A stretch of DNA of 64,000 nucleotides from Gemmata massiliana (GTDB taxonomy: Bacteria; Planctomycetota; Planctomycetia; Gemmatales; Gemmataceae): contig HG799464.1 in the NCBI GenBank assembly GCA_000531095.1, positions 250,841 to 314,840 of the forward strand, written 5' to 3'. Numbering within the stretch: the stretch's first letter is position 1; each line of letters opens with the position of its first letter. The notes beneath the pieces are model-generated. The model saw nothing but the letters and a program-made list of their open reading frames with translations. It searched no databases and was not told the origin of the DNA. Position numbers and translations under genes: made by a program. Positions 1-64,000 of this stretch are shown here, in pieces.

Positions 1-53
1 CTTTGCGAACCGGGTGAGGGTAACGTCCCGAGTGTGGAAGCAACCCCTCACCC

Positions 54-91
54 CGCCGCGAAGCGCGGCGACCTCTCCGCAAGGGGAGAGG
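54..91. repeat. Two short adjacent hairpins upstream of the first gene
   Basis: Two back-to-back hairpins are visible: CGCCGCG/CGCGGCG around an AAG loop (54-70) and CCTCTCC/GGAGAGG around GCAAGG (72-91). There is no T-run, so a terminator for an upstream gene is possible but unproven. Nothing else was seen in positions 1-169 apart from the ribosome binding site of the next gene. Confidence 0.4.
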
Positions 92-169
92 GCAAAAACA
101 AAGACCACCGCGCAACGCCGTAGCTCGCGGCCGCGGGATCGGTCATGCTGGGGAGCGGGAGGGTGACCG

Positions 170-814
170 ATGACCGAAGCGGAATGGCTGACTTCAACAG
201 ACCCGGCTCGAATGCTGGCATTGGCGAAAACTCAGGGGAGCGGCAGGAAGTTACGGTTACTAGCCATTAGCTATTGCCAGAGAGTTTCGGCGAAAATCAC
301 GTTGCCTCAAAGTGCGGAAGCGCTTCGAGTAGCGGATCTGTATTCAGAGGGCGCTGTGGACATTAATGCAGTCCTCACCGCGTGGGACTCGGTACTTGCC
401 GAGAAGAGGGCGGTCGGATGGGGTAACGGGTGCTGGCAAATCACCTGGGTAGCCCAGAGCGCACTTCAGGGATTCGGTTCACAATTTTGGCCTGAGAATG
501 CCGACGCTCAACAGGCTTCGTTGCTGATTAGTGACGATTACCCTGCGGAATGGGCCGCTCAGTGCGGCTTGCTCCGCGACATCTTCGGGAACCCCTTTCG
601 CCTCGTGCTCTTCTCTTCCGACTGGCGCACCTCCACCGCGGTCGCGCTGGCGGCGCAGATGTACGAGGCGCGGGACTTCAGCGCGATGCCCATTCTGGCC
701 GACGCGCTCCAAGACGCAGGATGCGACAATGCCGATGTGCTGAATCACTGCCGCGGGCCAGGTCCGCACGTGCGCGGGTGCTGGGTCGTCGACATGGTGT
801 TGGGGAAGGAATGA
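170..814 (+). CDS. Gemmata-family hypothetical protein (TEAEW ... GPGPHVRGCWVVD family)
   Basis: A 214-residue soluble protein. It begins MTEAEW and ends with the block HCRGPGPHVRGCWVVD followed by a short Leu-Gly-Lys tail, a combination that recurs in many paralogous hypothetical proteins of Gemmata and relatives. A central FGNPFR block (about residues 139-144) also belongs to that family. No signal peptide, membrane segment or catalytic motif is seen. The start is supported by a GGGAGGGTGA ribosome binding site just upstream. These proteins are numerous per genome and their function is not known to me; none is assigned. The gene stands alone, with a palindromic repeat downstream. Confidence 0.75.
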   Translation: MTEAEWLTSTDPARMLALAKTQGSGRKLRLLAISYCQRVSAKITLPQSAEALRVADLYSEGAVDINAVLTAWDSVLAEKRAVGWGNGCWQITWVAQSALQGFGSQFWPENADAQQASLLISDDYPAEWAAQCGLLRDIFGNPFRLVLFSSDWRTSTAVALAAQMYEARDFSAMPILADALQDAGCDNADVLNHCRGPGPHVRGCWVVDMVLGKE

Positions 815-830
815 GGGTGTGCAAGAAGAT

Positions 831-932
831 TTCACCGCAGAGGGCGCGGAGAGCGCAGAGAAAAGCACGAGAGGCCGCGATCGTTTCAACTTGGGTTCTT
901 CTCCGCGCCCTCTCGTGCTCTCTGCGGTGAAA
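831..932. repeat. Intergenic palindromic repeat (TTCACCGCAGAG family)
   Basis: The left arm starts TTCACCGCAGAGGGCGCGGA and the right arm ends CTCTCGTGCTCTCTGCGGTGAA, so the ends are reverse complements and the segment can fold into a long imperfect hairpin. Part of the spacer (GATCGTTTCAACTTGGG and the adjoining bases) recurs in reverse orientation near 25740-25775, which marks a dispersed repeat family rather than gene-specific sequence. An open frame runs through it, but the downstream epimerase does not need it. Confidence 0.6.
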
Positions 933-1022
933 TACTCTTCACCGCACTTCGGGTTCCGATTGATCCCGATCACCGATCCGACTACATTCCCTCGCTGGCT
1001 ACTTCCGGCGAGGGCTTTTCGT

Positions 1023-2066
1023 TTGGCTACACCCCACAACACCACAAACGCGACGTGGAACGGGCGCTGCGTCGCGCTGACCGGCGCGACCGGGTTCGTC
1101 GGCTGGCACCTGGCCTCCACGCTGCGCGCGGCCGGGGCCGATGTGGTCGCGCTCCACCGGGAAGGTTCGGACACGGCCCGCCTTCGGGGGATCGGTGTTC
1201 GGACGGCTGTCGCGTCGCTCAATGACACTCGCGCGCTGGCGGCGGGTTGTCGCGGTGCAGAGGTGCTCATGCACGCGGCGGCGGCGGTCGATTTCGGCGG
1301 CGACCGACAGGCCATTCAACGGGTGAACGTGGACGGTACGCGGGCGGTGATGGAAGCGGCCCGTGCGTCAGGCGTGCGCCGGGTGGTTCACCTCAGTTCC
1401 GTGGCGGCTGTAGGCGCGACGCGGTGGCCCGAAGTGCGCGACGAGCGCGCGGAATGGACGCTCGGGGCGTTCGATGTGCCCTACGCGACCACCAAGCGCG
1501 ACGCAGAACTCGTCGCGCTCGCTGCGAACGGTTCCGGGCTGGAGACTGTGGTGGTCAATCCGGGGTGCGTGATCGGCCCCGACGACTTCGGCGAGAGTGA
1601 GTTCGGCGCGCTCTGCAAGCGCTTCTGGCGCGGGCGGGTGCCGTTCCACTTTACAGGCGGAAACAACTTCGTGGACGTGCGCGACGTGGCCGCCGGGGTA
1701 TTAGCCGCGGCCGATCGCGGGCGCCCGGGGGAGCGGTACTTGCTCACCGGCGAGAACCGGCGGTGGCAGGGGTTCTTTCAAGACCTCGCGCGGGCGGCCG
1801 GTCGCGCGATTCCGCGGGCCACGTTCCCGAGTTGGCTCGCGCTGCCGGTTGCGCATGTCATGGAGTGGCGCGGGCGCAAGAAGAAACGCCGACCGCAATT
1901 GAGCATCGATAGCGCGAAGTTCGTTGGTCTGTACTTCTTCTTCACGGGTGAAAAGGCGCGGCGCGAACTGGGTTTCGCGCCGCGCCCGCTTCGCGAATCA
2001 CTCGCGCATTCATATGCGTTCTGGCACAGCCCCGCCCAACTCGCTTCGAGAAAGAAAGCCGCATGA
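1023..2066 (+). CDS. NAD-dependent epimerase/dehydratase (extended SDR)
   Basis: About 347 residues. A Rossmann nucleotide-binding motif GATGFVG lies at residues 21-27 and the SDR active-site YxxxK at Tyr154/Lys158. Further typical features are the HLSSVAAVG strand and a late DVRDVAAG block that is common in dihydroflavonol-reductase or 3-beta-HSD-like extended SDRs. A TTG start at 1023 is chosen because it gives a normal N-terminus just before the Rossmann fold and has GCGAGGG upstream; the open frame back to 819 runs through a palindromic repeat and is unlikely to be coding. The stop overlaps the ATG of the next, paralogous gene by four bases (ATGA), so the two are translationally coupled. 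The substrate is unknown; a sugar-nucleotide or hopanoid/steroid-type alcohol are both possible. Confidence 0.8.
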   Translation: MATPHNTTNATWNGRCVALTGATGFVGWHLASTLRAAGADVVALHREGSDTARLRGIGVRTAVASLNDTRALAAGCRGAEVLMHAAAAVDFGGDRQAIQRVNVDGTRAVMEAARASGVRRVVHLSSVAAVGATRWPEVRDERAEWTLGAFDVPYATTKRDAELVALAANGSGLETVVVNPGCVIGPDDFGESEFGALCKRFWRGRVPFHFTGGNNFVDVRDVAAGVLAAADRGRPGERYLLTGENRRWQGFFQDLARAAGRAIPRATFPSWLALPVAHVMEWRGRKKKRRPQLSIDSAKFVGLYFFFTGEKARRELGFAPRPLRESLAHSYAFWHSPAQLASRKKAA

Positions 2067-3202
2067 GTGCGACCCCGCGTTCGTTCTGGACGGACACCCC
2101 GGTGTGCGTGCTCGGCGGTAACGGGTTCCTCGGTCGCCACATCGCGAGCGCACTTTTGCACGCGGGCGCGCGGGTTCGCACGCTCTCGCTTCCCGGACCG
2201 GCGCTGAGCGAAGTTCACCCGAGCCTCGACGACCGGACCGGCGATGTCACTGATCCCGCGGCCGCGCGTGCGGCGATCAAAGGCGCGCGCGTCGTGTTTC
2301 TGGCTGCTGGACCGGTCGGCGCTGGGGGAAAGATCGCGCGCGGAATGGGTACGCACCCGGACGCGCTCGCCAGCGTATTGAGCGTGTTCCCACAGGGCGC
2401 GCGGCTCGTGCTCACGTCGAGCATCGTGGCTGTCGGTGCCGGTTGGGGCGAAGTGCGGACAGAGGATTCGCCGTTTCCAAACGCGCGTTTGCGCGTCAAT
2501 TACGTTCACGCGAAACGCTCCGCCGAAGAAGCCGCAATGGTGGCCGCGAAGCAGCACGATGTCGTCGTTGTGAACCCGGGCTACTTGTTCGGTCCGGACG
2601 ACCCCGGGCCGTCGGTGATGGGGGATTTGTGCGTTCGGTTCTGGCGCGGGAACGTGGCGTTTGCACTACCCGGCGGGATCAACGCGGTGGACGTGCGCGA
2701 CGTGGCCGCGGGGCACCTGCTCGCGGCCGAGCGCGGGGTGAGTGGTCGGCGCTACATACTGGGCGGTGAGAACGTGCGGTTCACGCGCCTGTTTACCGCA
2801 CTCGCGCAAGCGGCCGGCTTACGTCGCGCGGTCTTGTCATCGTTTCGGCCAGCACTTCCGGCGTGGGCGTGGTTCGGGCTGGCCGCATGCGCTGAACTCG
2901 GGCACCGCGTATCGGGTAAGGAACCGCGGCCGTCGTTCGAGTTCGTGCGAATGTTCCGGCGGTGCTGGTTCGTGTCGTCCGCGCGTGCAGAAACGGAACT
3001 TGGCTACCGGGCGCGCCCGCTGAGCGAAACGCTCGCGGACGCCTTCGCGTGGCACGCGGCCCGCACCCGGGTCGCGCCGCGCGGGTTGAACAAACTGTGG
3101 CTCCGGCCCACGAAGTCCTCAGCGCTTCGTGGCGCGGAAGAGAAAGGCCTGGTTCGCGAAACTCAGCCGGTACTCGATGTCCGTGAACCCGGCGTCCGTT
3201 AA
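2063..3202 (+). CDS. NAD-dependent epimerase/dehydratase, second tandem copy
   Basis: 379 residues, a diverged paralogue of the preceding gene. The nucleotide-binding motif GGNGFLG is at residues 18-24 and the catalytic YxxxK at Tyr147/Lys151. The same DVRDVAAG block and C-terminal LGYRARPLSE segment show that both copies keep the whole extended-SDR fold. Translation probably couples to the upstream gene through the ATGA overlap. The last 28 codons overlap, on the opposite strand, the 3' end of the convergent methyltransferase gene (84 bases), so the C-terminal tail beyond about residue 350 is unlikely to be a conserved domain. The two SDRs may act successively or as a heterodimer, but the sequence does not say on which substrate. 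Confidence 0.8.
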   Translation: MSATPRSFWTDTPVCVLGGNGFLGRHIASALLHAGARVRTLSLPGPALSEVHPSLDDRTGDVTDPAAARAAIKGARVVFLAAGPVGAGGKIARGMGTHPDALASVLSVFPQGARLVLTSSIVAVGAGWGEVRTEDSPFPNARLRVNYVHAKRSAEEAAMVAAKQHDVVVVNPGYLFGPDDPGPSVMGDLCVRFWRGNVAFALPGGINAVDVRDVAAGHLLAAERGVSGRRYILGGENVRFTRLFTALAQAAGLRRAVLSSFRPALPAWAWFGLAACAELGHRVSGKEPRPSFEFVRMFRRCWFVSSARAETELGYRARPLSETLADAFAWHAARTRVAPRGLNKLWLRPTKSSALRGAEEKGLVRETQPVLDVREPGVR

Positions 3203-3886
3203 CTTGGCGGTGATAGTTTCGGCCGAGAGGTAGTGGAACCGCCCCTTGCGGGCCTCGCGCTTCAGCCAACCGCCGTAGCTCCACATGCCGTAGAGCTTGC
3301 CAAGGAACCGCAACTTGCGCTTCGCCGACCAGAACGCGCGCATCGCGTTCCACCCGACGCGCCCCCACGACGGCTCGGGCACGTTCATCGAGAACACGAA
3401 CTTCGCGCCCGGTTTCAGCACTCGGTGAACGTCGCGGAGCAACTGGTCGTAGGCGTCGGTGGTCCAGCGCTGTTCGGCTTCCGAGTACGATTCGGCGTAC
3501 TGGATCGCCAGTCCGCTCACTGCACCGTCGAAGAGGTTTTCGCCGTCCCACGGCAACCCGGCGCTGAAGTCTACCGTCTCGAACTTCAGGCGCTCGCCCG
3601 GCGGCGGAGACAGGGATTCCCGTAACTTGGTGAACGATTTCGCGTTCAGTGCTGCAACATCCAAGCCGGTGACTTCCGCGAGCTGTCCGTTGCTCTTGGT
3701 CCACAGGGCACGGCACAAGCGCCCCGACCCGCACCCGAGGTCGATCCAGCGCCCGCCCGGGGCGGGATTCATCCACTCCGTGGTGTGGGCCAGGAGCTGC
3801 TGGTACGCGGGCATCTCGTACTGGCTCCAGAACGCCTTTGCGCAGCGGTCGTCGCGCCAGTAGTTCCGGGGTTGCGTCTTCGTCAT
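3119..3886 (-). CDS. Class I SAM-dependent methyltransferase
   Basis: 255 residues. The SAM-binding motif I DLGCGSG lies at residues 49-55, followed by acidic loop and motif blocks typical of the Methyltransf_11/25 families (DVHRVLKPGAKFVFSM, a post-motif strand). The start is well supported by GGAGAAG seven bases upstream. The gene lies 25 bases after the acyltransferase-like gene on the same strand and is probably co-transcribed with it from the promoter near 4713-4742. Its 3' end overlaps the convergent epimerase. The acceptor substrate cannot be told; a small-molecule or lipid/quinone acceptor is more likely than a macromolecule given the size and lack of extra domains. Confidence 0.8.
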   Translation of the reverse strand: MTKTQPRNYWRDDRCAKAFWSQYEMPAYQQLLAHTTEWMNPAPGGRWIDLGCGSGRLCRALWTKSNGQLAEVTGLDVAALNAKSFTKLRESLSPPPGERLKFETVDFSAGLPWDGENLFDGAVSGLAIQYAESYSEAEQRWTTDAYDQLLRDVHRVLKPGAKFVFSMNVPEPSWGRVGWNAMRAFWSAKRKLRFLGKLYGMWSYGGWLKREARKGRFHYLSAETITAKLTDAGFTDIEYRLSFANQAFLFRATKR

Positions 3887-3911
3887 GGGGTCGCTTCTCC
3901 GATTCGATTGG

Positions 3912-4679
3912 TCAGGCGGCCTGCGCGTGCGCCCCGCGCACTTCTTCGGCCAGCGTCGTGTTCAGGATGTGTTCGAGGTCGACGAGCACGCGCGCAACGT
4001 GGCGCCCGTCCATGACGCGATGATCGTAAATCACTTTGATCGTCACGCGGCCGTCGGGCCGGATCGGGCCGAATGTCAGGTAAGTCGTTAGTGGCGTGAG
4101 TGGGTGCATCTGCTCGACGCCGTGCGTGCCGAGGCTCGACATCATGAACGTGCCGAACCGCTTGGCGCGCTTGTAGCCGGAAAAGTAGAGCGACGACCAG
4201 AACACGAACCGGCGCAAGAGCCACGGTTGCCGACCGAGCCGGAGCACCTGACGAAACGGCGACACGGAGAGCACATCATCTTCGCGGAACCGTCGCAGGT
4301 GCTCGTCAATAAGTGTCAATGGCGTTGTTTCGGGTGAAATGACTTTCGCGCCCAGCACGACCGGTTCGCCCTCCCATTCGCGCTCGATCAGCACCGCACA
4401 ATCGCTGCGCGGGTGTTCGTAGAGCTTGGCGGTGGGGTAGGGGATGTACGCGCGCCGCAGAACGGGGTGACGCAGAGCCGTGAGGCCGTAAGCCTTCATG
4501 AACAGGCTCGTCCACGACACGGGCGTACCGGCCCGTTTGCGGGCGTCGGCGAGCACATCAATGTGGCAGTCGCGCGAGAGCGGGAGCGACGGAACCTGTT
4601 TGGCGTGGTGTAGCAGTTCGTCCACCATCCGCCGGGCGGGTGAAAGCGGAATCACTTTCCCGCGCGGACTACTCGCCAT
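3912..4679 (-). CDS. Stand-alone 2-oxoacid dehydrogenase E2-type acyltransferase domain
   Basis: 255 residues that correspond to the catalytic domain of dihydrolipoamide acyltransferases and the related chloramphenicol acetyltransferase fold. The signature DHRVMDG is at residues 219-225, giving catalytic His220 and the Asp224 partner, and is followed by the usual helix (VARVLVDLEHIL). There is no lipoyl domain and no E1/E3-binding domain, so it is not a normal E2 core subunit of a dehydrogenase complex; a free acyl-CoA acyltransferase is more likely. The start at 4679 has GAGGGG upstream; a longer open frame to 5126 runs under the carboxylase gene and is rejected. A well-spaced sigma-70-like promoter precedes it. 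Confidence 0.75.
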   Translation of the reverse strand: MASSPRGKVIPLSPARRMVDELLHHAKQVPSLPLSRDCHIDVLADARKRAGTPVSWTSLFMKAYGLTALRHPVLRRAYIPYPTAKLYEHPRSDCAVLIEREWEGEPVVLGAKVISPETTPLTLIDEHLRRFREDDVLSVSPFRQVLRLGRQPWLLRRFVFWSSLYFSGYKRAKRFGTFMMSSLGTHGVEQMHPLTPLTTYLTFGPIRPDGRVTIKVIYDHRVMDGRHVARVLVDLEHILNTTLAEEVRGAHAQAA

Positions 4680-4712
4680 CACCGCCCCTCTGTGCAAATA
4701 CGTAGGCGAGAG

Positions 4713-4742
4713 CTTATAAGTCGGGCCGCGTAGTTTGGTCAA
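4713..4742 (-). promoter_or_regulatory. Sigma-70-like promoter for the acyltransferase/methyltransferase unit
   Basis: Read on the minus strand, TTGACC (4742-4737) and TTATAA (4719-4714) are separated by exactly 17 bases, which is the classical spacing. The predicted start of transcription is near 4706, about 26 bases before the start codon at 4679, leaving room for the GAGGGG ribosome binding site. The -35 box matches five of six consensus positions. This is a sequence match only. Confidence 0.5.
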
Positions 4743-4782
4743 GTCCGGATCGCGCGCCGGCGCGCAGGAGCCGGGTCCGGAA

Positions 4783-4788
4783 TATAAT
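4783..4788 (+). promoter_or_regulatory. TATAAT -10 box directly before the carboxylase start
   Basis: A perfect TATAAT lies six bases before the ATG at 4795, so transcription would begin at or beside the start codon, giving a leaderless mRNA. No good -35 box is seen at the right distance (the bases there are G+C rich). Confidence 0.3.
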
Positions 4789-4794
4789 TCCGGT

Positions 4795-6399
4795 ATGACA
4801 CCTCTCACCGAACTCTCCACCGAAGAACACGCGATCCGCCTTGGCGGTGGTGCCAAGGCGATCGACCGGCAGCACGAAAAGTCGCGGCTCACCGCGCGCG
4901 AGCGGATCGCAAAACTCCTCGACCCGGGCACGGAGCTGTTCGAGCTGGGCTTGTGGGCCGCGTGGAAGATGTACGCCGAGTGGGGCGGCGCGCCGGCAGC
5001 GGGAGTGGTAACGGGAGTGGGTACCGTTTCCGGTCGGCAGGTGATGGTCATCGCGAACGACGCGACCGTGAAGGCCGGTGCGTTCTTCCCCATGACTTGC
5101 AAGAAGGTGCTCCGCGCGCAGCGCATCGCGATGGAAAACTGTTTGCCACTCGTCTACCTCGTCGATTCCGCTGGCGTGTTCCTGCCGCTCCAAGATGAGG
5201 TGTTCCCGGACGAGGACGACTTCGGCCGTATCTTCCGGAACAACGCCGTCATTTCGGCTTCGGGCATCCCGCAATTCGCCGCGATCATGGGGAACTGTGT
5301 TGCGGGCGGCGGGTACCTGCCGGTGCTGTGCGACGTGCTCCTCATGACTGAGGGGAGCGGGTTGTACCTCGCGGGACCGGCACTGGTGAAGGCCGCGATC
5401 GGTCAGGTGGTCGATTCCGAATCGCTCGGTGGCGCGAAGATGCACGCGGCTGTGAGCGGAACGATCGATTACCGCGAACCGACCGACGAGGCGTGTCTCG
5501 AACGGCTCCGGCGTCTGGTGGCCGCACTACCCGAAGACAAGCGCGCTACCAATTCGCCAGTCGAGGCGGGCGCAAAATGGGACGACTTCACGCAGCCCGA
5601 ATACGACGTGCGCGATCTGCTCAAGCTGGTATTCGACGACGCGCCATTCGACGAGTACAAGGCCGATTTCGGCAAAACGATTGTGTGCGGTTGGGGGAAA
5701 CTTGGAGGACAAACGGTCGGTGTGGTGGCGAATCAGAAGTTGCGCGTGAAGGCCACCGTACCAGCCGCGAAAGGCTCGGCCGATAAATCGGCGCAGTTCG
5801 AGGACGGGCCGCTCCAGTTCGGTGGTGTGATCTACGTCGACTCCGCGGAGAAGGCCGCACGGTTCGTGATGGACTGTAACCAGCTCCGCGTGCCGATTCT
5901 GTTCGTGCAGAACGTGAACGGGTTCATGGTGGGCAAGGACTCCGAACAGTCCGGCATCATCAAGGCTGGCGCGAAACTGGTGAACGCGATCTCGAACAGC
6001 GTGGTTCCGAAGCTCACGCTCATCACCGGTGGGTCGTATGGGGCCGGGAACTACGCTCTGTGCGGGAAGGCGTTCGACCCGCGCTTCATCCTCGCGTGGC
6101 CGACCGCGCAGTACGCGGTCATGGGCGGGAACCAGGCCGCGAGCACGCTGCTCGACGTGCAGGTTCAGGCGCTGAAGCGGGCGGGCAAAGACCCCGACGC
6201 GGACGAACTCGCGGCTCTGCGCGACAAGGTGAAGGCGAGCTACGACGAACAGACCGACATCCGATATGCCGCCGCACGTCTGTGGGTAGACGCAATCATC
6301 CAACCCGAGGACACTCGCGCGGCTCTGTTGACTGCGCTCGCGGTCGCGACTCGAATCGACGAGGGGAAGCCGTTCAAAACGGGCGTACTTCAGGTGTGA
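4795..6399 (+). CDS. Acyl-CoA carboxylase carboxyltransferase (beta) subunit, methylcrotonyl-CoA carboxylase-like
   Basis: 534 residues, the usual length of biotin-dependent acyl-CoA carboxylase beta subunits. It transfers a carboxyl group from biotin to an acyl-CoA. Both crotonase-fold halves are present: the first contains LVDSAGVFLPLQDEVFPDE and a glycine-rich GNCVAGGGYLP oxyanion loop (about residues 124-185), the second GGSYGAGNYALCGKAFDPRF (about 411-430). The QDEVFPDxDxFGRIF block is characteristic of the methylcrotonyl/geranyl-CoA carboxylase branch rather than propionyl-CoA carboxylase. The biotin carboxylase/BCCP alpha subunit is not in the window. The start at 4795 was chosen because the family N-terminus aligns there; the upstream TTG at 4735 lies in a G+C-rich leader. 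Confidence 0.88.
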   Translation: MTPLTELSTEEHAIRLGGGAKAIDRQHEKSRLTARERIAKLLDPGTELFELGLWAAWKMYAEWGGAPAAGVVTGVGTVSGRQVMVIANDATVKAGAFFPMTCKKVLRAQRIAMENCLPLVYLVDSAGVFLPLQDEVFPDEDDFGRIFRNNAVISASGIPQFAAIMGNCVAGGGYLPVLCDVLLMTEGSGLYLAGPALVKAAIGQVVDSESLGGAKMHAAVSGTIDYREPTDEACLERLRRLVAALPEDKRATNSPVEAGAKWDDFTQPEYDVRDLLKLVFDDAPFDEYKADFGKTIVCGWGKLGGQTVGVVANQKLRVKATVPAAKGSADKSAQFEDGPLQFGGVIYVDSAEKAARFVMDCNQLRVPILFVQNVNGFMVGKDSEQSGIIKAGAKLVNAISNSVVPKLTLITGGSYGAGNYALCGKAFDPRFILAWPTAQYAVMGGNQAASTLLDVQVQALKRAGKDPDADELAALRDKVKASYDEQTDIRYAAARLWVDAIIQPEDTRAALLTALAVATRIDEGKPFKTGVLQV

Positions 6400-6420
6400 A
6401 CTTGCCGCAGAGGAGGCAGA

Positions 6421-6745
6421 AAAATCCGCCGCGGATAAACGCAGATAACGCGGATCAGACAGAAGAACAATTTTTAGCCCCGATAGGGGCGGAGGCGAGT
6501 AGCCAGGGGTGAAGCGAGCCACGCGAGTGCAACCCCTGGCGAGCTTCCACGAACCTCTGATGAATCCGTGCCTCCCACTCGCACTCTACGAGGTGGGGCG
6601 CGGAAGTTGGGATTGGTAGTCCGCCAGGGGTTGCGCTCGCGCTTCACCCCTGGCTACTCGCTTCCGCCCCTATCGGGGCTAAAACGCCTTTGATCTCTGC
6701 TTTCTGTCTGATCCGCGTTATCTGCGTTTATCCGCGGCGGATTTT
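6421..6745. repeat. Long nested inverted repeat between convergent genes
   Basis: Two nested inverted repeats fill the 6400-6758 gap. The outer arms (6421-6464 and 6702-6745) both read AAAATCCGCCGCGGATAAAC on their own strand and continue for about 44 bases with near-perfect complementarity. The inner arms (about 6475-6540 and 6622-6682) start TAGCCCCGATAGGGGCGGAG and include CAGGGGTGAAGCG. Together they could form a hairpin of more than 100 base pairs with a loop near 6541-6621. The position between two converging genes suits a bidirectional transcription stop, but the form is that of a dispersed palindromic element. Confidence 0.75.
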
Positions 6746-6758
6746 CCGCTCTCAGCTC

Positions 6759-7814
6759 CTACTCGTCGTACTTGAGCAGGAACTTCGGGTTGATCGCCTT
6801 GAAGCTGAGGCGCCCGAGGTAGTGGTCGTCCACCTCGCGCAGCGGGCGCAGCACGATCCCCTCGCGCTGGGCCTTCGCGTTCAGCACGCTCATGCCCTCG
6901 GAGAGCGCGACGAGTTCATCCACCCCGTGGCTCAGTACGAGCGTGCCGAGTTGCGGGACCGCCTCCAGGCCCATTTCGGCGAGGGCAGTGAGTACGTCCG
7001 CGTGGTCGAGGAACCGGTAGGCGCTCACGTCGAACACGTTGAACACGCGGAGCGCGACCTCCTTGAGCGCGTACTTGTTCTGCTGAACGCCCGGGCCGAT
7101 GATTTCGCCCTGGATCGCGACCTCGAACCCTCGCGCCGCCCCAAGTGCGCGCAAGCGCTCTTCCAGGTTGAGGCGCTTCGCGATCCCCACGAGCGTGCTC
7201 ATCGGGTCGGTGGTATCGAGGAGCAGGTTCCGGCTGCACACCCCGAATTCGCCCTCGCGGATGAACGCAGTAAACGAGGTGCCGTCCAGTTTCTCCGTGA
7301 GGTAGAACTCCACCCCCTGGTACCGTTCCAGAACCTTTTCGAGCACCTGAACGCGGGTCTCGTCCGTCTTCGGCAAGAACCCGGGAAAGCTCCCGCGTGC
7401 GCGTCCACTGGCGCCGGTTTGAGGCGGTTCCCACTTGCACACGCCCAGAGCATCGGTCACGTCCGCGTCTTCGGCGGTGGGCGTGCCGGCGGGCAGGATG
7501 TTGAGCGGGAAGCAAATGCCCTGCGACACCTGACCGCGGAGCTTGATCGTTTTGATGCGGAACCCGCTGGGGAGCACGACCGCACCGGCCGCGTCCGTCC
7601 GGGCCGGCTTGAAGCTGCTGGGGCGCAGGAACTCGAAGTCCGCTGTCTCCGGCAGCAGCGAGTCGATTTCGCAGTAGACGACCTTGTCGCCGGGCTTGAA
7701 CTCGCCCTTTTTCGTGACCACCCACCACCCGAGCACGCGAATTTTCTCGATCGCGTCGGCGTTGGGGATCGGCTCCGCGGCGTTCACCGTCTGAATGCTG
7801 GCCAGTTTGCGCAT
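6759..7814 (-). CDS. ATP-dependent RNA ligase (Rnl5 / DRB0094-like)
   Basis: 351 residues. It would seal 3'-OH/5'-phosphate ends or nicks in RNA through a covalent lysine-AMP intermediate. The nucleotidyl-transferase motif I KLDGTS is at residues 175-180 (Lys175 nucleophile), followed by a motif IIIa-type GEIIGPGVQ block, motif IV REGIVLRP, and motif V SFKAINPKFLLKYDE at the very C-terminus. About 150 residues precede motif I and begin with a small beta-barrel-like segment, which matches the N-terminal domain of the Deinococcus DRB0094 (Rnl5) family and not T4 Rnl1. The start at 7814 has CGGGAG upstream. No partner is adjacent, but an RtcR/Rsr RNA-repair locus lies about 14 kb away. Confidence 0.82.
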   Translation of the reverse strand: MRKLASIQTVNAAEPIPNADAIEKIRVLGWWVVTKKGEFKPGDKVVYCEIDSLLPETADFEFLRPSSFKPARTDAAGAVVLPSGFRIKTIKLRGQVSQGICFPLNILPAGTPTAEDADVTDALGVCKWEPPQTGASGRARGSFPGFLPKTDETRVQVLEKVLERYQGVEFYLTEKLDGTSFTAFIREGEFGVCSRNLLLDTTDPMSTLVGIAKRLNLEERLRALGAARGFEVAIQGEIIGPGVQQNKYALKEVALRVFNVFDVSAYRFLDHADVLTALAEMGLEAVPQLGTLVLSHGVDELVALSEGMSVLNAKAQREGIVLRPLREVDDHYLGRLSFKAINPKFLLKYDE

Positions 7815-8348
7815 GATGACTCCCGGTTCGGCCGTGGGTTCGTGCCGGAAGGATGGCGACACGATCGAGTTGGTTCAGGTGGTTCGTACTCGCGCGAACT
7901 CGGATCGCTCGCGGCCCGCTGCGGATCTCTGTTATTGGCACCCGATTCCGCACGATTCAAATATGAGGTATTCATGAATCGCCTGATTCGTGCTCATGAT
8001 ATCGTCGAGCACAATTGGCCCCTGTACGCTCACCCCGACCGCTAATCAACCAGCGGGATCGTTGCCCTTTTGTTACTACTCCGCGTGTTCCATCATTACT
8101 CTTGCACTGTTGTTGATTTAGGGACGGTTTAGCAGTAACGAAGTTCAGCTAAGAGAGTGACTCAAAGCGTTCTGGTTTCAGGTGTTATCGCGGTAAAGTG
8201 GTTTAACGAGTCGCGACCAATATCCGAGGCGGGTTCTGGGGTTGCAAGTGCTTAAAGTCGCTTGCGCATCAGCCGCTCGTTCAAAGTGGTTGGCACCTGA
8301 GTTGCAGCCTTCTCATAGTCCCACCCATAAATATCACTGCGGCGAGCT
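7815..8348. other. Intergenic region with nothing recognised
   Basis: 534 bases between the divergent RNA ligase and dabA genes. It must contain both promoters, but no convincing -35/-10 pair, sigma-54 site, repeat or RNA gene was found. The middle (8041-8200) is somewhat more A+T rich than the flanks. In particular no NDH/DabB-like coding sequence is present upstream of dabA. Confidence 0.5.
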
Positions 8349-11300
8349 ATGGCTGCCAAGAATACCGCACACTCCGACCCCCAGTCTCACGAACCGGGGG
8401 CCGATTCGCCTGCCGACCGTCTCAGCCACATAATCGATCACACCGCCCACCTGCTGCCCGCTCAGGGGCCGATTTCGGTCTTCATTCACCACAACACGCT
8501 TCACGCATTCGAGCACATGCCGTTCTCGGAAGCGGTGGAGCACGGGGGCGAGTTGTTCGGGTGCGAGCCGTACATGACCGAGGACCGGTACCGCGACGCG
8601 CTCGTGCGCGGGCGCATCCGGTTCGAGGATCTGCGTGCGGTGCTGGCGAGCGACCTCGGTTCGCGTGCATCGGAGCCGTTCCCGCCCTACGGAACGAGGC
8701 TGGATCTGCGGTTGGCGCTGCTCCAGTATCCGTTGCAGGAAGTGCGGAGCGAGGCGGAACTGCAGTGGTTCGTCGAAGAAACTGACGCGCTGCGCCGGGT
8801 GAGGCCGGAAGCGTCGGCCGCGGCGCGGTCCAAACTGATCGGTGAAACCCGCCGGTGGGCCATGCGTGACCTTCGTGGGAACAATACCGACCAGCGCCCG
8901 GCGTGGTTGGTTCGCGTGCTGGAGGAGCACGGCAGCGACGGTGTGGACATGCTGCCCGAAGAAGTGTGGGAAGCGTGCGCGCTGGAGTCGCTGTGGCACA
9001 GTTGCCTCGAAGGGGTGCGGAACGTGCCGCAAACGGCGCTCGCACCGCCGGTACCGATCCGCCACCGCGACTTACTGTTGACGGTCGTCGGGGTGGATAT
9101 TGACATCGCGGTCAACGAACTCCTGACTCGGTTCTGCGCCGCGTTCCTCGATCAAGGGGTCGCCCACTGGCAGCTCCCGAACCGCGAGGAGGGTTTTTTC
9201 CGCACGTTCGGGACGCTGTACCGTCAGTCGTCTGTGGTGCCCAATCGGTGGCTCCGCGGGTTGGACACGGAGCTGTCGCGACTGCTCGACGGAAACGTAT
9301 CCCCGCTCGAATCGGCGTGTGCGTCGCTGACCGCACTTGGTGTCCCGGAAGCCGAGTGGAATGCGTACATTGCTTCGACGCTACTCTCGCTCCGTGGTTG
9401 GGGCGGGATGATTCACCAGACCGAGGAGCGCCGCGACCGGCTGCCGACTCCCCGAAAGCGGGAAGCTTGCACGAGTTCGTCGCGGTGCGGTTGCTCCTGG
9501 AGCGCCTCGCCATTGAGAACGCGGCGCGCGACAGTTTCGACTATACGGGACCGCTCGCGGAACTGCGTGCGCACTTGCGATCGCGGCTCAAGCCGTGGGT
9601 ACCGCCGAGTCCGCAGATGCGCGCGTTCTCAATCTTCCAACTCGCTCAGGTGCTCGGCTGGTCCCCGGACGAACTGGCCGCGTGGTTGACCCCGGCCGCG
9701 TGGGAAACGCTCGTGCGCGAGATCGAGGGCTTTTCGGACGTCCCGCGCCGGCGCGTGTTCCACCTCGCGTATGAGGCCCGATTTCGCGCGCAAGTTCTGG
9801 ACGCACTAGCGCTGCACGCATCGCGGAAGCCGACCGCACCTCGGTTCCAGGTCGTGACGTGTTTGGACGAGCGCGAAGAATCATTCCGACGCCACCTGGA
9901 AGAAGTCGCTCCGGACAGCGAGACGTTCGGCGCCGCCGGGTTCTTCGCGCTTCCGATGTACTACAGGGGCGCGACCGACGCCCACTTCATCCCGCTCTGC
10001 CCCATCGTGATGACGCCGAAACACTGGGTCGCGGAGCGCCCCGACGAGCGCCTGGAACAAGCGCACGATCGGGTGCGCCGAACGCACCGGGTGCTCGGGC
10101 GGGCCGCTCACCAGGCGCACCTCGGGAGCCGGTCGCTGGCGCTCGGTACGGTGCTCGCTGGCGCCCTCGGGTTCTTCGCCTCGATCCCGCTTGTGGCCCG
10201 AACACTGTTCCCGCGCTTGACGGCTCGGGCGCGCAACCGGTTCGGACGGATCGTATCCCCCACGTCCCGGACGCGGCTCGTGTTGGAGCGCGAGATGGGG
10301 TGTACGCCCGGGCCGACGAACGGGAGTCTCGGGTTCACGCTCGACGAACTAGTGGCGAGTGCCGAGCGACTGCTCGGCGACCTGGGCCTGACCAGGAACT
10401 TCGCCCGCCTCGTGTTCACGATCGGGCACGGCTCGTCCAGTTTGAACAACCCGCACAAATCCGCTTACGACTGCGGGGCGTGCGGTGGGTCGCCGGGTGC
10501 GCCGAACGGGCGCGGGGCTGCTCAGGTGCTTAACGACCCGCGCGTGCGCCAACGGCTCAAACAGAACGGGATCGCCATTCCGGATTCGACGTGGTTCATC
10601 GGCGGGTTCCACAACACGTGCAACGATTCTGTCACGCTGTTCGACCTGGACCGCGTACCGGACACGCACCGGGCCGAGTTCAACCGGGCGTGCTCCGAGA
10701 TCGAACAGGCGCTCGACCGCAACGCCCACGAGCGCTGCCGCCGGTTCATGTCCGCCCCTTTAGACCTGACCCCGGCCGAAGCCCGCCGTCACGTCGAGGA
10801 GCGGAGCGAAGACTTGGCCCAAACGCGACCGGAGTTGGGGCACGCGACCAACGCCATCACGCACGTGGGGCGCCGCGAGCGCACGCGAGGGCTATTCCTT
10901 GATCGGCGCGCGTTCTTAACGGCTTACGATCCGACGCAGGACGACGAAAACGGCACCATTCTAGCGCGCACGATGGCCGCGATTTTCCCCGTGTGTGGGG
11001 GGATCAACCTCGAATACTACTTCTCGCACACCGATTCGCCGGGGTACGGGTGCGGCACCAAACTCCCGCACAACATCACGGCGCTGCTGGGTGTGATGGA
11101 CGGCGCGGCGAGCGATCTGCGTACCGGGCTACCGTGGCAGATGGTCGAGATCCACGAGCCGGTGCGCCTGCTGATCGTGTGCGAAACCACGCCCGAGATC
11201 ATGCACAAGGTGCTTAACGGCAACCCGATGGGGAAGACCATGACCCAGAACGGCTGGGTACAACTCGCCGTGCAATCGCCGAACTCGAACGACATCATGC

Positions 11301-11428
11301 TCTACGAGAACGGGGACTTTCGCCCCTACCGGCCGCTCGAAGCGCGCCTCCCGACGGCCGCGTCGTCCGCGGACTGGTACCGGCACTGTCGGAACCACCT
11401 GGAGTTCGCGGAAATCGGGTCCACGTGA
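8349..11428 (+). CDS. dabA: DabA-type inorganic carbon transporter subunit (DUF2309), apparent frameshift
   Basis: About 1026 residues once one base is restored. DabA is the carbonic-anhydrase-like zinc subunit of the DAB energy-coupled bicarbonate/CO2 uptake system. All four expected zinc ligands are seen: CLDEREE (Cys505, Asp507) and GHGSSS...YDCGAC (His694, Cys709), with the His-Cys spacing of 15 found in characterised DabA. The reading frame breaks near a C4 run at 9450-9453; adding one C joins RLPTPP to KAGSLHEFVAV, which is what the family looks like there. The break is therefore more likely a base-calling deletion than true decay, though a pseudogene is not excluded. The membrane partner DabB (NuoL-like) is absent from both flanks, which is unusual. 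Confidence 0.85.
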
Positions 11429-11457
11429 TCGAAAAGCGAACGGCTGGTGCGCACATC

Positions 11458-11550
11458 GAAGATTTTTTGACAGGATTAACAGGATCAACAGGATGAAAAC
11501 CGAACGCGAGTCGTCTTCGGAATCCTGTTAATCCTGTCAAAAAATCTTCG
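11458..11550. repeat. Hairpin repeat, GACAGGATTAACAGGAT family (copy 1)
   Basis: GATTTTTTGACAGGATTAAC begins the left arm at about 11460, and AATCCTGTTAATCCTGTC followed by AAAAAATC forms the right arm ending near 11546. The arms are reverse complements over about 25 bases, and the A/T runs on both sides give it terminator character on either strand. Copies of the same element occur near 14086-14177 and 25951-26028. The rest of 11429-11761 holds only the leader of the next small gene. Confidence 0.7.
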
Positions 11551-11761
11551 TTCGATTTGGTCGGCTCGTGTCAGACGTTCCGAGGTTTGTCCCAAATTGC
11601 GGCTCTTCTCTGCGGGGTGTAGACTCGCCCGGCATAGCCCATCTCTAATTTTCACCGCCAAAATCACACAAAGTCGCTTCGGCCGAGCGCAACGCATGGG
11701 ACTCGCACCGTTCTACTCGCCGAAGGGTTGGCATGAAGCCGACCCCGAACGGGGAAGAGCC

Positions 11762-12016
11762 ATGATTCGCAAGTTGATTCTGTCCGCTGTGATGGCCACC
11801 GCAACTGTCGCTGGCGTGACGTCGATGCCGGCCACTGCCGAAGCGAACCCGCCCGCACTGTTCCCGCGCCGGTTCGAGGTAATGGTTCACCGCGGGCCGC
11901 AAGGTTGGCAGAGCCACGGCACGTACAAGCTCCACGCTCAGGCGGAGTTGGTCGCCATCCGTCTGCGTCATGCGGGAAATCGTGTCGAGATTCGGGAATT
12001 TTTCAGCGAGAAATGA
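11762..12016 (+). CDS. Small secreted hypothetical protein
   Basis: 84 residues. An N-terminal signal peptide is clear: a basic start (MIRKL), a hydrophobic core of about 15 residues, and a probable cleavage after an Ala-x-Ala type site near residue 27. The mature part is only about 57 residues and basic, with an FEVMVHRGPQGW segment and a central stretch that resembles small SPOR-like or periplasmic proteins, but no family is assigned. The ATG at 11762 is preceded by GGGGAAG. A longer open frame to 11597 runs through the intergenic leader and would destroy the signal peptide. Confidence 0.65.
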   Translation: MIRKLILSAVMATATVAGVTSMPATAEANPPALFPRRFEVMVHRGPQGWQSHGTYKLHAQAELVAIRLRHAGNRVEIREFFSEK

Positions 12017-12626
12017 TGCTGGCTCGCCGTAGTGGTAGTGGAACAAGCTAGCCGCGAGACGTGGCGCAAAAAAAGGACCGGCCGCAAATCGTCGAGGCGT
12101 CGCCCATTCACCTCGTTGACCGCGGCCGGTCTGATGGAAAGATACAAAGTTAGGCCCCGGGCGCTAACAGAGAATGGACCGAAATTTCACGAGAAATTGC
12201 TGTTCGTCCGAGATTCGGACAGTTCGTTGTCTTTTCTCGTGCGGTGTGGGCAGAAAATACGCACAGAGGTCAAAATATTCGCGTTCGGAAGTAATCAGGC
12301 AAAATCTTAACACACTGGCGGAACATCTACTATCATCACTACACCTAGCCCAAACCGCTCAGCCCTCCTGACTGCCGGACAGTAGTCAATCTCTGAAACA
12401 TCACTGAAACAGTTCCGGTTCGCCTTCGGAACGCCGCCCAGGTTGGGTGAGGCCGCCCCGCGCCCTCGCTTCCCCGACCTGGGCGGGTTAATTTTTTGCT
12501 GGGTGCCTGTTGCCTCAATCCGTGTGATCTGCGCCATCCGCGGCTTCGCATCCATAAACAACGCCACCGTCGAGTAGAGCACATTGGCTTCGCCCGACGG
12601 TGGTCTCGCGTTACATCCAGTGCGTT
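12017..12626. other. Intergenic region, no gene recognised
   Basis: 610 bases between convergent genes. A minus-strand open frame (12307-12675) overlaps the 3' end of the next gene and has no coding features. Near 12500-12545 a fragment (ATCCGTGTGATCTGCG and following) resembles the dispersed palindromic repeats seen elsewhere in the window. A minus-strand terminator-like hairpin lies at 12068-12131. Confidence 0.5.
12067..12131 (-). terminator. Terminator-like hairpin followed by T8 on the minus strand
   Basis: Read on the minus strand, GACCGGCCGC (12131-12122) pairs with GCGGCCGGTC (12085-12076), with an inner CGAGG/CCTCG stem, and is followed by CTTTTTTTT. It lies about 500 bases beyond the stop of the minus-strand gene that ends at 12627, so it may end a long 3' UTR or an unrecognised transcript. 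Confidence 0.45.
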
Positions 12627-13802
12627 TCAGCGCTGGTAGATAGGCAGAATGCCCTTCTCCAACTGGAGCAAACATAAATTGATGCTGGTGGTGTATACCG
12701 GCCCGATGCCGCCCGCGGTCCAGGCGCCGCTATTCTTTTCCTGGTTGTCGAGGATTTGCGGGAAGTAGCAGTCCTTGAACCGCGCCCAAGAGAGCCACTT
12801 GTCCTTCTCCTTCTGGTCCGGGAACATCTCGCCGTAGCGCTCGTCGCCCAGCGAGTACATGGCCTGACCGAAGTAGTATGTCTGATACTCGTCGTGGGCC
12901 TGGCGACCCTTCGCTAAGAAGTTCCCTTCGTTATCCTTGCAGTATTTGAGCCAGCGCTTGGGGAGATCGGTCTTGTACTGGCCCGCGCTGAACCCGCAGC
13001 AGATCGCCGCGGCCGTCAGCGGCGGGCGGCCCTGTCCGCGCCCCGCAACGCCGCCGGTGTAGTTATAAATGATGCCGCCGTCGGTGGTGGTACAGGCTTC
13101 GAGGTAGTTGACGGCCTTGTCGATGTTCTCCTTGGGGACCGGAATGCCCGCGTTCCGAGCCGCGCGCAGCCCCTGGAGCGCGGTGATGGTGACGGACCCC
13201 TCGTCGAAGTTTCCCCCGTCGGCGGCGCTGACGTACCCCCACCCGCCGATGTCCATGTCCTTGCCCTCGGCCTTGCGGTGCTTCTTGAGGGTCTGCGCCT
13301 TGCAGATAAACTCGACCGCCTTCTTCAGCAGCTTCTCGAGCTTCTCGCGCTGTTCCTTGTCCTCTTCCTCCCCGTACACGCTCGCCAGGAACATCGTCCC
13401 GAAACCCTGACCGTACATGTACCGGGTCGATTCGGTGGGGTTGCGGACGTCGCCGAGCATGCCGTTGGCTTGTTGGCGCGCGGGTGCGAGGAACCAATCG
13501 ACGGCTTTCTTCACTTGATCGGAATACTTGCCTTCCTTAAGGGTGCTGCCTTCCATGAGGAACGCCATGCCCGCCAGCGCCGTCATCGTGGTCGGGTACT
13601 GACCGCCCTGCGCCTCCCAGTGACCGTCTTGAGCCTGGGTCTTCTTCAGGTACTCCAACCCCTTCTCGATGGCCTTCTCGATGGCCTTCTTCTGTTCCTT
13701 GTCCTTGTCGTCGGCGGCTTGGGCCGGTTGAGGTGCGGGGATGGCGATCACGCCGCCCACCACACACGCCGCCAGGGTCGCGAGCAACCAACTGCGGGGC
13801 AT
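12627..13802 (-). CDS. Secreted squalene-cyclase/prenyltransferase-fold protein (copy 1)
   Basis: 391 residues with a signal peptide (MPRSWLLATL... cleaved after about residue 30) and then repeated alpha-alpha hairpins of the squalene oxidase/prenyltransferase repeat type: QDGHWEAQGGQYPTT, GGWGYVSAADGGNFDEGS, TTDGGIIYNY, each carrying the DGxW/GGW-like turn. The catalytic DxDD of true cyclases is absent, so it is a barrel-fold protein of unknown role in the cell envelope, a class very common in Planctomycetes. The start at 13802 gives the signal peptide and is preceded by GGAGAACTCCC. A second copy at 31694-32869 differs at about 21 of 391 residues. Both copies lie close to a MoxR ATPase gene. 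Confidence 0.82.
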   Translation of the reverse strand: MPRSWLLATLAACVVGGVIAIPAPQPAQAADDKDKEQKKAIEKAIEKGLEYLKKTQAQDGHWEAQGGQYPTTMTALAGMAFLMEGSTLKEGKYSDQVKKAVDWFLAPARQQANGMLGDVRNPTESTRYMYGQGFGTMFLASVYGEEEDKEQREKLEKLLKKAVEFICKAQTLKKHRKAEGKDMDIGGWGYVSAADGGNFDEGSVTITALQGLRAARNAGIPVPKENIDKAVNYLEACTTTDGGIIYNYTGGVAGRGQGRPPLTAAAICCGFSAGQYKTDLPKRWLKYCKDNEGNFLAKGRQAHDEYQTYYFGQAMYSLGDERYGEMFPDQKEKDKWLSWARFKDCYFPQILDNQEKNSGAWTAGGIGPVYTTSINLCLLQLEKGILPIYQR

Positions 13803-14376
13803 GGGAGTTCTCCACGAGGTCTTCGCTACCCGTTCAGACCTGCACGGAATAACGGGTGTAGGAAAGAGACGATTAGTGGGTAAGAAATTAACAGGAGAGG
13901 GCAAATCGTGACCACTCGACATCACCCAATCTTAACTCAACTTGCTGCGGTGCTGCAAACGCAATTCCCAGGGCGATTTGTAACGAGATCGTGACATCCG
14001 CGAGGGAAGGTACGGGGCAGGGGAGCCAGCAGCGGCGGTGTAAGGTGGCACTTTCGCGCGCAGCGAGTGCAGGAGTTGAAGAGTTTGGACAGGATTAACA
14101 GGATCGACAAGATTCAAAATGCACCCCTCAACTCCTTCTTCTTGATCCGGTTGATCCTGTTAATCCTGTCTAAGTTCTGTGGAGCTTGGAGCTTAACCGG
14201 CCAGCTTACACTGGCCGTTCGCCAAGACACTATGGCTGGCAGATACTGTTTATGACTATGCGACTTCGTAAAATAATAATTGCAGTCGGAGTCGCCTTCT
14301 GTGGGTCAAGGGGTTTTGGTGCGCCGTCCGATGTAACCCCTGAACCACAATTTCGATCGCCATTCCAAAGGTCAAC
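13803..14376. other. Intergenic region between divergent genes
   Basis: 574 bases separating the secreted protein gene (minus) from the aminotransferase (plus). The only structured element recognised is the hairpin repeat at 14086-14177. An open frame starting at 14186 was examined but has no coding character. Promoters for both genes must lie here; none was strong enough to name. Confidence 0.45.
14086..14177. repeat. Hairpin repeat, GACAGGATTAACAGGAT family (copy 2)
   Basis: TTGGACAGGATTAACAGGAT on the left and ATCCTGTTAATCCTGTC followed by TAAG on the right are reverse complements, separated by about 45 bases of unrelated sequence. Same family as the elements near 11460 and 25951. Confidence 0.7.
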
Positions 14377-15531
14377 ATGCTCGCGAGTCGCGTACAGCAC
14401 TTCACGGAGTCGGTCATTCGGGAGACGAGCCGGATCGCGCAGCAGTACGGGGCGATCAATCTGGGGCAGGGGATGCCAGACTTTGACCCGCCGGAGGAGG
14501 TGAAGGAGGCTGCGTGCCAGGCTGTGCGCGACGGGTTCAACCAGTACGCGGTGACGTGGGGCATCGCGAGTTTGCGAAAGGCGATCGCAACGAAGATGCG
14601 GGCGTTCAACGGGCTGGAATGGGTCGACGCGGACGCACACGTCACGGTCTGTTGCGGCGCGACCGAGTGCATGATGGCGACCATGCTCGCGCTGATCGAC
14701 CCGGGCGACGAGGTGGTCATCTTCCAGCCCTTCTACGAGAACTACGGACCGGACGCGAAGCTCACCGGAGCGACTCCGAAGTGGGTGTCGCTCCGCTCTC
14801 CGGACTGGTCCTTCGATCCCGACGAACTTCGTGCCGCGTTCTCTGCGAAGACCAAAGCCGTCATCCTGAACACACCCAACAACCCGACGGGCAAGGTGTT
14901 CACCCGCGTAGAACTCGAAACGATCGCGGCGCTGTGCCAGGAGTTCAACGCGGTCGCCATTTCGGACGAGATCTACGAGTACATCAACTTCACGACTCGG
15001 CCGCACATCAGCATCGCGTCGCTGCCCGGAATGGCGGAGCGCACGGTAACGATTAGCGGGCTGTCGAAGACGTTCAGCGCGACCGGTTGGCGGCTGGGTT
15101 ACTGCGTCGCGCCCGAGGCGATCACCGCGGGCATCCGCAAAGCCCACGACTTCCTGACTGTTGGGGCGCCGCACCCGTTGCAAGTTGCCGGGGCCACAGC
15201 GCTGGCTCTGCCACAAACTTACTTCGACGGCCTCCGAGATCACTACCAGCATCGCCGTGACCTGTTCGTGCCGTATCTCGAACAGGCCGGGTTCGTGGTG
15301 CGCCCGCCGGACGGCGCTTATTACGCGATGGCTGACTTCACCGCCCTCAGCACGTTGGACGATGTGTCGTTTGTTCGGCACATGATCGAAACGGTGGGCG
15401 TCGCGGGCGTGCCCGGGAGTAGCTTCCACGACCCGAAGGCCGACGGCCGACACCTCGTGCGGTTCATGTTCGCGAAGAAGGACGAGACGCTCCACGCGGC
15501 CGGGACGCGCCTCCAGGGACTCCGTCGCTAA
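14377..15531 (+). CDS. PLP-dependent aminotransferase, class I/II
   Basis: 384 residues of fold-type I aminotransferase. The PLP-binding lysine lies in SGLSKTFSATGWRLGY (Lys231), with the upstream Asn and Asp/Tyr positions in NTPNNPTGKVF and AISDEIYEYINF. The N-terminal INLGQGMPDFDPPEEV block is typical of the aspartate/kynurenine/methionine aminotransferase group (as in KAT/YbdL-like enzymes), so the likely reaction is transamination of an amino acid with a 2-oxoacid. The exact substrate cannot be read from the sequence. The gene lies just upstream of the first MoxR ATPase gene, on the same strand with about 95 bases between them. Confidence 0.85.
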   Translation: MLASRVQHFTESVIRETSRIAQQYGAINLGQGMPDFDPPEEVKEAACQAVRDGFNQYAVTWGIASLRKAIATKMRAFNGLEWVDADAHVTVCCGATECMMATMLALIDPGDEVVIFQPFYENYGPDAKLTGATPKWVSLRSPDWSFDPDELRAAFSAKTKAVILNTPNNPTGKVFTRVELETIAALCQEFNAVAISDEIYEYINFTTRPHISIASLPGMAERTVTISGLSKTFSATGWRLGYCVAPEAITAGIRKAHDFLTVGAPHPLQVAGATALALPQTYFDGLRDHYQHRRDLFVPYLEQAGFVVRPPDGAYYAMADFTALSTLDDVSFVRHMIETVGVAGVPGSSFHDPKADGRHLVRFMFAKKDETLHAAGTRLQGLRR

Positions 15532-15625
15532 CTCGCAGCGCCTGCGATCGGGTGGGGCAATCATTTCCGCGCGTGAATTGGTAAAATGCCGTCTCTCGTT
15601 CCCAACACGCACCGGAGCCGCACCT

Positions 15626-16648
15626 GTGGCCGATGACCGTTTCACGGACTACCTGAACAAGTTTTCCGCCGACCGCATCGCGATGCTCGATCAGCTCCGG
15701 CAGGTGGTCGTCGGGCAGAGCGAGGTCGTTGAGCAAGTTCTGGCCGCGATCTTCACGCGCGGGCACTGCCTCTTGGTGGGCGTGCCGGGGCTGGCAAAGA
15801 CGCTGATGGTCAGCTCCATCGCGCAGATCCTGAGCATCGCGTTCAAGCGCGTGCAGTTCACCCCGGACCTGATGCCCTCGGACATTACCGGTACGACCGT
15901 GCTCGACGAGACGGCCGAGGGCAAGCGCGAGTTCCGGTTCGTGCGCGGGCCGATCTTCGCGAACATCGTGCTGGCCGACGAGATCAACCGGACCCCGCCC
16001 AAAACCCAGGCCGCGCTGCTCGAAGCGATGCAGGAGCGCCAGGTGACCGCGGGGCAGGACACGATGAAGTTGCCCGAGCCGTTCTTCGTGATCGCGACGC
16101 AGAACCCGATCGAACAGGAAGGGACGTACCCGCTGCCCGAAGCGCAGCTCGACCGGTTCATGTTCAACGTGAAGGTGGACTACCCGACGCTGGAGGACGA
16201 GCGCCACATCGTTCTGATGAGTACCCGTAGCGAGAAGCCGGAACTGACGAAGGTGCTGACCGCGGAACGCATCATCGCGTGGCAGAAGCTGGTGAAGAAG
16301 GTGGAAGTGCCGCCGTTCGTGAACGAGTTCATCGTGAAACTGGTGCGGGCGACGCGGCCCAAAGACCCGAGCGCGCCCGAACTCATCAAGCGCCTCGTGG
16401 ATTGGGGTGCCGGGCCGCGTGCGGGCATCTTCCTCGCGCAAGCGGGTCAGGCGTTCGCCGCGATGGACGGCCGACCGAGCGTCGCCATCGACGACATAAA
16501 AAAGGCCGCGATCCCCGTGCTGCGCCACCGGGTTAGCGCGAACTTCCAGGCCCAGGCCGAGGGCCGTAGCAGCGACGACATCGTGGTCGAACTGCTGAAG
16601 ATCGTGAGCGAACCGGAACCGAAGAAGTACGTCGAGAAGAAGCGGTAA
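15626..16648 (+). CDS. MoxR-family AAA+ ATPase (copy 1)
   Basis: 340 residues. Walker A GVPGLAKT lies at residues 52-59, Walker [17 protein letters not shown] in the middle, and sensor 1 in [22 protein letters not shown], all hallmark MoxR blocks. MoxR proteins are thought to act as metal-insertion or complex-assembly chaperones together with VWA-domain proteins. A GTG start at 15626 with GGAGC upstream is preferred; the TTG at 15578 gives an unrelated N-terminal extension. No DUF58 or VWA gene follows this copy, unlike the copy at 33031, so it probably works with partners elsewhere. Confidence 0.85.
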   Translation: MADDRFTDYLNKFSADRIAMLDQLRQVVVGQSEVVEQVLAAIFTRGHCLLVGVPGLAKTLMVSSIAQILSIAFKRVQFTPDLMPSDITGTTVLDETAEGKREFRFVRGPIFANIVLADEINRTPPKTQAALLEAMQERQVTAGQDTMKLPEPFFVIATQNPIEQEGTYPLPEAQLDRFMFNVKVDYPTLEDERHIVLMSTRSEKPELTKVLTAERIIAWQKLVKKVEVPPFVNEFIVKLVRATRPKDPSAPELIKRLVDWGAGPRAGIFLAQAGQAFAAMDGRPSVAIDDIKKAAIPVLRHRVSANFQAQAEGRSSDDIVVELLKIVSEPEPKKYVEKKR

Positions 16649-16854
16649 GCGTTACGATTGTTCTTGCTTGTTAAACGGGCCTTCGGTTTGCGGGAAGATT
16701 GCCGCCGACCGAAGGCTCGTGCCACAAACCGGCGGCACTTGCCACTGGTTGTGAGATCGGGCCGCGAAGTGTCCCAGAAAAATATGTCCGCTTTTGGCGC
16801 TGAGCGGGCATTACCCCGCGATTTGAGAGAACGCCTCGAACACGAGGGTTAGAG

Positions 16855-19245
16855 ATGGACGTACTGCTCCCGCTGCTGCGCTGCGCCGAACCGCCGATCC
16901 CGGATAGCGAATTACTCGACCGTTTTGGTCGTACACGCGACGAATCTGCGTTCGCAGAATTGGTCCAGCGCCACGGGCCGGTGGTGTATCGGATCTGTCG
17001 GCGCCTGGTCGGTTCCGCGGGCGCTGACGATGCGTTCCAGGCCACGTTTCTGGTTCTCGCCACCAAACTACGCGCGGCTCAAAGAGCTGGTGCTCTGGGT
17101 GCATGGCTGGCCGGAGTTGCGGGCCGCGTGGCGCGACAGATGAGTCGCGGGTCCGGTCGTCGGGCACGTTACGAAAGTGCTGCGGCTCAGGTCCGTGGAG
17201 GCGCGTGGATCGACCGGCCCGCGGAACTGGTCGAGCAGTTCCAGATTCTGGACGAGGAACTCACGCGACTCCCGGACGCGCTTCGCGGGCCGGTCGTTCT
17301 GTGCTTGCTCCAGGGGTATACCCAGGAGCGCGCTGCGGCCCAACTCGGACGCGACCCGCGCACCCTGCGCCGGCGCCTGGAACGTGCCAAGTCGGTACTC
17401 CGGCTCCGACTGGAACGCCGCGGCGTGGTTCCCACGGTGGCCGCGGCTCTGGTTACCGGCATGGGCGAAGTAACTGCGACCGTTCCGCCCGAACTGAACC
17501 ATCGCACCGTGGCCCTCGTGTTCGATTTTCTGACTGGGGGAAGCACGACGTGTTCTTCCGTAGCGGTTCTCGCACGCGGAGTCACAACGTCCATGCTCTC
17601 GCAGAAGGTACTCGCGTATGGCGCGAGTGCCGTCGTGCTCGGGTTGGTGGGTCTCGGGGTGGTGCTGGCGGGTGCCAAGTCAGCAGCGCCGCAGGTGCCC
17701 GCGCCCATTGCAGAAGCACCCGCACCATTGCAACCACCGACTGCGCCCGCGGCAGCGGCGCCAGTCGATGACGCCGAGGCGCGGGCGGTGGAGTTCGTGG
17801 AGAAGTTGGGCGGAACCGTCACTCGCGACGAGAAGGTGCCGGGTAAGCCGGTGGTGGGGGTGAGCCTTCAGTCCACAAAGGCGAAGAACTCGGACCTCAA
17901 GGAACTGGCCGCATTCAAGAACCTCACAACGCTCGATCTCGGTTATTCAAAAGTGACGAATACGGGCCTCAAAGAACTGGCGGTCTTCAAGAAGCTCACC
18001 AAGTTAACGCTCTCCGGCGTGGGAGTGACCAACATGGCGATCAAGGCCGTGGCCGCCCTGACGAACCTCACCGCACTCGATTTGAGCGGTACTCAAGTGA
18101 CGGACGCGGGCGTAAAGGAACTGGCCCCGCTTCAGAACCTCACCGAACTTCACCTGAGCGGCAAAGTGACGGATGCGTCCGTGAAAGAACTGGTGGTGTT
18201 CAAGAACCTCACCCGGCTTTCTCCAGGGGGCGCGGCAACGGACGCGGGCTTGAAGAGCGCGGCCGCACTCACGGGCCTCACGCAGTTGGATCTAAGCGGT
18301 ACTCAGGTGACGGATACGGGCGTGAAGGAGTTGGCTGCACTCACAAATCTCACTGCTTTGAATTTGGCTCAAACCCGGGTGACTGATGAGGGGATCAAGG
18401 CGCTGAGTGGGCTCAAGAAACTGAGCAAGTTGTATTTGGGAAACACACAGGTGACAGATGCATCTCTTAAGGACGTAGCTGCGTTTACAAATCTCACGGA
18501 ACTCGTTTTGGACCAGTGTCGGATCGGGGATGCAGGTGTGAAGGAATTGCGGGTGCTCACGAATCTCACCTTACTCAGCCTAAACCGCACGCAGGTGACG
18601 GATACGGGCCTTAAAGATATAGCGGCGCTCGCGAATCTCACTGGCCTCTACCTCAGCGTCCCGAAGCTAACGGACGCGGGCGTGAAGGAATTGACCACAC
18701 TCGCAAAACTTACCTCCCTGAGCTTGCAACACACGAGTGTGACGGCAACCGGATTTAGGGAGTTGCGTGCGTTCAAGAACCTTACCACGCTTACGATTGG
18801 CAGCGATTCGGTCACAGACGCTAGCGTAAAAGAAATCGCCGCGCTGACGAACCTCACTTGGCTGGATCTATTCGCACGGAACGTGACGGACGTCGGGTTC
18901 AACGAATTGGGCACTCTGAAGAACCTCACTCTGCTTCAGTTGAATCGTGCGCAAATTACGGACGCCGGACTGAAGGGTATCGTCACGTTACCGAGGCTAA
19001 CGTACCTCTCCTTGAGCTACACGAAAATCACAGATGCGGGATTGGGTGACTTGGCCGCGCTCAAAACTCTTACCGATCTTGATCTGACCAAGGTGCCGAT
19101 CACGGATGCGGGGCTTCAAGAGCTTGAAGCACTTACGAATCTCAGGCGCCTGAACTTGGGTCAAACGGGAGTAACAGCCGAGAGTGTCGAGGATCTTCAG
19201 AAGGCACTGCCGAAGTGTAAGATCGCTTACCGGTCCGGGCGGTAA
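16855..19245 (+). CDS. ECF-type sigma factor fused to a transmembrane helix and leucine-rich repeats
   Basis: 796 residues with three parts. Residues about 20-190 are an ECF sigma factor: region 2 (ELLDRFGRTRDESAFAELV, then DDAFQATFLVLA) and region 4 (LPDALRGPVVLCLLQGYTQE ... RTLRRRLERAKSVLR). One hydrophobic segment follows at about 246-268, and a Pro/Ala-rich linker. From about residue 345 to the end run some 18-19 leucine-rich repeats of about 24 residues of the LTALDLSGTQVTDAGVKEL type. The layout suggests a membrane-tethered sigma factor with an external LRR sensor. ECF proteins with large C-terminal extensions are a known Gemmata speciality. No anti-sigma factor is adjacent. Confidence 0.85.
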   Translation: MDVLLPLLRCAEPPIPDSELLDRFGRTRDESAFAELVQRHGPVVYRICRRLVGSAGADDAFQATFLVLATKLRAAQRAGALGAWLAGVAGRVARQMSRGSGRRARYESAAAQVRGGAWIDRPAELVEQFQILDEELTRLPDALRGPVVLCLLQGYTQERAAAQLGRDPRTLRRRLERAKSVLRLRLERRGVVPTVAAALVTGMGEVTATVPPELNHRTVALVFDFLTGGSTTCSSVAVLARGVTTSMLSQKVLAYGASAVVLGLVGLGVVLAGAKSAAPQVPAPIAEAPAPLQPPTAPAAAAPVDDAEARAVEFVEKLGGTVTRDEKVPGKPVVGVSLQSTKAKNSDLKELAAFKNLTTLDLGYSKVTNTGLKELAVFKKLTKLTLSGVGVTNMAIKAVAALTNLTALDLSGTQVTDAGVKELAPLQNLTELHLSGKVTDASVKELVVFKNLTRLSPGGAATDAGLKSAAALTGLTQLDLSGTQVTDTGVKELAALTNLTALNLAQTRVTDEGIKALSGLKKLSKLYLGNTQVTDASLKDVAAFTNLTELVLDQCRIGDAGVKELRVLTNLTLLSLNRTQVTDTGLKDIAALANLTGLYLSVPKLTDAGVKELTTLAKLTSLSLQHTSVTATGFRELRAFKNLTTLTIGSDSVTDASVKEIAALTNLTWLDLFARNVTDVGFNELGTLKNLTLLQLNRAQITDAGLKGIVTLPRLTYLSLSYTKITDAGLGDLAALKTLTDLDLTKVPITDAGLQELEALTNLRRLNLGQTGVTAESVEDLQKALPKCKIAYRSGR

Positions 19246-19277
19246 CCTGCCACCTTGTCGCGGTTGCCCTGAAATGC

Positions 19278-19315
19278 GACCGGCTCGCGCGAATGGCGAG
19301 CCGGTCGGTTCATTT
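19278..19315. terminator. Hairpin between convergent genes
   Basis: GACCGGCTCGC (19278-19288) and GCGAGCCGGTC (19296-19306) form an 11-bp stem with loop GCGAATG, followed by GGTTCATTT on the plus strand. It sits between the sigma/LRR gene and the convergent antiporter gene and could serve both. Confidence 0.55.
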
Positions 19316-19340
19316 GGGGCAATGAGAGAATCGGATTTCG

Positions 19341-20786
19341 TTAGCAGGCCGGTTCTTCTTGCGGCGCTGGCGGCACGAGCAGGCTGACGATCGGGCTAGT
19401 CATTGCGGTGGTGATGAGCGCCATCAGAACCATCATGGCGAACAGCGTCGGGCTGATGACCCCCAGATCGAGCCCGATGTTCAGCACGATCAGTTCCATC
19501 AGCCCGCGCGTGTTCATCAGCGCTCCGAGGGCCGCGGCGTCGCGCCACGACTGCCCCGTGAGCCGCGCCGCGACGAGCGTGCCGCCGAACTTCCCCACCG
19601 TAGCAACAACCACGATCGCCGCGCACCACAGCCAGTCTTCGCCGCTGCTAACCAGCCCGATCTGGGTTCGCATCCCGGTGTAGGCGAAGAACGCGGGCAA
19701 CAGCAGCACCGTGACCGGGTCTTTCAGTTTCGCGGTGAACTCGCGCGCGATGCGCCCGTCGTGCGGGACGATCGCCCCACACAGGAACGCACCGAACAGA
19801 GCGTGGATGCCGATCGCTTCCGTGGTCATGGCAGCCAGTAGCACCGCGAGGAACGTGCCGGAAATGACCATCGGCGGGAGCGGCGCAGTGGTCGCGTCGA
19901 ACCGCGCACTCAATCGGGTCACGAGTGGTCGGACGATCAGGAACATGATCGCAATGAACGCCGCAGCACCCGCGGTGATGGCGGCCACGTTCGACAGCTC
20001 CGATTGCGCGACGCCGACGATGAGTGCCAGAAGACACCACGCGGTCACGTCGTCTGCTGCTGCGCAACTTAAGGCGACGACGCCGAGTTCGGTCCGCGAC
20101 ATCCGGCGATCCGTGAGGATTCGGGCGAGAACGGGGAACGCGGTGATCGACATCGCGACGCCCATGAACAGCGCGAAACTCAGGAACGTCGTGCCGGCTG
20201 GAGCGAGAGTTTTGTAGATACCCAGCGCGAGGGCCGAACCGAGCACAAACGGCACAATGATGCTCGCATGAGAAACGGCGACCGCGGCGTGAGCCTGCTT
20301 CCGCAACCGGGCCGCGTTCAGTTCCAACCCGACCAGGAACATGTAGAGCACGACGCCGATCTGTGAAACGGCCTTGAGCGCGGACGTCACCTGTCCCTTG
20401 GGGTCCGTCGTCGCGGATGGGATCAGGACGTGCATCGCTTCTGGTGAAATGGCTCCGAGTAGCGACGGCCCGAGCATAATCCCCGCGAGCACTTCTCCAA
20501 TTACTGGCGGCTGACCGATACGCCGGCACACTTTGCCGAGAAGCGAACCGAGGAAAATAACGGCAGCGAGCGTCCCCAAAACGTGCAGTACGATGTTGAC
20601 CGGTTCGTGCTTGATTGCCCCGCTTGCGGCAGCCGCGGTGTCTGATGCGGGCGGGACGGTCAGCCCCGAACCCGCGCGACAAATGAGTAGGAAGATCCCG
20701 ATCCCGGCGACGAGCAGGCCGGTATACACGGCCGCACCGATCCACGGATTCGGCCGAACAACACGCAGCGCTTCGCTTTGGGACAT
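19341..20786 (-). CDS. Kef/CPA2-type cation:proton antiporter
   Basis: 481 residues, mostly membrane: about a dozen hydrophobic helices. A first transmembrane segment is followed by a loop, then the Na_H_Exchanger domain with IGQPPVIGEVLAGIMLGPSLLG near the start and the FLVGLELNAARL block, both diagnostic of the CPA2 family (KefB, GerN and relatives). It should exchange K+ or Na+ for protons across the cytoplasmic membrane. There is no C-terminal TrkA-N/RCK domain, so it is the short type without nucleotide gating. The start at 20786 has GAGGTAG upstream. No ancillary KefF/G-type gene is beside it. Confidence 0.85.
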   Translation of the reverse strand: MSQSEALRVVRPNPWIGAAVYTGLLVAGIGIFLLICRAGSGLTVPPASDTAAAASGAIKHEPVNIVLHVLGTLAAVIFLGSLLGKVCRRIGQPPVIGEVLAGIMLGPSLLGAISPEAMHVLIPSATTDPKGQVTSALKAVSQIGVVLYMFLVGLELNAARLRKQAHAAVAVSHASIIVPFVLGSALALGIYKTLAPAGTTFLSFALFMGVAMSITAFPVLARILTDRRMSRTELGVVALSCAAADDVTAWCLLALIVGVAQSELSNVAAITAGAAAFIAIMFLIVRPLVTRLSARFDATTAPLPPMVISGTFLAVLLAAMTTEAIGIHALFGAFLCGAIVPHDGRIAREFTAKLKDPVTVLLLPAFFAYTGMRTQIGLVSSGEDWLWCAAIVVVATVGKFGGTLVAARLTGQSWRDAAALGALMNTRGLMELIVLNIGLDLGVISPTLFAMMVLMALITTAMTSPIVSLLVPPAPQEEPAC

Positions 20787-21051
20787 CGCTACCTCAGTGA
20801 GCGGCGGTCTTCACGGAGTGAAAATAGCTGTTCAGACAACTATCGTCCAGACAACAATACCGCGCGACTGCGGTCCCCCAACACGATGCAGCCGAAAATG
20901 TGCGTACCCGTAACGGGCTTGAGTAGAACGGCTGACAGAAGTGCCGCCCCGAACATACGGGACAACCTCGTGTCCTATTGGGGTGCGGGAACAGGGCGGC
21001 ATGCGTTTGGGGAGCGCTTACTGTTCCGAGGATCAAGTTAGGGGCGAACAC

Positions 21052-21849
21052 ATGGGGCTGGTCGGTTGGTTTCGCAAAACGTTCCTGACCGCATCCGATC
21101 CCAATCAGCCGCAACTGGTTCTGGCCGGGTTGGGGTTCGATGAGGCTATCGCGTTGATCGCGGCCGGGTCGTGGCGTGTTGATGTGAACCGCGAGGCCCG
21201 ACAGTTCCCGCTTCAGTTCGGCCCGGAGGTCATTCCTGAGTCGTGGCGGCGCTACGAGAGCATCGGCGAACCGCACCCGAACTTCGAGGCCCGCAAGCGG
21301 AGCATGACCGAGTGGATCGAGTGCTGGTGGCGGGCGCTCGAGGCGATCTTGTGCAGTTACCGCGAACACGCGCTCCCGTCGCTTTGGGAGCGCGTGGATA
21401 CCAATGACCGGGCGCTCCTTCTTCTGTGTCGCCTCGCTGCGGAAGGGGTTGAACGCGAACTGATTCTGGCCGGCCTCCGGGACAGACTGCCGGGAATGGC
21501 CCCGGAGAGGCACGAATTCCTCGTTGAGAACAGTGAGTATTCCGCTCGGAGAGATTCGGACCTTGCAGTGGTTCTGACTTACCTGCGGCAAGTACCGGCG
21601 TTCGAGCGAGCAACGGTCGAAGTGCTGTGCCGGCGCGTCTTCGAGGAGCCGGACGATACCGAACTCGTGGCGGTGCTTAAAAAGCTGATCCCGACACTCT
21701 CCCGTTCGGCCCGGAATCTCGTGGCCGAGCGGCTCCATTCGCGCGCCAAGTATGATTCCGTTCGCGCCGTCATCGAAGAGTTGCGACAGGTGCCGGCGTT
21801 CGAGCACGCATTCGACGAAGTGCGGCCGTCCACCGACTCAACGAGGTGA
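21052..21849 (+). CDS. Hypothetical protein, unrecognised
   Basis: 265 residues, soluble, rich in Arg, Glu and Leu, with several predicted helices (for example RALLLLCRLAAEGVERELIL and AVLKKLIPTLSRSARNLVAE). Two short internally similar segments, VLTYLRQVPAFE and VIEELRQVPAFE, sit about 73 residues apart and suggest a duplicated helical unit of the HEAT-like kind. The ATG at 21052 is chosen because AGGGGCG precedes it; an in-frame ATG at 21001 and a GTG at 20941 are weaker. It converges on the rsr gene with only 18 bases between the stops; a role in the RNA-repair locus is possible but not shown. Confidence 0.55.
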   Translation: MGLVGWFRKTFLTASDPNQPQLVLAGLGFDEAIALIAAGSWRVDVNREARQFPLQFGPEVIPESWRRYESIGEPHPNFEARKRSMTEWIECWWRALEAILCSYREHALPSLWERVDTNDRALLLLCRLAAEGVERELILAGLRDRLPGMAPERHEFLVENSEYSARRDSDLAVVLTYLRQVPAFERATVEVLCRRVFEEPDDTELVAVLKKLIPTLSRSARNLVAERLHSRAKYDSVRAVIEELRQVPAFEHAFDEVRPSTDSTR

Positions 21850-21867
21850 CGCCCAGCTCCTTTGCGG

Positions 21868-23553
21868 TCACGAGCGGGGACCGTCTCCAATAGCGAATTG
21901 GCTCATCAGTTGCGGAACGGCCGTGTCGAACCCGACCACGTCCATCATCCCCGCGTCGTCCGGATCAGCGATGCTGAACCCGTTCGACACCATCCCCACG
22001 ACGATCAATTTCGCCCCGATCCCCGTTTTCTCCCGGTACCGTTGAAGCGCCTGGACCGGGTGAATGTCTCCGTGCCAGGTTTCGCTGTCCGTGTACACGA
22101 CGAACACGTCGACCGCGAGTTTCCGTTCCAGGGCGTAGAGCATCGGTAGCGCGCAGTCGGTCGGACCCATCGGCAGGTTGTCCACAACGCGGATCGCGTC
22201 GTCGAGGCGCTGGTTGGGGCGGATCGGCAGCATCTCGACCCCGCTCCCGGAGTTCGGGTACGCGGACCAGGCGCCGAAGGTCGCTGCCTGGGTACCCGTG
22301 AATTGGAACCCGCGCCCGGTGAATCCGACGACGTGGTGATTCGGCTCGGTTGCGGCCGTAACCAGGGCCATTGCCGCGGCGCCGTCGCGGGCTGATAAAC
22401 CAGGCACACCGGCGATTGCACTCCAGCCCATGCTCCCGGATACATCCAGTGCCAGGAGCCATTTCTTGTTAGTCGGCTCGGCGTTACCGAACGCTGCGTG
22501 AAAGGCTCCATCGAGCGCATCCACAACCCGCTGTACCGGAACCCAAAAAACGCGTCCGCGAACTCCGCGACCGGCCGCGTAAGTTCTTAGTGCCGCGAGT
22601 ACGGTAATTGGGTGGAGCCGGGACCGGCGCAGGCGCTCGGTATCGGCCAAGGCCGTGACGACTCGATCCACCGCGGCCGACTCCGGTGTCAGTAAGCCGA
22701 CTCGTGTCATTGTCGCGAGATTTCGCACCAGGGCACCGAGTGGCATGTGCTCCAGAAGTGCGTCCCACACGTCCATTCGGTTCAGCCACCGGGTCGGGAC
22801 ACACTCCCGGGGCAGAGTGTATTCGCGGATCAGGCGGACCACTTCGACCGGATCGGTCGCGCGCTTGGCAGCTTCAAATCCCACGATCGGCGCGAGCGGA
22901 TCACTCACGTCTACGGCGTCGGGCAGCTCTCCCTTCCCGACGGCCCACCTGAGCGCGGCGTTCGACGGTTCGCTCGCTTTGACGTGGCACAAGCGAAGCA
23001 GATCCCGGTGCGCCCACCCACCGCGCTGCTGATACTTGCTGAGTTGATGGGCCAGATCACGCGGCACCTTTTCGGTGTACCAGTTCCCCACGGCCCGACG
23101 TAGCGCCCGGCCCCAACCGCGGAACGCTTCAACGCCCTCCACAAACTGGAACAGGTGCGTACCGATCCGGCACACACGCAGAACAGCGGCGAGAGCCTGT
23201 GTCCGTGTGTTTGGACTGCCCATGCCGGTGGCCATCGCCAGAGCAAATACGGCTGGGTCGTTCTTCGGTGCGCGGCCCGCTTCGCTGATTTCGATGATCC
23301 GAGCTACGGTCCGGCTCCCGTCGGCTTCGATGCACCGGCGCACGGCTTCGGCGTTCTGAAGCGTCAGTTCCCGCTCGTTAGCGTAGTAGCTCCCGCCTTC
23401 GGCACCGAGCACGAGGAACCGGTCGAGCCGGGTCCAGTCATCAACGGCGAACGAGAAGCCGCCCGCGGAGTTGCGGACCTGCGTGCTTCCCGGGATCGGT
23501 TCGTTTTGGGGCGTGTGACGGGGCGCGAAGTGCGCGGCGTAGCGAACGGTCAA
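21868..23553 (-). CDS. rsr: TROVE-domain protein, Ro60 orthologue Rsr
   Basis: 561 residues. Ro60/Rsr proteins bind the ends of misfolded RNAs and Y RNAs and help RNA decay and repair. The N-terminal HEAT-like ring is recognised by its opening YAAHF...TPQNEPIPG and the block QLSKYQQRGGWAHRDLLRL, and the C-terminal VWA domain by the MIDAS DVSGSM (residues 370-375) with a later GPTDCALP threonine and YTDSETW aspartate. A TTG start at 23553 is chosen: it matches the family N-terminus and has GAGGAG five bases upstream. The ATG at 23703 would add 50 residues that come from the hairpin leader. A sigma-54 promoter lies upstream and an RtcR-like activator is divergent, as in known rsr-rtc RNA-repair operons. 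No rtcB or rtcA follows. Confidence 0.85.
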   Translation of the reverse strand: MTVRYAAHFAPRHTPQNEPIPGSTQVRNSAGGFSFAVDDWTRLDRFLVLGAEGGSYYANERELTLQNAEAVRRCIEADGSRTVARIIEISEAGRAPKNDPAVFALAMATGMGSPNTRTQALAAVLRVCRIGTHLFQFVEGVEAFRGWGRALRRAVGNWYTEKVPRDLAHQLSKYQQRGGWAHRDLLRLCHVKASEPSNAALRWAVGKGELPDAVDVSDPLAPIVGFEAAKRATDPVEVVRLIREYTLPRECVPTRWLNRMDVWDALLEHMPLGALVRNLATMTRVGLLTPESAAVDRVVTALADTERLRRSRLHPITVLAALRTYAAGRGVRGRVFWVPVQRVVDALDGAFHAAFGNAEPTNKKWLLALDVSGSMGWSAIAGVPGLSARDGAAAMALVTAATEPNHHVVGFTGRGFQFTGTQAATFGAWSAYPNSGSGVEMLPIRPNQRLDDAIRVVDNLPMGPTDCALPMLYALERKLAVDVFVVYTDSETWHGDIHPVQALQRYREKTGIGAKLIVVGMVSNGFSIADPDDAGMMDVVGFDTAVPQLMSQFAIGDGPRS

Positions 23554-23614
23554 GGCCGCTCCTCGGATGGGATATCGGGAATGTGATGAGTGAGTGACGA
23601 GTGAACCGCGGGGT

Positions 23615-23698
23615 CGGTGGGGCGGTCGCGGATAGTCCACTTCCACCCCACCGAGCGCGATTGCGGGGGATGAGCCCGCATGTGCTGGCACCGCCAGC
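23615..23698 (-). ncRNA. Three-hairpin structured leader of rsr, candidate Y RNA
   Basis: On the minus strand, downstream of the sigma-54 promoter and ending about 60 bases before the rsr start, three hairpins follow in a row. First GCTGGC-GGT-GCCAGC (23698-23684). Then TGCGGG-CTCATCC-CCCGCA (23680-23662), a 6-bp stem with a 7-base, anticodon-like loop. Last a long arm with stem CGGTGGGGTGG/CCGCCCCACCG (11 bp with one U-G pair), an AA/GA internal loop, and GTGGA-CTA-TCCGC at the tip (23653-23615). Bacterial Y RNAs are encoded beside rsr, and some carry tRNA-like modules, so position and form fit. I could not show a conserved Ro-binding sequence, and folding was done by eye. Confidence 0.35.
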
Positions 23699-23808
23699 GG
23701 CATCGTTACTCCCGCCCAAACGGATGGACACGAGTGGGTAACCTTCGCCTACGGCTCGCCGGCACCAGACCGACCGAACAAGGGACTGGAGAAGGTGCCG
23801 ATGGTAAA

Positions 23809-23824
23809 AGCACGCTCGGTGCCA
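23809..23824 (-). promoter_or_regulatory. Sigma-54 promoter upstream of rsr
   Basis: Read on the minus strand: TTGGCAC, five bases (CGAGC), then GTGCTTTT. The invariant GG and GC pairs have exactly the sigma-54 spacing, and only one base of the TTGCT element differs (GTGCT). Transcription would start near 23797, about 244 bases before the rsr start codon, leaving a long leader that contains three hairpins. The divergent gene encodes a sigma-54-dependent activator with the GAFTGA loop, so activator and promoter are found together. Confidence 0.6.
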
Positions 23825-24027
23825 AATGCATTTTCTTGCGAGCTGAGCGAGTGAAATGTGCCCAGATTTCGAGGGCCAATGAGGAGGAGCAAGTTCTGGT
23901 CGAGTCAGCAGTTCGGAGCAATCCGACTAGCGCAAAGAATCGTGCGAAATAACGGTTCGCGCTTCGCGGTGTGTTGATCTCGGGTACCGATGGGGTTACA
24001 AAATATTTTGTCACTTCATCCAAAATA

Positions 24028-25628
24028 ATGGTTCTGATTATGGCTACTCGCCGCGTGCTTGTGTCGTGGATCGGGTACGCCGATTTTCGGGCGCTGGCCG
24101 CGACCCTTCCGCCGGACCAGCAGGCCGATGTGTTGCGCGGGCTGAACCCGCCGACGCCGCTCACCGGTCAGGCGGGGCCGCTCAAAACGCTGCTCGACCA
24201 CGAATCGTTCGACGAGGTCCACCTACTGACTAGTCACCCCGGCCCGCGGAACCGGCTGTACGCCCGGTGGGTCGGCGGCTCCCCGGTCCTCCACCCGATC
24301 AAGGTGAACAACCCGACCGATTACGTCGAAATCTTCCAGCTCGTGGATACCGAACTGACGTCGATCGTCCGACTCCCGCGGGACGCCGACGAGGAACTGT
24401 GCATTCACCTCAGCCCCGGTACGCCCACCATGACGGCGATCTGGGTGCTATTGGGGAAGAGCAAGTACCAGCCGGCCACCTTCTACCAGACCCACGATGG
24501 ACGCGCCTGGATCACCACGATCCCGTTTGACCTCGTGGTCGACTACGTTCCCCAAGTTCTGCGCGACGCGGACGCACGGCTCCAGCTCCTGGCGGCCCAA
24601 AGTCCACAGGACGTGCAGGGATTCCAGGACGTGGCGGGCGACAGTCACGGCATTCGAGTCGCGGTGGGGCGGGCGCGCCGGGCCGCACGGCGCGGGGTGT
24701 CGGTCCTGATTCTGGGTGAAAGTGGCACTGGTAAGGAGTTGTTCGCCCGTGCCGTTCATGATGCGAGTCCGCGGCGCGAGGGGCCGTTCGTGGCCATCAA
24801 TTGCGCGGCACTCTCCCGAGAACTGTTGGAGAGCGAGCTGTTCGGCCACAAGAAGGGGGCGTTCACTGGCGCCGACCGGGATCGGGAAGGGGCGTTCACG
24901 GAGGCGGACGGAGGGACGCTGTTCCTCGATGAGATCGGAGAGTGCGATCCCGCAATGCAGGCCAAGTTGTTGCGCGTCCTGCAACCGCCCGACGGGAGCC
25001 CGTGTCAACGGGTGTTCTGTCGGGTGGGCGATTCGCGCCCGCGGACCAGTGACGTTCGCATCGTTGCCGCCACCAACCGTGACCTACTCGGGTGCGTCGC
25101 GCAGAACCAGTTCCGAGAGGACCTGTACTACCGACTGGCCACGATCACAATTAAGCTCCCGCCGCTGCGAGAGCGGCGCGGCGACGTGGGCGCGATCGCG
25201 GAACGACTCCTCGGTCGGATCAATAGAGACTTCGCCCGACAGGAACCGGGGTTCCGGCCCAAGCGCCTGTCCCCCTCGGCGCTCGGGTATGTGAAGGGGC
25301 ACTCGTGGCCCGGGAACGTGCGGCAGTTGTACAACACACTGGTTCAGGCCGCGGTGATGAGCGACGGGACGTAATCGACCGGCGGGATCTCGACGACGCG
25401 GTCGCCGAGGTTCCGGGGCAGGCCCCCGCAGACTTGCTGGAAGTGCCGCTAGGCGGACGGTTCTCCCTGGAGCGGCACCTCGAAGAGATCCAGCGCCACT
25501 ACTTGCGCCGCGCGCTGGTAGAGGCCGACGGGGTTCAACGGCGCGCCGCCGAGTTACTCGGGTATCGGAACTACCAGACCCTGGCCGCGCAACTGGAGCG
25601 ATTGGGGATCAAAAAGGACGATCACTGA
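24028..25628 (+). CDS. rtcR: RtcR-like sigma-54 activator with CARF-type sensor domain, apparent frameshift
   Basis: About 533 residues once one base is restored. The N-terminal 190 residues match the CARF-like sensor of RtcR (blocks [34 protein letters not shown]). The AAA+ domain has Walker A GESGTGKE from residue 230, the sigma-54-contacting GAFTGA at 277-282, and Walker [12 protein letters not shown]. The C-terminus is a Fis-type helix-turn-helix ([19 protein letters not shown]). The frame stops early at 25374 because GACGGGACG at 25363-25371 lacks a G; adding one to the G run joins SDG to [11 protein letters not shown]. This is probably a sequencing error. RtcR proteins sense RNA-damage products and switch on RNA-repair genes. 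The start is either 24028 or 24040; neither has a clear ribosome binding site. Confidence 0.8.
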
Positions 25629-26418
25629 CGACCCGCGTTGGGGAGACTGGCGCTTCGACTAACCGTCCCGACTCACAACCTTGCCGAGTACGAGATCCGC
25701 GACCCAGCACTCGCGCGGTCGCGGTGAAGAGCTTTTCACGCGGAGAAGAACCCAAGTTGAAACGATCACAACTCCTCGCGCCCGGCAAGCAACAGGAGTG
25801 ATCGTGTTTACAATTTAAAAGTGTTGTAATTTACACTATTTGTATCGATGCCACTATCTCAATTATAGTATAATGCGGTGCAATGGGTCGCGCCACCATT
25901 GCGGACCCGTGGGCAAGTGGTCGGGGTGAGTGAATGATTGTGAAGGTTCCAAACAGGATTTATCGGATAAAATCCGCACGCGGAATTGTTCGGAATCTGG
26001 TCGATCCTGTTAATCCTGTCCAAAAACTCTTCGTTGAAACCCCGGCGTATCCGAAGGTGCTGGGCGCGCAAATGTTAGCCGTTGCGAGTGGCGGGCCTCG
26101 TTTTCTTCGGGGAAAATTGAGTTGCGAGGCGGCCGGTCCCGAAATGTTAGCAAATGTTACTCGCGAGCGATCGGTGCGTGCGAACCGTCTCCTGCGCGTT
26201 CGTGTAACGGGCCGGGCGCGTGCGTTAGGTGGTACGGGGCGGTTCGTCATACCAGATCGACCCTCCTCTCCGTGTAACGGGTTGTGCCGGGCGCCACTTC
26301 CCCGGTCAAACAAGGGCGTGTAGATTTCTCCTTGTGGGCCATGTGGGAAAGTGACAAAATCGGTCGGGTGCGCCGGTTGTGCGTGGCGTACCGGTCACGG
26401 ACAGAAATGGGAACCACC
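25629..26418. other. Intergenic region with repeats and an A+T-rich stretch
   Basis: 790 bases before the giant PQQ-propeller gene. From 25722 to about 25785 the sequence repeats, inverted, the spacer of the 831-932 element (AGAAGAACCCAAGTTGAAAC and following). From 25804 to 25836 an A+T-rich imperfect inverted repeat, GTGTTTACAA and TTGTAATTTACAC, could be an operator. A perfect TATAAT lies at 25869-25874 without a clear -35 box. A hairpin repeat lies at 25951-26028. Open frames across 25934-26323 have no coding features. Confidence 0.45.
25951..26028. repeat. Hairpin repeat, ACAGGATTAACAGGAT family (copy 3, degenerate left arm)
   Basis: The right arm GATCCTGTTAATCCTGTCC with following AAAAAC matches the other two copies. 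The left arm has decayed to ACAGGATTTATCGGATAAAAT. The core still pairs over about 15 bases. Confidence 0.55.
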
Positions 26419-29400
26419 ATGCGTGGCTACAAAATGCGGCTGCTGTCCTGCGCGTTGCTCGTCATGCTCGTCGCGTGGCTCGTGTCGTGGGGCGGGCACG
26501 CGGTCCACGGGCAGCCCGTCGCCGGGATCGCCCAACCCGTCGCCCCGGGGCAGAAGGACGTTAAGGGCAAAGAAAAGAAGGACGATCGGTCGGAGCTCGA
26601 CGAGAGCCTGCCGTTCGCCCCGCCCTACGAGCGCGACGCCAAGAGCAAGCTCAAGGCCGCGCGCGATTATTTGGCGTTCAAAGAGCCGCCGTACAACACC
26701 ATCTGCCCGCTGCTCCAAAATATCCTCGACGCCCCGAGCGACTCGTTCTTCGACGTGAAGTACAAGGTCGGGAACGAGACCCGCGTTAACCGGATCAGCG
26801 TGAAGACCGAGGCGAACCGCATCATCGCGGACTTCCAGCCCGAGGGCCTACAGTTCTACCAGCAGGCCTACGGCGCGACCGCGGCCGGCCTCCTCGACAA
26901 CGCGATCGAGGCCAAGGGCGACGTGGCGATTCTCGCCGACGTGTCGCAGCGCTACTTCCACACCCGGGCCGGGGCCGAGGCCACCGTGCTCCTCGGTACG
27001 CTCTACCTCGAGCGCGGGAACTTCCTCGAAGCGGCCTATGCGTTCGAGCGCGTGCTCCCGCGCAAGGACGTGGACGAGATCTTCACCCCGCTCACGCTCT
27101 TCAAGACCGCGCTGGCGTTCAAGCGCAGCCCCGACCCCCGGCACAATGAGTTGTTCAAAGAGGCCCAGGAGAAGCTCCTGAAGGCGACCCGGGACGGGGT
27201 CACGATCGGGCGGAAGAAGTACACCCCGGAAATGGTGCGCGCGGAACTGGACCGGCCCGTCGAACTGCTCCGGGCCAACGCCGTGGTCGGCGAGTGGGGT
27301 ACCAAGGGCGGCAACGCGGCCCGCAACGCGATCGTGGACGGCGGCCCGCCGTTCCTCGACAAGGTGTTCGGGTTCCCGATGTTCTACGACGGCGACGACG
27401 AGGCCAACCTCTGGATCAAGGGGGAACTGGAAAAACTGTTCGCCCGCGACGGCAAGTCCAAGGGCGTCCCGCTCCCGGGCACGTTCCCGGTCACCACGGC
27501 CGACCTCATCGTGTTCCGCACCTACGACGGCGTCTACGCGGTCGCGACCCGGGACCGCGTGGTGAACGGGCGCGTCGTGCGCGCGGGCGAGATCGCGTGG
27601 CGCTCGAAGACCACGGCCGGGTTGCACCAACTGGTGAAGAGCGACGGCACCAGCGACGTGGACATGACCCGCGACGTGAAGGCGTGGTGGACCACGTACA
27701 ACAACAAAACGATCAACGTGTCCAGCATCTTCTACGAGAACCCCCTCATCGGCTCCCTGGCCCACGACGGGCAGAACGTTTACTTCGTGGACGATCTCGC
27801 GATCACCCCGCCCCCGGTCTTCAACAACCCGGACTTCGGGATCAACAACGGGCCGCAGTTCCGGCTCAGCGGCGACCTCGCGGACATGGTCCGCGCCGGG
27901 CGCCTGGCCGCGGTGGATTTGAAGAGCGGGAACCTCAAGTGGGAACTCGGTCGGGTGAAGGAACCCTCACACGACTCGAAGGGGCAGCCGCTGCCCGTGC
28001 GCCTCACCGAAGAAGAGGCCGACAAGACGACGGACGTGTTCCGGCTGTGCCTCGACGCCGTGTTCCTGTGCCCGCCGCTGCCGATCAACGGGCGGCTCTA
28101 CGTGCTGATCGAACAGTCCGGCGTCATCCGCTTGCTGTGCCTCGACCCGAAGAACCTCCAAAAAGTGCCCGGCCCGGACCCGACCCCGAAACCGGCGCTC
28201 GTGTGGAGCCAGAAGCTCGGCAAGCCCAACAACACGCTCCCCACAGACTCGGTGCGCCGGTACCAGAGCGCGGCCCTCGCCGCCAGCGACGGGATCGTGG
28301 TCTGCCCGACCAACTGCGGCGTCGTCGTCGCGGTGGACGCCCGGTCCCGGAGCCTGCTCTGGGCGCACGGGTACCGGAAACTCGCGCCGCCGCAACCGTC
28401 CTACAACCCGAACACCGGGATGCCGAATATCACGCCCCAACTCAAGACCGACCGGTGGCGCTCGTCGGGACCGATCATCAGCAACGGGCGCGTGATCCTC
28501 ACGGCTTACGACTCGGACGTCTTGCAGTGCCTCGACCTGCGCTCGGGTAAGGTTCTATGGGAGGTGCCCAAGGAGAGCACGGACCTGTACGTCGGCGGCG
28601 TGGTCAACGACCGGGTCGTCGTGGTCGGGACGAACCAGATCCGGGCCTACCACCTGACAGGCGAGGACAAGGGCACGCAGCGCCCGAAGGTCGCGTGGGC
28701 GCCCGTTACGATCCCCGCGCCGACCGGTCACGGGACCGTCGGGCGCAACGCCTTCTACGTCCCGGTGCGGCAGGAGACGGCCGGGCGCGACGCGGTCCCG
28801 GCCGGGGAAATCTGGGCCGTCAACATCGAGGACGGCACGATCGTCTCCAAGACCGCGGCCCGGAAGCGCAACGACACCTCCGAACTCGCCAAGTACGGGA
28901 TCGGGAACCTGGTGTTCCAGGACGGGCTGGTGTTCGCCCAGTCGCCGTGGGAGGTCGCGGCGTACCCGCAACTGGAGCTCAAGATCGCGGAGATGAACAA
29001 GCTCCTCGACAAGAACCCCAAGGACCCGCTCGGGCTCCTCGCCCGGGGCGAGTTGAGCCTCGACAGCGGTAAGCTCCGGGAGGCGATCGCCGACTTCAAG
29101 GAGGCCGAGAAGAACAACCTGCCGGCCGAGAAGCGCCCGCTCCTGCGCGACAAGCTCTACATCGTGTACACCGAGCTGCTCCGGGCCGACTTCGGCGCGG
29201 GCGAGGCGTACCTCAAGGAGTACGAGGCGCTGTGCGAGGTTCCGCCGGTCCCGACGGAGACCCCGGAGGACAAGGTGCGCCGCGAGGACGAGGTCAAGCG
29301 CCGCAAGCGCCTCCACTACTACCTGCTGGCGCGCGGGCGCGAGACCCAGGGGCGCCTCAGCGAGGCCTTCGACCATTACCTCGCGCTCGCGAACCTGGGC

Positions 29401-31404
29401 GAGGGCAAGCAGCTGCTCGAGACGCCCGACGAGCCGAACGTGCGCATGCGCCCCGACGTGTGGGCGCGCGGGCGCATCGAGGCCATGATCCGCCGGTCCA
29501 CCACCGCCGAGGCGAAGAAGTCGCTCGAGGCGCGCGTCACGAAAGAGTGGGACGCGGTCAAGGGCGGGAACAACCTGCAGCGGCTCCGCGAGTTCGTCGC
29601 GGTGTTCGGCCCGTTCTTCGACACCGGGACCGAGGCCCAGTTCAAGCTCGCCGAGGTGCTGGCCGCGACCAACAACGACGCCGACGCCCGCGAGGCGCAA
29701 ACGCACCTGTCGCAGCTCCGCGTGGTCTCCGACGACCCGGTCGTGCGCGCCCGGGCCACCGAGGCGCTCGCGCAACTGATGATCAAGGGCCGCATGATGG
29801 AGGACGCGGTCGGGTTGTACCTGCAGCTCGGGAAGGAGTACCCGAACGTCGTCATCCGCGACGGGAAGACCGGGAGCGACTTCCTCACGAACCTGCTCAC
29901 CGACAAGCGCCTGCTCCCGTTCCTGGAGCCCAGCCGCTACCCGCTCCCGACCCGCGTGCGGGCCGAGCAGCGCGAGCCGGCCAGTTCGCCGTACTACGGG
30001 CAGCAGTTCGAGATCGAGTCGCCCCCGGACCTGTTCCCCGCGTACCGCCAGTACCGGTTCGCACTCGACCAGAACGTCTCCGGCAACGGGACGTGGGCGC
30101 TCCGCGGGTTCGACCGCTCCACTGGCAACGAGCGCGTCCGGTTCCCGAACATGGCGAACCAGAACCTGTACTCGCGCACCGGCGGGGCGATCCCGTGGTC
30201 CAAGTTCGTCCAGGGCCACGGGCACCTGATGCTCGTGCAGATGGGCATGACGGTCTACTGCTTCGACCTGGCCGAGAAGAAGGAGCTGTGGAACAAGAAC
30301 CTGCTCCCCAGTGAGCCGCTCCAGCCGAACATGAGCTACCAGGTCGACGTCACGCCCGACGGGGAGTGCGAACTGATCCTCAGCACCGGTCTGAAGGTGC
30401 CGATGGGGCGCGGCGCGCTGCTCCAGGCGAACTACGTCTGCCTCCTGACGTCCGACGGGCTGGAGGCCATCGAGCCGCTGACCCGGCGCGTGTTATGGAC
30501 GCGCCAGGGGGTACCGGAGCGCACCCATATGTACGGCGACGGGCGGTACGTCGTGCTCGTGGAAACCGAGTCGACCGGAACCCACAAGCCCGTGTCGACG
30601 AAACTGCTCCGGGCCGTGGACGGGATGCAGGTCGAGAACTCGCCGGACTCCGGGCGCGTGCTCGCGGGCGCCAAGTCGTATCGCATCATCGGGCGCACGG
30701 CGCTCATCTCGTCCGGTACCGGGGACCAGCCCCGCGTGCTGCGCCTGTACGACCTCGCGACCGGTAAGGACCTGTGGAAGAAGGAGTACGACGCGAAGGC
30801 GGTCCCGATCTCGTCCCCGCTCAACCCCGACTGGACCGGGTTCGTCGCGCCCGACGGGACCGCGGAGATCTTCTCCGTGCGGACCGGCGAGGTGATCGCG
30901 ACCCTGAAGATCGACCAGAAGAACGTCCCGACCCACCTGAAGTCGTGTACCGGGGCGCAGGTGTTCGCCGACCCCGACCGGTTCTACCTGGTTCTGGACC
31001 AGGATTCCAACGCCGGTCGGCAGCTCAACATCGCTTCGATGGTCCGGTCCCAGCGGGTCAACGGCCCCATTTACGCATTCGACCGCGGGACCGCCAAGCG
31101 GCTCTGGGTGTACGAAGGGGTTCTCGAAAACCAGCAGATCATCCTCGAACAGTTCAACGAACTGCCGGTGATTCTGGCCGCCGCGGTGACGATGAACCAG
31201 AACGGCGGACGGTGGGTCCACAACGTGGTGGTGATCGAAAAGGAGCGCGGGCGCCTGCTCTTCGATAAACCACTCGCGTACAACGGGAACCAGTTCAATT
31301 TAATTGTGGACTCGAAGAACGGGACGATTACTCTGAACCGGTACGACGTGTCCGTCCGCATCCAGGCCGACGAGCCGAAGAAGCCCGACGACGCGAAAAA
31401 GTAA
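26419..31404 (+). CDS. Giant secreted PQQ-like beta-propeller/TPR protein
   Basis: 1661 residues. A signal peptide or N-terminal anchor (MRGYKMRLLSCALLVMLV and further hydrophobic residues) is followed by an alpha-helical section with tetratricopeptide character (residues about 130-260; for example VLLGTLYLERGNFLEAAYAF). Next come PQQ-type propeller blades with SGNLKWELG, RSLLWAHGY, SGKVLWEVP and a second TPR-like section (PKDPLGLLARGELSLDSGKL). A second set of blades follows near the end (EKKELWNKNLL, TGKDLWKKEYD, KRLWVYEG). No PQQ-enzyme catalytic residues can be assigned, so it is probably a scaffold or sensor at the cell surface. The ATG at 26419 is preceded by GGGA; the frame extends to 26284 without any coding character. 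A terminator-like hairpin follows the stop. Confidence 0.82.
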   Translation: MRGYKMRLLSCALLVMLVAWLVSWGGHAVHGQPVAGIAQPVAPGQKDVKGKEKKDDRSELDESLPFAPPYERDAKSKLKAARDYLAFKEPPYNTICPLLQNILDAPSDSFFDVKYKVGNETRVNRISVKTEANRIIADFQPEGLQFYQQAYGATAAGLLDNAIEAKGDVAILADVSQRYFHTRAGAEATVLLGTLYLERGNFLEAAYAFERVLPRKDVDEIFTPLTLFKTALAFKRSPDPRHNELFKEAQEKLLKATRDGVTIGRKKYTPEMVRAELDRPVELLRANAVVGEWGTKGGNAARNAIVDGGPPFLDKVFGFPMFYDGDDEANLWIKGELEKLFARDGKSKGVPLPGTFPVTTADLIVFRTYDGVYAVATRDRVVNGRVVRAGEIAWRSKTTAGLHQLVKSDGTSDVDMTRDVKAWWTTYNNKTINVSSIFYENPLIGSLAHDGQNVYFVDDLAITPPPVFNNPDFGINNGPQFRLSGDLADMVRAGRLAAVDLKSGNLKWELGRVKEPSHDSKGQPLPVRLTEEEADKTTDVFRLCLDAVFLCPPLPINGRLYVLIEQSGVIRLLCLDPKNLQKVPGPDPTPKPALVWSQKLGKPNNTLPTDSVRRYQSAALAASDGIVVCPTNCGVVVAVDARSRSLLWAHGYRKLAPPQPSYNPNTGMPNITPQLKTDRWRSSGPIISNGRVILTAYDSDVLQCLDLRSGKVLWEVPKESTDLYVGGVVNDRVVVVGTNQIRAYHLTGEDKGTQRPKVAWAPVTIPAPTGHGTVGRNAFYVPVRQETAGRDAVPAGEIWAVNIEDGTIVSKTAARKRNDTSELAKYGIGNLVFQDGLVFAQSPWEVAAYPQLELKIAEMNKLLDKNPKDPLGLLARGELSLDSGKLREAIADFKEAEKNNLPAEKRPLLRDKLYIVYTELLRADFGAGEAYLKEYEALCEVPPVPTETPEDKVRREDEVKRRKRLHYYLLARGRETQGRLSEAFDHYLALANLGEGKQLLETPDEPNVRMRPDVWARGRIEAMIRRSTTAEAKKSLEARVTKEWDAVKGGNNLQRLREFVAVFGPFFDTGTEAQFKLAEVLAATNNDADAREAQTHLSQLRVVSDDPVVRARATEALAQLMIKGRMMEDAVGLYLQLGKEYPNVVIRDGKTGSDFLTNLLTDKRLLPFLEPSRYPLPTRVRAEQREPASSPYYGQQFEIESPPDLFPAYRQYRFALDQNVSGNGTWALRGFDRSTGNERVRFPNMANQNLYSRTGGAIPWSKFVQGHGHLMLVQMGMTVYCFDLAEKKELWNKNLLPSEPLQPNMSYQVDVTPDGECELILSTGLKVPMGRGALLQANYVCLLTSDGLEAIEPLTRRVLWTRQGVPERTHMYGDGRYVVLVETESTGTHKPVSTKLLRAVDGMQVENSPDSGRVLAGAKSYRIIGRTALISSGTGDQPRVLRLYDLATGKDLWKKEYDAKAVPISSPLNPDWTGFVAPDGTAEIFSVRTGEVIATLKIDQKNVPTHLKSCTGAQVFADPDRFYLVLDQDSNAGRQLNIASMVRSQRVNGPIYAFDRGTAKRLWVYEGVLENQQIILEQFNELPVILAAAVTMNQNGGRWVHNVVVIEKERGRLLFDKPLAYNGNQFNLIVDSKNGTITLNRYDVSVRIQADEPKKPDDAKK

Positions 31405-31446
31405 GTGATTCGAGTGCGCCCGTGGTTGTTGGCGCTCTCATTTGAA

Positions 31447-31516
31447 GATCGGTTCCGGACTCGGTGTCGCAGATTGTGGCACCAACATCCGGAACCGATC
31501 TGTCGGGCTTTTCTTT
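31447..31516 (+). terminator. Hairpin terminator after the PQQ-propeller gene
   Basis: GATCGGTTCCGGA (31447-31459) and TCCGGAACCGATC (31488-31500) form a 13-bp stem with a 28-base loop, followed by TGTCGGGCTTTTCTTTGG. The T-rich stretch starts about seven bases after the stem, so termination may be moderate. Confidence 0.55.
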
Positions 31517-31693
31517 GGCCGAGCGCAAATTCTGTCGCTCGTATCCCGTTTTCCACCCCTCTCCCAATTCGGTGGTCAATCACTGCCCACTGCTGTTAAT
31601 CCGTTGCCCCTCGGTCGTCTTCTACCCATAACCCATGTTCCGAACGATCCCTCGCAGGTCGAACGAGTAGTGGGTTCCCGTGGGAGAGTCTTC

Positions 31694-32869
31694 ATGCCTC
31701 GCAGCTGGTTGCTCACAACCCTGGCGACGTGTGTGGTGGGCGGCGTGATTGCCGTTCCCGCACCCCAACCGGCCTGCGCCGCCGACGACAAGGACAAGGA
31801 ACAGAAGAAGGCCATCGAGAAGGCGGTCGAACGGGGGCTCGAGTACCTGAAGAAGACGCAGGCCCAGGATGGTCACTGGGAGGCGCAGGGCGGTCAGTAC
31901 CCGACCACGATGACCGCGCTAGCGGGCATGGCGTTCCTCATGGAGGGCAGCACACTCAAGGAAGGCAAGTACTCCGATCAAGTGAAGAAAGCGGTCGACT
32001 GGTTCCTCGCACCCGCGCGCCAGCAAGCCAACGGCATGCTCGGCGACACTCGCAACCCCACCGAATCGACCCGGTACATGTACGGCCAGGGTTTCGGAAC
32101 GATGTTCCTGGCGAGCGTGTACGGGGAAGAGGAAGATAAAGAGCAGCGCGAGAAGCTCGAGAAGCTGCTGAAGAAGGCGGTGGAGTTCATCTGCAAGGCC
32201 CAGACCCTCAAGAAGCACCGCAAGGCCGAGGGCAAGGACGTGGACATCGGCGGGTGGGGCTATGTCAGTGCGGCCGACGGGGGGAACTTCGACGAAGGGT
32301 CCGTGACGATCACCGCGCTCCAGGGGCTGCGCGCGGCTCGGAACGCGGGGATTCCGGTTCCCAAGGAGAACATCGACAAGGCCGTGAACTACCTCGAGGC
32401 GTGCACCACCACCGACGGCGGCATCATCTACAACTACCTCGGCGGTGTCGCGGGGCGCGGTCAGGAGCGCCCGCCGCTGACGGCCGCGGCGATCTGTTGC
32501 GGGTTCAGCGCGGGTCAGTACAAGTCCGAACTCCCCAAGCGCTGGCTCAAGTACTGCAAGGACCACGAGAGCACGTTTTTAGCGAAGGGCCGTCAGGCCC
32601 ACGACGAGTACCAGACGTACTACTTCGGTCAGGCCATGTACTCGCTGGGCGACGAGCGCTACGGCGAGATGTTCCCGGACCAGAAGGAGAAGGACAAGTG
32701 GCTCTCCTGGGCGCGGTTCAAGGAGTGCTACTTCCCGCAAATTCTCGATAACCAAGAGAAGAACAGCGGCGCCTGGACCCAGAGCTCCATTTCGCCCGTC
32801 TACGTGACGAGCATCAATTTGTGCTTGCTCCAGTTGGAGAAGGGCATTCTGCCCATCTACCAGCGCTGA
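31694..32869 (+). CDS. Secreted squalene-cyclase/prenyltransferase-fold protein (copy 2)
   Basis: 391 residues, collinear with the copy at 12627-13802. The signal peptide, the repeats QDGHWEAQGG, GGWGYVSAADGG and TTDGGIIYNY, and the last 16 residues are shared. I count about 21 differences, clustered near the signal peptide and in the segment before the last repeat (TQSSISP here, TAGGIGP in the other). Here Cys replaces Gln at the signal-peptide end (PACAA), which could make this copy a lipoprotein candidate, although the lipobox is weak. GGGAGAG precedes the start. It heads the MoxR/DUF58/BatA series, with 161 bases to the MoxR gene. Role unknown. Confidence 0.82.
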   Translation: MPRSWLLTTLATCVVGGVIAVPAPQPACAADDKDKEQKKAIEKAVERGLEYLKKTQAQDGHWEAQGGQYPTTMTALAGMAFLMEGSTLKEGKYSDQVKKAVDWFLAPARQQANGMLGDTRNPTESTRYMYGQGFGTMFLASVYGEEEDKEQREKLEKLLKKAVEFICKAQTLKKHRKAEGKDVDIGGWGYVSAADGGNFDEGSVTITALQGLRAARNAGIPVPKENIDKAVNYLEACTTTDGGIIYNYLGGVAGRGQERPPLTAAAICCGFSAGQYKSELPKRWLKYCKDHESTFLAKGRQAHDEYQTYYFGQAMYSLGDERYGEMFPDQKEKDKWLSWARFKECYFPQILDNQEKNSGAWTQSSISPVYVTSINLCLLQLEKGILPIYQR

Positions 32870-33030
32870 CCGTGTTGTGCCGACCGGCGGGGTTGTACCG
32901 ACCCTGCCTGCCGGCACACTTTGCCCGAGCGGTAAAGTCGCGCTTTGTGGGCGACGAGATCACCCGGCGAAGTGTATTGTGATCCTCACACTCAACCCCC
33001 TTTACCCAAATTCCTGAGAGCGAAGCAGCG

Positions 33031-34088
33031 ATGAGTACCCCCGGGCAAATGGCGCAGAGCGAAGTCGACTCCATTCACAAGCTCAAGACGGCGTTCGATA
33101 ATATCAAGAAGCAGTTGACCCGCGTCATCGTCGGTCAGGACCAGGTGATCGAGGAGCTGCTCATCGCCCTCTTCAGCAAGGGCCACTGCATGCTGGAAGG
33201 CGTGCCGGGGCTGGCGAAGACGCTCATGATTAGCACGCTCTCGCGGTGCTTGTCGCTCGAATTCAGTCGCATCCAGTTCACGCCCGACCTGATGCCCGCC
33301 GACATCACCGGCACGGACTTCATTGAGAAGAACCCGGCCACCGGGTCGTTCGAGCTGCTGTTCCGGCCCGGTCCGCTGTTCTCGAACATGGTGCTCGCGG
33401 ACGAAATCAACCGGACCCCGCCCCGCACCCAGGCCGCGCTCCTCGAGGCGATGCAGGAGCGCCAGGTGTCCGTCGGGCGCGTGCGCCACAAGCTCGCGAA
33501 CCCGTTCTTCGTGCTCGCGACCCAGAACCCGATCGAACAGGAAGGGACGTACCCGCTGCCCGAAGCGCAGCAGGACCGCTTCATGTTCAAAGTGTACGTC
33601 CACTACCCGTCGTTCAACGAGGAGTTCGAGATCGCCCGGCGCACGACCGGGGTGGTGTCGGACGAGATCACCCCGGTGCTCTCCGGCGAACAGATCCAGG
33701 AGATCCAGACCCTGGTCCGCAAGGTGCCGGTGACCGACCACGTGATCCACTACTGCCTCGCGCTCGTGCGCCAGACGCGCATCGGCGAGCCGGGCACGCC
33801 GAAGTTCATCAAGGACTGGTTGAGCTGGGGCGCCGGCCCCGCGCGGTTCAGAACCTGATCCTCGGGGGCAAGGCCCGCGCGCTGCTCTACGGCCGCGCCC
33901 ACGTGACCACCGAGGACATCAAGGCCCTCGCGCTCCCGATCCTCCGGCACCGCATCCTGACCAACTTCACCGCCGCGTCCGAGGGTGTGACCACCGACGT
34001 GGTCATCAAGAAGCTGGTCGAGGAGACGCCGGAGAAGGAGGGCGCGCTGCTCGGCGACCCGCGGTTCCAGAAGATGTTCGCGTCGTAA
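33031..34088 (+). CDS. MoxR-family AAA+ ATPase (copy 2), apparent frameshift
   Basis: About 352 residues once one base is restored. Walker A is in [12 protein letters not shown], Walker B in [16 protein letters not shown], and sensor 1 in [22 protein letters not shown]. The frame breaks at a C4 run (33837-33840): an added C joins WGAGP to [16 protein letters not shown], which is the normal MoxR lid sequence, and the frame then runs cleanly to 34088. An assembly or base-calling deletion is the likeliest cause. Directly downstream are a DUF58 gene and VWA/BatA-type membrane protein genes, the classic MoxR partners, so it probably works as the ATPase of that complex. Confidence 0.82.
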
Positions 34089-34102
34089 GTGGGGGTTCGA
34101 GT

Positions 34103-34145
34103 CCGGGTTCCGCGCGCCAAGTCGGGAACCCGGGCCTGTTTCTGG
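34103..34145 (+). terminator. Hairpin between moxR and the DUF58 gene
   Basis: CCGGGTTCC (34103-34111) pairs with GGAACCCGG (34125-34133); a few more pairs are possible on either side. CCTGTTTCTGG follows. It may attenuate transcription into the downstream genes rather than end it fully, because the genes look like one unit. Confidence 0.4.
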
Positions 34146-34194
34146 TGCGCCACTTGGACCCGGACCCTCTCGGCCCATTTGGAACTGAATCGTC

Positions 34195-35139
34195 ATGGCC
34201 AAGCGCAGCGACTCCGACAACCCGCGCCGGTTCCTCGACCCGAAGGTGATCGCCCGCATCTCGCAGCTCGACCTGCGGGCGCGCCAGGTGGTCGAGGGGT
34301 TCCTGTCGGGGATGCACAAGAGTCCCGTGTACGGGCAGAGCGTGGAGTTCGTCCAGCACCGCGAGTACATGCCCGGCGACGACCTGCGCCGCATCGACTG
34401 GAAGGTGTGGCAGCGGTCCGATAAGTTCGTGATCAAGCAGTACGAAGCGGAAACGAACTTGCGCTCCTACGTGGTCGTGGACGCGAGCGAGTCCATGCTC
34501 TACGGGGCGGACAAGCACCGCAAGGCGGGCACGCTGTACAAGTACGACTACGTCGCGACGGCCGCCGCGTGCCTCGCGTACATGACCGTCAAGCAGCAGG
34601 ACTCGTGCGGGCTCATCACGTTCGACTCGGACGTGCGCGAGGCGATCCCGCCCCGCAGCTCGGTGCGCCACATGGACGCCGTGACCAAGGCGCTCCACGT
34701 GTCGAACCCGCGCGAGAAGACCGACATGGTCAAGATCATGCGCCAGGTCGCGGAGAGCATGCCGAGCCGCGGGCTGGTGCTCGTGTTCTCGGACCTGCTG
34801 TGCGACCGGGAGGGGCTCTTCAAGGGGCTGGAGATGCTCCGGCACCGGCGCCACGACGTGATGATGTTCCACATCCTCGACGACGACGAGCTGCTGTTCC
34901 CGTTCTCCGGGATGACGAAGTTCGAGGGCCTCGAACAGCTCCCGGACCTGTTGTGCGACCCGCGCTCGCTCCGCGAGGGGTACCTGGAAGAACTAGAGCT
35001 CTACCTCACCGAGGTGCGCCGCGGGTGCACCCGGATCGGGGTCGACTATACGCTCCTCCGCACCAGCGACTACATGGACGCGGTCCTCTCGAAGTTCCTC
35101 TTCCAGCGGATGTCCACGCGGGCACCGGCCCGGCGCTGA
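34195..35139 (+). CDS. DUF58 domain-containing protein
   Basis: 314 residues. The DUF58 signature EYMPGDDLRRIDWKVWQRSDK appears here with the expected Arg-x-Ile-Asp-Trp core, followed by the VWA-like strand VVVDASESMLYG (a DxSxS MIDAS-like motif) and the later LVLVFSDLLCD strand. DUF58 proteins accompany MoxR ATPases and VWA membrane proteins and are thought to be part of the assembly complex. No signal peptide or transmembrane segment is seen, so it is probably cytoplasmic. It starts about 106 bases after the MoxR stop; the next gene follows after about 115 bases. Confidence 0.85.
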   Translation: MAKRSDSDNPRRFLDPKVIARISQLDLRARQVVEGFLSGMHKSPVYGQSVEFVQHREYMPGDDLRRIDWKVWQRSDKFVIKQYEAETNLRSYVVVDASESMLYGADKHRKAGTLYKYDYVATAAACLAYMTVKQQDSCGLITFDSDVREAIPPRSSVRHMDAVTKALHVSNPREKTDMVKIMRQVAESMPSRGLVLVFSDLLCDREGLFKGLEMLRHRRHDVMMFHILDDDELLFPFSGMTKFEGLEQLPDLLCDPRSLREGYLEELELYLTEVRRGCTRIGVDYTLLRTSDYMDAVLSKFLFQRMSTRAPARR

Positions 35140-35254
35140 CCCGAACGCACCGACTATCGCCCGGCGCAGCCCGGGACACTGGCCCGCCTCCCTAAACCGG
35201 TGAAGCGGGCCGCGCGGCACCCCGAACCGACCACCGACGCCGAGACCCGCACCG

Positions 35255-38143
35255 ATGCTCTCGCAGTTCCTCAACCCGTGGACGTTCCTGGCCGGGGCGG
35301 TCCTCGTCAGCGTGCCGATCATCATCCACCTGATCAACCGGATCCGGTACCGGCGCGTCAAGTGGGCGGCGATGGAGTTCTTGCTGAAGGCGCAGAAGCG
35401 CATGCGCCGGCGCAAGATCCTGGAGCAACTGCTCCTGCTCCTCCTGCGCTGCCTGCTCGTGTTCCTCGCGGGCGTCTTGTTCGCGCGGTACATCGGCGGG
35501 TGCGGGGGTAAGGAGGGGATGGAGACGCGGGCCACCACGCACCTCGTCATCCTCGACGACACCCCGAGCATGGCCGATGCGTGGCGCCGGGACGACGGCA
35601 CCCCGACCGACGCCTTCGGCGAGGCCAAGCGGCTCGTGTACGAGAAGCTGATGCCGGCCACGGCCGAGGCGACGACCAACCAGACCATGCAGGTGATGCG
35701 GCTCTCGGAACTCGACAAACCGTTTCCCGCCAAAACCGACGACGCGAAGGTGAACGCGCTGGCGATCGACGCGATGGAGGGGCACCTGAAGCCGCTCCAA
35801 GTGGCCACCGTGCGTAAGAGCCTCAAGGACGGCCTGGACGCGGCCCGCGCGGTGCTCGGCAACGCCCCGCCGACGAACGCGAAGGTGGTCCACGTCATTT
35901 CCGACACGCGGAACATCGACTGGACCGAGGACGGCGACACAATCAAAGGCAAGCTCACGGAACTGAAGGATCTCGGGGTCACGGTCCACTTCATCGACGT
36001 GGTGAGTCCCGCGCGCAAGCCGGACCGCAAGTCCCCGCAGTCCAACAACAACGTAGCCATCGTCGAGCTCAAGCCGCGTAACCGGATCGTCGCGATCAAC
36101 CAGCAAACCGACATCGAGATCCTGGTCCGGAACTTCGGGGCGACCGACCTTAAGGAGGTCCGGGTCGACTTCTACCTTAACGGGGTCAAGGACACGATCC
36201 GGTCGATCGTGATCCCCACCCTTCCGGCCAACCAGGAAAAGCGCGAGTCGTGTCAGGCGATGTTCACGCAGACCGGGTCGCGCGAGCGCCCGCTGGACCG
36301 GTTCAACCTCGTGACCGCGGTCCTCGCGACCGTCGAACCGGGCGATTTCGCGACCGACAACGTGCGCCACACGGTCATCGAGGTGCGCCCGAAGCTCCAG
36401 GTGCTCGTGGTCGACGGGCGCGTTGATAAACGCGACAAGCAGGAGGGCGACAGCTTCTACCTGCGCAAGTTGTTTATCGACTCGTTCGGCGGCATCGACT
36501 GGGTCGCGACCGAGGCCTCAAAACTCGACGGCATCGACCTGCGCCCATACTCCACCGTGTACCTGCTCAACGTCCCGCAACTCAGCGCGGCTGCGGTGAC
36601 GAACCTCGAACGGTTCATTTCGGAGGGCGGAGGTGTCGGTGTGTTCCTCGGGCCGGACGTGAAGCCGGAGGACTACACGGCGCGGATGTACCGAGAGGGG
36701 AAAGGGTTCTTCCCCGTACCCCTGACGAGCAAGGAGCCGGTCGCGCTGACCGAAGAACAGAAAATTGCGCGCGAGAAGGCCTTTGGAAAGCGCGTGATCC
36801 TCCGGAGCCCGGCCAACCGCCAGCACCCGGCTCTGTACTCGATCTACACCAACGAGCGCGGGGGGACCGCGAAGGACAGCGAGGTCGAGCGGTACTTCCT
36901 GTTCACCAACATCGATTCGTACTGGCCGGTAGCCCGGCGCGGGAATTGGCGCGACAACGAATCGGTGAAGGAACTGTACTGCATGCCGAACGAGAAACCG
37001 ATCGCGGAGTTCGAGCAGGAGGCCAAGGATCTGGTGCGGGCCGTTCGGGGCAAGTCCGGCGACGCGAAATTCGAGAAGGCCCGCAAGTATCTGACCCCGC
37101 TCCTCAGAAGCATCGAAGAAACCCCGGCCGAGATCGGCGTCCCGCTCTCGCTCCTCGCACGGCACTTAGACCAGTTGCTCTGCGACCAGATCAACGACGG
37201 CGACGAGAGCGAACCGGTCCTGCGCGACTTCTGGAACCAGCCCGAACTGGCCGAGATCAAACCGCTCGCGCTACAACTCCGGGACAAGGCCAAGTTCGGC
37301 GACCCGCTGTACATCACGAAGGAATTCGGGCGCGGGGGCGGGCGCGTCGCGGTGATGACCACCGACGCCGGGGGCACACACGCGGGCAACAAGCAGTGGA
37401 CCGACTGGCCCTCGGGTAAGGGCAGCCCGGGCTGGGTGGTCGTGGTGAGCGAGATGCAGAAGTACCTGGCCGGTGGCGGCGGCGAGGGGAACCTGTCGCT
37501 GGGCGACCGGTTCTTCGCGGAATTCGAGGCCACGCGCTACAAACCGTCCACGGCGCGCCATCTCTTAACGTTCGACCCCGTCAAGTCCGAAAAGCCCGCG
37601 GGCGGGCTGACCCCCAAGGCGCTCGGTGACCAGGCGCTCGACCAACCCGCGAACGCGGTCGATGCGGCCCCGGACGCCCCGCGGCGCCCGTTCCAATTGT
37701 CCTACGCCGACGCGAAGGTGCCCGGGGTGTACATCTTCAGCCTGACGCGGCTCAAAGGCGACAAGGATCCGCCCGGCACGCCCGCGGAGCAGCCGGATTA
37801 CGCCGCCGTCGCGTTCAACGTGGACGCGAAGCGCGAGGGCGACTTGACCCGCGCCAACACCGACGACCTCGGGCAGTGGACCGACAAGGCCCCGCAGCAC
37901 AACATCGAGGACCTGTCGTGGATCGACCAGCTCAAGCAGAAGCCGACGGACCTGTCGAGCCGGCGCTGGCTGTACCTGCTCATCCTGCTCGTGCTGATCG
38001 CGGAACAGGCCTGGGCGGTGCGGATGAGCTACCACGCGAAGCCGGAAGACCTGGAGCTGTTGGCACCCAGCGCGGCGGCCGCGTTCGCTCACACAACGGC
38101 CGCGCCGCAGGCGCAGGCCGGTGAGCCTGCGGTTTCGGCTTAA
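35255..38143 (+). CDS. BatA-domain VWA-like membrane protein
   Basis: 962 residues. The N-terminus (FLNPWTFLAGAVLVSVPIII ... INRIRYRRVKWAAMEFL) is the BatA / aerotolerance-regulator N-terminal domain with two transmembrane helices. A VWA-like domain follows with a degenerate MIDAS (ILDDTPSMAD, about residues 93-102) and the VVHVISDTRNIDW strand. Next come a CARDB-like beta domain (VDFYLNGVKDTI) and a long region with a glutamine-amidotransferase-like part (LQVLVVDGRVD ... NLERFISEGGGVGVFLGP). A single C-terminal helix (WLYLLILLVLIAEQAW) closes the protein. The arrangement predicts a large periplasmic or external middle section between membrane anchors. It belongs to the MoxR/DUF58 cluster. 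Confidence 0.8.
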   Translation: MLSQFLNPWTFLAGAVLVSVPIIIHLINRIRYRRVKWAAMEFLLKAQKRMRRRKILEQLLLLLLRCLLVFLAGVLFARYIGGCGGKEGMETRATTHLVILDDTPSMADAWRRDDGTPTDAFGEAKRLVYEKLMPATAEATTNQTMQVMRLSELDKPFPAKTDDAKVNALAIDAMEGHLKPLQVATVRKSLKDGLDAARAVLGNAPPTNAKVVHVISDTRNIDWTEDGDTIKGKLTELKDLGVTVHFIDVVSPARKPDRKSPQSNNNVAIVELKPRNRIVAINQQTDIEILVRNFGATDLKEVRVDFYLNGVKDTIRSIVIPTLPANQEKRESCQAMFTQTGSRERPLDRFNLVTAVLATVEPGDFATDNVRHTVIEVRPKLQVLVVDGRVDKRDKQEGDSFYLRKLFIDSFGGIDWVATEASKLDGIDLRPYSTVYLLNVPQLSAAAVTNLERFISEGGGVGVFLGPDVKPEDYTARMYREGKGFFPVPLTSKEPVALTEEQKIAREKAFGKRVILRSPANRQHPALYSIYTNERGGTAKDSEVERYFLFTNIDSYWPVARRGNWRDNESVKELYCMPNEKPIAEFEQEAKDLVRAVRGKSGDAKFEKARKYLTPLLRSIEETPAEIGVPLSLLARHLDQLLCDQINDGDESEPVLRDFWNQPELAEIKPLALQLRDKAKFGDPLYITKEFGRGGGRVAVMTTDAGGTHAGNKQWTDWPSGKGSPGWVVVVSEMQKYLAGGGGEGNLSLGDRFFAEFEATRYKPSTARHLLTFDPVKSEKPAGGLTPKALGDQALDQPANAVDAAPDAPRRPFQLSYADAKVPGVYIFSLTRLKGDKDPPGTPAEQPDYAAVAFNVDAKREGDLTRANTDDLGQWTDKAPQHNIEDLSWIDQLKQKPTDLSSRRWLYLLILLVLIAEQAWAVRMSYHAKPEDLELLAPSAAAAFAHTTAAPQAQAGEPAVSA

Positions 38144-38232
38144 TCGGCGGACTCGGACCCGCGCCGAGACAGTTCCGGCGCGGGCGAACACCAACACACG
38201 AACCAACACGACCGGACACCCGCGAGCAGGCG

Positions 38233-41200
38233 ATGAACGAAACAACGACGACCAAAAAGAGCGAGTTCGTGTTCCGGCGGCTGTCCGACTCGTTCGACCA
38301 GTTCACCGGCGATGCGACGGCCGCGTTCGTCGGGAACATCTACTGTCAGGTGCTCCTGGCGCTCGTGGTGCTGGCGCTGGTCGCGCGCGTCACCTACCGG
38401 TACGCGAACGCCCACAAGCTCCAACCCGGCGCGAAGGACCCGCTCGCCGCGCGCCTCCGGCTCGGGTTCTGGCTGGCGCTGATCGGGTACGTCGCGGTCG
38501 GGATGTACTTCTACAACATCCGCGATTCCGAACCGTCCAAGGGGACCGGCGACACCCTCGCGACGACCGGCACCGGCAACGTCGTGAAGTGGTACGCGCT
38601 CACCATCGGGCTGTTCGCCCTGGGCGTGTTTTTTGTCGCCCTCATGTACGTGCGGGACTCGCGGACCGTGCGGTGGTACTTCGCCGCGCCGCTCGCCTTT
38701 CTGCGGATCACGGTGTACGCGATCCTCGCGCTCGTGTTCCTGCTCCCCGCGATCCAGACCTGGGAGGACACGAACAAGCAGTCCCGCGTCGTGATCCTGC
38801 TCGACATCAGCCCGAGCGTGACCGAGGTGACCGACGAGATCGGGTCCGCGGCCTCGAAGAAGTCCCGGACCCGGATGGACGTGCTCATCGAGTTCCTCAC
38901 GGACGAGAAGATCGCGTTCATGAAGAACCTGCTCGAGAAGAACCCGGTCGCGGTGTACGCCTTCGGTACGCGGCTCGACGAGTCCCCGACGATGGTGGCC
39001 CAGAGCGACCCGGTGTGGGCGAAGGCGGACTGGGAGGCGTTCCGCAAGTACGACTTCAAACCGTTCGTGCTCCGCGGGCTCTCGGACGACGGCAAGAAGA
39101 AACTTACCGAGGGGCGCGAGTGGGGCGACGGTCCCGGAACCGCGGACTGGGCGCAGGCGTGGTTCGCGAAGAAGGCCGATGCGGAACTGAAGTCGTTCGC
39201 GAACCTCGAATCCGATGACGACGTCGCGGCCCTGCGCAAGAACCTCGAAAAGCTCGACAAGCGCATCGACGTGGCCCGCACCATTACGCTGGGCACCAAC
39301 GTGCCCGATTCGATCTCCGCGGCGATCAACCGCGAGTCGGCCAACATGGTTCAGGGCATCGTCGTCCTGTCGGACGGGCGCAGCAACCTGGGCTCGGATT
39401 CGAGCTACGCCGAGCTCCGGGACCGCGCGGTCCGCGAGAAGATCCCGGTGTTCACGGTCACCGTGGGCGAGGAGCGGACCTCGGCCGCGATCACCATCAC
39501 CGACGTGCAAGCTCCCGACAGCGCTCCGATTGATGAGGCGTGGAAGATCATCGTCGAGGCCGACGGGGTGAATCTCCCGGGTAAGGAAGTCGAAGTGACA
39601 CTCGACCTGTGGTTGCCCGGCCGCGACGTGAAGGCCGCGCCGCCGGACCACCAGGTCACCCAGAAGCTCGCGTTCGCGCCGGGCGACCCCCCGCACGGGC
39701 AGACCGAGTTCGTCATCGACCCGGCCAAGTTGCCCGAACCGCTCACGGTGGACTCGAAGGACGCGGCCATCAAGAAGCGCGTGTTGCCCGAGGGCAAGTG
39801 GTCCGCCCGCGCCCGGATCGCCAAGGATCCGCTCGAAGCGTTCCCGGACCCCGAACACATCAGCGCCCTGCGCGAGATCAACGTCGTTCAGCAGAAGCTC
39901 CGCATTCTGCTCATGGCCGGGGCGCCGTCCCGTGAGTTCTCGTTCCTCCGCACGCTCCTGGTTCGCGAGGTGCTCGACAAGCGCGCGTCGCTCACCACGT
40001 TCGTGCAGAACGACGCCGGGACGACGGGCAAGCTCACCGCGGAACAGGACGAACTCGTGATCCCGCGGTTCCCGACCAAGTTCGACCTGAAGCCCGCGGT
40101 CAAGGAAGATCCCGAGAAGCCGTACAACCTCAACGAGTACGACGTCATCGTCGCGTTCGACCCGGACTGGTCGGAGTTGTCCGTTCAGCAGGCCGAGGAT
40201 CTTCGCCGGTGGGTCAAAGAGGGCGGCGGCGGGCTGATCTACGTCGCCGGGCCGATCAACACGTTCCAACTCGCCCGCGTCGAGAAGGACAGCCGGCTCG
40301 ACCCGGTGCTGGACGTCCTCCCGGTTCAACCGGCCGACATCATCGCCCAGCGGATCAAGGGCATCCCGCGGACCCCGCGGCGCCTCTACCTGAACTCGAA
40401 GGCGATCATCGGGTCGGACCTCCTGAAGCTCGACGACAAGGTGCCCGACGATCCCGTCGCGGGGTGGGAGCGGTTCTTCACCGATCGCGAGAAGTACGCC
40501 CCGAGCGCGGACATGAAGGAAGAACTGTTCCCGACCCGCGGGTTCTTCTCGTGCTATCCGCTCAAGCCGGACGTCGGGATCGGCGGGGTGAAGGCCGGTA
40601 GCGCGGTGCTCGCGGAGTTCGCGGACGTGGGCGACACGGGGGAACTCGTCAAGCTCCCCTATCTCATCACGAACAACCCGTCCGCGGCGTGGCGCACGTG
40701 CTTCCTCGCGTCGGGCGAGTTCTACAAGATGCGCGTGTACGAGCCGGGCGAGGGCACGGGCCGCGAGTACTTCGAGCGCGTCTGGGTTAAGATGATTAAG
40801 TACATGGCCGGCAAGCGGAACATCAAGGCCCCGCGCGGGCGCGTGCTGGTCGGCAAAGAGGCCGTCTCCGGAGCCCCGCTCCGGGTGCAGGCCCGTGTGC
40901 TCAACGAGAGCGCCAAGCCCTACGAGATCACCGCGCCTTCGCCGAAGTTCACCATCGTACAGGAGCCGGCCGGCGGGGGCGACAAGCGCTCGTTCGGGCC
41001 GTTCGACCTGTCCCCGAAGACGAACCCGAGCGGCGCGTTCGACGGGTACTACGGCGGGCAGGTGCTGCTCGACCCGAAGACCTACGCCCCCGGGGAATCG
41101 ATCTACCGCGTCGAGGTCGACGTGCCGGACTCGGCCGAGAAACTGTCCGGCGAGTTCAAGATCCGCGCGGCCGACCCGGAAATGGACAACAAGAAGCCGG

Positions 41201-41586
41201 ACCCCGCGGCCATGTTCCGGATGGCGAGCGAGTTGGACCGGGACTTCGACGCCCGGCTCTCGCCCAAGCTCCAGGGCGAACTCAAGGCCCGGCTCCCGAA
41301 GGACACTTCGGGCCAGCGCCTCGCGTTCCGGGTCGGTGACCCCGAACTGCTGAAACTAATCCCCGAGTGCATGGTGACCAAGAAGGTGAGCACGCAGAAC
41401 CGCGGCCCGGTGAGCGACCTGTGGGACCGCGGGTTCAACATGCCGACCTGGACCCCGGCCGACGAGTCCACCAACAAATACTTTGCCTCGTGGTGGTCCG
41501 GTCAGCGGCTCTCGGTCGTCATGTTGGCGGTCGTGCTGCTGCTCTCACTCGAATGGCTCGGCCGGAAACTCCTGCGGCTCGCGTAA
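38233..41586 (+). CDS. Large VWA / glutamine-amidotransferase-like membrane protein
   Basis: 1117 residues. Four hydrophobic helices lie within the first 180 residues, then a VWA domain with MIDAS VVILLDISPSVTEV and the strand GIVVLSDGRSNLG. A beta-sandwich-like section (SAPIDEAWKIIVEADGVNLP) follows, then a class-I glutamine-amidotransferase-like fold (LRILLMAGAPSREFSFLRTL, VIVAFDPDWSEL, LRRWVKEGGGGLIYVAGP). The last 25 residues are a C-terminal transmembrane helix. The domain order is the same as in the preceding gene and in planctomycete BatB-like proteins, so both are probably paralogues in one complex with DUF58 and MoxR. No catalytic Cys is apparent in the amidotransferase-like part. 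The start codon comes 89 bases after the previous stop. Confidence 0.78.
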   Translation: MNETTTTKKSEFVFRRLSDSFDQFTGDATAAFVGNIYCQVLLALVVLALVARVTYRYANAHKLQPGAKDPLAARLRLGFWLALIGYVAVGMYFYNIRDSEPSKGTGDTLATTGTGNVVKWYALTIGLFALGVFFVALMYVRDSRTVRWYFAAPLAFLRITVYAILALVFLLPAIQTWEDTNKQSRVVILLDISPSVTEVTDEIGSAASKKSRTRMDVLIEFLTDEKIAFMKNLLEKNPVAVYAFGTRLDESPTMVAQSDPVWAKADWEAFRKYDFKPFVLRGLSDDGKKKLTEGREWGDGPGTADWAQAWFAKKADAELKSFANLESDDDVAALRKNLEKLDKRIDVARTITLGTNVPDSISAAINRESANMVQGIVVLSDGRSNLGSDSSYAELRDRAVREKIPVFTVTVGEERTSAAITITDVQAPDSAPIDEAWKIIVEADGVNLPGKEVEVTLDLWLPGRDVKAAPPDHQVTQKLAFAPGDPPHGQTEFVIDPAKLPEPLTVDSKDAAIKKRVLPEGKWSARARIAKDPLEAFPDPEHISALREINVVQQKLRILLMAGAPSREFSFLRTLLVREVLDKRASLTTFVQNDAGTTGKLTAEQDELVIPRFPTKFDLKPAVKEDPEKPYNLNEYDVIVAFDPDWSELSVQQAEDLRRWVKEGGGGLIYVAGPINTFQLARVEKDSRLDPVLDVLPVQPADIIAQRIKGIPRTPRRLYLNSKAIIGSDLLKLDDKVPDDPVAGWERFFTDREKYAPSADMKEELFPTRGFFSCYPLKPDVGIGGVKAGSAVLAEFADVGDTGELVKLPYLITNNPSAAWRTCFLASGEFYKMRVYEPGEGTGREYFERVWVKMIKYMAGKRNIKAPRGRVLVGKEAVSGAPLRVQARVLNESAKPYEITAPSPKFTIVQEPAGGGDKRSFGPFDLSPKTNPSGAFDGYYGGQVLLDPKTYAPGESIYRVEVDVPDSAEKLSGEFKIRAADPEMDNKKPDPAAMFRMASELDRDFDARLSPKLQGELKARLPKDTSGQRLAFRVGDPELLKLIPECMVTKKVSTQNRGPVSDLWDRGFNMPTWTPADESTNKYFASWWSGQRLSVVMLAVVLLLSLEWLGRKLLRLA

Positions 41587-41679
41587 CGTGCTCCCGGGCG
41601 CGGCGCGTTCAGAGAGGTGAACCGCGCCGCCGGCTACCAACCCGTACAACACGATCAACAGACACTGGGTGACGACGAT

Positions 41680-44600
41680 ATGGCAACCGTAGAAGAGACC
41701 CGGCGGGCGGACGGCACCGATCGGGCGCGCGACCCCCAGGTGTACCACCCGCTCGACCGGCTCCGCGGCACGATCCGGCGCTACATTCTCATCGAGGGCG
41801 CGATCTCCGCGTTCCTGTTCGTGGCCGCCTGGTTCGTACTCGGACTGGTCCTCGATTTCGTGCTGTTCAAGGTCTCGGGCTGGGACTGGGCGCTCGACGC
41901 CTCCCGCGGGATCCGAACGTTCGCCCTCGTCACCGCGCTCGCGCTGTTCGCGGCGTTCCTCGTGTTCCGGATCGTTACCCGGCTGACGAAAGAGTTCTCG
42001 TACCCCGCGCTCGCGCTGGTTCTGGAGCGCAAGTTCCCGAAGCTGCTCGGCGACCGACTCATCACAGCCGTCGAAATGGCGGACGTCGAGTCGATGGGCA
42101 AGTTCGGGTACTCGAAGGAGATGATCCGCGTCACGATCGCCGAGGCCCGGGAGCGGGTCGGTCAGGTGCCCGTCAAAGAGGTGTTCGACTGGCGGCGCCT
42201 GTGGGTGATGGGGTTCCTGGCCCTTGGGCTGCTCGTCGGCACGGTAGCGGTCGCGTTCGCGAGCCACGCCGTCGCGACGAAGGCCGTCAGCCCGTACCGG
42301 TTCGGGTGGAAATTCGCGCACGTCACCGGGATCTTCCTCGAGCGCAACGTCGCCCTCGCGAACACGCCCTGGCCGCGCCGGGCGCACCTCGAACTCGTCG
42401 GGTTCCCCGAGGGCGAGGCGACCGTGAGCCGCGACGTGGCGACGGTGCCCGTGACCGTTCGCGCCTACAAATGGGTCGTCGCTGATCCCGGGGCGCGCGA
42501 GGGCTGGCGCCCGATGCTCTGGTCCGACGTGACCGAGGGCCTGGTCGGGCGGAAGGCGCCCGAACTCGAATTTGAAGCCCTCCGCTTTGCGGACGAGCCG
42601 GCGGGCAGTTTGCCGAAGGGCGCGTCCGAGTGGACCGTCGATTCCGTCGAGCGCCGGGTGTTCGTTCCGGCCGACGCGCCCGACGAATCGCTCCCGCCCG
42701 AGGCCGCGGCCTACCGCGCCTCCTTGCGGAAGAACTTGGGCGAGAAGTTCACCGAGGTCCAGGAGGTGTTCAAGGCCCTGGGTGCGAAAGCGGACGAGCC
42801 CAGTATGGGGCGCACGCTGCGCAAGCTCGAACTGACCCGCTGGGTGACCAAGACCGACAAGGACGGCACCCCGGAGCGCGACGAGAACGGGCAGACGTTT
42901 AAGGTCGAGGTGCCGGTCGAGGTGTCGTTCAAGTACGCCGGGGCCAAGTTCCGCGGCGGCGGCACCCTCACACCGAAGCAGAACAACGAGTTTTCCGGTG
43001 AGGTCGGCGGGCTGAAGGAGGACGTCGAGTTCGTGGTGAAGGCCGACGACTTCGTGACCCGGGAGCGCCGCATCCGGCTCATCCCGCCTCCCACGCTCAA
43101 GCGGTTGTACCGCATCCAGGAGGAGCCCGCGTACCTGCACCACGCCCCGCCCCGCGAGGTGAGTTTCGACTACCTGAAGGGCAAGCGCCAGGTGGTGGTC
43201 GAAAAGAACATTTCGCTCACCGGCGAGCGGTCCGTGTTCGTGGTGCCCGCCGGTTCGCAGGTGCTGCTCGTGGCGGATGCGTACACCGACGACAAGGGTG
43301 AACTGTCGGACAACGACGCGATCGTGTCCGCGGTCGCGGTTCCGGTCGTCGGGAAGTTCCCGGGCGCGACGTTCGGGGACGACGGGAAGATGACCCAAAC
43401 GCCCGTGCCGCTCCAGGTGACCGAGGGCGGCAAGGGGTTCAGCATCATGTTCCGCAACATGGGGGACGACATGGGGCCGTTCTCCCAGGCGGCCGTCTCC
43501 GTTCTCAAGGGCATGTACCCCGACAAGGACGCCCGCCCGAATGTCGACTTCCGGCTCAAAGACCCGGTCGAGTTCAAGGTGACGTTCACGAACAAGTACA
43601 ACGTGAGCACGACGCGGTCGATCCTGATCCAGGTCACCCAGGACCAGCCCCCGGTCGTGGAAGCGGGGGTGGACGTGATCCGCAAATCGGGCAACGTGTA
43701 CCTCGTTACCCCGGTGGCCCGGATCCCGTTCAACCCGGACAGCTTCATCAAGGACGACCACGGGCTGAGCAAGGTCGAGTTCCAGTTCAACTACTACGCG
43801 GAAGACTCCGACGTGGTCCGCGGGATGCGCACGAAGTACGCGCTGCGCTCGCTGCTCGACGCCCCCGGGGCCGGCCCGCGGTACCTCCCCGCGCTGCTGC
43901 TCCCGCGCCTCCACGCGGACAACTTCCGGCAGCTCGATACGGCGGGCGAGCGGCTCAATGGGTCGGCCCATGTCGGGGAGTTCATCCGGCAGGACAACAA
44001 GCTCCGGCGCGAGGTTAAGGAGCGCGTCGACGCGCTCCTTAGAACGCCCACCGCGAACGAGGCGAACCCCGAGGCGGTCCTCAAGGTCGAACTGAAGAGC
44101 GCGGACGACATTTTCGACCTGAAGGAGCTTAATATTCAGGCCCCGCCCGGTGAGGTCCAGCCGACGTACCGCATGGACCTGTACATCCAGGCCACTGACA
44201 ACAACGCCGACGCGGACGGCGGGCCGCGCGTTACTCGCAGCAGCGAGCCGATCCGGTTGCGGATCGTGTCCGAGGGCGACCTGCTCCTGGAAATCAGCAA
44301 GGAAGAGGAACAGCTCGGGACGCGCCTGGACGAGGCGCTCGTGAAGCTCGCCGCGGCCAAGCGCAAGTACGACTTCGTCCGCAACTCGAACGGCTTCAAG
44401 GACGAGACCCCGGAACAAGTGGACGCGGTCAAGGTGCGCCACCAAGACATCTTCCAGGACGTCGAGAAGGCCCGCGACATCGTTTCGACGGTGCTCCGTG
44501 AGTTCACCCGGATTCACCGCGAGTGCCAGGTGAACCGTGTCATCGAGGTGACGACGAACAATTACCTGCGGTACTGTGGGCGGCTCGAGGGCATCCTGAG

Positions 44601-45174
44601 CGAAGACCCACAGGCGTCGGTCGCGTTCCCCAAGACGCTGAACCTGATGAACAACGTCCAGAACGTTCTGAACACCGGGCGCTGGGCGCCTCTCGCCGCC
44701 GTGAGCGACGCCGAACAATCGCTGTGGGCGCTCGAGCAACTGCTCGCGGAGATCCGCAAAGAAATTGGGGAGTCTCAGAACAAAGAGTTCTTGATTAAGT
44801 CGATTAAGAAAATTAAGGATGATCAGGTTTTGGTGCAGGCGCAAATTGAAAAACTACAGAAAGTGTTTTTGGACACGCTCCTGAGCGACAAACCGAAGCT
44901 CGGGCCGATTGGTGCGGTCGCGCTCGCGAAGAACGAAGCGAAGAAACTGAGCCACACGATTAACTGGGCGAAGTACAAGGAGGACGATCTCACGGTCAAG
45001 GTGACGGCGTCCGACCCGTCCATCATCGTGCCCGCGGAACTGAAACTCAATTTCGAGGCGAATCAGTTCCGGTTCGAGTACGAGGTCAAAGCCGGGGGGA
45101 AAGAAGGAACGTACAAGATCACGCTGAGCCCGGCGGTGGGTGACCCCGTTGAAGTGACCGTAAGCGTCAAGTAA
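41680..45174 (+). CDS. Large membrane protein, DUF4175-like N-terminus
   Basis: 1164 residues. Three transmembrane segments lie near the N-terminus (YILIEGAISAFLFVAAWFVL, TFALVTALALFAAFLVF and WVMGFLALGLLVGTVAVAF). Between the second and third is a segment (LALVLERKFPKLLGDRLITA) typical of DUF4175-like proteins found beside BatA/MoxR genes. The rest is predicted outside: several beta-rich sections, then a helical stretch (EEEQLGTRLDEALVKLAAA) and a terminal beta domain ending VEVTVSVK. The ATG at 41680 is taken; the GTG at 41617 would add 21 residues without a ribosome binding site. It is the last of the MoxR-cluster membrane proteins. Function unknown; a scaffold of the complex is the simplest guess. 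Confidence 0.7.
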   Translation: MATVEETRRADGTDRARDPQVYHPLDRLRGTIRRYILIEGAISAFLFVAAWFVLGLVLDFVLFKVSGWDWALDASRGIRTFALVTALALFAAFLVFRIVTRLTKEFSYPALALVLERKFPKLLGDRLITAVEMADVESMGKFGYSKEMIRVTIAEARERVGQVPVKEVFDWRRLWVMGFLALGLLVGTVAVAFASHAVATKAVSPYRFGWKFAHVTGIFLERNVALANTPWPRRAHLELVGFPEGEATVSRDVATVPVTVRAYKWVVADPGAREGWRPMLWSDVTEGLVGRKAPELEFEALRFADEPAGSLPKGASEWTVDSVERRVFVPADAPDESLPPEAAAYRASLRKNLGEKFTEVQEVFKALGAKADEPSMGRTLRKLELTRWVTKTDKDGTPERDENGQTFKVEVPVEVSFKYAGAKFRGGGTLTPKQNNEFSGEVGGLKEDVEFVVKADDFVTRERRIRLIPPPTLKRLYRIQEEPAYLHHAPPREVSFDYLKGKRQVVVEKNISLTGERSVFVVPAGSQVLLVADAYTDDKGELSDNDAIVSAVAVPVVGKFPGATFGDDGKMTQTPVPLQVTEGGKGFSIMFRNMGDDMGPFSQAAVSVLKGMYPDKDARPNVDFRLKDPVEFKVTFTNKYNVSTTRSILIQVTQDQPPVVEAGVDVIRKSGNVYLVTPVARIPFNPDSFIKDDHGLSKVEFQFNYYAEDSDVVRGMRTKYALRSLLDAPGAGPRYLPALLLPRLHADNFRQLDTAGERLNGSAHVGEFIRQDNKLRREVKERVDALLRTPTANEANPEAVLKVELKSADDIFDLKELNIQAPPGEVQPTYRMDLYIQATDNNADADGGPRVTRSSEPIRLRIVSEGDLLLEISKEEEQLGTRLDEALVKLAAAKRKYDFVRNSNGFKDETPEQVDAVKVRHQDIFQDVEKARDIVSTVLREFTRIHRECQVNRVIEVTTNNYLRYCGRLEGILSEDPQASVAFPKTLNLMNNVQNVLNTGRWAPLAAVSDAEQSLWALEQLLAEIRKEIGESQNKEFLIKSIKKIKDDQVLVQAQIEKLQKVFLDTLLSDKPKLGPIGAVALAKNEAKKLSHTINWAKYKEDDLTVKVTASDPSIIVPAELKLNFEANQFRFEYEVKAGGKEGTYKITLSPAVGDPVEVTVSVK

Positions 45175-45594
45175 CGCGGGGGCGGTGGTCCGCTATATAG
45201 CAGTTTGATTGCCAGTTGCGGGGCAACCCGCAACTGCACTGTTTACTGTCTCTCGACGCGGAAGTTATGACACCCACAAGTGGGGCGACAAAACGGGGTG
45301 GTTGGCTGTGACTTTCCAACTGGTTATGGGTAACGCAGTCGAAGTTAAAGTCACTGTGGAGTAAGTTCGGCGCTGCTAAGTTAAGTAGCGATTGTGCCCA
45401 TAAGTAAACGCCTCGCAGCGCAATTTTGGGCAGCCCGGAATCGGGTTCGTAACGGACTGTAACATCTGCTCGATCGCTCGCGGTTTTTCCCCCGTAGGCT
45501 GTTGGCGGCCTTTTCGCAGGTCGTCACAATGGCAGACGAATGAACACTCGGTGGCGCGGACTTTCCGCGCTGCCCCTTCGGAGGGAGGCTTCCC
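45175..45594. other. Intergenic region with a remnant C-terminus-like fragment
   Basis: 420 bases after the DUF4175-like gene. A strong hairpin lies at 45213-45236. From about 45309 to 45364 the plus strand reads VTFQLVMGNAVEVKVTVE and stop, a short peptide resembling the C-terminus of the preceding protein (VGDPVEVTVSVK stop). It may be a decayed partial duplication. The remainder shows nothing recognisable. Confidence 0.4.
45213..45236 (+). terminator. Perfect hairpin with GCAA tetraloop
   Basis: CAGTTGCGGG, GCAA, CCCGCAACTG: a perfect 10-bp stem closed by a GNRA tetraloop about 39 bases after the stop of the DUF4175-like gene. There is no T-run, so it may be a processing or stability element rather than a strict terminator. 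Confidence 0.5.
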
Positions 45595-47544
45595 ATGTTC
45601 CGCCGGTTGCCGACGTTCCTGCCGTTAACTTTCGCGGCAACGGTCGGTCTGTTCGTGCTCACCTCGTTCCTCACCGCCCAGCCGACCCCTCCGACGCCCG
45701 ACTCTGGGACCGGGGTGAAACGGAGCCAAGAAGAGAATCTGAAATTCTACAAGACGTTCAGAGACCAGGTGTTGCGTCTCGCTCAGAAGTGGGAAAAGAG
45801 CGACAGTCCCGAAGACAAGGACCGTGCCAAGTCGCTCCGCGCCGTGCTGAAGTTGGCCGAAGAGCGCGGCGTCGAGAAGCTGTTCAAGGAGCTGATCGAG
45901 GGACTCAATGGCAAGAACCTCGGGGGCAGCGAATTTGACTCGCTCCTCGGCAAGGACAAGCAACTGATCGCCGCGCTGAACGAGATCCTCGAACTCCTCC
46001 AAACCGACGACGAAACGGCCCGGCTCAAGGAGCAGATTCGGAAACTCGAAGAGGCCATTAAAGCGATCCGTGAAATCAAGACCAAACAGGAGAACCTGCT
46101 CGCGCGGACCTTCAACCCGAAGAGCGACAACGACAAGCTCTCGAAAGACCAGAAGGATCTCGCGAAGTCGACGCAGGATCTGGCCAACAAGCTCGCGAAG
46201 GCGGCCGACCCGAACGCTAAGGGCACCCCGAACGCGGGCGACAAGCAGGACGCGAAGTCCGAGAACAAGGCCGAACCGAAGCCAGGCGAGAACACCGCCG
46301 AGAACAAGCCCGATACCAAGGAAAACAAGAGCGACAACAAGGAGGGTATGGGCGGCGCCCCGATGGACCCGAAGGGCGGGAGCGAGTCCAAGCCGATGGG
46401 CGGCATGGGGATGCCGATGGCGGGCGGCGACAAGCCGGCCCCGATGGACCCGAAGGGCGGCGAGGCCAAGCCGAACGGCGAGTCCAAGCCGATGGACCCG
46501 ATGGCCGGTGAACCCAAGCCGATGAGTGGCGAGAGCAAGGCCCAGGGCGCGGGCAAAGCCGAGAGCAAGCCGTCGGCCGGTCAGCCGGGCGGCGAGGGCA
46601 AGCCGATGGGTGGTGAGGGCATGGGCGGCATGGGCATGGGGCAACCCAGCCCCGGCGGGTCCAAGAGTGGCGGTTCTCCGTCGGGCGGCAGCCCACCCCC
46701 GCAACAGGGCGGCAAGAAGGATCCCGCGGCCCAGAACGTGCAAGAAGCCGTCCCACAACAGCAGGGCGCGGAAGAGGACATCAAGAAGAACGAAAAGACG
46801 CCGGCTACCAAGAAGCAGGACGAGGCGATCAAGAAACTGGAAGAGGCGCTCAAGGATCTCGAAGCGCGCCTGAAGCAACTCCGCGAGAAGGAACTGGCCA
46901 AACTCCTCGCGAACCTCGAACAGCGCGTCACTCTGATGCTCAAGCTCCAGGCGGAAGTGAAGGTCGATACCGAGAACATTGACAAGACCGTTCAGTCGCT
47001 CGGCGGCAAACCGGCGATCGCGGAGATCCAGAAGAGCCAGACCCAGGCCGACAAGGAGAGCCAGATCGTCGGGATCGCCGAGGCCACGCTCAAACTGATG
47101 GAGGGCGAGGGCAGTGCGGTCGTGTTCGCGGGTGTGCTGAAGGAAGTCAAGGGCGATATGGAGTCCGTTCAGAAGCGCCTGAACGAGGCCCGTGTGGGTG
47201 CGGACACGCAGCAGATCGAGTCGGACATCATCGAGCAGCTCAAGATGATGAAAGAGGCGCTCAAAAAGGCCCGGCAAGACCTCGAAAACAAGCCGAGCGA
47301 GCCGAAGCCCAACGACCCGAACGCGAAGAAGCCGGACAACAAACTGCTGGAACTGCTCGCCGAACTCAAACTGGTGCGGTCCCTGCAAGAGCAAGTGAAC
47401 AAGCGGACCGTCATGTACAACAAGCAAGACCCGGGTGAACAGGCCAAGGATGCTCTGATTCAGGCCGAACTGAACCAGCTCGCGGCGCGTCAAAAAGTGC
47501 TGCAGGAGATGCTGCACAAGATCGCCACAAAGGAAAATCAGTGA
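45595..47544 (+). CDS. Secreted coiled-coil protein with low-complexity Gly/Pro/Lys/Met linker
   Basis: 649 residues. A signal peptide or anchor (MFRRLPTFLPLTFAATVGLF) is followed by coiled-coil-prone helices rich in Lys and Glu up to about residue 205. A low-complexity region of roughly 170 residues follows, built from repeats of the type GE(S/A)KPMDPKGG and GGMGMP, then a second long coiled coil (EEALKDLEARLKQLREKELA) to the end. The ribosome binding site GGAGGGAGG is strong. It could be a long extended surface or periplasmic protein held by helical rods with a flexible middle. No enzymatic motif is seen and no family was recognised. It opens a group of exported proteins. Confidence 0.7.
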   Translation: MFRRLPTFLPLTFAATVGLFVLTSFLTAQPTPPTPDSGTGVKRSQEENLKFYKTFRDQVLRLAQKWEKSDSPEDKDRAKSLRAVLKLAEERGVEKLFKELIEGLNGKNLGGSEFDSLLGKDKQLIAALNEILELLQTDDETARLKEQIRKLEEAIKAIREIKTKQENLLARTFNPKSDNDKLSKDQKDLAKSTQDLANKLAKAADPNAKGTPNAGDKQDAKSENKAEPKPGENTAENKPDTKENKSDNKEGMGGAPMDPKGGSESKPMGGMGMPMAGGDKPAPMDPKGGEAKPNGESKPMDPMAGEPKPMSGESKAQGAGKAESKPSAGQPGGEGKPMGGEGMGGMGMGQPSPGGSKSGGSPSGGSPPPQQGGKKDPAAQNVQEAVPQQQGAEEDIKKNEKTPATKKQDEAIKKLEEALKDLEARLKQLREKELAKLLANLEQRVTLMLKLQAEVKVDTENIDKTVQSLGGKPAIAEIQKSQTQADKESQIVGIAEATLKLMEGEGSAVVFAGVLKEVKGDMESVQKRLNEARVGADTQQIESDIIEQLKMMKEALKKARQDLENKPSEPKPNDPNAKKPDNKLLELLAELKLVRSLQEQVNKRTVMYNKQDPGEQAKDALIQAELNQLAARQKVLQEMLHKIATKENQ

Positions 47545-47728
47545 GCTAAAAATGAGGAAGTCGGGCGGCCGGCACGGAATTTGTTGTGTCGGTTCCCGAG
47601 AAAAGCTAAGCTTCAGGTGTGAAAAAAACGTGCGGTGGTCGTCTACTGCTCAGGGATGGCCGCCGCGTGTCCACAAACGTCACAAAAACTCTCCGTTTCG
47701 GAACGCATTAACCCCCAGGAGTTTTGCC

Positions 47729-48829
47729 GTGAAGATTCGCCAGCTGTTTGCGGCCGCCGCGGTCTCCGCGGGACTGGCCGTCACCGTCACCCCGGCGTTC
47801 GCTGCCGAACCGGCCAAGAAGCCGACGTTCGGGTTCAGCACGCTCAAAGCAGCAACCCCCGAATCCGCTAAAGCCAAGTGCGAAGCGTGGTTGAAGTCGG
47901 TCGGCCAGTTCGATCAGGCGGCCTTCGACAAGGTTTGGGCCGACGAGAAGCGGACCGTTCTTGATCGCACCGCCGACTCCCTCGCTCTGGGCAACTCCGA
48001 AGTCGCCGCGATGCTCGCCAACGTGCGCAAGCAAGACGCCGTGGCGCCGGACGCCGTCCCGGGCATCCTGAAGGACGACAAGCAGGACACCTTCTTCCGC
48101 ACCAACGTCGCGCTGGCGTTCGCGAAGGCCGCGGCCAGCAAGAAGGTGTACGAAGAGGCCATCGACGCGCTCAAGGGCGTGAACCCGGACGTCGCGGTCG
48201 ACCCGGCCAGCTTGTACTTCTTCAAGGCGGTTTCCCACCACGGGACCGCGATGAAAACCGGCGACAAGGAAGCGGCGATCAGCTCGATCGTCAAGCTCCT
48301 TGATGACGTGGCAGACGCCCCGGACCGCTACAAGATCGTCGCCACCCTCATGTTCTTTGAAATGCAGAACTGGGCCAGCGACCCGAAGGATCTCTCGAAC
48401 ATCGGCCGCCTGATGGACAACAGCGGGCGCCGGCTCGACCTCGCCCGCGGCGGCGAGAAGACCCAGGACATCCAAAAGAAGATCGTGTTCCGCCTCGACG
48501 AGATCATCAAGGAACTCGAATCCCAGTGCAAGGGCGGTAACTGCAACGGTGGCAACTGCCCCGGTGGTGGCCAGGGGAACGGCAACGGGAGCGGTAACAA
48601 CCTGAACCCGAGCAAGCCAGCCGCCGACAGCAAGATCATGGGCGGCAGCGGTCCGGGTAAGGTTACCGACCAGGAACTGCGCAAGATCGCCGAACAGTGG
48701 GGCACCCTGCCGGCCGCGCAACGGGCCAAGGTCGTCCAGGACATCACCCGCGACCTGCCGGCCAAGTTCGAGCCGATGATCAAGAACTACTTCGAGTCCC
48801 TGGACAAGATCCACGGGTACAAGAAGTGA
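47729..48829 (+). CDS. Secreted hypothetical protein with Gly/Asn/Cys linker
   Basis: 366 residues. The GTG start at 47729 is set by AGGAG eight bases upstream and by the signal peptide that follows (KIRQLFAAAAVSAGLAVTV ... AFAA). The mature protein is helical, with a TPR-like pattern (residues about 60-230), then a short cysteine- and glycine-rich spacer, CKGGNCNGGNCPGGG, followed by a Gly/Asn stretch. It closes with a helical segment (VTDQELRKIAEQWGTLPAAQ) typical of planctomycete secreted proteins. The two CxGGN repeats could bind metal or form disulphides. A good hairpin terminator follows the stop. Role unknown; it lies between the coiled-coil protein and the NPCBM protein on the same strand. 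Confidence 0.68.
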   Translation: MKIRQLFAAAAVSAGLAVTVTPAFAAEPAKKPTFGFSTLKAATPESAKAKCEAWLKSVGQFDQAAFDKVWADEKRTVLDRTADSLALGNSEVAAMLANVRKQDAVAPDAVPGILKDDKQDTFFRTNVALAFAKAAASKKVYEEAIDALKGVNPDVAVDPASLYFFKAVSHHGTAMKTGDKEAAISSIVKLLDDVADAPDRYKIVATLMFFEMQNWASDPKDLSNIGRLMDNSGRRLDLARGGEKTQDIQKKIVFRLDEIIKELESQCKGGNCNGGNCPGGGQGNGNGSGNNLNPSKPAADSKIMGGSGPGKVTDQELRKIAEQWGTLPAAQRAKVVQDITRDLPAKFEPMIKNYFESLDKIHGYKK

Positions 48830-48858
48830 TTGGTCGGCGCGCACTGACGGTGTAATCT

Positions 48859-48896
48859 AGGCGGTGGCCGACCGAAATCGGCCACCGCCTCTTTGT
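48859..48896 (+). terminator. Rho-independent-type terminator
   Basis: AGGCGGTGGCCGA (48859-48871) and TCGGCCACCGCCT (48878-48890) form a perfect 13-bp stem with loop CCGAAA, followed by CTTTGTTC. It ends the preceding secreted protein gene; the next gene starts at 48958. Confidence 0.7.
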
Positions 48897-48957
48897 TCAG
48901 AGCGGTGATTTTGTTGGCCGCGCTTTCGAGCCGATCTTCAGCGCGAGGAACTCAACT

Positions 48958-50211
48958 ATGCAATTCCCCCGCCGCGCCGCGGTTCTCGTCACGGGGTTTC
49001 TGGTTCTGGCAGTCGGTGCGCCCGGCGCGATCGGCGACGACGTGACCACCAGTGCCGGTAAGAAGCTCAACGGCAAACTCGTGAGCGTGGACGCCCAGGG
49101 CGTCATGTTCGCAGTGGGCGAGAGCAAGGCCCAGATCCCGGCGCGCGACATCGTGGTGGTCGATTTGGGGAACAAGGTCGCTCCGATCCCGAAGGACGTG
49201 AGCACCTACTCCGAGATCGAACTGACGGACGGGTCGACGTTCCGGGTCGTGAAGTTCGCGCTGAAGGGCAAGCAGGTCGAGGCCGACCTGATTCCCGGTC
49301 CGCAGGGCGTTCCGCTCCCGAAGCTCGATCTCCCGATGGGCGCGGTCTTCTCCGCGATGAAGCGGGCCGACGACCCGAAGGTGCGCGACTCGTGGAAGAA
49401 ACTCCTGACGACGCGCGGTAAGCGCGACCTGTACGTGATCGCGCAAGAAACCGGTTTCACGTACATCCAGGGCACGGTCCTCGGCGGCGCGGTCGACGAC
49501 CGGGGCCGGGCCGTTGTGAACTTCGAGAAAGAGGCCGGCGGGAAGGACGACCTGCAACTGTCGCGTTCGGCGGGCCTCGTGTTCTACCAACCGCAGCCGC
49601 CGACCATCGCGCCGACGCTGTGCAAGGTGACGGACGTGTTCGGTAACGCGCTCACGGCGACCGAGATCGCGATCTCGGACACGGGCGTTGCCGTCAAGAC
49701 GGTCGCGGGGGTCACGGTCAAATACGCCTCCACCGCGGCGCTCGTGAAGCTCGACTACGCACTCGGGAACGTGGCTTACCTGTCGGACCTCGACCCGCAA
49801 CTCGAACTCCCCGAGATCCCGGCCATCGAGAAGCGCCTCAACCCCAACGCGGCGTACCTCAAGGACCGCTCGCTCTCGAACGAACCGATCAAATTGGAGA
49901 ACCAGACGTTCCCGAAGGGCGTCTGCATGGCCCCCGATACGGTTGCGACGTTCAACCTCGGTGGCGACTACACGCAGTTCAAAGCGACCGTGGGGATCGA
50001 CGAGAACGGCGCGAACGCGACGAGCGCCGCGCGGGTCACGATCGAGGCCGACGGTCAGGTCGTGTTCACGCAAGAACTGAAGCGGAAGGACAAGCCAAAG
50101 GGGTTAGTTCTGGCCGTGAAGGGCGTCAAGCAACTGCGCGTCATCGTCGAAGCGGACACACCGTTCAACGGGAACTACGTCACGCTGGCCGAGGCCCGCG
50201 TCCAGAAGTGA
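48958..50211 (+). CDS. Secreted NPCBM-domain protein
   Basis: 417 residues. A signal peptide (MQFPRRAAVLVTGFLVLAVG) is followed by a beta-rich section with repeated SH3-like units (KKLNGKLVSVDAQGVMFAVG; NALTATEIAISDTGVAVKTV). The last 150 residues are an NPCBM/NEW2 galactose-binding-like domain, recognised by GVCMAPDTVATFNLGG and the closing VKGVKQLRVIVEADT. Such domains bind carbohydrates and are abundant in planctomycete exported proteins. The start has GAGGAACTC upstream. It precedes three S1C/PDZ protease-like genes and is probably transcribed with them or independently from the promoter after the terminator at 48859-48896. Confidence 0.8.
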   Translation: MQFPRRAAVLVTGFLVLAVGAPGAIGDDVTTSAGKKLNGKLVSVDAQGVMFAVGESKAQIPARDIVVVDLGNKVAPIPKDVSTYSEIELTDGSTFRVVKFALKGKQVEADLIPGPQGVPLPKLDLPMGAVFSAMKRADDPKVRDSWKKLLTTRGKRDLYVIAQETGFTYIQGTVLGGAVDDRGRAVVNFEKEAGGKDDLQLSRSAGLVFYQPQPPTIAPTLCKVTDVFGNALTATEIAISDTGVAVKTVAGVTVKYASTAALVKLDYALGNVAYLSDLDPQLELPEIPAIEKRLNPNAAYLKDRSLSNEPIKLENQTFPKGVCMAPDTVATFNLGGDYTQFKATVGIDENGANATSAARVTIEADGQVVFTQELKRKDKPKGLVLAVKGVKQLRVIVEADTPFNGNYVTLAEARVQK

Positions 50212-50319
50212 CGCCGCGCGTGGGCACGGTTAGATACTGAGATCATCAATTATGGGTGGGCTGTCGCACTCGCCTCTTGGGGCGGCCCGCTCAATTCGCA
50301 CACCTTTCGGGGCTTCACC

Positions 50320-52143
50320 ATGAGCCGATTCCCTCGACCGTCCCGTTTGTTGGCGGTGGCCGCGTGTGCGGTCGTCGCGTCCGCGGGCCTGTTGGTGCCG
50401 GTGGCGCCCGCGGCCCCGCTCGACGTGGACAAGGCCGTACTCGACGCCCAGACCCAGCGCATCGCCGCGATCAAGAAGGTTCACCCGGCCGTGGTCGCGG
50501 TGTGCATGCCCAACGGCGAGGGGTGCGGGTCCGGCGTGCTCATCGACGCCGAGGGGTACGCACTGACCAACTTCCACGTCGTCCAGGCAACCGGCCCGCT
50601 CCCGAAGGCGGGACTGGCCGACGGCGTGCTCTACGACGCGGTCGTGTGCGGCATCGACAAGGTCGGCGACGTGGCTCTGATCCGCATGCTCCCGAAGGAG
50701 AAGGGCAAGCCGTTCCCGTTCGTGAAACTCGGGGACAGCGACAAGGTGCGCGGCGGGGACTGGTCGCTAGCGATGGGCAACCCGTTCTCACTGGCGATGG
50801 ACTTCACCCCGACCGTCACTTACGGTCTCGTCAGCGGGGTGAACCGCTACCAGCCGCCCGAAGGGAAGGGGCTGCTGGAGTACACGGACTGCATCCAGAT
50901 CGAGACCTCGATCAACCCCGGGAACTCGGGCGGCCCGCTGTTCAACATGCAGGGCGAACTGATCGGGATCAACGGGCGGGGTTCGTTCGAGAAGCGCGGG
51001 CGCGTGAACTCGGGCGTCGGGTACGCGATCTCGATCAACCAGATCAAGAACTTCATGGGCCACCTGCGGGCCGGGATCGACACCGACCACGCGACGCTCG
51101 GGGCGTTCGTCGCGAGCAAGTCCGAGGACGCGGCACTGGCGCAGATCGTCGTGAAGCAGATCCTGGACGAGAGCGACGCCTTTCGGCGCGGGCTGGAGAA
51201 CAACGACCAGTTGCTGGAATTCGCCGGGCGCGCGATGACGAGCACGAACCAGTACAAGAACGCGCTGGGAATTTATCCCAAGGACTGGCGCCTGCCGCTC
51301 AAGATCCGCCGGGCGAACGAGCAGAAGGAGCTGCTGGTCCGGTTGATGGGGAACATGGAAAAGGAGCGGGAGAAGCCGCCGGTACCCGGCGAAGGGCCGC
51401 CCCAACCGCCTCCCTCGGCCCCGGCGCCGAAGCCGTCCGGTGAGGTCGCCAAAATGTTCGAGGAGAAGAAGGGGTACTCGAACTGGTACTTCAACACCCT
51501 CGAGCGCAACAAGTTGCTCGCCGAGTTCAAGAAGCACGGGGACTTCTCGAACGTCGCGGGCTCCTGGACGATCGAAGGTTCTTACAAAATGGCCGACCGC
51601 GAGGGCGCGATGCGGGCCGAGGTCGCCGAAAACAAGGACTCGGCGCGGGTCACGCTGAAGATGAACGTCGAGACTTCGCTCGAACCGCTCAAGCAGTCGG
51701 ACATCGGGCTCCAGAAGCAGCCGCTCGGTAGCGGCGGGTTGATGGCGGCACTGTACCAGTACCACCGGTTCCTCACCGTTGGCGAGAAGGGCTTCGAGGG
51801 CGGTTTCGCCCACGGCGGCAACGAGCCGTTTTACCCGTACCCGGCCGACGGCTCGGCCCCCAAGTCGCTCGCGTCACTCCGCGTGGACTGTGCGGTGATC
51901 GTGAGCAAGCACGGCTCGGTGAACTGCAAGTGGTTCTTCTCGCTCAAGGACAACACGCTCCTCGGGTTCGAGTCGTACATCGCAAAGGACTCGAAGGACG
52001 CCGAAGCCGACCCGTGCGAGGTGTACTTCTCCGACTACAAGGACGTGGACGGGCGCAAGTTGCCGGGCCGCATCGAGGTGCGCCACGCGGACAAGCGCTA
52101 CGCGGTGCTCACCCCGGCGAAATGGACGCTCGGCGGCAAGTAA
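50320..52143 (+). CDS. S1C trypsin-like serine protease with intact catalytic triad
   Basis: 607 residues. A signal peptide (RPSRLLAVAACAVVASAGLL) is followed by a trypsin-like double beta-barrel. The triad is complete: His86 in TNFHVV, Asp117 in VGDVALIR, and Ser203 in NPGNSGGP. The family is that of HtrA/DegP, but no PDZ domain is seen after the protease part. Instead there is a long Pro-rich linker (PPVPGEGPPQPPPSAPAPKP) and a C-terminal domain of about 230 residues, unrecognised, with beta-strand character (GSWTIEGSYKMADREG; YTLTPAKW-like end). It is presumably exported and may degrade or check envelope proteins. It is the only one of three neighbouring S1C-like genes that looks catalytically competent. 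Confidence 0.85.
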   Translation: MSRFPRPSRLLAVAACAVVASAGLLVPVAPAAPLDVDKAVLDAQTQRIAAIKKVHPAVVAVCMPNGEGCGSGVLIDAEGYALTNFHVVQATGPLPKAGLADGVLYDAVVCGIDKVGDVALIRMLPKEKGKPFPFVKLGDSDKVRGGDWSLAMGNPFSLAMDFTPTVTYGLVSGVNRYQPPEGKGLLEYTDCIQIETSINPGNSGGPLFNMQGELIGINGRGSFEKRGRVNSGVGYAISINQIKNFMGHLRAGIDTDHATLGAFVASKSEDAALAQIVVKQILDESDAFRRGLENNDQLLEFAGRAMTSTNQYKNALGIYPKDWRLPLKIRRANEQKELLVRLMGNMEKEREKPPVPGEGPPQPPPSAPAPKPSGEVAKMFEEKKGYSNWYFNTLERNKLLAEFKKHGDFSNVAGSWTIEGSYKMADREGAMRAEVAENKDSARVTLKMNVETSLEPLKQSDIGLQKQPLGSGGLMAALYQYHRFLTVGEKGFEGGFAHGGNEPFYPYPADGSAPKSLASLRVDCAVIVSKHGSVNCKWFFSLKDNTLLGFESYIAKDSKDAEADPCEVYFSDYKDVDGRKLPGRIEVRHADKRYAVLTPAKWTLGGK

Positions 52144-52158
52144 ATTCCGGTTCCCGTG

Positions 52159-52192
52159 AGGCCCGCGCGCCCGATCGCGCGGGCCTTTGATC
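52159..52192 (+). terminator. Rho-independent-type terminator
   Basis: AGGCCCGCGCG (52159-52169) and CGCGCGGGCCT (52176-52186) form an 11-bp stem with loop CCCGAT, followed by TTGATCC. It lies between the active protease gene and the next, PDZ-containing one. Confidence 0.6.
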
Positions 52193-52217
52193 CTTCACCC
52201 CGGCACACACAATTACC

Positions 52218-53402
52218 ATGTTCACGCGATACTCTGTGTTCCTCGCCGCGGTCGCACTTCTCGGTGCGCTCGCGCCCGCGCCCGCGGCCGATCCGTTCGC
52301 GGAAACGGCGGAAAAGGCGAACAAGAAACTGGTGAAGGTCTTCGGGGCCGGCGGGTTCCAGCGGATCAACAACTACGGCACCGGGATCGTCATCAGCAAG
52401 GAAGGGCACGTTCTCACGGTTGCGAGTCAGTTGCTCGATACGACCGCGCTGGTCGTTCACCTCTACGACGGCCAGCGCCTCCCGGCGCAGGTGATCGTGA
52501 CCGAGCCGTTCCTGGACGTCGCGCTCATCAAGATCCGGCCGGAGGGTAAGAAGCTCGACGAGCCGACCGGCCTCGACCTCGACTACTTCGACTTCGAGGC
52601 CGCGGCGAAGCGCCCCCCGGCCGCGCCGGGCGACTGGATCCTGGCCATGAGCAACACGTTCGAGATCGCGCTCCGCGACGAGCCGCTCAGCGTGCAGCGC
52701 GGGGTCGTCTCCGCATACACGAAGATGGCCGGGCGCCGCGGGATCTTCGAGTTCCCGTATACCGGCGACGTGTACGTCGTGGACGCGATCACCAACAACC
52801 CCGGGGCCGCAGGCGGCGCGCTGTTGAACCGCAAGGGCGAACTGCTCGGCATCATCGGGCGCGAGATCAAGAACACCCTGACCGAGACGTGGATGAACTA
52901 CGCGATCCCGGTCGGCGGGAAGGTCGACGTGAAGGAAAAGACGATCACGAAGGACAAGGACGGGAAGGAGATCGAGGGCGAGAAGGTCACCACGATCTCG
53001 ATGCCCGAGTTCGTCAACCTAGCGATGCAGGGGAAGTACAAGCCGGTCAAGCGGACCGACGTGATCGGGCAGGGCGGGTACCACGGGATCGTCTTCGTGC
53101 CCAACGTGGTCGAGCGGACGCCCGCGTTCATTGAGGACGTGGTTCCGGGGTCGCCCGCGGACAAGGCGGGGCTGCGGCCCGACGATCTCGTGAGCTTCGT
53201 CGACGGCGAACCGGTCGTCAGCATCAAGGCGTTCGACGAGTTCATCAAGAAGCACACGCGGACCGGTAGCAAGATCCGGCTCGAAGTACGGCGCGGGGAG
53301 ACGCTCCAGCCCATCGAGGTGGAACTCGGAGCCCACCCGCCCAAACCCAGTAAGCCGATGCCCCCGGGGCCGCCGACCGTCACGACCCCTCCGAAGAAGT
53401 AA
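52218..53402 (+). CDS. S1C/PDZ protein with lost catalytic residues (pseudoprotease)
   Basis: 394 residues with a signal peptide (MFTRYSVFLAAVALLGALAP), an S1C beta-barrel and one C-terminal PDZ domain (SPADKAGLRPDDLVSFVDGE). The fold is that of HtrA, but the catalytic His position reads Ser70 (TVASQLLD instead of TNAHVV) and the nucleophile position reads Ala198 (NPGAAGGA instead of NPGNSGGP). The Asp position is kept (FLDVALIKI). Two of three catalytic residues are lost, so it cannot be a normal serine protease. It may bind substrates or regulate the active paralogue upstream. A Pro-rich tail (PPKPSKPMPPGPPTVTTPP) ends the protein. Confidence 0.83.
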   Translation: MFTRYSVFLAAVALLGALAPAPAADPFAETAEKANKKLVKVFGAGGFQRINNYGTGIVISKEGHVLTVASQLLDTTALVVHLYDGQRLPAQVIVTEPFLDVALIKIRPEGKKLDEPTGLDLDYFDFEAAAKRPPAAPGDWILAMSNTFEIALRDEPLSVQRGVVSAYTKMAGRRGIFEFPYTGDVYVVDAITNNPGAAGGALLNRKGELLGIIGREIKNTLTETWMNYAIPVGGKVDVKEKTITKDKDGKEIEGEKVTTISMPEFVNLAMQGKYKPVKRTDVIGQGGYHGIVFVPNVVERTPAFIEDVVPGSPADKAGLRPDDLVSFVDGEPVVSIKAFDEFIKKHTRTGSKIRLEVRRGETLQPIEVELGAHPPKPSKPMPPGPPTVTTPPKK

Positions 53403-53413
53403 CCGACTTTTTG

Positions 53414-53437
53414 GGCGCCGGTTCGAGCCGGCGCCCC
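53414..53437 (+). terminator. Short G+C hairpin after the second S1C-like gene
   Basis: GGGCGCCGG (53414-53422) pairs with CCGGCGCCC (53429-53437) around TTCGAG. There is no T-run on the plus strand. Read through to the next gene, which starts 46 bases further on, is likely. Confidence 0.4.
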
Positions 53438-53482
53438 GACCGACACAATCATTAACGGACCGCACTTATTCGGAACTCACCG

Positions 53483-55636
53483 ATGACATTCACACGATCC
53501 CGAACCGCGCGGCTGTGGGGTACGGTGGCCGCTGTCGCGCTGCTCGCGGCGCCGGTCTCCGCGCAACCGCAGGCGGACATTAATGAGGCGACCGAGAAGG
53601 CGATGAAAGCCGCCTCCGCCAAAGTCGCCCCGTCAATTGTGAAGATCGAAACGGCCGGCGGGGCCGAAACTGTCTCGGAGAAGAAGGGCGCGGGGCCGGG
53701 CATCCGCAAGGGCGTCGGCCCGACGACGGGGCTGGTCGTCTCCCCGGACGGGTACATCATTTCCAGCGCGTTCAACTTCGCGAACAAGCCCGCCAACATC
53801 TTCGTCACCGTGCCCGGGCGCGAGCGTGTCGTCGCGAAGATCGTCGCCAACGATCAGTCGCGCATGCTCACGCTGCTGAAGGTCGAGTTGAAAGACCTGC
53901 CCGTTCCCGACGCGGTGCCGAAGAAGGACGTCGAAATCGGTCAGTGGGGGCTGACGCTGGGCCGCACGCTCGACAACAGTGTGGACCACCCGCCGTCGAT
54001 GAGCGTCGGCATCGTGAGCGCGACCAACCGCATTTGGGGCAAGGCGATCCAGACCGACGCGAAGACTTCGCCCGTGAACTACGGCGGGCCGCTCGTTTCG
54101 ATCGAGGGGCGCGTGTACGGTGTCGTCGTACCGGCCTCGAACCGGGCTGAGGGCGAGACGGCCGGTGTGGACGTGTACGACGGCGGGATCGGGTTCGCGG
54201 TGCCGCTGGAAGACATTCTCAAATCGCTCCCGCGCTTGAAAGCCGGCCAGGATTTGCGCCGCGGATTGCTCGGTGTGCAGCCGAAGGGCGAAGGGGTGTA
54301 CAACCCGGCCGTGGTCGGTGCGATCCAACCGGACTCCGCCGCGGCGCGGGCCGGGCTGCAGGTCAACGATAAGATTGTCGAACTCAACGGGAAGAAGGTT
54401 CAAGACTATTCGGCGCTTCAGCACCTACTCGGGCCGCTCTACGAGAACGACGAAGTCGCACTCAAGGTGATGCGCGGCGACAAAGAAATGGAGTTCAAGG
54501 GGGTCAAGCTCCTCGGGATCGCGACCGCGTATGTGCGTGCGTACCTCGGCATCCTGCCCATGCGGGACGATCCGGGTCCAGGGGTCGAGGTCCGCTTCGT
54601 GTATCCGAAAAGCCCGGCCGAGACCGCCGGGATCAAGGTCGGCGACCGCATCATGAAGTTCGGCTCGAACCCGCAACCGATTCAGAACCGCACCGCGTTC
54701 CTGAACGCGATTCAAACGCTCGCCCCGGGCGTCGAAGTGAAGATCGAGGTGAAGCGGAAAGAGGGCGGGAAGGTCGAAACGGTTTCGGCGAAGCTCGTTC
54801 CCACGCCCGACGAGGTGCCGGATAAACTCCCGCTGCCGTCCTCCGCGGGTAAGGCGCTCGAGGGCCAACCGAAGCCCAAAGACCCGCCCAAAGATCCGTT
54901 CCCCAAAGACCCGTTCCCGCCCAAGGGTCTGAGTGACGTACGCGCGGACATCGGACAGGATGAAAAGAAGGAAGACAAGAAAGACGAGAAGAAGGACAAG
55001 CCGAAGGTCGAAACGGGCTTCGTGACCCGGACCAATGCGGCGCTCGGGCGCGAGTACTGGATGTACATTCCCGACAACTACGACGCGAACGTGTCGCACG
55101 GGCTGATCGTCTGGTTCCACGCCGCCGGGCAGGGCGGCAAGGACGGTGAGAAGATGGCCAGGACGTTCCGCGATTTCGCCGAAGACAACCACTTCATCAT
55201 CATGGGGCCGAAGGCGAACGGCGCCGACGGCTGGGTCGCAAGTGAAACCGAACTCGTGATGCAGGACGTGAAAACGGTGCTCGGCCAATACACGATCGAC
55301 CGCGCCCGCGTCGTGGCCCACGGCATGGCGAGCGGCGGGCAGATGGCGTTCTACGTCGGGTTCAACGCGCGCGACGTGTTCCGCGGGGTCGGCACGCTGG
55401 GCGCGACGCTCGGCACCGCGCCCAAGGACAGCGTCGCGAACCAACCGCTGTCGTTCTTCATCTCGGGCGGGGACAAAGATCCGCTCATCAAGGAGATCGT
55501 GGAACACAAGAACCTGCTCTCCGAGAAGCGGTTCCCGGTGATCTTCCGCGAGATGAAGGAATCGGGCAAAGAGTACTTTGACGAAACGACCTTCAAGGAC
55601 TTCCTGAACTGGCTCGACTCGCTCGACCGGATTTGA
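53483..55636 (+). CDS. Inactive S1C / double PDZ / alpha-beta hydrolase-like fusion
   Basis: 717 residues. After a signal peptide comes an S1C-like barrel whose triad is entirely lost: Phe97 replaces the His (SSAFNF), the Asp position has become Met (SRMLTLLKV), and Tyr200 replaces the Ser (SPVNYGGP). Two PDZ domains follow (SAAARAGLQVNDKIVELNG and SPAETAGIKVGDRIMKFGS), then a charged linker (KEDKKDEKKDKPKVE). The C-terminal 200 residues form a poly-esterase/PHB-depolymerase-like alpha-beta hydrolase domain (IVWFHAAGQGG). Its nucleophile elbow reads GMASGG (Ala616-Ser617) instead of the usual GxSxGG, so the Ser is displaced and activity is doubtful. A perfect 62-bp palindrome follows the stop. 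Confidence 0.8.
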   Translation: MTFTRSRTARLWGTVAAVALLAAPVSAQPQADINEATEKAMKAASAKVAPSIVKIETAGGAETVSEKKGAGPGIRKGVGPTTGLVVSPDGYIISSAFNFANKPANIFVTVPGRERVVAKIVANDQSRMLTLLKVELKDLPVPDAVPKKDVEIGQWGLTLGRTLDNSVDHPPSMSVGIVSATNRIWGKAIQTDAKTSPVNYGGPLVSIEGRVYGVVVPASNRAEGETAGVDVYDGGIGFAVPLEDILKSLPRLKAGQDLRRGLLGVQPKGEGVYNPAVVGAIQPDSAAARAGLQVNDKIVELNGKKVQDYSALQHLLGPLYENDEVALKVMRGDKEMEFKGVKLLGIATAYVRAYLGILPMRDDPGPGVEVRFVYPKSPAETAGIKVGDRIMKFGSNPQPIQNRTAFLNAIQTLAPGVEVKIEVKRKEGGKVETVSAKLVPTPDEVPDKLPLPSSAGKALEGQPKPKDPPKDPFPKDPFPPKGLSDVRADIGQDEKKEDKKDEKKDKPKVETGFVTRTNAALGREYWMYIPDNYDANVSHGLIVWFHAAGQGGKDGEKMARTFRDFAEDNHFIIMGPKANGADGWVASETELVMQDVKTVLGQYTIDRARVVAHGMASGGQMAFYVGFNARDVFRGVGTLGATLGTAPKDSVANQPLSFFISGGDKDPLIKEIVEHKNLLSEKRFPVIFREMKESGKEYFDETTFKDFLNWLDSLDRI

Positions 55637-55647
55637 GTAGGTGACTT

Positions 55648-55709
55648 GCGTCATAAAGCGCTGCGGGCCACGCGCAACGTTGCGCGTGGCCCGCAGCGCT
55701 TTATGACGC
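55648..55709. repeat. Perfect 62-bp palindrome after the hydrolase-fusion gene
   Basis: Each 31-base arm is the exact reverse complement of the other with no spacer; the left arm begins GCGTCATAAAGCGCTGCGGG and the centre reads CAACGTTG. It is followed by TGGTGGTTCGCGTTTTGATG on the plus strand. As RNA it would form a 29-bp or longer hairpin with a small tip loop and could end transcription on both strands. Confidence 0.8.
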
Positions 55710-55812
55710 TGGTGGTTCGCGTTTTGATGTTGGGGCCGTGGTTCATGTTTGGAACGAACACGGAGCGATACTCGCACCGAACCGCCCGTCCCTCCCGGTG
55801 ATGAAAATCTTC

Positions 55813-55903
55813 GGCTCATGAGGCGGTAGAGGTGGAGGTTTAGCAGAGGATGCTGTCGGGCAACGAGTTGCGACCAGCCTCCACCTCTACCGCCTTATGA
55901 GCC
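55813..55903. repeat. Second inverted repeat in the same gap
   Basis: Arms 55813-55838 (GGCTCATGAGGCGGTAGAGG and six further bases) and 55878-55903 are reverse complements over 26 bases with a single mismatch, with a 39-base spacer. The sequence just outside the arms (AAAATCTTC and AAATCTTCAT) is also partly matched. Nothing else is recognised in 55637-55989 apart from the terminator at 55934-55966. Confidence 0.7.
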
Positions 55904-55933
55904 AAATCTTCATACACCGATAAGTGTCGGCGC

Positions 55934-55966
55934 ACGAAAAAAGCCGGGACCAGCCCGGCTTTCGTG
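55934..55966 (-). terminator. Terminator of the restriction-modification genes
   Basis: AAGCCGGG and CCCGGCTT form a stem around ACCAG or CTGGT. Read on the minus strand it is followed by TTTTTCGTGCG, a proper T-run. On the plus strand ACGAAA and TTTCGT extend the pairing, so it may also act the other way. It lies 24-56 bases after the stop of the minus-strand gene ending at 55990. Confidence 0.65.
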
Positions 55967-55989
55967 TTGCCGCTCTATTTTCTGGGGCG

Positions 55990-56898
55990 CTACTCTACAT
56001 CGGCTTCCAGGTCTTTCGCCGCTGGCGTCCAGTTGCCCGACTGGTAGGCCGTTAGGAACTCGATGGTGGTGGCCCTGTCTTGAAACTGGCCTTCGATCTT
56101 GTCGCCGTTGTCGTACCGAATGGTGACTTCGTACTTGACCAGTGGGCCGGTCGGGGCTGCCTCGTCGTACTTTTCGACGTAGGCGATGGCGCTGGCCACG
56201 CTGACGCAATCCTTTGCCGACCCGTGCAACGGGATTACCCGGATAGCGTTGATCTGTCGCACAATGGCCCGCTCCAAATGCAGCATGAATTCTTCAAGGC
56301 CGCGCTGGTTCAGCTCCATCAACTTCTTCCAAACCCCTGTCTGACCCGTTGCTGACACGCTTGCCCATTTCAGCATCTTGGCTTCGTGGTCTTTGTCGGG
56401 CGTAGCTTCATCGTAGCGGGCATCAATTCCGACCGTGGCGAACGCTTCGACGATGGAATCGTAAGTGAGGTAAAGGACTTTGAAGCCCGTGGACCGAAGT
56501 TGGGCCAGTGCGTTGGGTGTGTAGTCACCTGCAAGGACGCGCCTGAGGAGCGGGGCACTGAAACGATGCTTCTCGGCGATGGGCAGGATGGCCCCCTGAA
56601 TCTCCTGGGCTTTGTTCTTTGAGTGCTTTGTGTACCGCCGCCACGCACTCTCAATGAAGGCGATGGGGGTTCCGATCTTTTCAGGCGTCCCGCCCCGTTC
56701 AAGAACGTAGTCCAGGTCGTGCCCGTTGCCGAAGGTATCCACCCATCGGAGCTTCTTCCCCGAACGTGCCGGTCGTGGGCCCTTCTTGTCCAGGAACAGG
56801 CCGTGCTTATCGGCGAACGCCTGCAATTGCGGCTCGATGGCCGATTCGCAGTATTCACCGACGAACTGTCCCCATTTGTGTCCCGCTGCTTCGGCCAT
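55990..56898 (-). CDS. Putative type II-like restriction endonuclease
   Basis: 302 residues. It is placed directly behind a DNA methyltransferase gene (three bases apart, same strand), the usual order of a type II R-M pair. The segment DLDYVLERGG ... IAFIESAWRRYTKHSKNKAQ resembles a PD-(D/E)xK core: an acidic strand, Glu in a second strand, and lysines after it, but the usual ExK reads Glu-Ser-Ala, so the catalytic lysine must come from a later position. The WRRYTKHSxNKAQEIQG stretch recurs in R-M-linked proteins of this kind that I recognise, but I do not know its cleavage specificity. G+C is visibly lower than in neighbouring planctomycete genes, which suggests transfer. A T-run terminator follows the stop. 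Confidence 0.6.
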   Translation of the reverse strand: MAEAAGHKWGQFVGEYCESAIEPQLQAFADKHGLFLDKKGPRPARSGKKLRWVDTFGNGHDLDYVLERGGTPEKIGTPIAFIESAWRRYTKHSKNKAQEIQGAILPIAEKHRFSAPLLRRVLAGDYTPNALAQLRSTGFKVLYLTYDSIVEAFATVGIDARYDEATPDKDHEAKMLKWASVSATGQTGVWKKLMELNQRGLEEFMLHLERAIVRQINAIRVIPLHGSAKDCVSVASAIAYVEKYDEAAPTGPLVKYEVTIRYDNGDKIEGQFQDRATTIEFLTAYQSGNWTPAAKDLEADVE

Positions 56899-56901
56899 GT
56901 T

Positions 56902-58281
56902 TTACCCCTGTACCCAAAGCCGACCTTCGTGCAGCGGAACCCGATGCTTCCGGTTCTTCCACTTGATGTTTCGATCCCGTGTCTTCTCAAACCTGAACGA
57001 TTTGAAGCCAGCCGCTAACGCCAGTTCTCCCAACCAGCGGTCGACGGGGACGTAGATCCCATAGGGTGCGGAGTCGCCAACTACGAAGCAGACCAGCGAA
57101 CCCTTCGCCGTGACCCGTCGTAGCGCCAGCCAAACTTCCGCCATGTCCTTGAAGTAGGCCGCAACCATCGTGTGGTAGTTCTTCTTCCCGCGGTGAGTGT
57201 CACGAACCGTTGCCATCTCTTTGCAGACGGTCTTCAACTCGGTCGAAATCGCCTCAACCACCTTCGCATCCAGTAGGGTGTCCATCTGCTTCGTGAGCGA
57301 AGACACGTGCTGGGTACACGAGCGAACCAAGTGGGAGCGCACGGTATCTTGTAGACACCCCCAACCTTCGATCTCCCCGAAAAAGGTCATCTCCAACCGA
57401 GTGGCGTCAGCGTAGTCGTAATTGTTTGCATACGGGGGTGACGTAATCACTAGGTCGGCCCACCCGTCGGGGACCGATTCGCACTTCCTGGCGTCGTCGG
57501 CGTACAACCTCGCCTGCGGCCCCGGTTGCTGATTTTGCAGAAGCGTCATGTCGGCAGCGAACAAGCGAACCTTCGCCTCGAACGCCGAAAACGGGTTCGT
57601 CGCCCTGGCTTTGCTCTTGCTTGGAAGAACATACTGCCACTGTGCGGTTCCGACCGGCGAGCATTCCCGAAGGATGCCGCACAAGGCTAGCCATGAAAGA
57701 GCCGAGTTGGGAGAGTCATCGGCCTTCCGCTTCCAGGCGCAACGAAGCGCTTCAAGCTGGGTCAGTATCTCAGGCGGGAAACACTTCCCCATCAAAGCGG
57801 GGTACTCTTTCCGGCGCACCTTCTCTGTCCTGGACGAAGCCAGGATCGACAATGCGTACCTGGTGAACGCTTCGGGGGGGGCACGCCAGTTCAACTTCGC
57901 CTGAGCGATGCGGGCAACGAACGGGTGGGCTTCGATCCCTGTACTTTCAACTTGGCATCGTTCGGCTTCTAGGGCTACGGTTCCCGATCCGGCGAATGGG
58001 TCGAAAATCCGGCTTCGACCGGCTGCTTTCTCTCTCTCGATGACCTCCCTGACCCACGGGGCCGAAAACCCCGCCGAGTAACGGAACCAGCGGTGGACGG
58101 CCAAACCCAGGTTATCGGCGAAGGTCGAAGTGGTGTCTTTCAAGCTGTCCGTGGCTGGGCCGTCCGTCTCTTCTGTGGCAGCCACAGAATCGAACAACGA
58201 CGGTCCAGCCTTCACTTTCGTCTTTCTCGGCATCTTCGTGTTTTCCGCTTTGCCTACACCGGGGCACTCGTTAAGAAACAT
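56902..58281 (-). CDS. DNA methyltransferase (N6-adenine or N4-cytosine type)
   Basis: 459 residues. The SAM-binding motif DPFAGSGT lies at residues 94-101 and the catalytic motif SPPY in TSPPYANNYDY at 281-284. The order, motif I before motif IV with a large recognition region between them, is that of amino-methyltransferases of the alpha- or gamma-like arrangement; the SPPY form is commonest in N4-cytosine enzymes. It should protect host DNA from the partner endonuclease, which follows after three bases. The ATG at 58281 has GAGGGGG upstream; an in-frame ATG at 58233 (MPRKTKVKAG) is an equally natural N-terminus. Low G+C and different codon use set this gene apart from its neighbours, as in acquired R-M cassettes. 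Confidence 0.83.
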   Translation of the reverse strand: MFLNECPGVGKAENTKMPRKTKVKAGPSLFDSVAATEETDGPATDSLKDTTSTFADNLGLAVHRWFRYSAGFSAPWVREVIEREKAAGRSRIFDPFAGSGTVALEAERCQVESTGIEAHPFVARIAQAKLNWRAPPEAFTRYALSILASSRTEKVRRKEYPALMGKCFPPEILTQLEALRCAWKRKADDSPNSALSWLALCGILRECSPVGTAQWQYVLPSKSKARATNPFSAFEAKVRLFAADMTLLQNQQPGPQARLYADDARKCESVPDGWADLVITSPPYANNYDYADATRLEMTFFGEIEGWGCLQDTVRSHLVRSCTQHVSSLTKQMDTLLDAKVVEAISTELKTVCKEMATVRDTHRGKKNYHTMVAAYFKDMAEVWLALRRVTAKGSLVCFVVGDSAPYGIYVPVDRWLGELALAAGFKSFRFEKTRDRNIKWKNRKHRVPLHEGRLWVQG

Positions 58282-58436
58282 ACCCCAATTTCCCCCTCAT
58301 TCCAGGCAGGTAGGGCGCGCTTTCGACCCGGACCCATTGCAGCAGCTTCCCTTATCCCACACGTCTTTGTCAGCCGGGACACCCCCGAAAATCTTCGCCC
58401 CGACTTGCCGGTCAAATTTTCTGGAAATATGAGCAT

Positions 58437-58589
58437 ATGGCCGTACCGCTTCAGTAGAGCGAAGGCCGCCTCGTCGTGCTGGCACACGAAGCGATCAAGC
58501 AGTTCCTGGTCGGATTCTCCTCGCGCCCATCGACCGGCCGTGAGTGCGCGCACGCTCTGGAGTAACGGATCTGGGGCCCTGGTTGTCAT
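58437..58589 (-). pseudogene. Truncated 5' end of an ECF-type sigma factor gene
   Basis: The first about 51 codons encode MTTRAPDPLLQSVRALT then DQELLDRFVCQHDEAAFALL and KRYGHM, which is the N-terminus of a Gemmata ECF sigma factor (compare ELLDRFGRTRDESAFAELV in the sigma/LRR protein of this window). After KRYGHM the expected region 2 sequence is lost and the frame runs into unrelated sequence. No 3' remainder was found beyond the R-M genes, so the gene is a fragment, cut near the edge of the R-M cassette. The nonhomologous tail (to 58254) is not counted. Confidence 0.6.
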
Positions 58590-58694
58590 CGAGCGCCTCC
58601 GTCGGATCGTCGGTGCCCATCATAGTGCCGAACTAGTACCCGCGCGGCACGACGATTTTGATCCACTCCGCACGGAAGACGAACGCTCTTGGAA

Positions 58695-58739
58695 AAAGAC
58701 GAAGCCCGCGCGTCGACGGATGCGACGCGCGGGCTTCGT
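58695..58739 (-). terminator. Terminator of the HNH nuclease gene
   Basis: ACGAAGCCCGCGCGTCG and CGACGCGCGGGCTTCGT form a perfect 17-bp stem around ACGGATG. Read on the minus strand, GTCTTTTTCC follows. It lies about 42 bases after the stop of the minus-strand HNH gene, and the plus strand of the hairpin could also stop antisense transcription. Confidence 0.75.
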
Positions 58740-58780
58740 AGTGATCAATTTGTCGGGCACGCTGGTGCGCCCTCTCGATC

Positions 58781-59416
58781 TCACTTCAGTTCAACGTTCC
58801 AGTAGGCGTTATCGATGAACGACTGCCACGACTGGTACTTCTTCTGCGTGAGCTTGAGGTTCAACAGCGGGCTGCGCTTCGGCTTCTCCGGCTTCCGGAT
58901 CAGCGTCATGTTCGCCTGCCGCGGGGTGCGCCCGCCCTTGCGGACGTTGCAGTCCACGCACGCGCACACAATGTTGTCCCAGGTGGTCCCACCGCCCTGG
59001 CTCCGAGGCACAACGTGGTCCAGCGAGAGTTCCGTTGTCGGGAACCGCTTACCACAGTACTGGCACTGGTTGTGGTCCCGGGCGAAGATGTTCCGCCGGT
59101 TGAACTTCACCGTCTGCTTGGGCATCTTGTCGTAGCTCAAGAGCCGGATGACGCGCGGCGACAACAGCTCGGAGCTGGTGGTCCGAATCCAGTCGTCGTC
59201 CTCTTGGCGGAAGTTGGCGGCGCGGAAGGCGCTCAGCTCGGCCCACGACTCGAAGTTGTAGGTCGAGAACTGGCCGTCCTCCATGCTGACCACTTCGGCC
59301 AGATCCTTACACAACAAGCAGAACGCTCGGCGGACGGAGACCACGTGAACGGCCATGAACGTCTTGTTCAGCACCAACACGCTCGCGTCCAGGGCCGAGT
59401 AGGAGCCGACATTCAT
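58781..59416 (-). CDS. HNH endonuclease
   Basis: 211 residues. The C-terminal half is an HNH nuclease with zinc-binding pairs CQYCGKRF and CACVDCNVRKGG, and the first His and preceding Asp in LSLDHVVPRSQGG (Asp133-His134). The later Asn/Asp positions are in TTWDNIVCACVDCN. The N-terminal 90 residues (ASVLVLNKTFMAVHVVSVRR) form a domain common to planctomycete and cyanobacterial HNH proteins, often of unknown target. It may cut DNA nonspecifically or be part of a defence or repair function. It lies between an R-M cassette and the McrC operon, transcribed in the same direction as both. Its own strong terminator suggests an independent transcript. Confidence 0.85.
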   Translation of the reverse strand: MNVGSYSALDASVLVLNKTFMAVHVVSVRRAFCLLCKDLAEVVSMEDGQFSTYNFESWAELSAFRAANFRQEDDDWIRTTSSELLSPRVIRLLSYDKMPKQTVKFNRRNIFARDHNQCQYCGKRFPTTELSLDHVVPRSQGGGTTWDNIVCACVDCNVRKGGRTPRQANMTLIRKPEKPKRSPLLNLKLTQKKYQSWQSFIDNAYWNVELK

Positions 59417-59644
59417 AGCGAAACGGCCTTTCTCAGTGGGACAGCGCGGCCGGTCGGCAACGTACCGAGCGGTCCACTCGTCAGATGGAGAGGCGCGAGT
59501 GGGCGAACAGGTTCAGTCGCTACCCCATCATAGCCGGTGGAAATTCGTCCCCGCAAGTGCCGACAAGCCCTCTTCGTGAACAGTTTCACAAGGGCTTCAC
59601 GCCGAGCCTGTGCATCCAATACTCGCGCAAAAATCGGAACGTGA

Positions 59645-60799
59645 TTACGATCGGCGGCAGTCGCGTGCGAGTTTCGCTATCGAACGGGCCAGTTCCGCGG
59701 CGTCCCCGATCACGCGCACGCGGTAGCGCGACACGCGCACGCGGCTGTTGGGGGTAGTGAAGTGCGTGCGGGCGTTCGTGCGGCCCGGGTACACCAACCC
59801 GACTCGCTCCGCGCCCGTGAGGGTGGCGTAAGCCAGGACTTGGTGGAGGTCGTTCGCGTCGAGCGTGGTGGTCTTCCACTTCGCGTCGAGCACCACTCGC
59901 GCGGCATGACGCTTGCAGATCACGATGTCCGGCTCAAGGGTCGTAGGGCCGAGCGTGAAGCCGGGCTGTGCCTCGACGCCCCACGCGCGGTGTGGGGCCA
60001 ACTCACGGGTGAGCGCTTCAGTGAGGTACCGCTCAAAGGCCTGACCGAGATCGATCAGAAACGCGCTACCCGCGTGCGCGAGCGGGTCGGCGCTCGCGAG
60101 TCCGTTCAGGATCAATCGGCACACGTTGAGGAGCGGTCGATACGACTCCGCACGCGGTTCCGCGCGGGCGAGGACGAACGTGCGTTCCGTGACGGGTTGG
60201 GGAAGAACGCTGGCGAGCGGCACAACAGCAGATTCGATGCGCTGTCGAAGTGCGAGCGGTAATTCTGTGCGATCGAGTAACGCGATGGCCGTCGCTTTGG
60301 GGATCTGGTTCCACGGCGCGTTCAGATCGAAGACCGGTTCGTTGATGTAGAAGCGGTCGGGAAACGCGCGGGCCGCAGCGTCACGCATCTGCTCGGCCGC
60401 CCGGAGCTTCCCTCGAAGGAACGACGATGTGGTTTCGACTTCACTGTACCCCGCAACCAAGCCCGGCCGGGTTACCGCTTCGAGTTGGTCCACGAACTCG
60501 GTCGCGAGCACGGCCAGCAGGTCGGTTCCGGGTTCGTGGGTGGTACCTTCGGCTTCGGGAGAAAGACCGAGCAGGAGCCGCAAGTTCGGCCACGGGATCT
60601 TGGGGCGAATGATGTATCGCGTGGAAGGGCCGGTGAGGAACCCGACGAACCCGCGGGGCGTGAGCCGGACCCGTCCGCGCTCGAATGTGGGTACGACGTC
60701 GATGAGGTGGCGCGCGTGAGCGAGTAGGAAAGTGATTTCCGCGCGCGGGAGGCGCACCACGCGCGGGCGACGTTCGGTCAGCGTTACCGTGGGGGTCAC
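59645..60799 (-). CDS. mcrC: McrC-like nuclease subunit
   Basis: 384 residues. The N-terminal part matches McrC of the 5-methylcytosine-specific McrBC system (blocks PRGFVGFLTGPSTRYIIRPK and LLAVLATEFVDQLE), and the C-terminal PD-(D/E)xK nuclease core is clear: PDIVI with Asp291, then LDAKWK with Asp305 and Lys307. The start codon GTG at 60799 overlaps the TGA of the gene before it (GTGA), so translation is coupled; an ATG at 60847 would add 16 residues that overlap the upstream coding region. It is the last gene of an operon containing two membrane proteins and a gene cut by the window edge. McrC normally needs the GTPase McrB; the partner may be that edge gene. Confidence 0.78.
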   Translation of the reverse strand: MTPTVTLTERRPRVVRLPRAEITFLLAHARHLIDVVPTFERGRVRLTPRGFVGFLTGPSTRYIIRPKIPWPNLRLLLGLSPEAEGTTHEPGTDLLAVLATEFVDQLEAVTRPGLVAGYSEVETTSSFLRGKLRAAEQMRDAAARAFPDRFYINEPVFDLNAPWNQIPKATAIALLDRTELPLALRQRIESAVVPLASVLPQPVTERTFVLARAEPRAESYRPLLNVCRLILNGLASADPLAHAGSAFLIDLGQAFERYLTEALTRELAPHRAWGVEAQPGFTLGPTTLEPDIVICKRHAARVVLDAKWKTTTLDANDLHQVLAYATLTGAERVGLVYPGRTNARTHFTTPNSRVRVSRYRVRVIGDAAELARSIAKLARDCRRS

Positions 60800-62334
60800 G
60801 GGTTGTGCGGTTCCTCTGCGGGCAGCCCACGGTGGCCGGGTAGCCACAGCCGATAGCCGATCCCGGTTCCTGGGCCACCACCTTGGAAGTCGGTGTGCTC
60901 GGCGTCGAGTTTGAACGATGCGTTGGCCCAGAAACAGTATACCGCGATGCGGTCCGGGAAGACGCGGTAGGTGATTAGTTTACCGTCGAACGGGCTGACA
61001 GGAACCGCTGGTAAGAAGGTCGGGGTGAGTTCGGTGAGGTCGTTGGGCCACCGGCCGTTCTTGATCCGGAATCGCTCACAGGCAACACACGTAGCAGCGG
61101 AAAGTAGGTCCGCGCGACTGCGCAACCCGGCTTCCGCGATTTTTTGGCACGCCGGGGTGAGGAGGCGTGTGATGAGGTAGCGGTACTCTTCGGGCGGGCC
61201 CTTTGGGATCTCGATCTTTTTGACTGCGGCGAGTTGTTCGTGGTGCGGTAGTTTCGACGCCTCAACGAACTCCGTGCTGAGCTGGAGGTACTTCGCACGG
61301 TCGCCTGGTAACAGAGCCTTGTACACTCGGAACGCAGCGTAATGTTGCGGGCCGGGATTACTGGTTTGGGCGTAACTGAATACGTTCTCGGGCGGAATCG
61401 AGCCGTCTTCGATTCCCTGAAACGCCTTATCGATAAACGCCCGCTCGCCGCGCATCCCGATCTGGAACCAGGGAACGTCGGCTTCGGTGAGTAGTTCCGC
61501 TTGGAACTCTGTGAGGTCGTCCGTTGGCTCGCTCCACGCGAGCACCTGCATTCCCGTTTGTGACGCGACCTTTGCGATCGCGATCCGGACCAGTTGCGAA
61601 ATCAGGACGGGTTCGTCACCAACGGCACGCGCGATACTCAGTGTCGCCCGGGCGGACGAGATCCCGCGGCTCGGGTTCTTCTTGTGTATGGCCGCGAGGT
61701 GCCCGTCGTATTGGAGCAGTGACGCGACCTGGCGCGCGTGATCGAGGTGCGGGAGCAGGGTGGCGATCGGATCCGTTCCGATGGTGAGCGGGAACGTCCC
61801 GCCGCGCTTGTTACGAAGGATCAGGGCTTTTGTGCGGACGACGGACGTGATCTGTTCGATCGTTTCTGCGCTCGTAATCGCATCCGGCGGGGGCAGGTGG
61901 TTGCTCGTGTTGTGGACCCGCCAGCGGTTCGCGTCCTCGGACCGCTGCCACTCGCGAAATTCGTGCGGGATCTCGGCCGCGCACTCGGTCACAAATGCGG
62001 CCGCGTTGTCGTCGCCCTTGACGTCATTCTTCGCGCGCTCGGCGAGGATCGCGTCGAGGCGCCAACCGGGGTCTTCGGCGTCCAGGCGGTTGGTCGTTGC
62101 GTTCAACTGACGCTGCCCGAGCCGCCCAGCCTGCCACCGGCCGGTGAATCCGATCAACACAATGACCGCAATGAAAATGAACCCCCACCGGGCGACTTTT
62201 CGTATCTTCCGAAAGCGCTGGTGCGGGGGCGGAGGGGCGAAATCATCGTCCGGGTCGATCTCGGTCACGAGCGTGTCTCGGGTGGGGAGGGACCAGATTG
62301 AGACGCTTCTGCCGTTCGGCGATTTCGCCCGCAC
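60796..62334 (-). CDS. Membrane-anchored hypothetical protein (paralogue B of McrC operon)
   Basis: 512 residues. A charged N-terminus (DDDFAPPPPHQRFRKIRK) is followed by one transmembrane helix (GFIFIAVIVLIGFTG) and a large, probably external, mainly helical domain. Conserved-looking pieces are SIARAVGDEPVLISQLVRIA and the C-terminal ACERFRIKNGRWPNDLTELT ... FLPAVPVSPFDG, a pattern common in planctomycete membrane proteins. The start is uncertain: a GTG at 62334, or a GTG at 62268 giving VTEIDPDDDF, which is closer to the paralogue in length. It overlaps mcrC by four bases and is six bases from the preceding gene, so it is a fixed part of the operon. No catalytic motif was seen; function unknown. 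Confidence 0.65.
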   Translation of the reverse strand: MRAKSPNGRSVSIWSLPTRDTLVTEIDPDDDFAPPPPHQRFRKIRKVARWGFIFIAVIVLIGFTGRWQAGRLGQRQLNATTNRLDAEDPGWRLDAILAERAKNDVKGDDNAAAFVTECAAEIPHEFREWQRSEDANRWRVHNTSNHLPPPDAITSAETIEQITSVVRTKALILRNKRGGTFPLTIGTDPIATLLPHLDHARQVASLLQYDGHLAAIHKKNPSRGISSARATLSIARAVGDEPVLISQLVRIAIAKVASQTGMQVLAWSEPTDDLTEFQAELLTEADVPWFQIGMRGERAFIDKAFQGIEDGSIPPENVFSYAQTSNPGPQHYAAFRVYKALLPGDRAKYLQLSTEFVEASKLPHHEQLAAVKKIEIPKGPPEEYRYLITRLLTPACQKIAEAGLRSRADLLSAATCVACERFRIKNGRWPNDLTELTPTFLPAVPVSPFDGKLITYRVFPDRIAVYCFWANASFKLDAEHTDFQGGGPGTGIGYRLWLPGHRGLPAEEPHNP

Positions 62335-62340
62335 GAAGAA

Positions 62341-63834
62341 TCACGGGTTGTCGTTCTGTTGTTCCTGCTCGGGCGCGGGTTCTTCTGGGAGTGGGGGTTG
62401 ATGCCGGTGTTCGGGGTTCCACAACCGGAACCGGCTATAAGTCGTGGTTGGAGATGGGGGCGCATTCAGTGTTCCGCCGTCCCCGCGCAGATCCTTCCCG
62501 ACCGAGTGAATAACAACGCCTTGCTCGAGTTTCGTGAAGCGCAGCGGTTCCGCCGTATAAGGATCGAGTGGGACCGCGGGTAGATACGCCGGCACCAGTT
62601 CGGCGAGCGCAGTGGGCCAACGCTTGTGTTGCTGGCGGAACCGCTCGCACGCGATGCCCACAACCGCACAGCGCGCTTCAGCGACCCCGCGCCAGTGTGC
62701 GTGCGCGACGCGATCCACGGCCGGCAACAGGAGCCTTGACAGCATCCGGGTTGGCTCATTGGGCGGGACCGGGATCGTCGCAAAGAGCGCGGGCTGTTCG
62801 GAGATCGGTCGGCGCGCGAACTCGACGCACTGCGTCAGCCAAGACAGTGTGTAAGCACGGTCGGCGGGCAAGTTGCTGCGGTAGTGCCACCATCCGAGCT
62901 GCGCCCACGTGTCCTGGAAGCTCCGATCGATCGCCTGTGCGGGCGTCGCAGCGCCCGAATCGAGGTTCTCAAACAGGCGATCGAACGCGGCGCGCTCTCC
63001 GCGCACCCCGTACAGCAAAATCGGCTCTTCGGCGTCTTCTGTGAACGCCGCTTGCAGCTCTTTGAGTTTCACTGCGTCCGCGGTTTGTGCGAGGTGCCAT
63101 TCGACGGATTTGACCGTGATCGCGCGTACCGCCATGCGCACCAACTGCGAGACGAGGAACGGCTCATCACCCACCGAGCGCGACGCATTCAGAAGAGCGA
63201 GCAGGTCGTCCGCGGCTCGCGACCGGTCACCGTCCTCGGTCGCGAGTACGACGTCCCAGCGGAGCACGTCCGCGGTCTGGCGCGTGTCCTGAGTGTCTTG
63301 TAAAACGGTGTCGAGCACGTTCGGCTTCAGTACGATCTCGCGGTGCCCCGATGGGTAGTCCTTCAGTGAGCGCGCGAGGGCTGCGGCGTCGGCGGAGGTG
63401 GCCAGTTCGCGCCGAACTTCCTTCAGAATCGACGGTGAATAACGGACGTTAGGCTGGACATCCAGGCGCGACTTCCAGGTGCCCTTTGCGAGTTCCTTGC
63501 CCCATTCGGCGTGCGTCAGCTTTTTGATTTTGGGGATCAGTTCTGCGCTGTTCTTCCCTTCGGGCGCGTTTTGCCGGGTCGCGACGAGCCGATCCCACGA
63601 CCAGTTCGGGTCTTGCTCGTCGAGTTGAGTGTGAGCCGCGGTCAACGCGCGTTCGCCATCGCGCCGGGCCAACGACCGGTCCACGAGCGTGCAGCCGCCG
63701 TAGCCGACGAGTGACACGGCGATCGAGACGCCGATGCGTCGGACCCATCGCCACCGGGACGGTCTTGAGACTTCAAAGAAACTGCGATCCACGTCGTAAA
63801 CGGGCGGTTCGGCCACGAAATCAGCCTCCTGCAT
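62341..63834 (-). CDS. Membrane-anchored hypothetical protein (paralogue A of McrC operon)
   Basis: 497 residues, paralogous to the next gene. The N-terminus is charged, one transmembrane helix follows (WVRRIGVSIAVSLVGYGG), and the same motifs occur in the same order: LDEQDPNWSWDRLVATR, RSVGDEPFLVSQLVRMA, a middle LYGVRGERAAFDRLFENL, and VGIACERFRQQHKRWPTALA ... YLPAVPLDPYTAE. The region before the end is Pro/Gln/Glu-rich (PPLPEEPAPEQEQQN). Its ATG (63834) overlaps the last codons of the upstream gene by 14 bases. The pairing of two paralogues between the two ends of an McrC operon is not something I recognise from described McrBC systems. They may anchor the complex at the membrane, or be unrelated genes captured in the operon. 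Confidence 0.65.
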   Translation of the reverse strand: MQEADFVAEPPVYDVDRSFFEVSRPSRWRWVRRIGVSIAVSLVGYGGCTLVDRSLARRDGERALTAAHTQLDEQDPNWSWDRLVATRQNAPEGKNSAELIPKIKKLTHAEWGKELAKGTWKSRLDVQPNVRYSPSILKEVRRELATSADAAALARSLKDYPSGHREIVLKPNVLDTVLQDTQDTRQTADVLRWDVVLATEDGDRSRAADDLLALLNASRSVGDEPFLVSQLVRMAVRAITVKSVEWHLAQTADAVKLKELQAAFTEDAEEPILLYGVRGERAAFDRLFENLDSGAATPAQAIDRSFQDTWAQLGWWHYRSNLPADRAYTLSWLTQCVEFARRPISEQPALFATIPVPPNEPTRMLSRLLLPAVDRVAHAHWRGVAEARCAVVGIACERFRQQHKRWPTALAELVPAYLPAVPLDPYTAEPLRFTKLEQGVVIHSVGKDLRGDGGTLNAPPSPTTTYSRFRLWNPEHRHQPPLPEEPAPEQEQQNDNP

Positions 63835-64000
63835 CGGTCGTCGCTTTGAGCCTTCGGCGCTTCTCTGCGCTGGCGGTTAACAGGCGCTCGGGGGTATAGT
63901 CTTTCAGGCGGTCCTCGCGCCCACCGAGGTAGTCGAGCAACAGCGGCCGGACGTGGTGTTCCCACACCGCCGTGAGCCGCTCGTTATCGAGTTCGGGCAC
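63821..64000 (-). CDS. C-terminal end of a gene cut by the window edge, possible McrB-like AAA ATPase
   Basis: 59 residues before the stop at 63821 are visible; the gene continues beyond 64000. The sequence VWEHHVRPLLLDYLGG resembles the C-terminal tail of AAA/McrB-type proteins, which often end with a Trp, a stretch of hydrophobic residues and an acidic tail. That match is short and would not be convincing alone; the operon position before an McrC gene makes it plausible. The stop overlaps the start of the next gene by 14 bases, showing tight coupling. A protein of some other family remains possible. Confidence 0.45.
   Translation of the reverse strand: MPELDNERLTAVWEHHVRPLLLDYLGGREDRLKDYTPERLLTASAEKRRRLKATTDAGG

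Follow-up and report, generated by a model that had tools for sequence, protein, structure and literature searches.

The window, by which we mean the whole 64,000-nt stretch of Gemmata massiliana DNA that was analyzed (G000:C3:250841-314840, where G000 is the 9.27-Mb host genome), carries together with its flanking sequence a set of minus-strand genes in the order mcrB, memA, memB, mcrC and an HNH gene. Only the 3′ end of mcrB lies inside the window (63821..64000, minus strand), and the rest runs past its edge to G000:C3:317282, so that the complete gene, read past position 64000, encodes 873 aa (L002:5822-8443, minus strand). The copy adjoining mcrB, memA (62341..63834, minus strand), and the second copy, memB (60796..62334, minus strand), are open reading frames for predicted bitopic membrane proteins of 497 and 512 aa, respectively. 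They are followed by mcrC (59645..60799, minus strand), which encodes the PD-(D/E)xK nuclease subunit, 384 aa when read from a conserved GTG. The mcrB and memA genes overlap by 14 bases if memA starts at its ATG, and an in-frame GTG lies 4 bases past the mcrB stop; the gap between memA and memB is 6 bases. At the last junction, the memB stop and the mcrC GTG start overlap in the 4 bases GTGA (60796..60799, minus strand). The longest mechanical McrC frame starts at 60847, but we place the mcrC start at GTG 60799 because it is conserved among relatives. An earlier reading of this DNA from sequence only had described four genes in this order with overlaps of 14 and 4 bases and a gap of 6, and this is the arrangement that we find on the minus strand, the 4-base overlap being the one that uses GTG 60799. 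With mcrB and mcrC on one strand, tight junctions and the membrane genes in between, the host locus forms a single operon.

The HNH endonuclease-like gene (58781..59416, minus strand; HNH_5, 8.6e-18) serves here as a landmark for the site and is not a proposed component. Just downstream of it on the minus strand (55990-58281) is a Type II restriction-modification pair, consisting of a methyltransferase (56902-58281, minus strand; PADLOC PDLC03306, 1.3e-140) and an endonuclease (55990-56898, minus strand; PADLOC PDLC03525, 6.6e-69), and this pair was not found at the corresponding place in the mcr loci of relatives.

The McrB and McrC subunits

The sequence-only reading had taken the tail of the edge gene to resemble McrB and had noted that its proposal would fail if the gene lacked AAA or GTPase motifs. 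The extended gene has these motifs and is McrB: GVPGTGKT serves as Walker A, LIVDEFNR as Walker B, and the signature, MNQLDRS, is of the NxxD form (N737, D740); a match to the solved McrB of E. coli reaches 2.8e-64. Its layout consists of a helical N-terminal region (residues ~1-325), a DUF2461 domain (~334-545; 1.9e-16 over 334-545) and an AAA+ GTPase (~580-855), the last of which matches AAA_5 at 1.9e-19 (601-754) and the NCBI model PRK11331 McrB at 8.6e-41. Walker A, Walker B, NxxD and an RRRF motif are conserved in the Gemmataceae McrB alignment, with the Walker and NxxD motifs kept in 16 of 17 aligned proteins and degenerate solely in G048. In that genome the McrB relative (L131:2575-5286 / L181) has a degenerate Walker B and NxxD and McrC was undetected; its motifs apparently decayed after loss of the partner.

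The close relative L158 was modeled with AlphaFold2 (pLDDT 87.4). The AAA+ part of the model matches E. coli McrB 6ut6 with Z 26.9 and 35% identity over 274 aligned residues, and the DUF2461 part matches the DUF1054 proteins 2a8e (Z 19.0, 200 residues, 2.8 A) and 3mqz (Z 16.6), which share its fold but are stand-alone proteins with only 12-14% identity. By sequence, residues 1 to ~325 have no match in Pfam or the PDB, and a domain search found neither DUF3578 nor any other named specificity domain in McrB. The position of the specificity domain is occupied instead by the helical region plus DUF2461, and the domain layout shows a new McrB architecture in which, as judged from the sequence, this N-terminal part would replace the E. 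coli DNA-binding domain. Its mean hydropathy peaks at 1.26, and McrB itself lacks a membrane segment. A helix-hairpin-helix of the DNA-glycosylase-like kind had been suspected in the N-terminal region from the pattern G-x-G...W-S-A...P, and no test supported it; a viral-protein fold search with the McrB model returned generic AAA+ ATPases.

The McrC protein matches PF10117 at 7.6e-35, and its nuclease residues, D291 and D305-x-K307, recur without exception in the sequences of 21 relatives. Its PD-(D/E)xK site is thus intact by sequence, as the earlier reading had it.

By these defining motifs, the Gemmataceae system is a McrBC variant. It shares with E. coli K-12 McrBC the McrB GTPase domain, the NxxD signature, the PD-(D/E)xK nuclease of McrC and the single operon, but it has the helical region and DUF2461 where the E. 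coli protein has an N-terminal DUF3578 DNA-binding domain, and it has membrane-protein genes between the subunits. The DUF2461-McrB systems of cyanobacteria and other bacteria, such as those of Leptolyngbya (L192), Halomicronema (L206), Anabaena (L207) and Bacteriovoracaceae (L190), also have a DUF2461-AAA+ fusion with mcrC adjoining, but they lack a match to the ~325-aa N-terminal region of the Gemmataceae protein, and no gene for a membrane protein separates their mcrB from mcrC. Our literature search found no paper combining DUF2461 with McrB, and the publications pairing planctomycetes with McrBC appear, by title and abstract, to do so incidentally. The McrBC census PMC11090510 mentions neither DUF2461 nor planctomycetes in its main text, although its supplements could list them; relative to that main text, the combination of helical region, DUF2461 and GTPase adds an unnamed McrB architecture.

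The membrane protein family

The memA and memB products share 31% identity across 485 aa (E 3e-53) and are therefore paralogs and not a chance match, in line with what had been proposed from the sequence. The proteins belong to no family in Pfam, NCBIfam or PADLOC, and an alignment search against the PDB gave only chance-level matches; mem is an undescribed planctomycete family. Each protein has one N-terminal hydrophobic segment, placed by hydropathy at residue 34 in memA. An AlphaFold2 model of memB (pLDDT 87.9) has a long helix (39-87) that includes the membrane segment, followed by a helical-repeat body and, in the C-terminal part, a helix (394-426) and a small sheet. Hydropathy and the model together bear out the earlier description of these proteins as single-helix membrane proteins. 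One further form of the gene is seen in G003, where two mem genes are fused in one 972-aa frame within the mcr locus (L100:538-3456).

Family-wide, the 12 residues on either side of the hydrophobic segment contain 266 K+R on the N side versus 141 on the C side, so by the positive-inside rule the bulk of mem is predicted to be outside the cytoplasm. If so, the bulk cannot touch McrBC. What would remain inside is a variable, unconserved cytoplasmic tail that in some members shrinks to about five residues.

Structural searches with the memB model gave weak results. Foldseek returned mostly designed helical repeats with a best E of 0.32, and VIA-align returned mostly helical repeats along with a weak match to PilA1, so we claim no fold relative for memB. 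The PilA1 match (4tsm) has a Z of 6.6 over 107 residues, which is inside the range of common arrangements. A T2SSG match was found in the C-terminal region of 2 of 54 family members, with a best E of 0.027. These matches give a faint hint that the mem C-terminus resembles pilins.

Distribution, junctions and chromosomal site

Our search set comprised every Gemmataceae genome retrieved for the family, 95 in total. McrC was found in 36 and host-type McrB in 38, and the two tend to co-occur. McrC is present in 19 of the 19 genomes of the host genus (g1) and in 17 of the 76 other Gemmataceae genomes. The mcrB and mcrC genes are adjacent on one contig in 25 cases, and in 20 of these, which span five genera, one to four mem copies lie between them, two being the commonest number; the other 5 pairs have none. 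The copy numbers come from an ORF and profile search, and the counts for G006, G010, G015 and G018 are incomplete since these loci are split or cut at draft contig ends. Adjacent pairs with no mem are found in G005, G011, G017, G103 and G023, and those with one in G001, G002, G004, G008, G012, G014 and G128, with G018 having at least one. Two copies are found in G000, G007, G009, G013, G055, G029, G130, G131 and G132, three in G003 and G016, and four in G050. Outside these pairs, G049 retains mem-mcrC-HNH intact with mcrB ~10 kb off, and G026 and G028 have mcrB and mcrC at separate places. Four of the loci that lack mem were searched between mcrB and mcrC for remnants of it, and none were found. 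The same scan found mem in 0 of 44 McrBC loci outside Gemmataceae, including cyanobacterial and other DUF2461-McrB fusions. The four-gene order on which the earlier proposal was built is thus kept in relatives in the sense that mem lies between most adjacent Gemmataceae pairs, but the copy number varies and the order was not found in the 44 loci from outside the family.

Next, we consider the junction with mcrC. Of the 21 mem-bearing loci, all but G003 have the last mem stop and the mcrC start overlapping as exactly GTGA, and this count of 20 overstates the evidence because related genomes share ancestry and are not independent. Loci with this overlap span genera g1, g32, g33, g38 and g12. The last mem before mcrC is A-type in G013, G014 and others and B-type in G000, G008 and others; since the last mem comes from several clades, the GTGA junction outlives gene replacement. 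Spacing between mcrB and the first mem is variable among loci. In mem-less loci, the mcrB-mcrC gap is 61-292 bases (G005, G011, G017 and G103), and G023 has a direct 4-base overlap. Unequal exchange among tandem mem copies probably alters their number while the outer junctions are kept. The gene arrangement supports a specific coupling of mem to mcrC within the same operon, and this linkage hints at membrane-associated restriction as a putative role.

The HNH gene belongs to the core set of the family, occurring once per genome in 85 of 95, and it lies directly downstream of mcrC, or in G108 of mcrB, in members of seven genera: g1, g32, g33, g38, g9, g6 and g34. Within the host genus, the mcr locus is at the same site beside the HNH gene wherever contigs allow a view. 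The pattern beside this core gene resembles a single ancient chromosomal location from which the locus has been lost in places, and not an island. A mobile defence island was considered and dropped, given the fixed site and the presence in 19/19 genomes of the genus, with patchiness in other genera only. The operon behind the "defence module" of the sequence-only reading is real, but the label is weakened by a fixed, genus-wide core locus.

A tree of 73 mem members requires 4 label changes for the mcr-locus copies versus 24.5 for shuffled labels, and these copies form almost one clade; the A-type clade is confined to mcr loci. The host also has a solitary B-type mem (L136:6203-7966; G000:C2:1066205-1067731) that is closest to the mcr-locus copy of G016 and keeps the tail DPDDDFAPPP, and it is apparently an escape from an mcr locus. 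Values of dN/dS are 0.16-0.22 for mem (memB in the host), 0.14-0.21 for McrC, 0.06-0.16 for McrB and 0.02-0.07 for HNH. All compared genes are under purifying selection, with mem the fastest evolving and HNH the slowest.

Possible roles of the membrane proteins

In McrBC, the N-terminal part of McrB recognizes the target, McrC stimulates GTP hydrolysis, and translocation is followed by cleavage by McrC. We know of no activity for any protein of the Gemmataceae McrBC subfamily. The reading that we favor, and hold with a little more belief than doubt, is a vertically inherited, fixed-site Type IV McrBC operon in a Gemmataceae-specific form with mem accessories. By analogy with the McrBC family, McrB hexamers would recognize their target via the N-terminal part, hydrolyze GTP when bound to McrC and then translocate, and McrC would cut. 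On a weaker footing, mem may be co-translated accessories whose amount follows that of McrC and which regulate, localize or sense for McrC at the cytoplasmic membrane. The McrBC core would not require them, since some species have none. Restriction systems are seldom conserved throughout a genus at one site, and this counts against the Type IV operon reading.

The most serious alternative, which we regard as possible but not probable, is that mem is a passenger, where the McrBC is complete and ordinary and an expanding, unrelated envelope family was inserted early in Gemmataceae and is co-transcribed, with a function of its own (e.g., pilin-like or surface) and no role in restriction. A mem family member is present in 74 of 99 relatives, and only 31 have McrC; most copies are away from mcrBC, as single genes or tandem sets with ordinary genes for neighbors, and the family occurs in many genomes without McrBC. 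Such a family would account for the mem-less mcrBC loci, the lack of mem in the 44 McrBC loci outside Gemmataceae, the unconserved cytoplasmic tail and the faint pilin likeness of the C-terminal region. It is harder to reconcile with the 4-base coupling to mcrC, which survives despite a differing last-copy ortholog, and with mcr-locus copies that stay in the locus under purifying selection. Among the free-standing copies are tandem arrays of three to five mem genes in G027 (L149:6671-13753) and G044 (L139 and L140), where McrBC was undetected.

The earlier proposal that the two membrane proteins are McrBC components is therefore borne out in part. They are in the same operon, coupled to mcrC and almost of one clade, but their number ranges from 0 to 4, five of 25 adjacent pairs do without them, and the family is widespread where there is no McrBC. 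That reading had counted scattering away from mcrC against itself; scattered copies do occur, in genomes that lack McrBC, but an adjoining mcrB and mcrC usually have mem between them. Co-translation with McrC, retention and selection would argue for a functional role, and the predicted topology, the variable tail, the mem-less species and the free-standing relatives argue against a direct one. Functional accessory and passenger are not far apart, and we slightly favor the accessory. Anchoring of the restriction complex by mem, as had been suggested, is not favored by the predicted topology, with its extracytoplasmic bulk and short, variable tail. A more specific form of the accessory reading, to which we give only about one chance in several, is that mem proteins are membrane-anchored helical-repeat components by which McrC would be controlled, or held in place, at the cytoplasmic membrane, so that restriction would occur where foreign DNA enters. 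The papers that we found describe no McrBC system with such a membrane component, and the recurrent operon ties undescribed membrane proteins translationally to a nuclease subunit. If this coupling is functional, restriction would be linked to the cell envelope; the planctomycete hosts are known for elaborate internal membranes.

It is unlikely that the Gemmata McrBC has been domesticated into a core DNA-processing machine at the membrane, no longer mainly for defence, with mem as partners. The occurrence of McrC in every genome of the genus, at a single fixed position whose neighbors are conserved, would fit such a machine, as would the low dN/dS, especially that of McrB versus its nearest relative (0.055). 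A study of a related family member (PMC8567305) found that its SDS-soluble fraction contained restriction endonucleases and DNA repair enzymes, but this remark on fractionation is general and does not name McrBC. The patchy occurrence of McrC elsewhere in the family also means that it is not essential there.

Membership of the host McrBC in the CoCoPALM or CoCoNuT branch is very improbable: in the main text of PMC11090510 these are McrBC systems linked to coiled coils, CoCoPALM also to membrane and pilus-assembly proteins (McrB fused to a transmembrane FtsB-like domain, with pilus-assembly-like peptidases associated), so that accessory parts and the faintly pilin-like mem C-terminus are a likeness, but the accessory proteins differ, the host McrB lacks a membrane segment, and the branch is defined there by NxD, which the NxxD of the host contradicts.

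Related species that differ in their number of mem genes, from zero to four, already provide a natural experiment.
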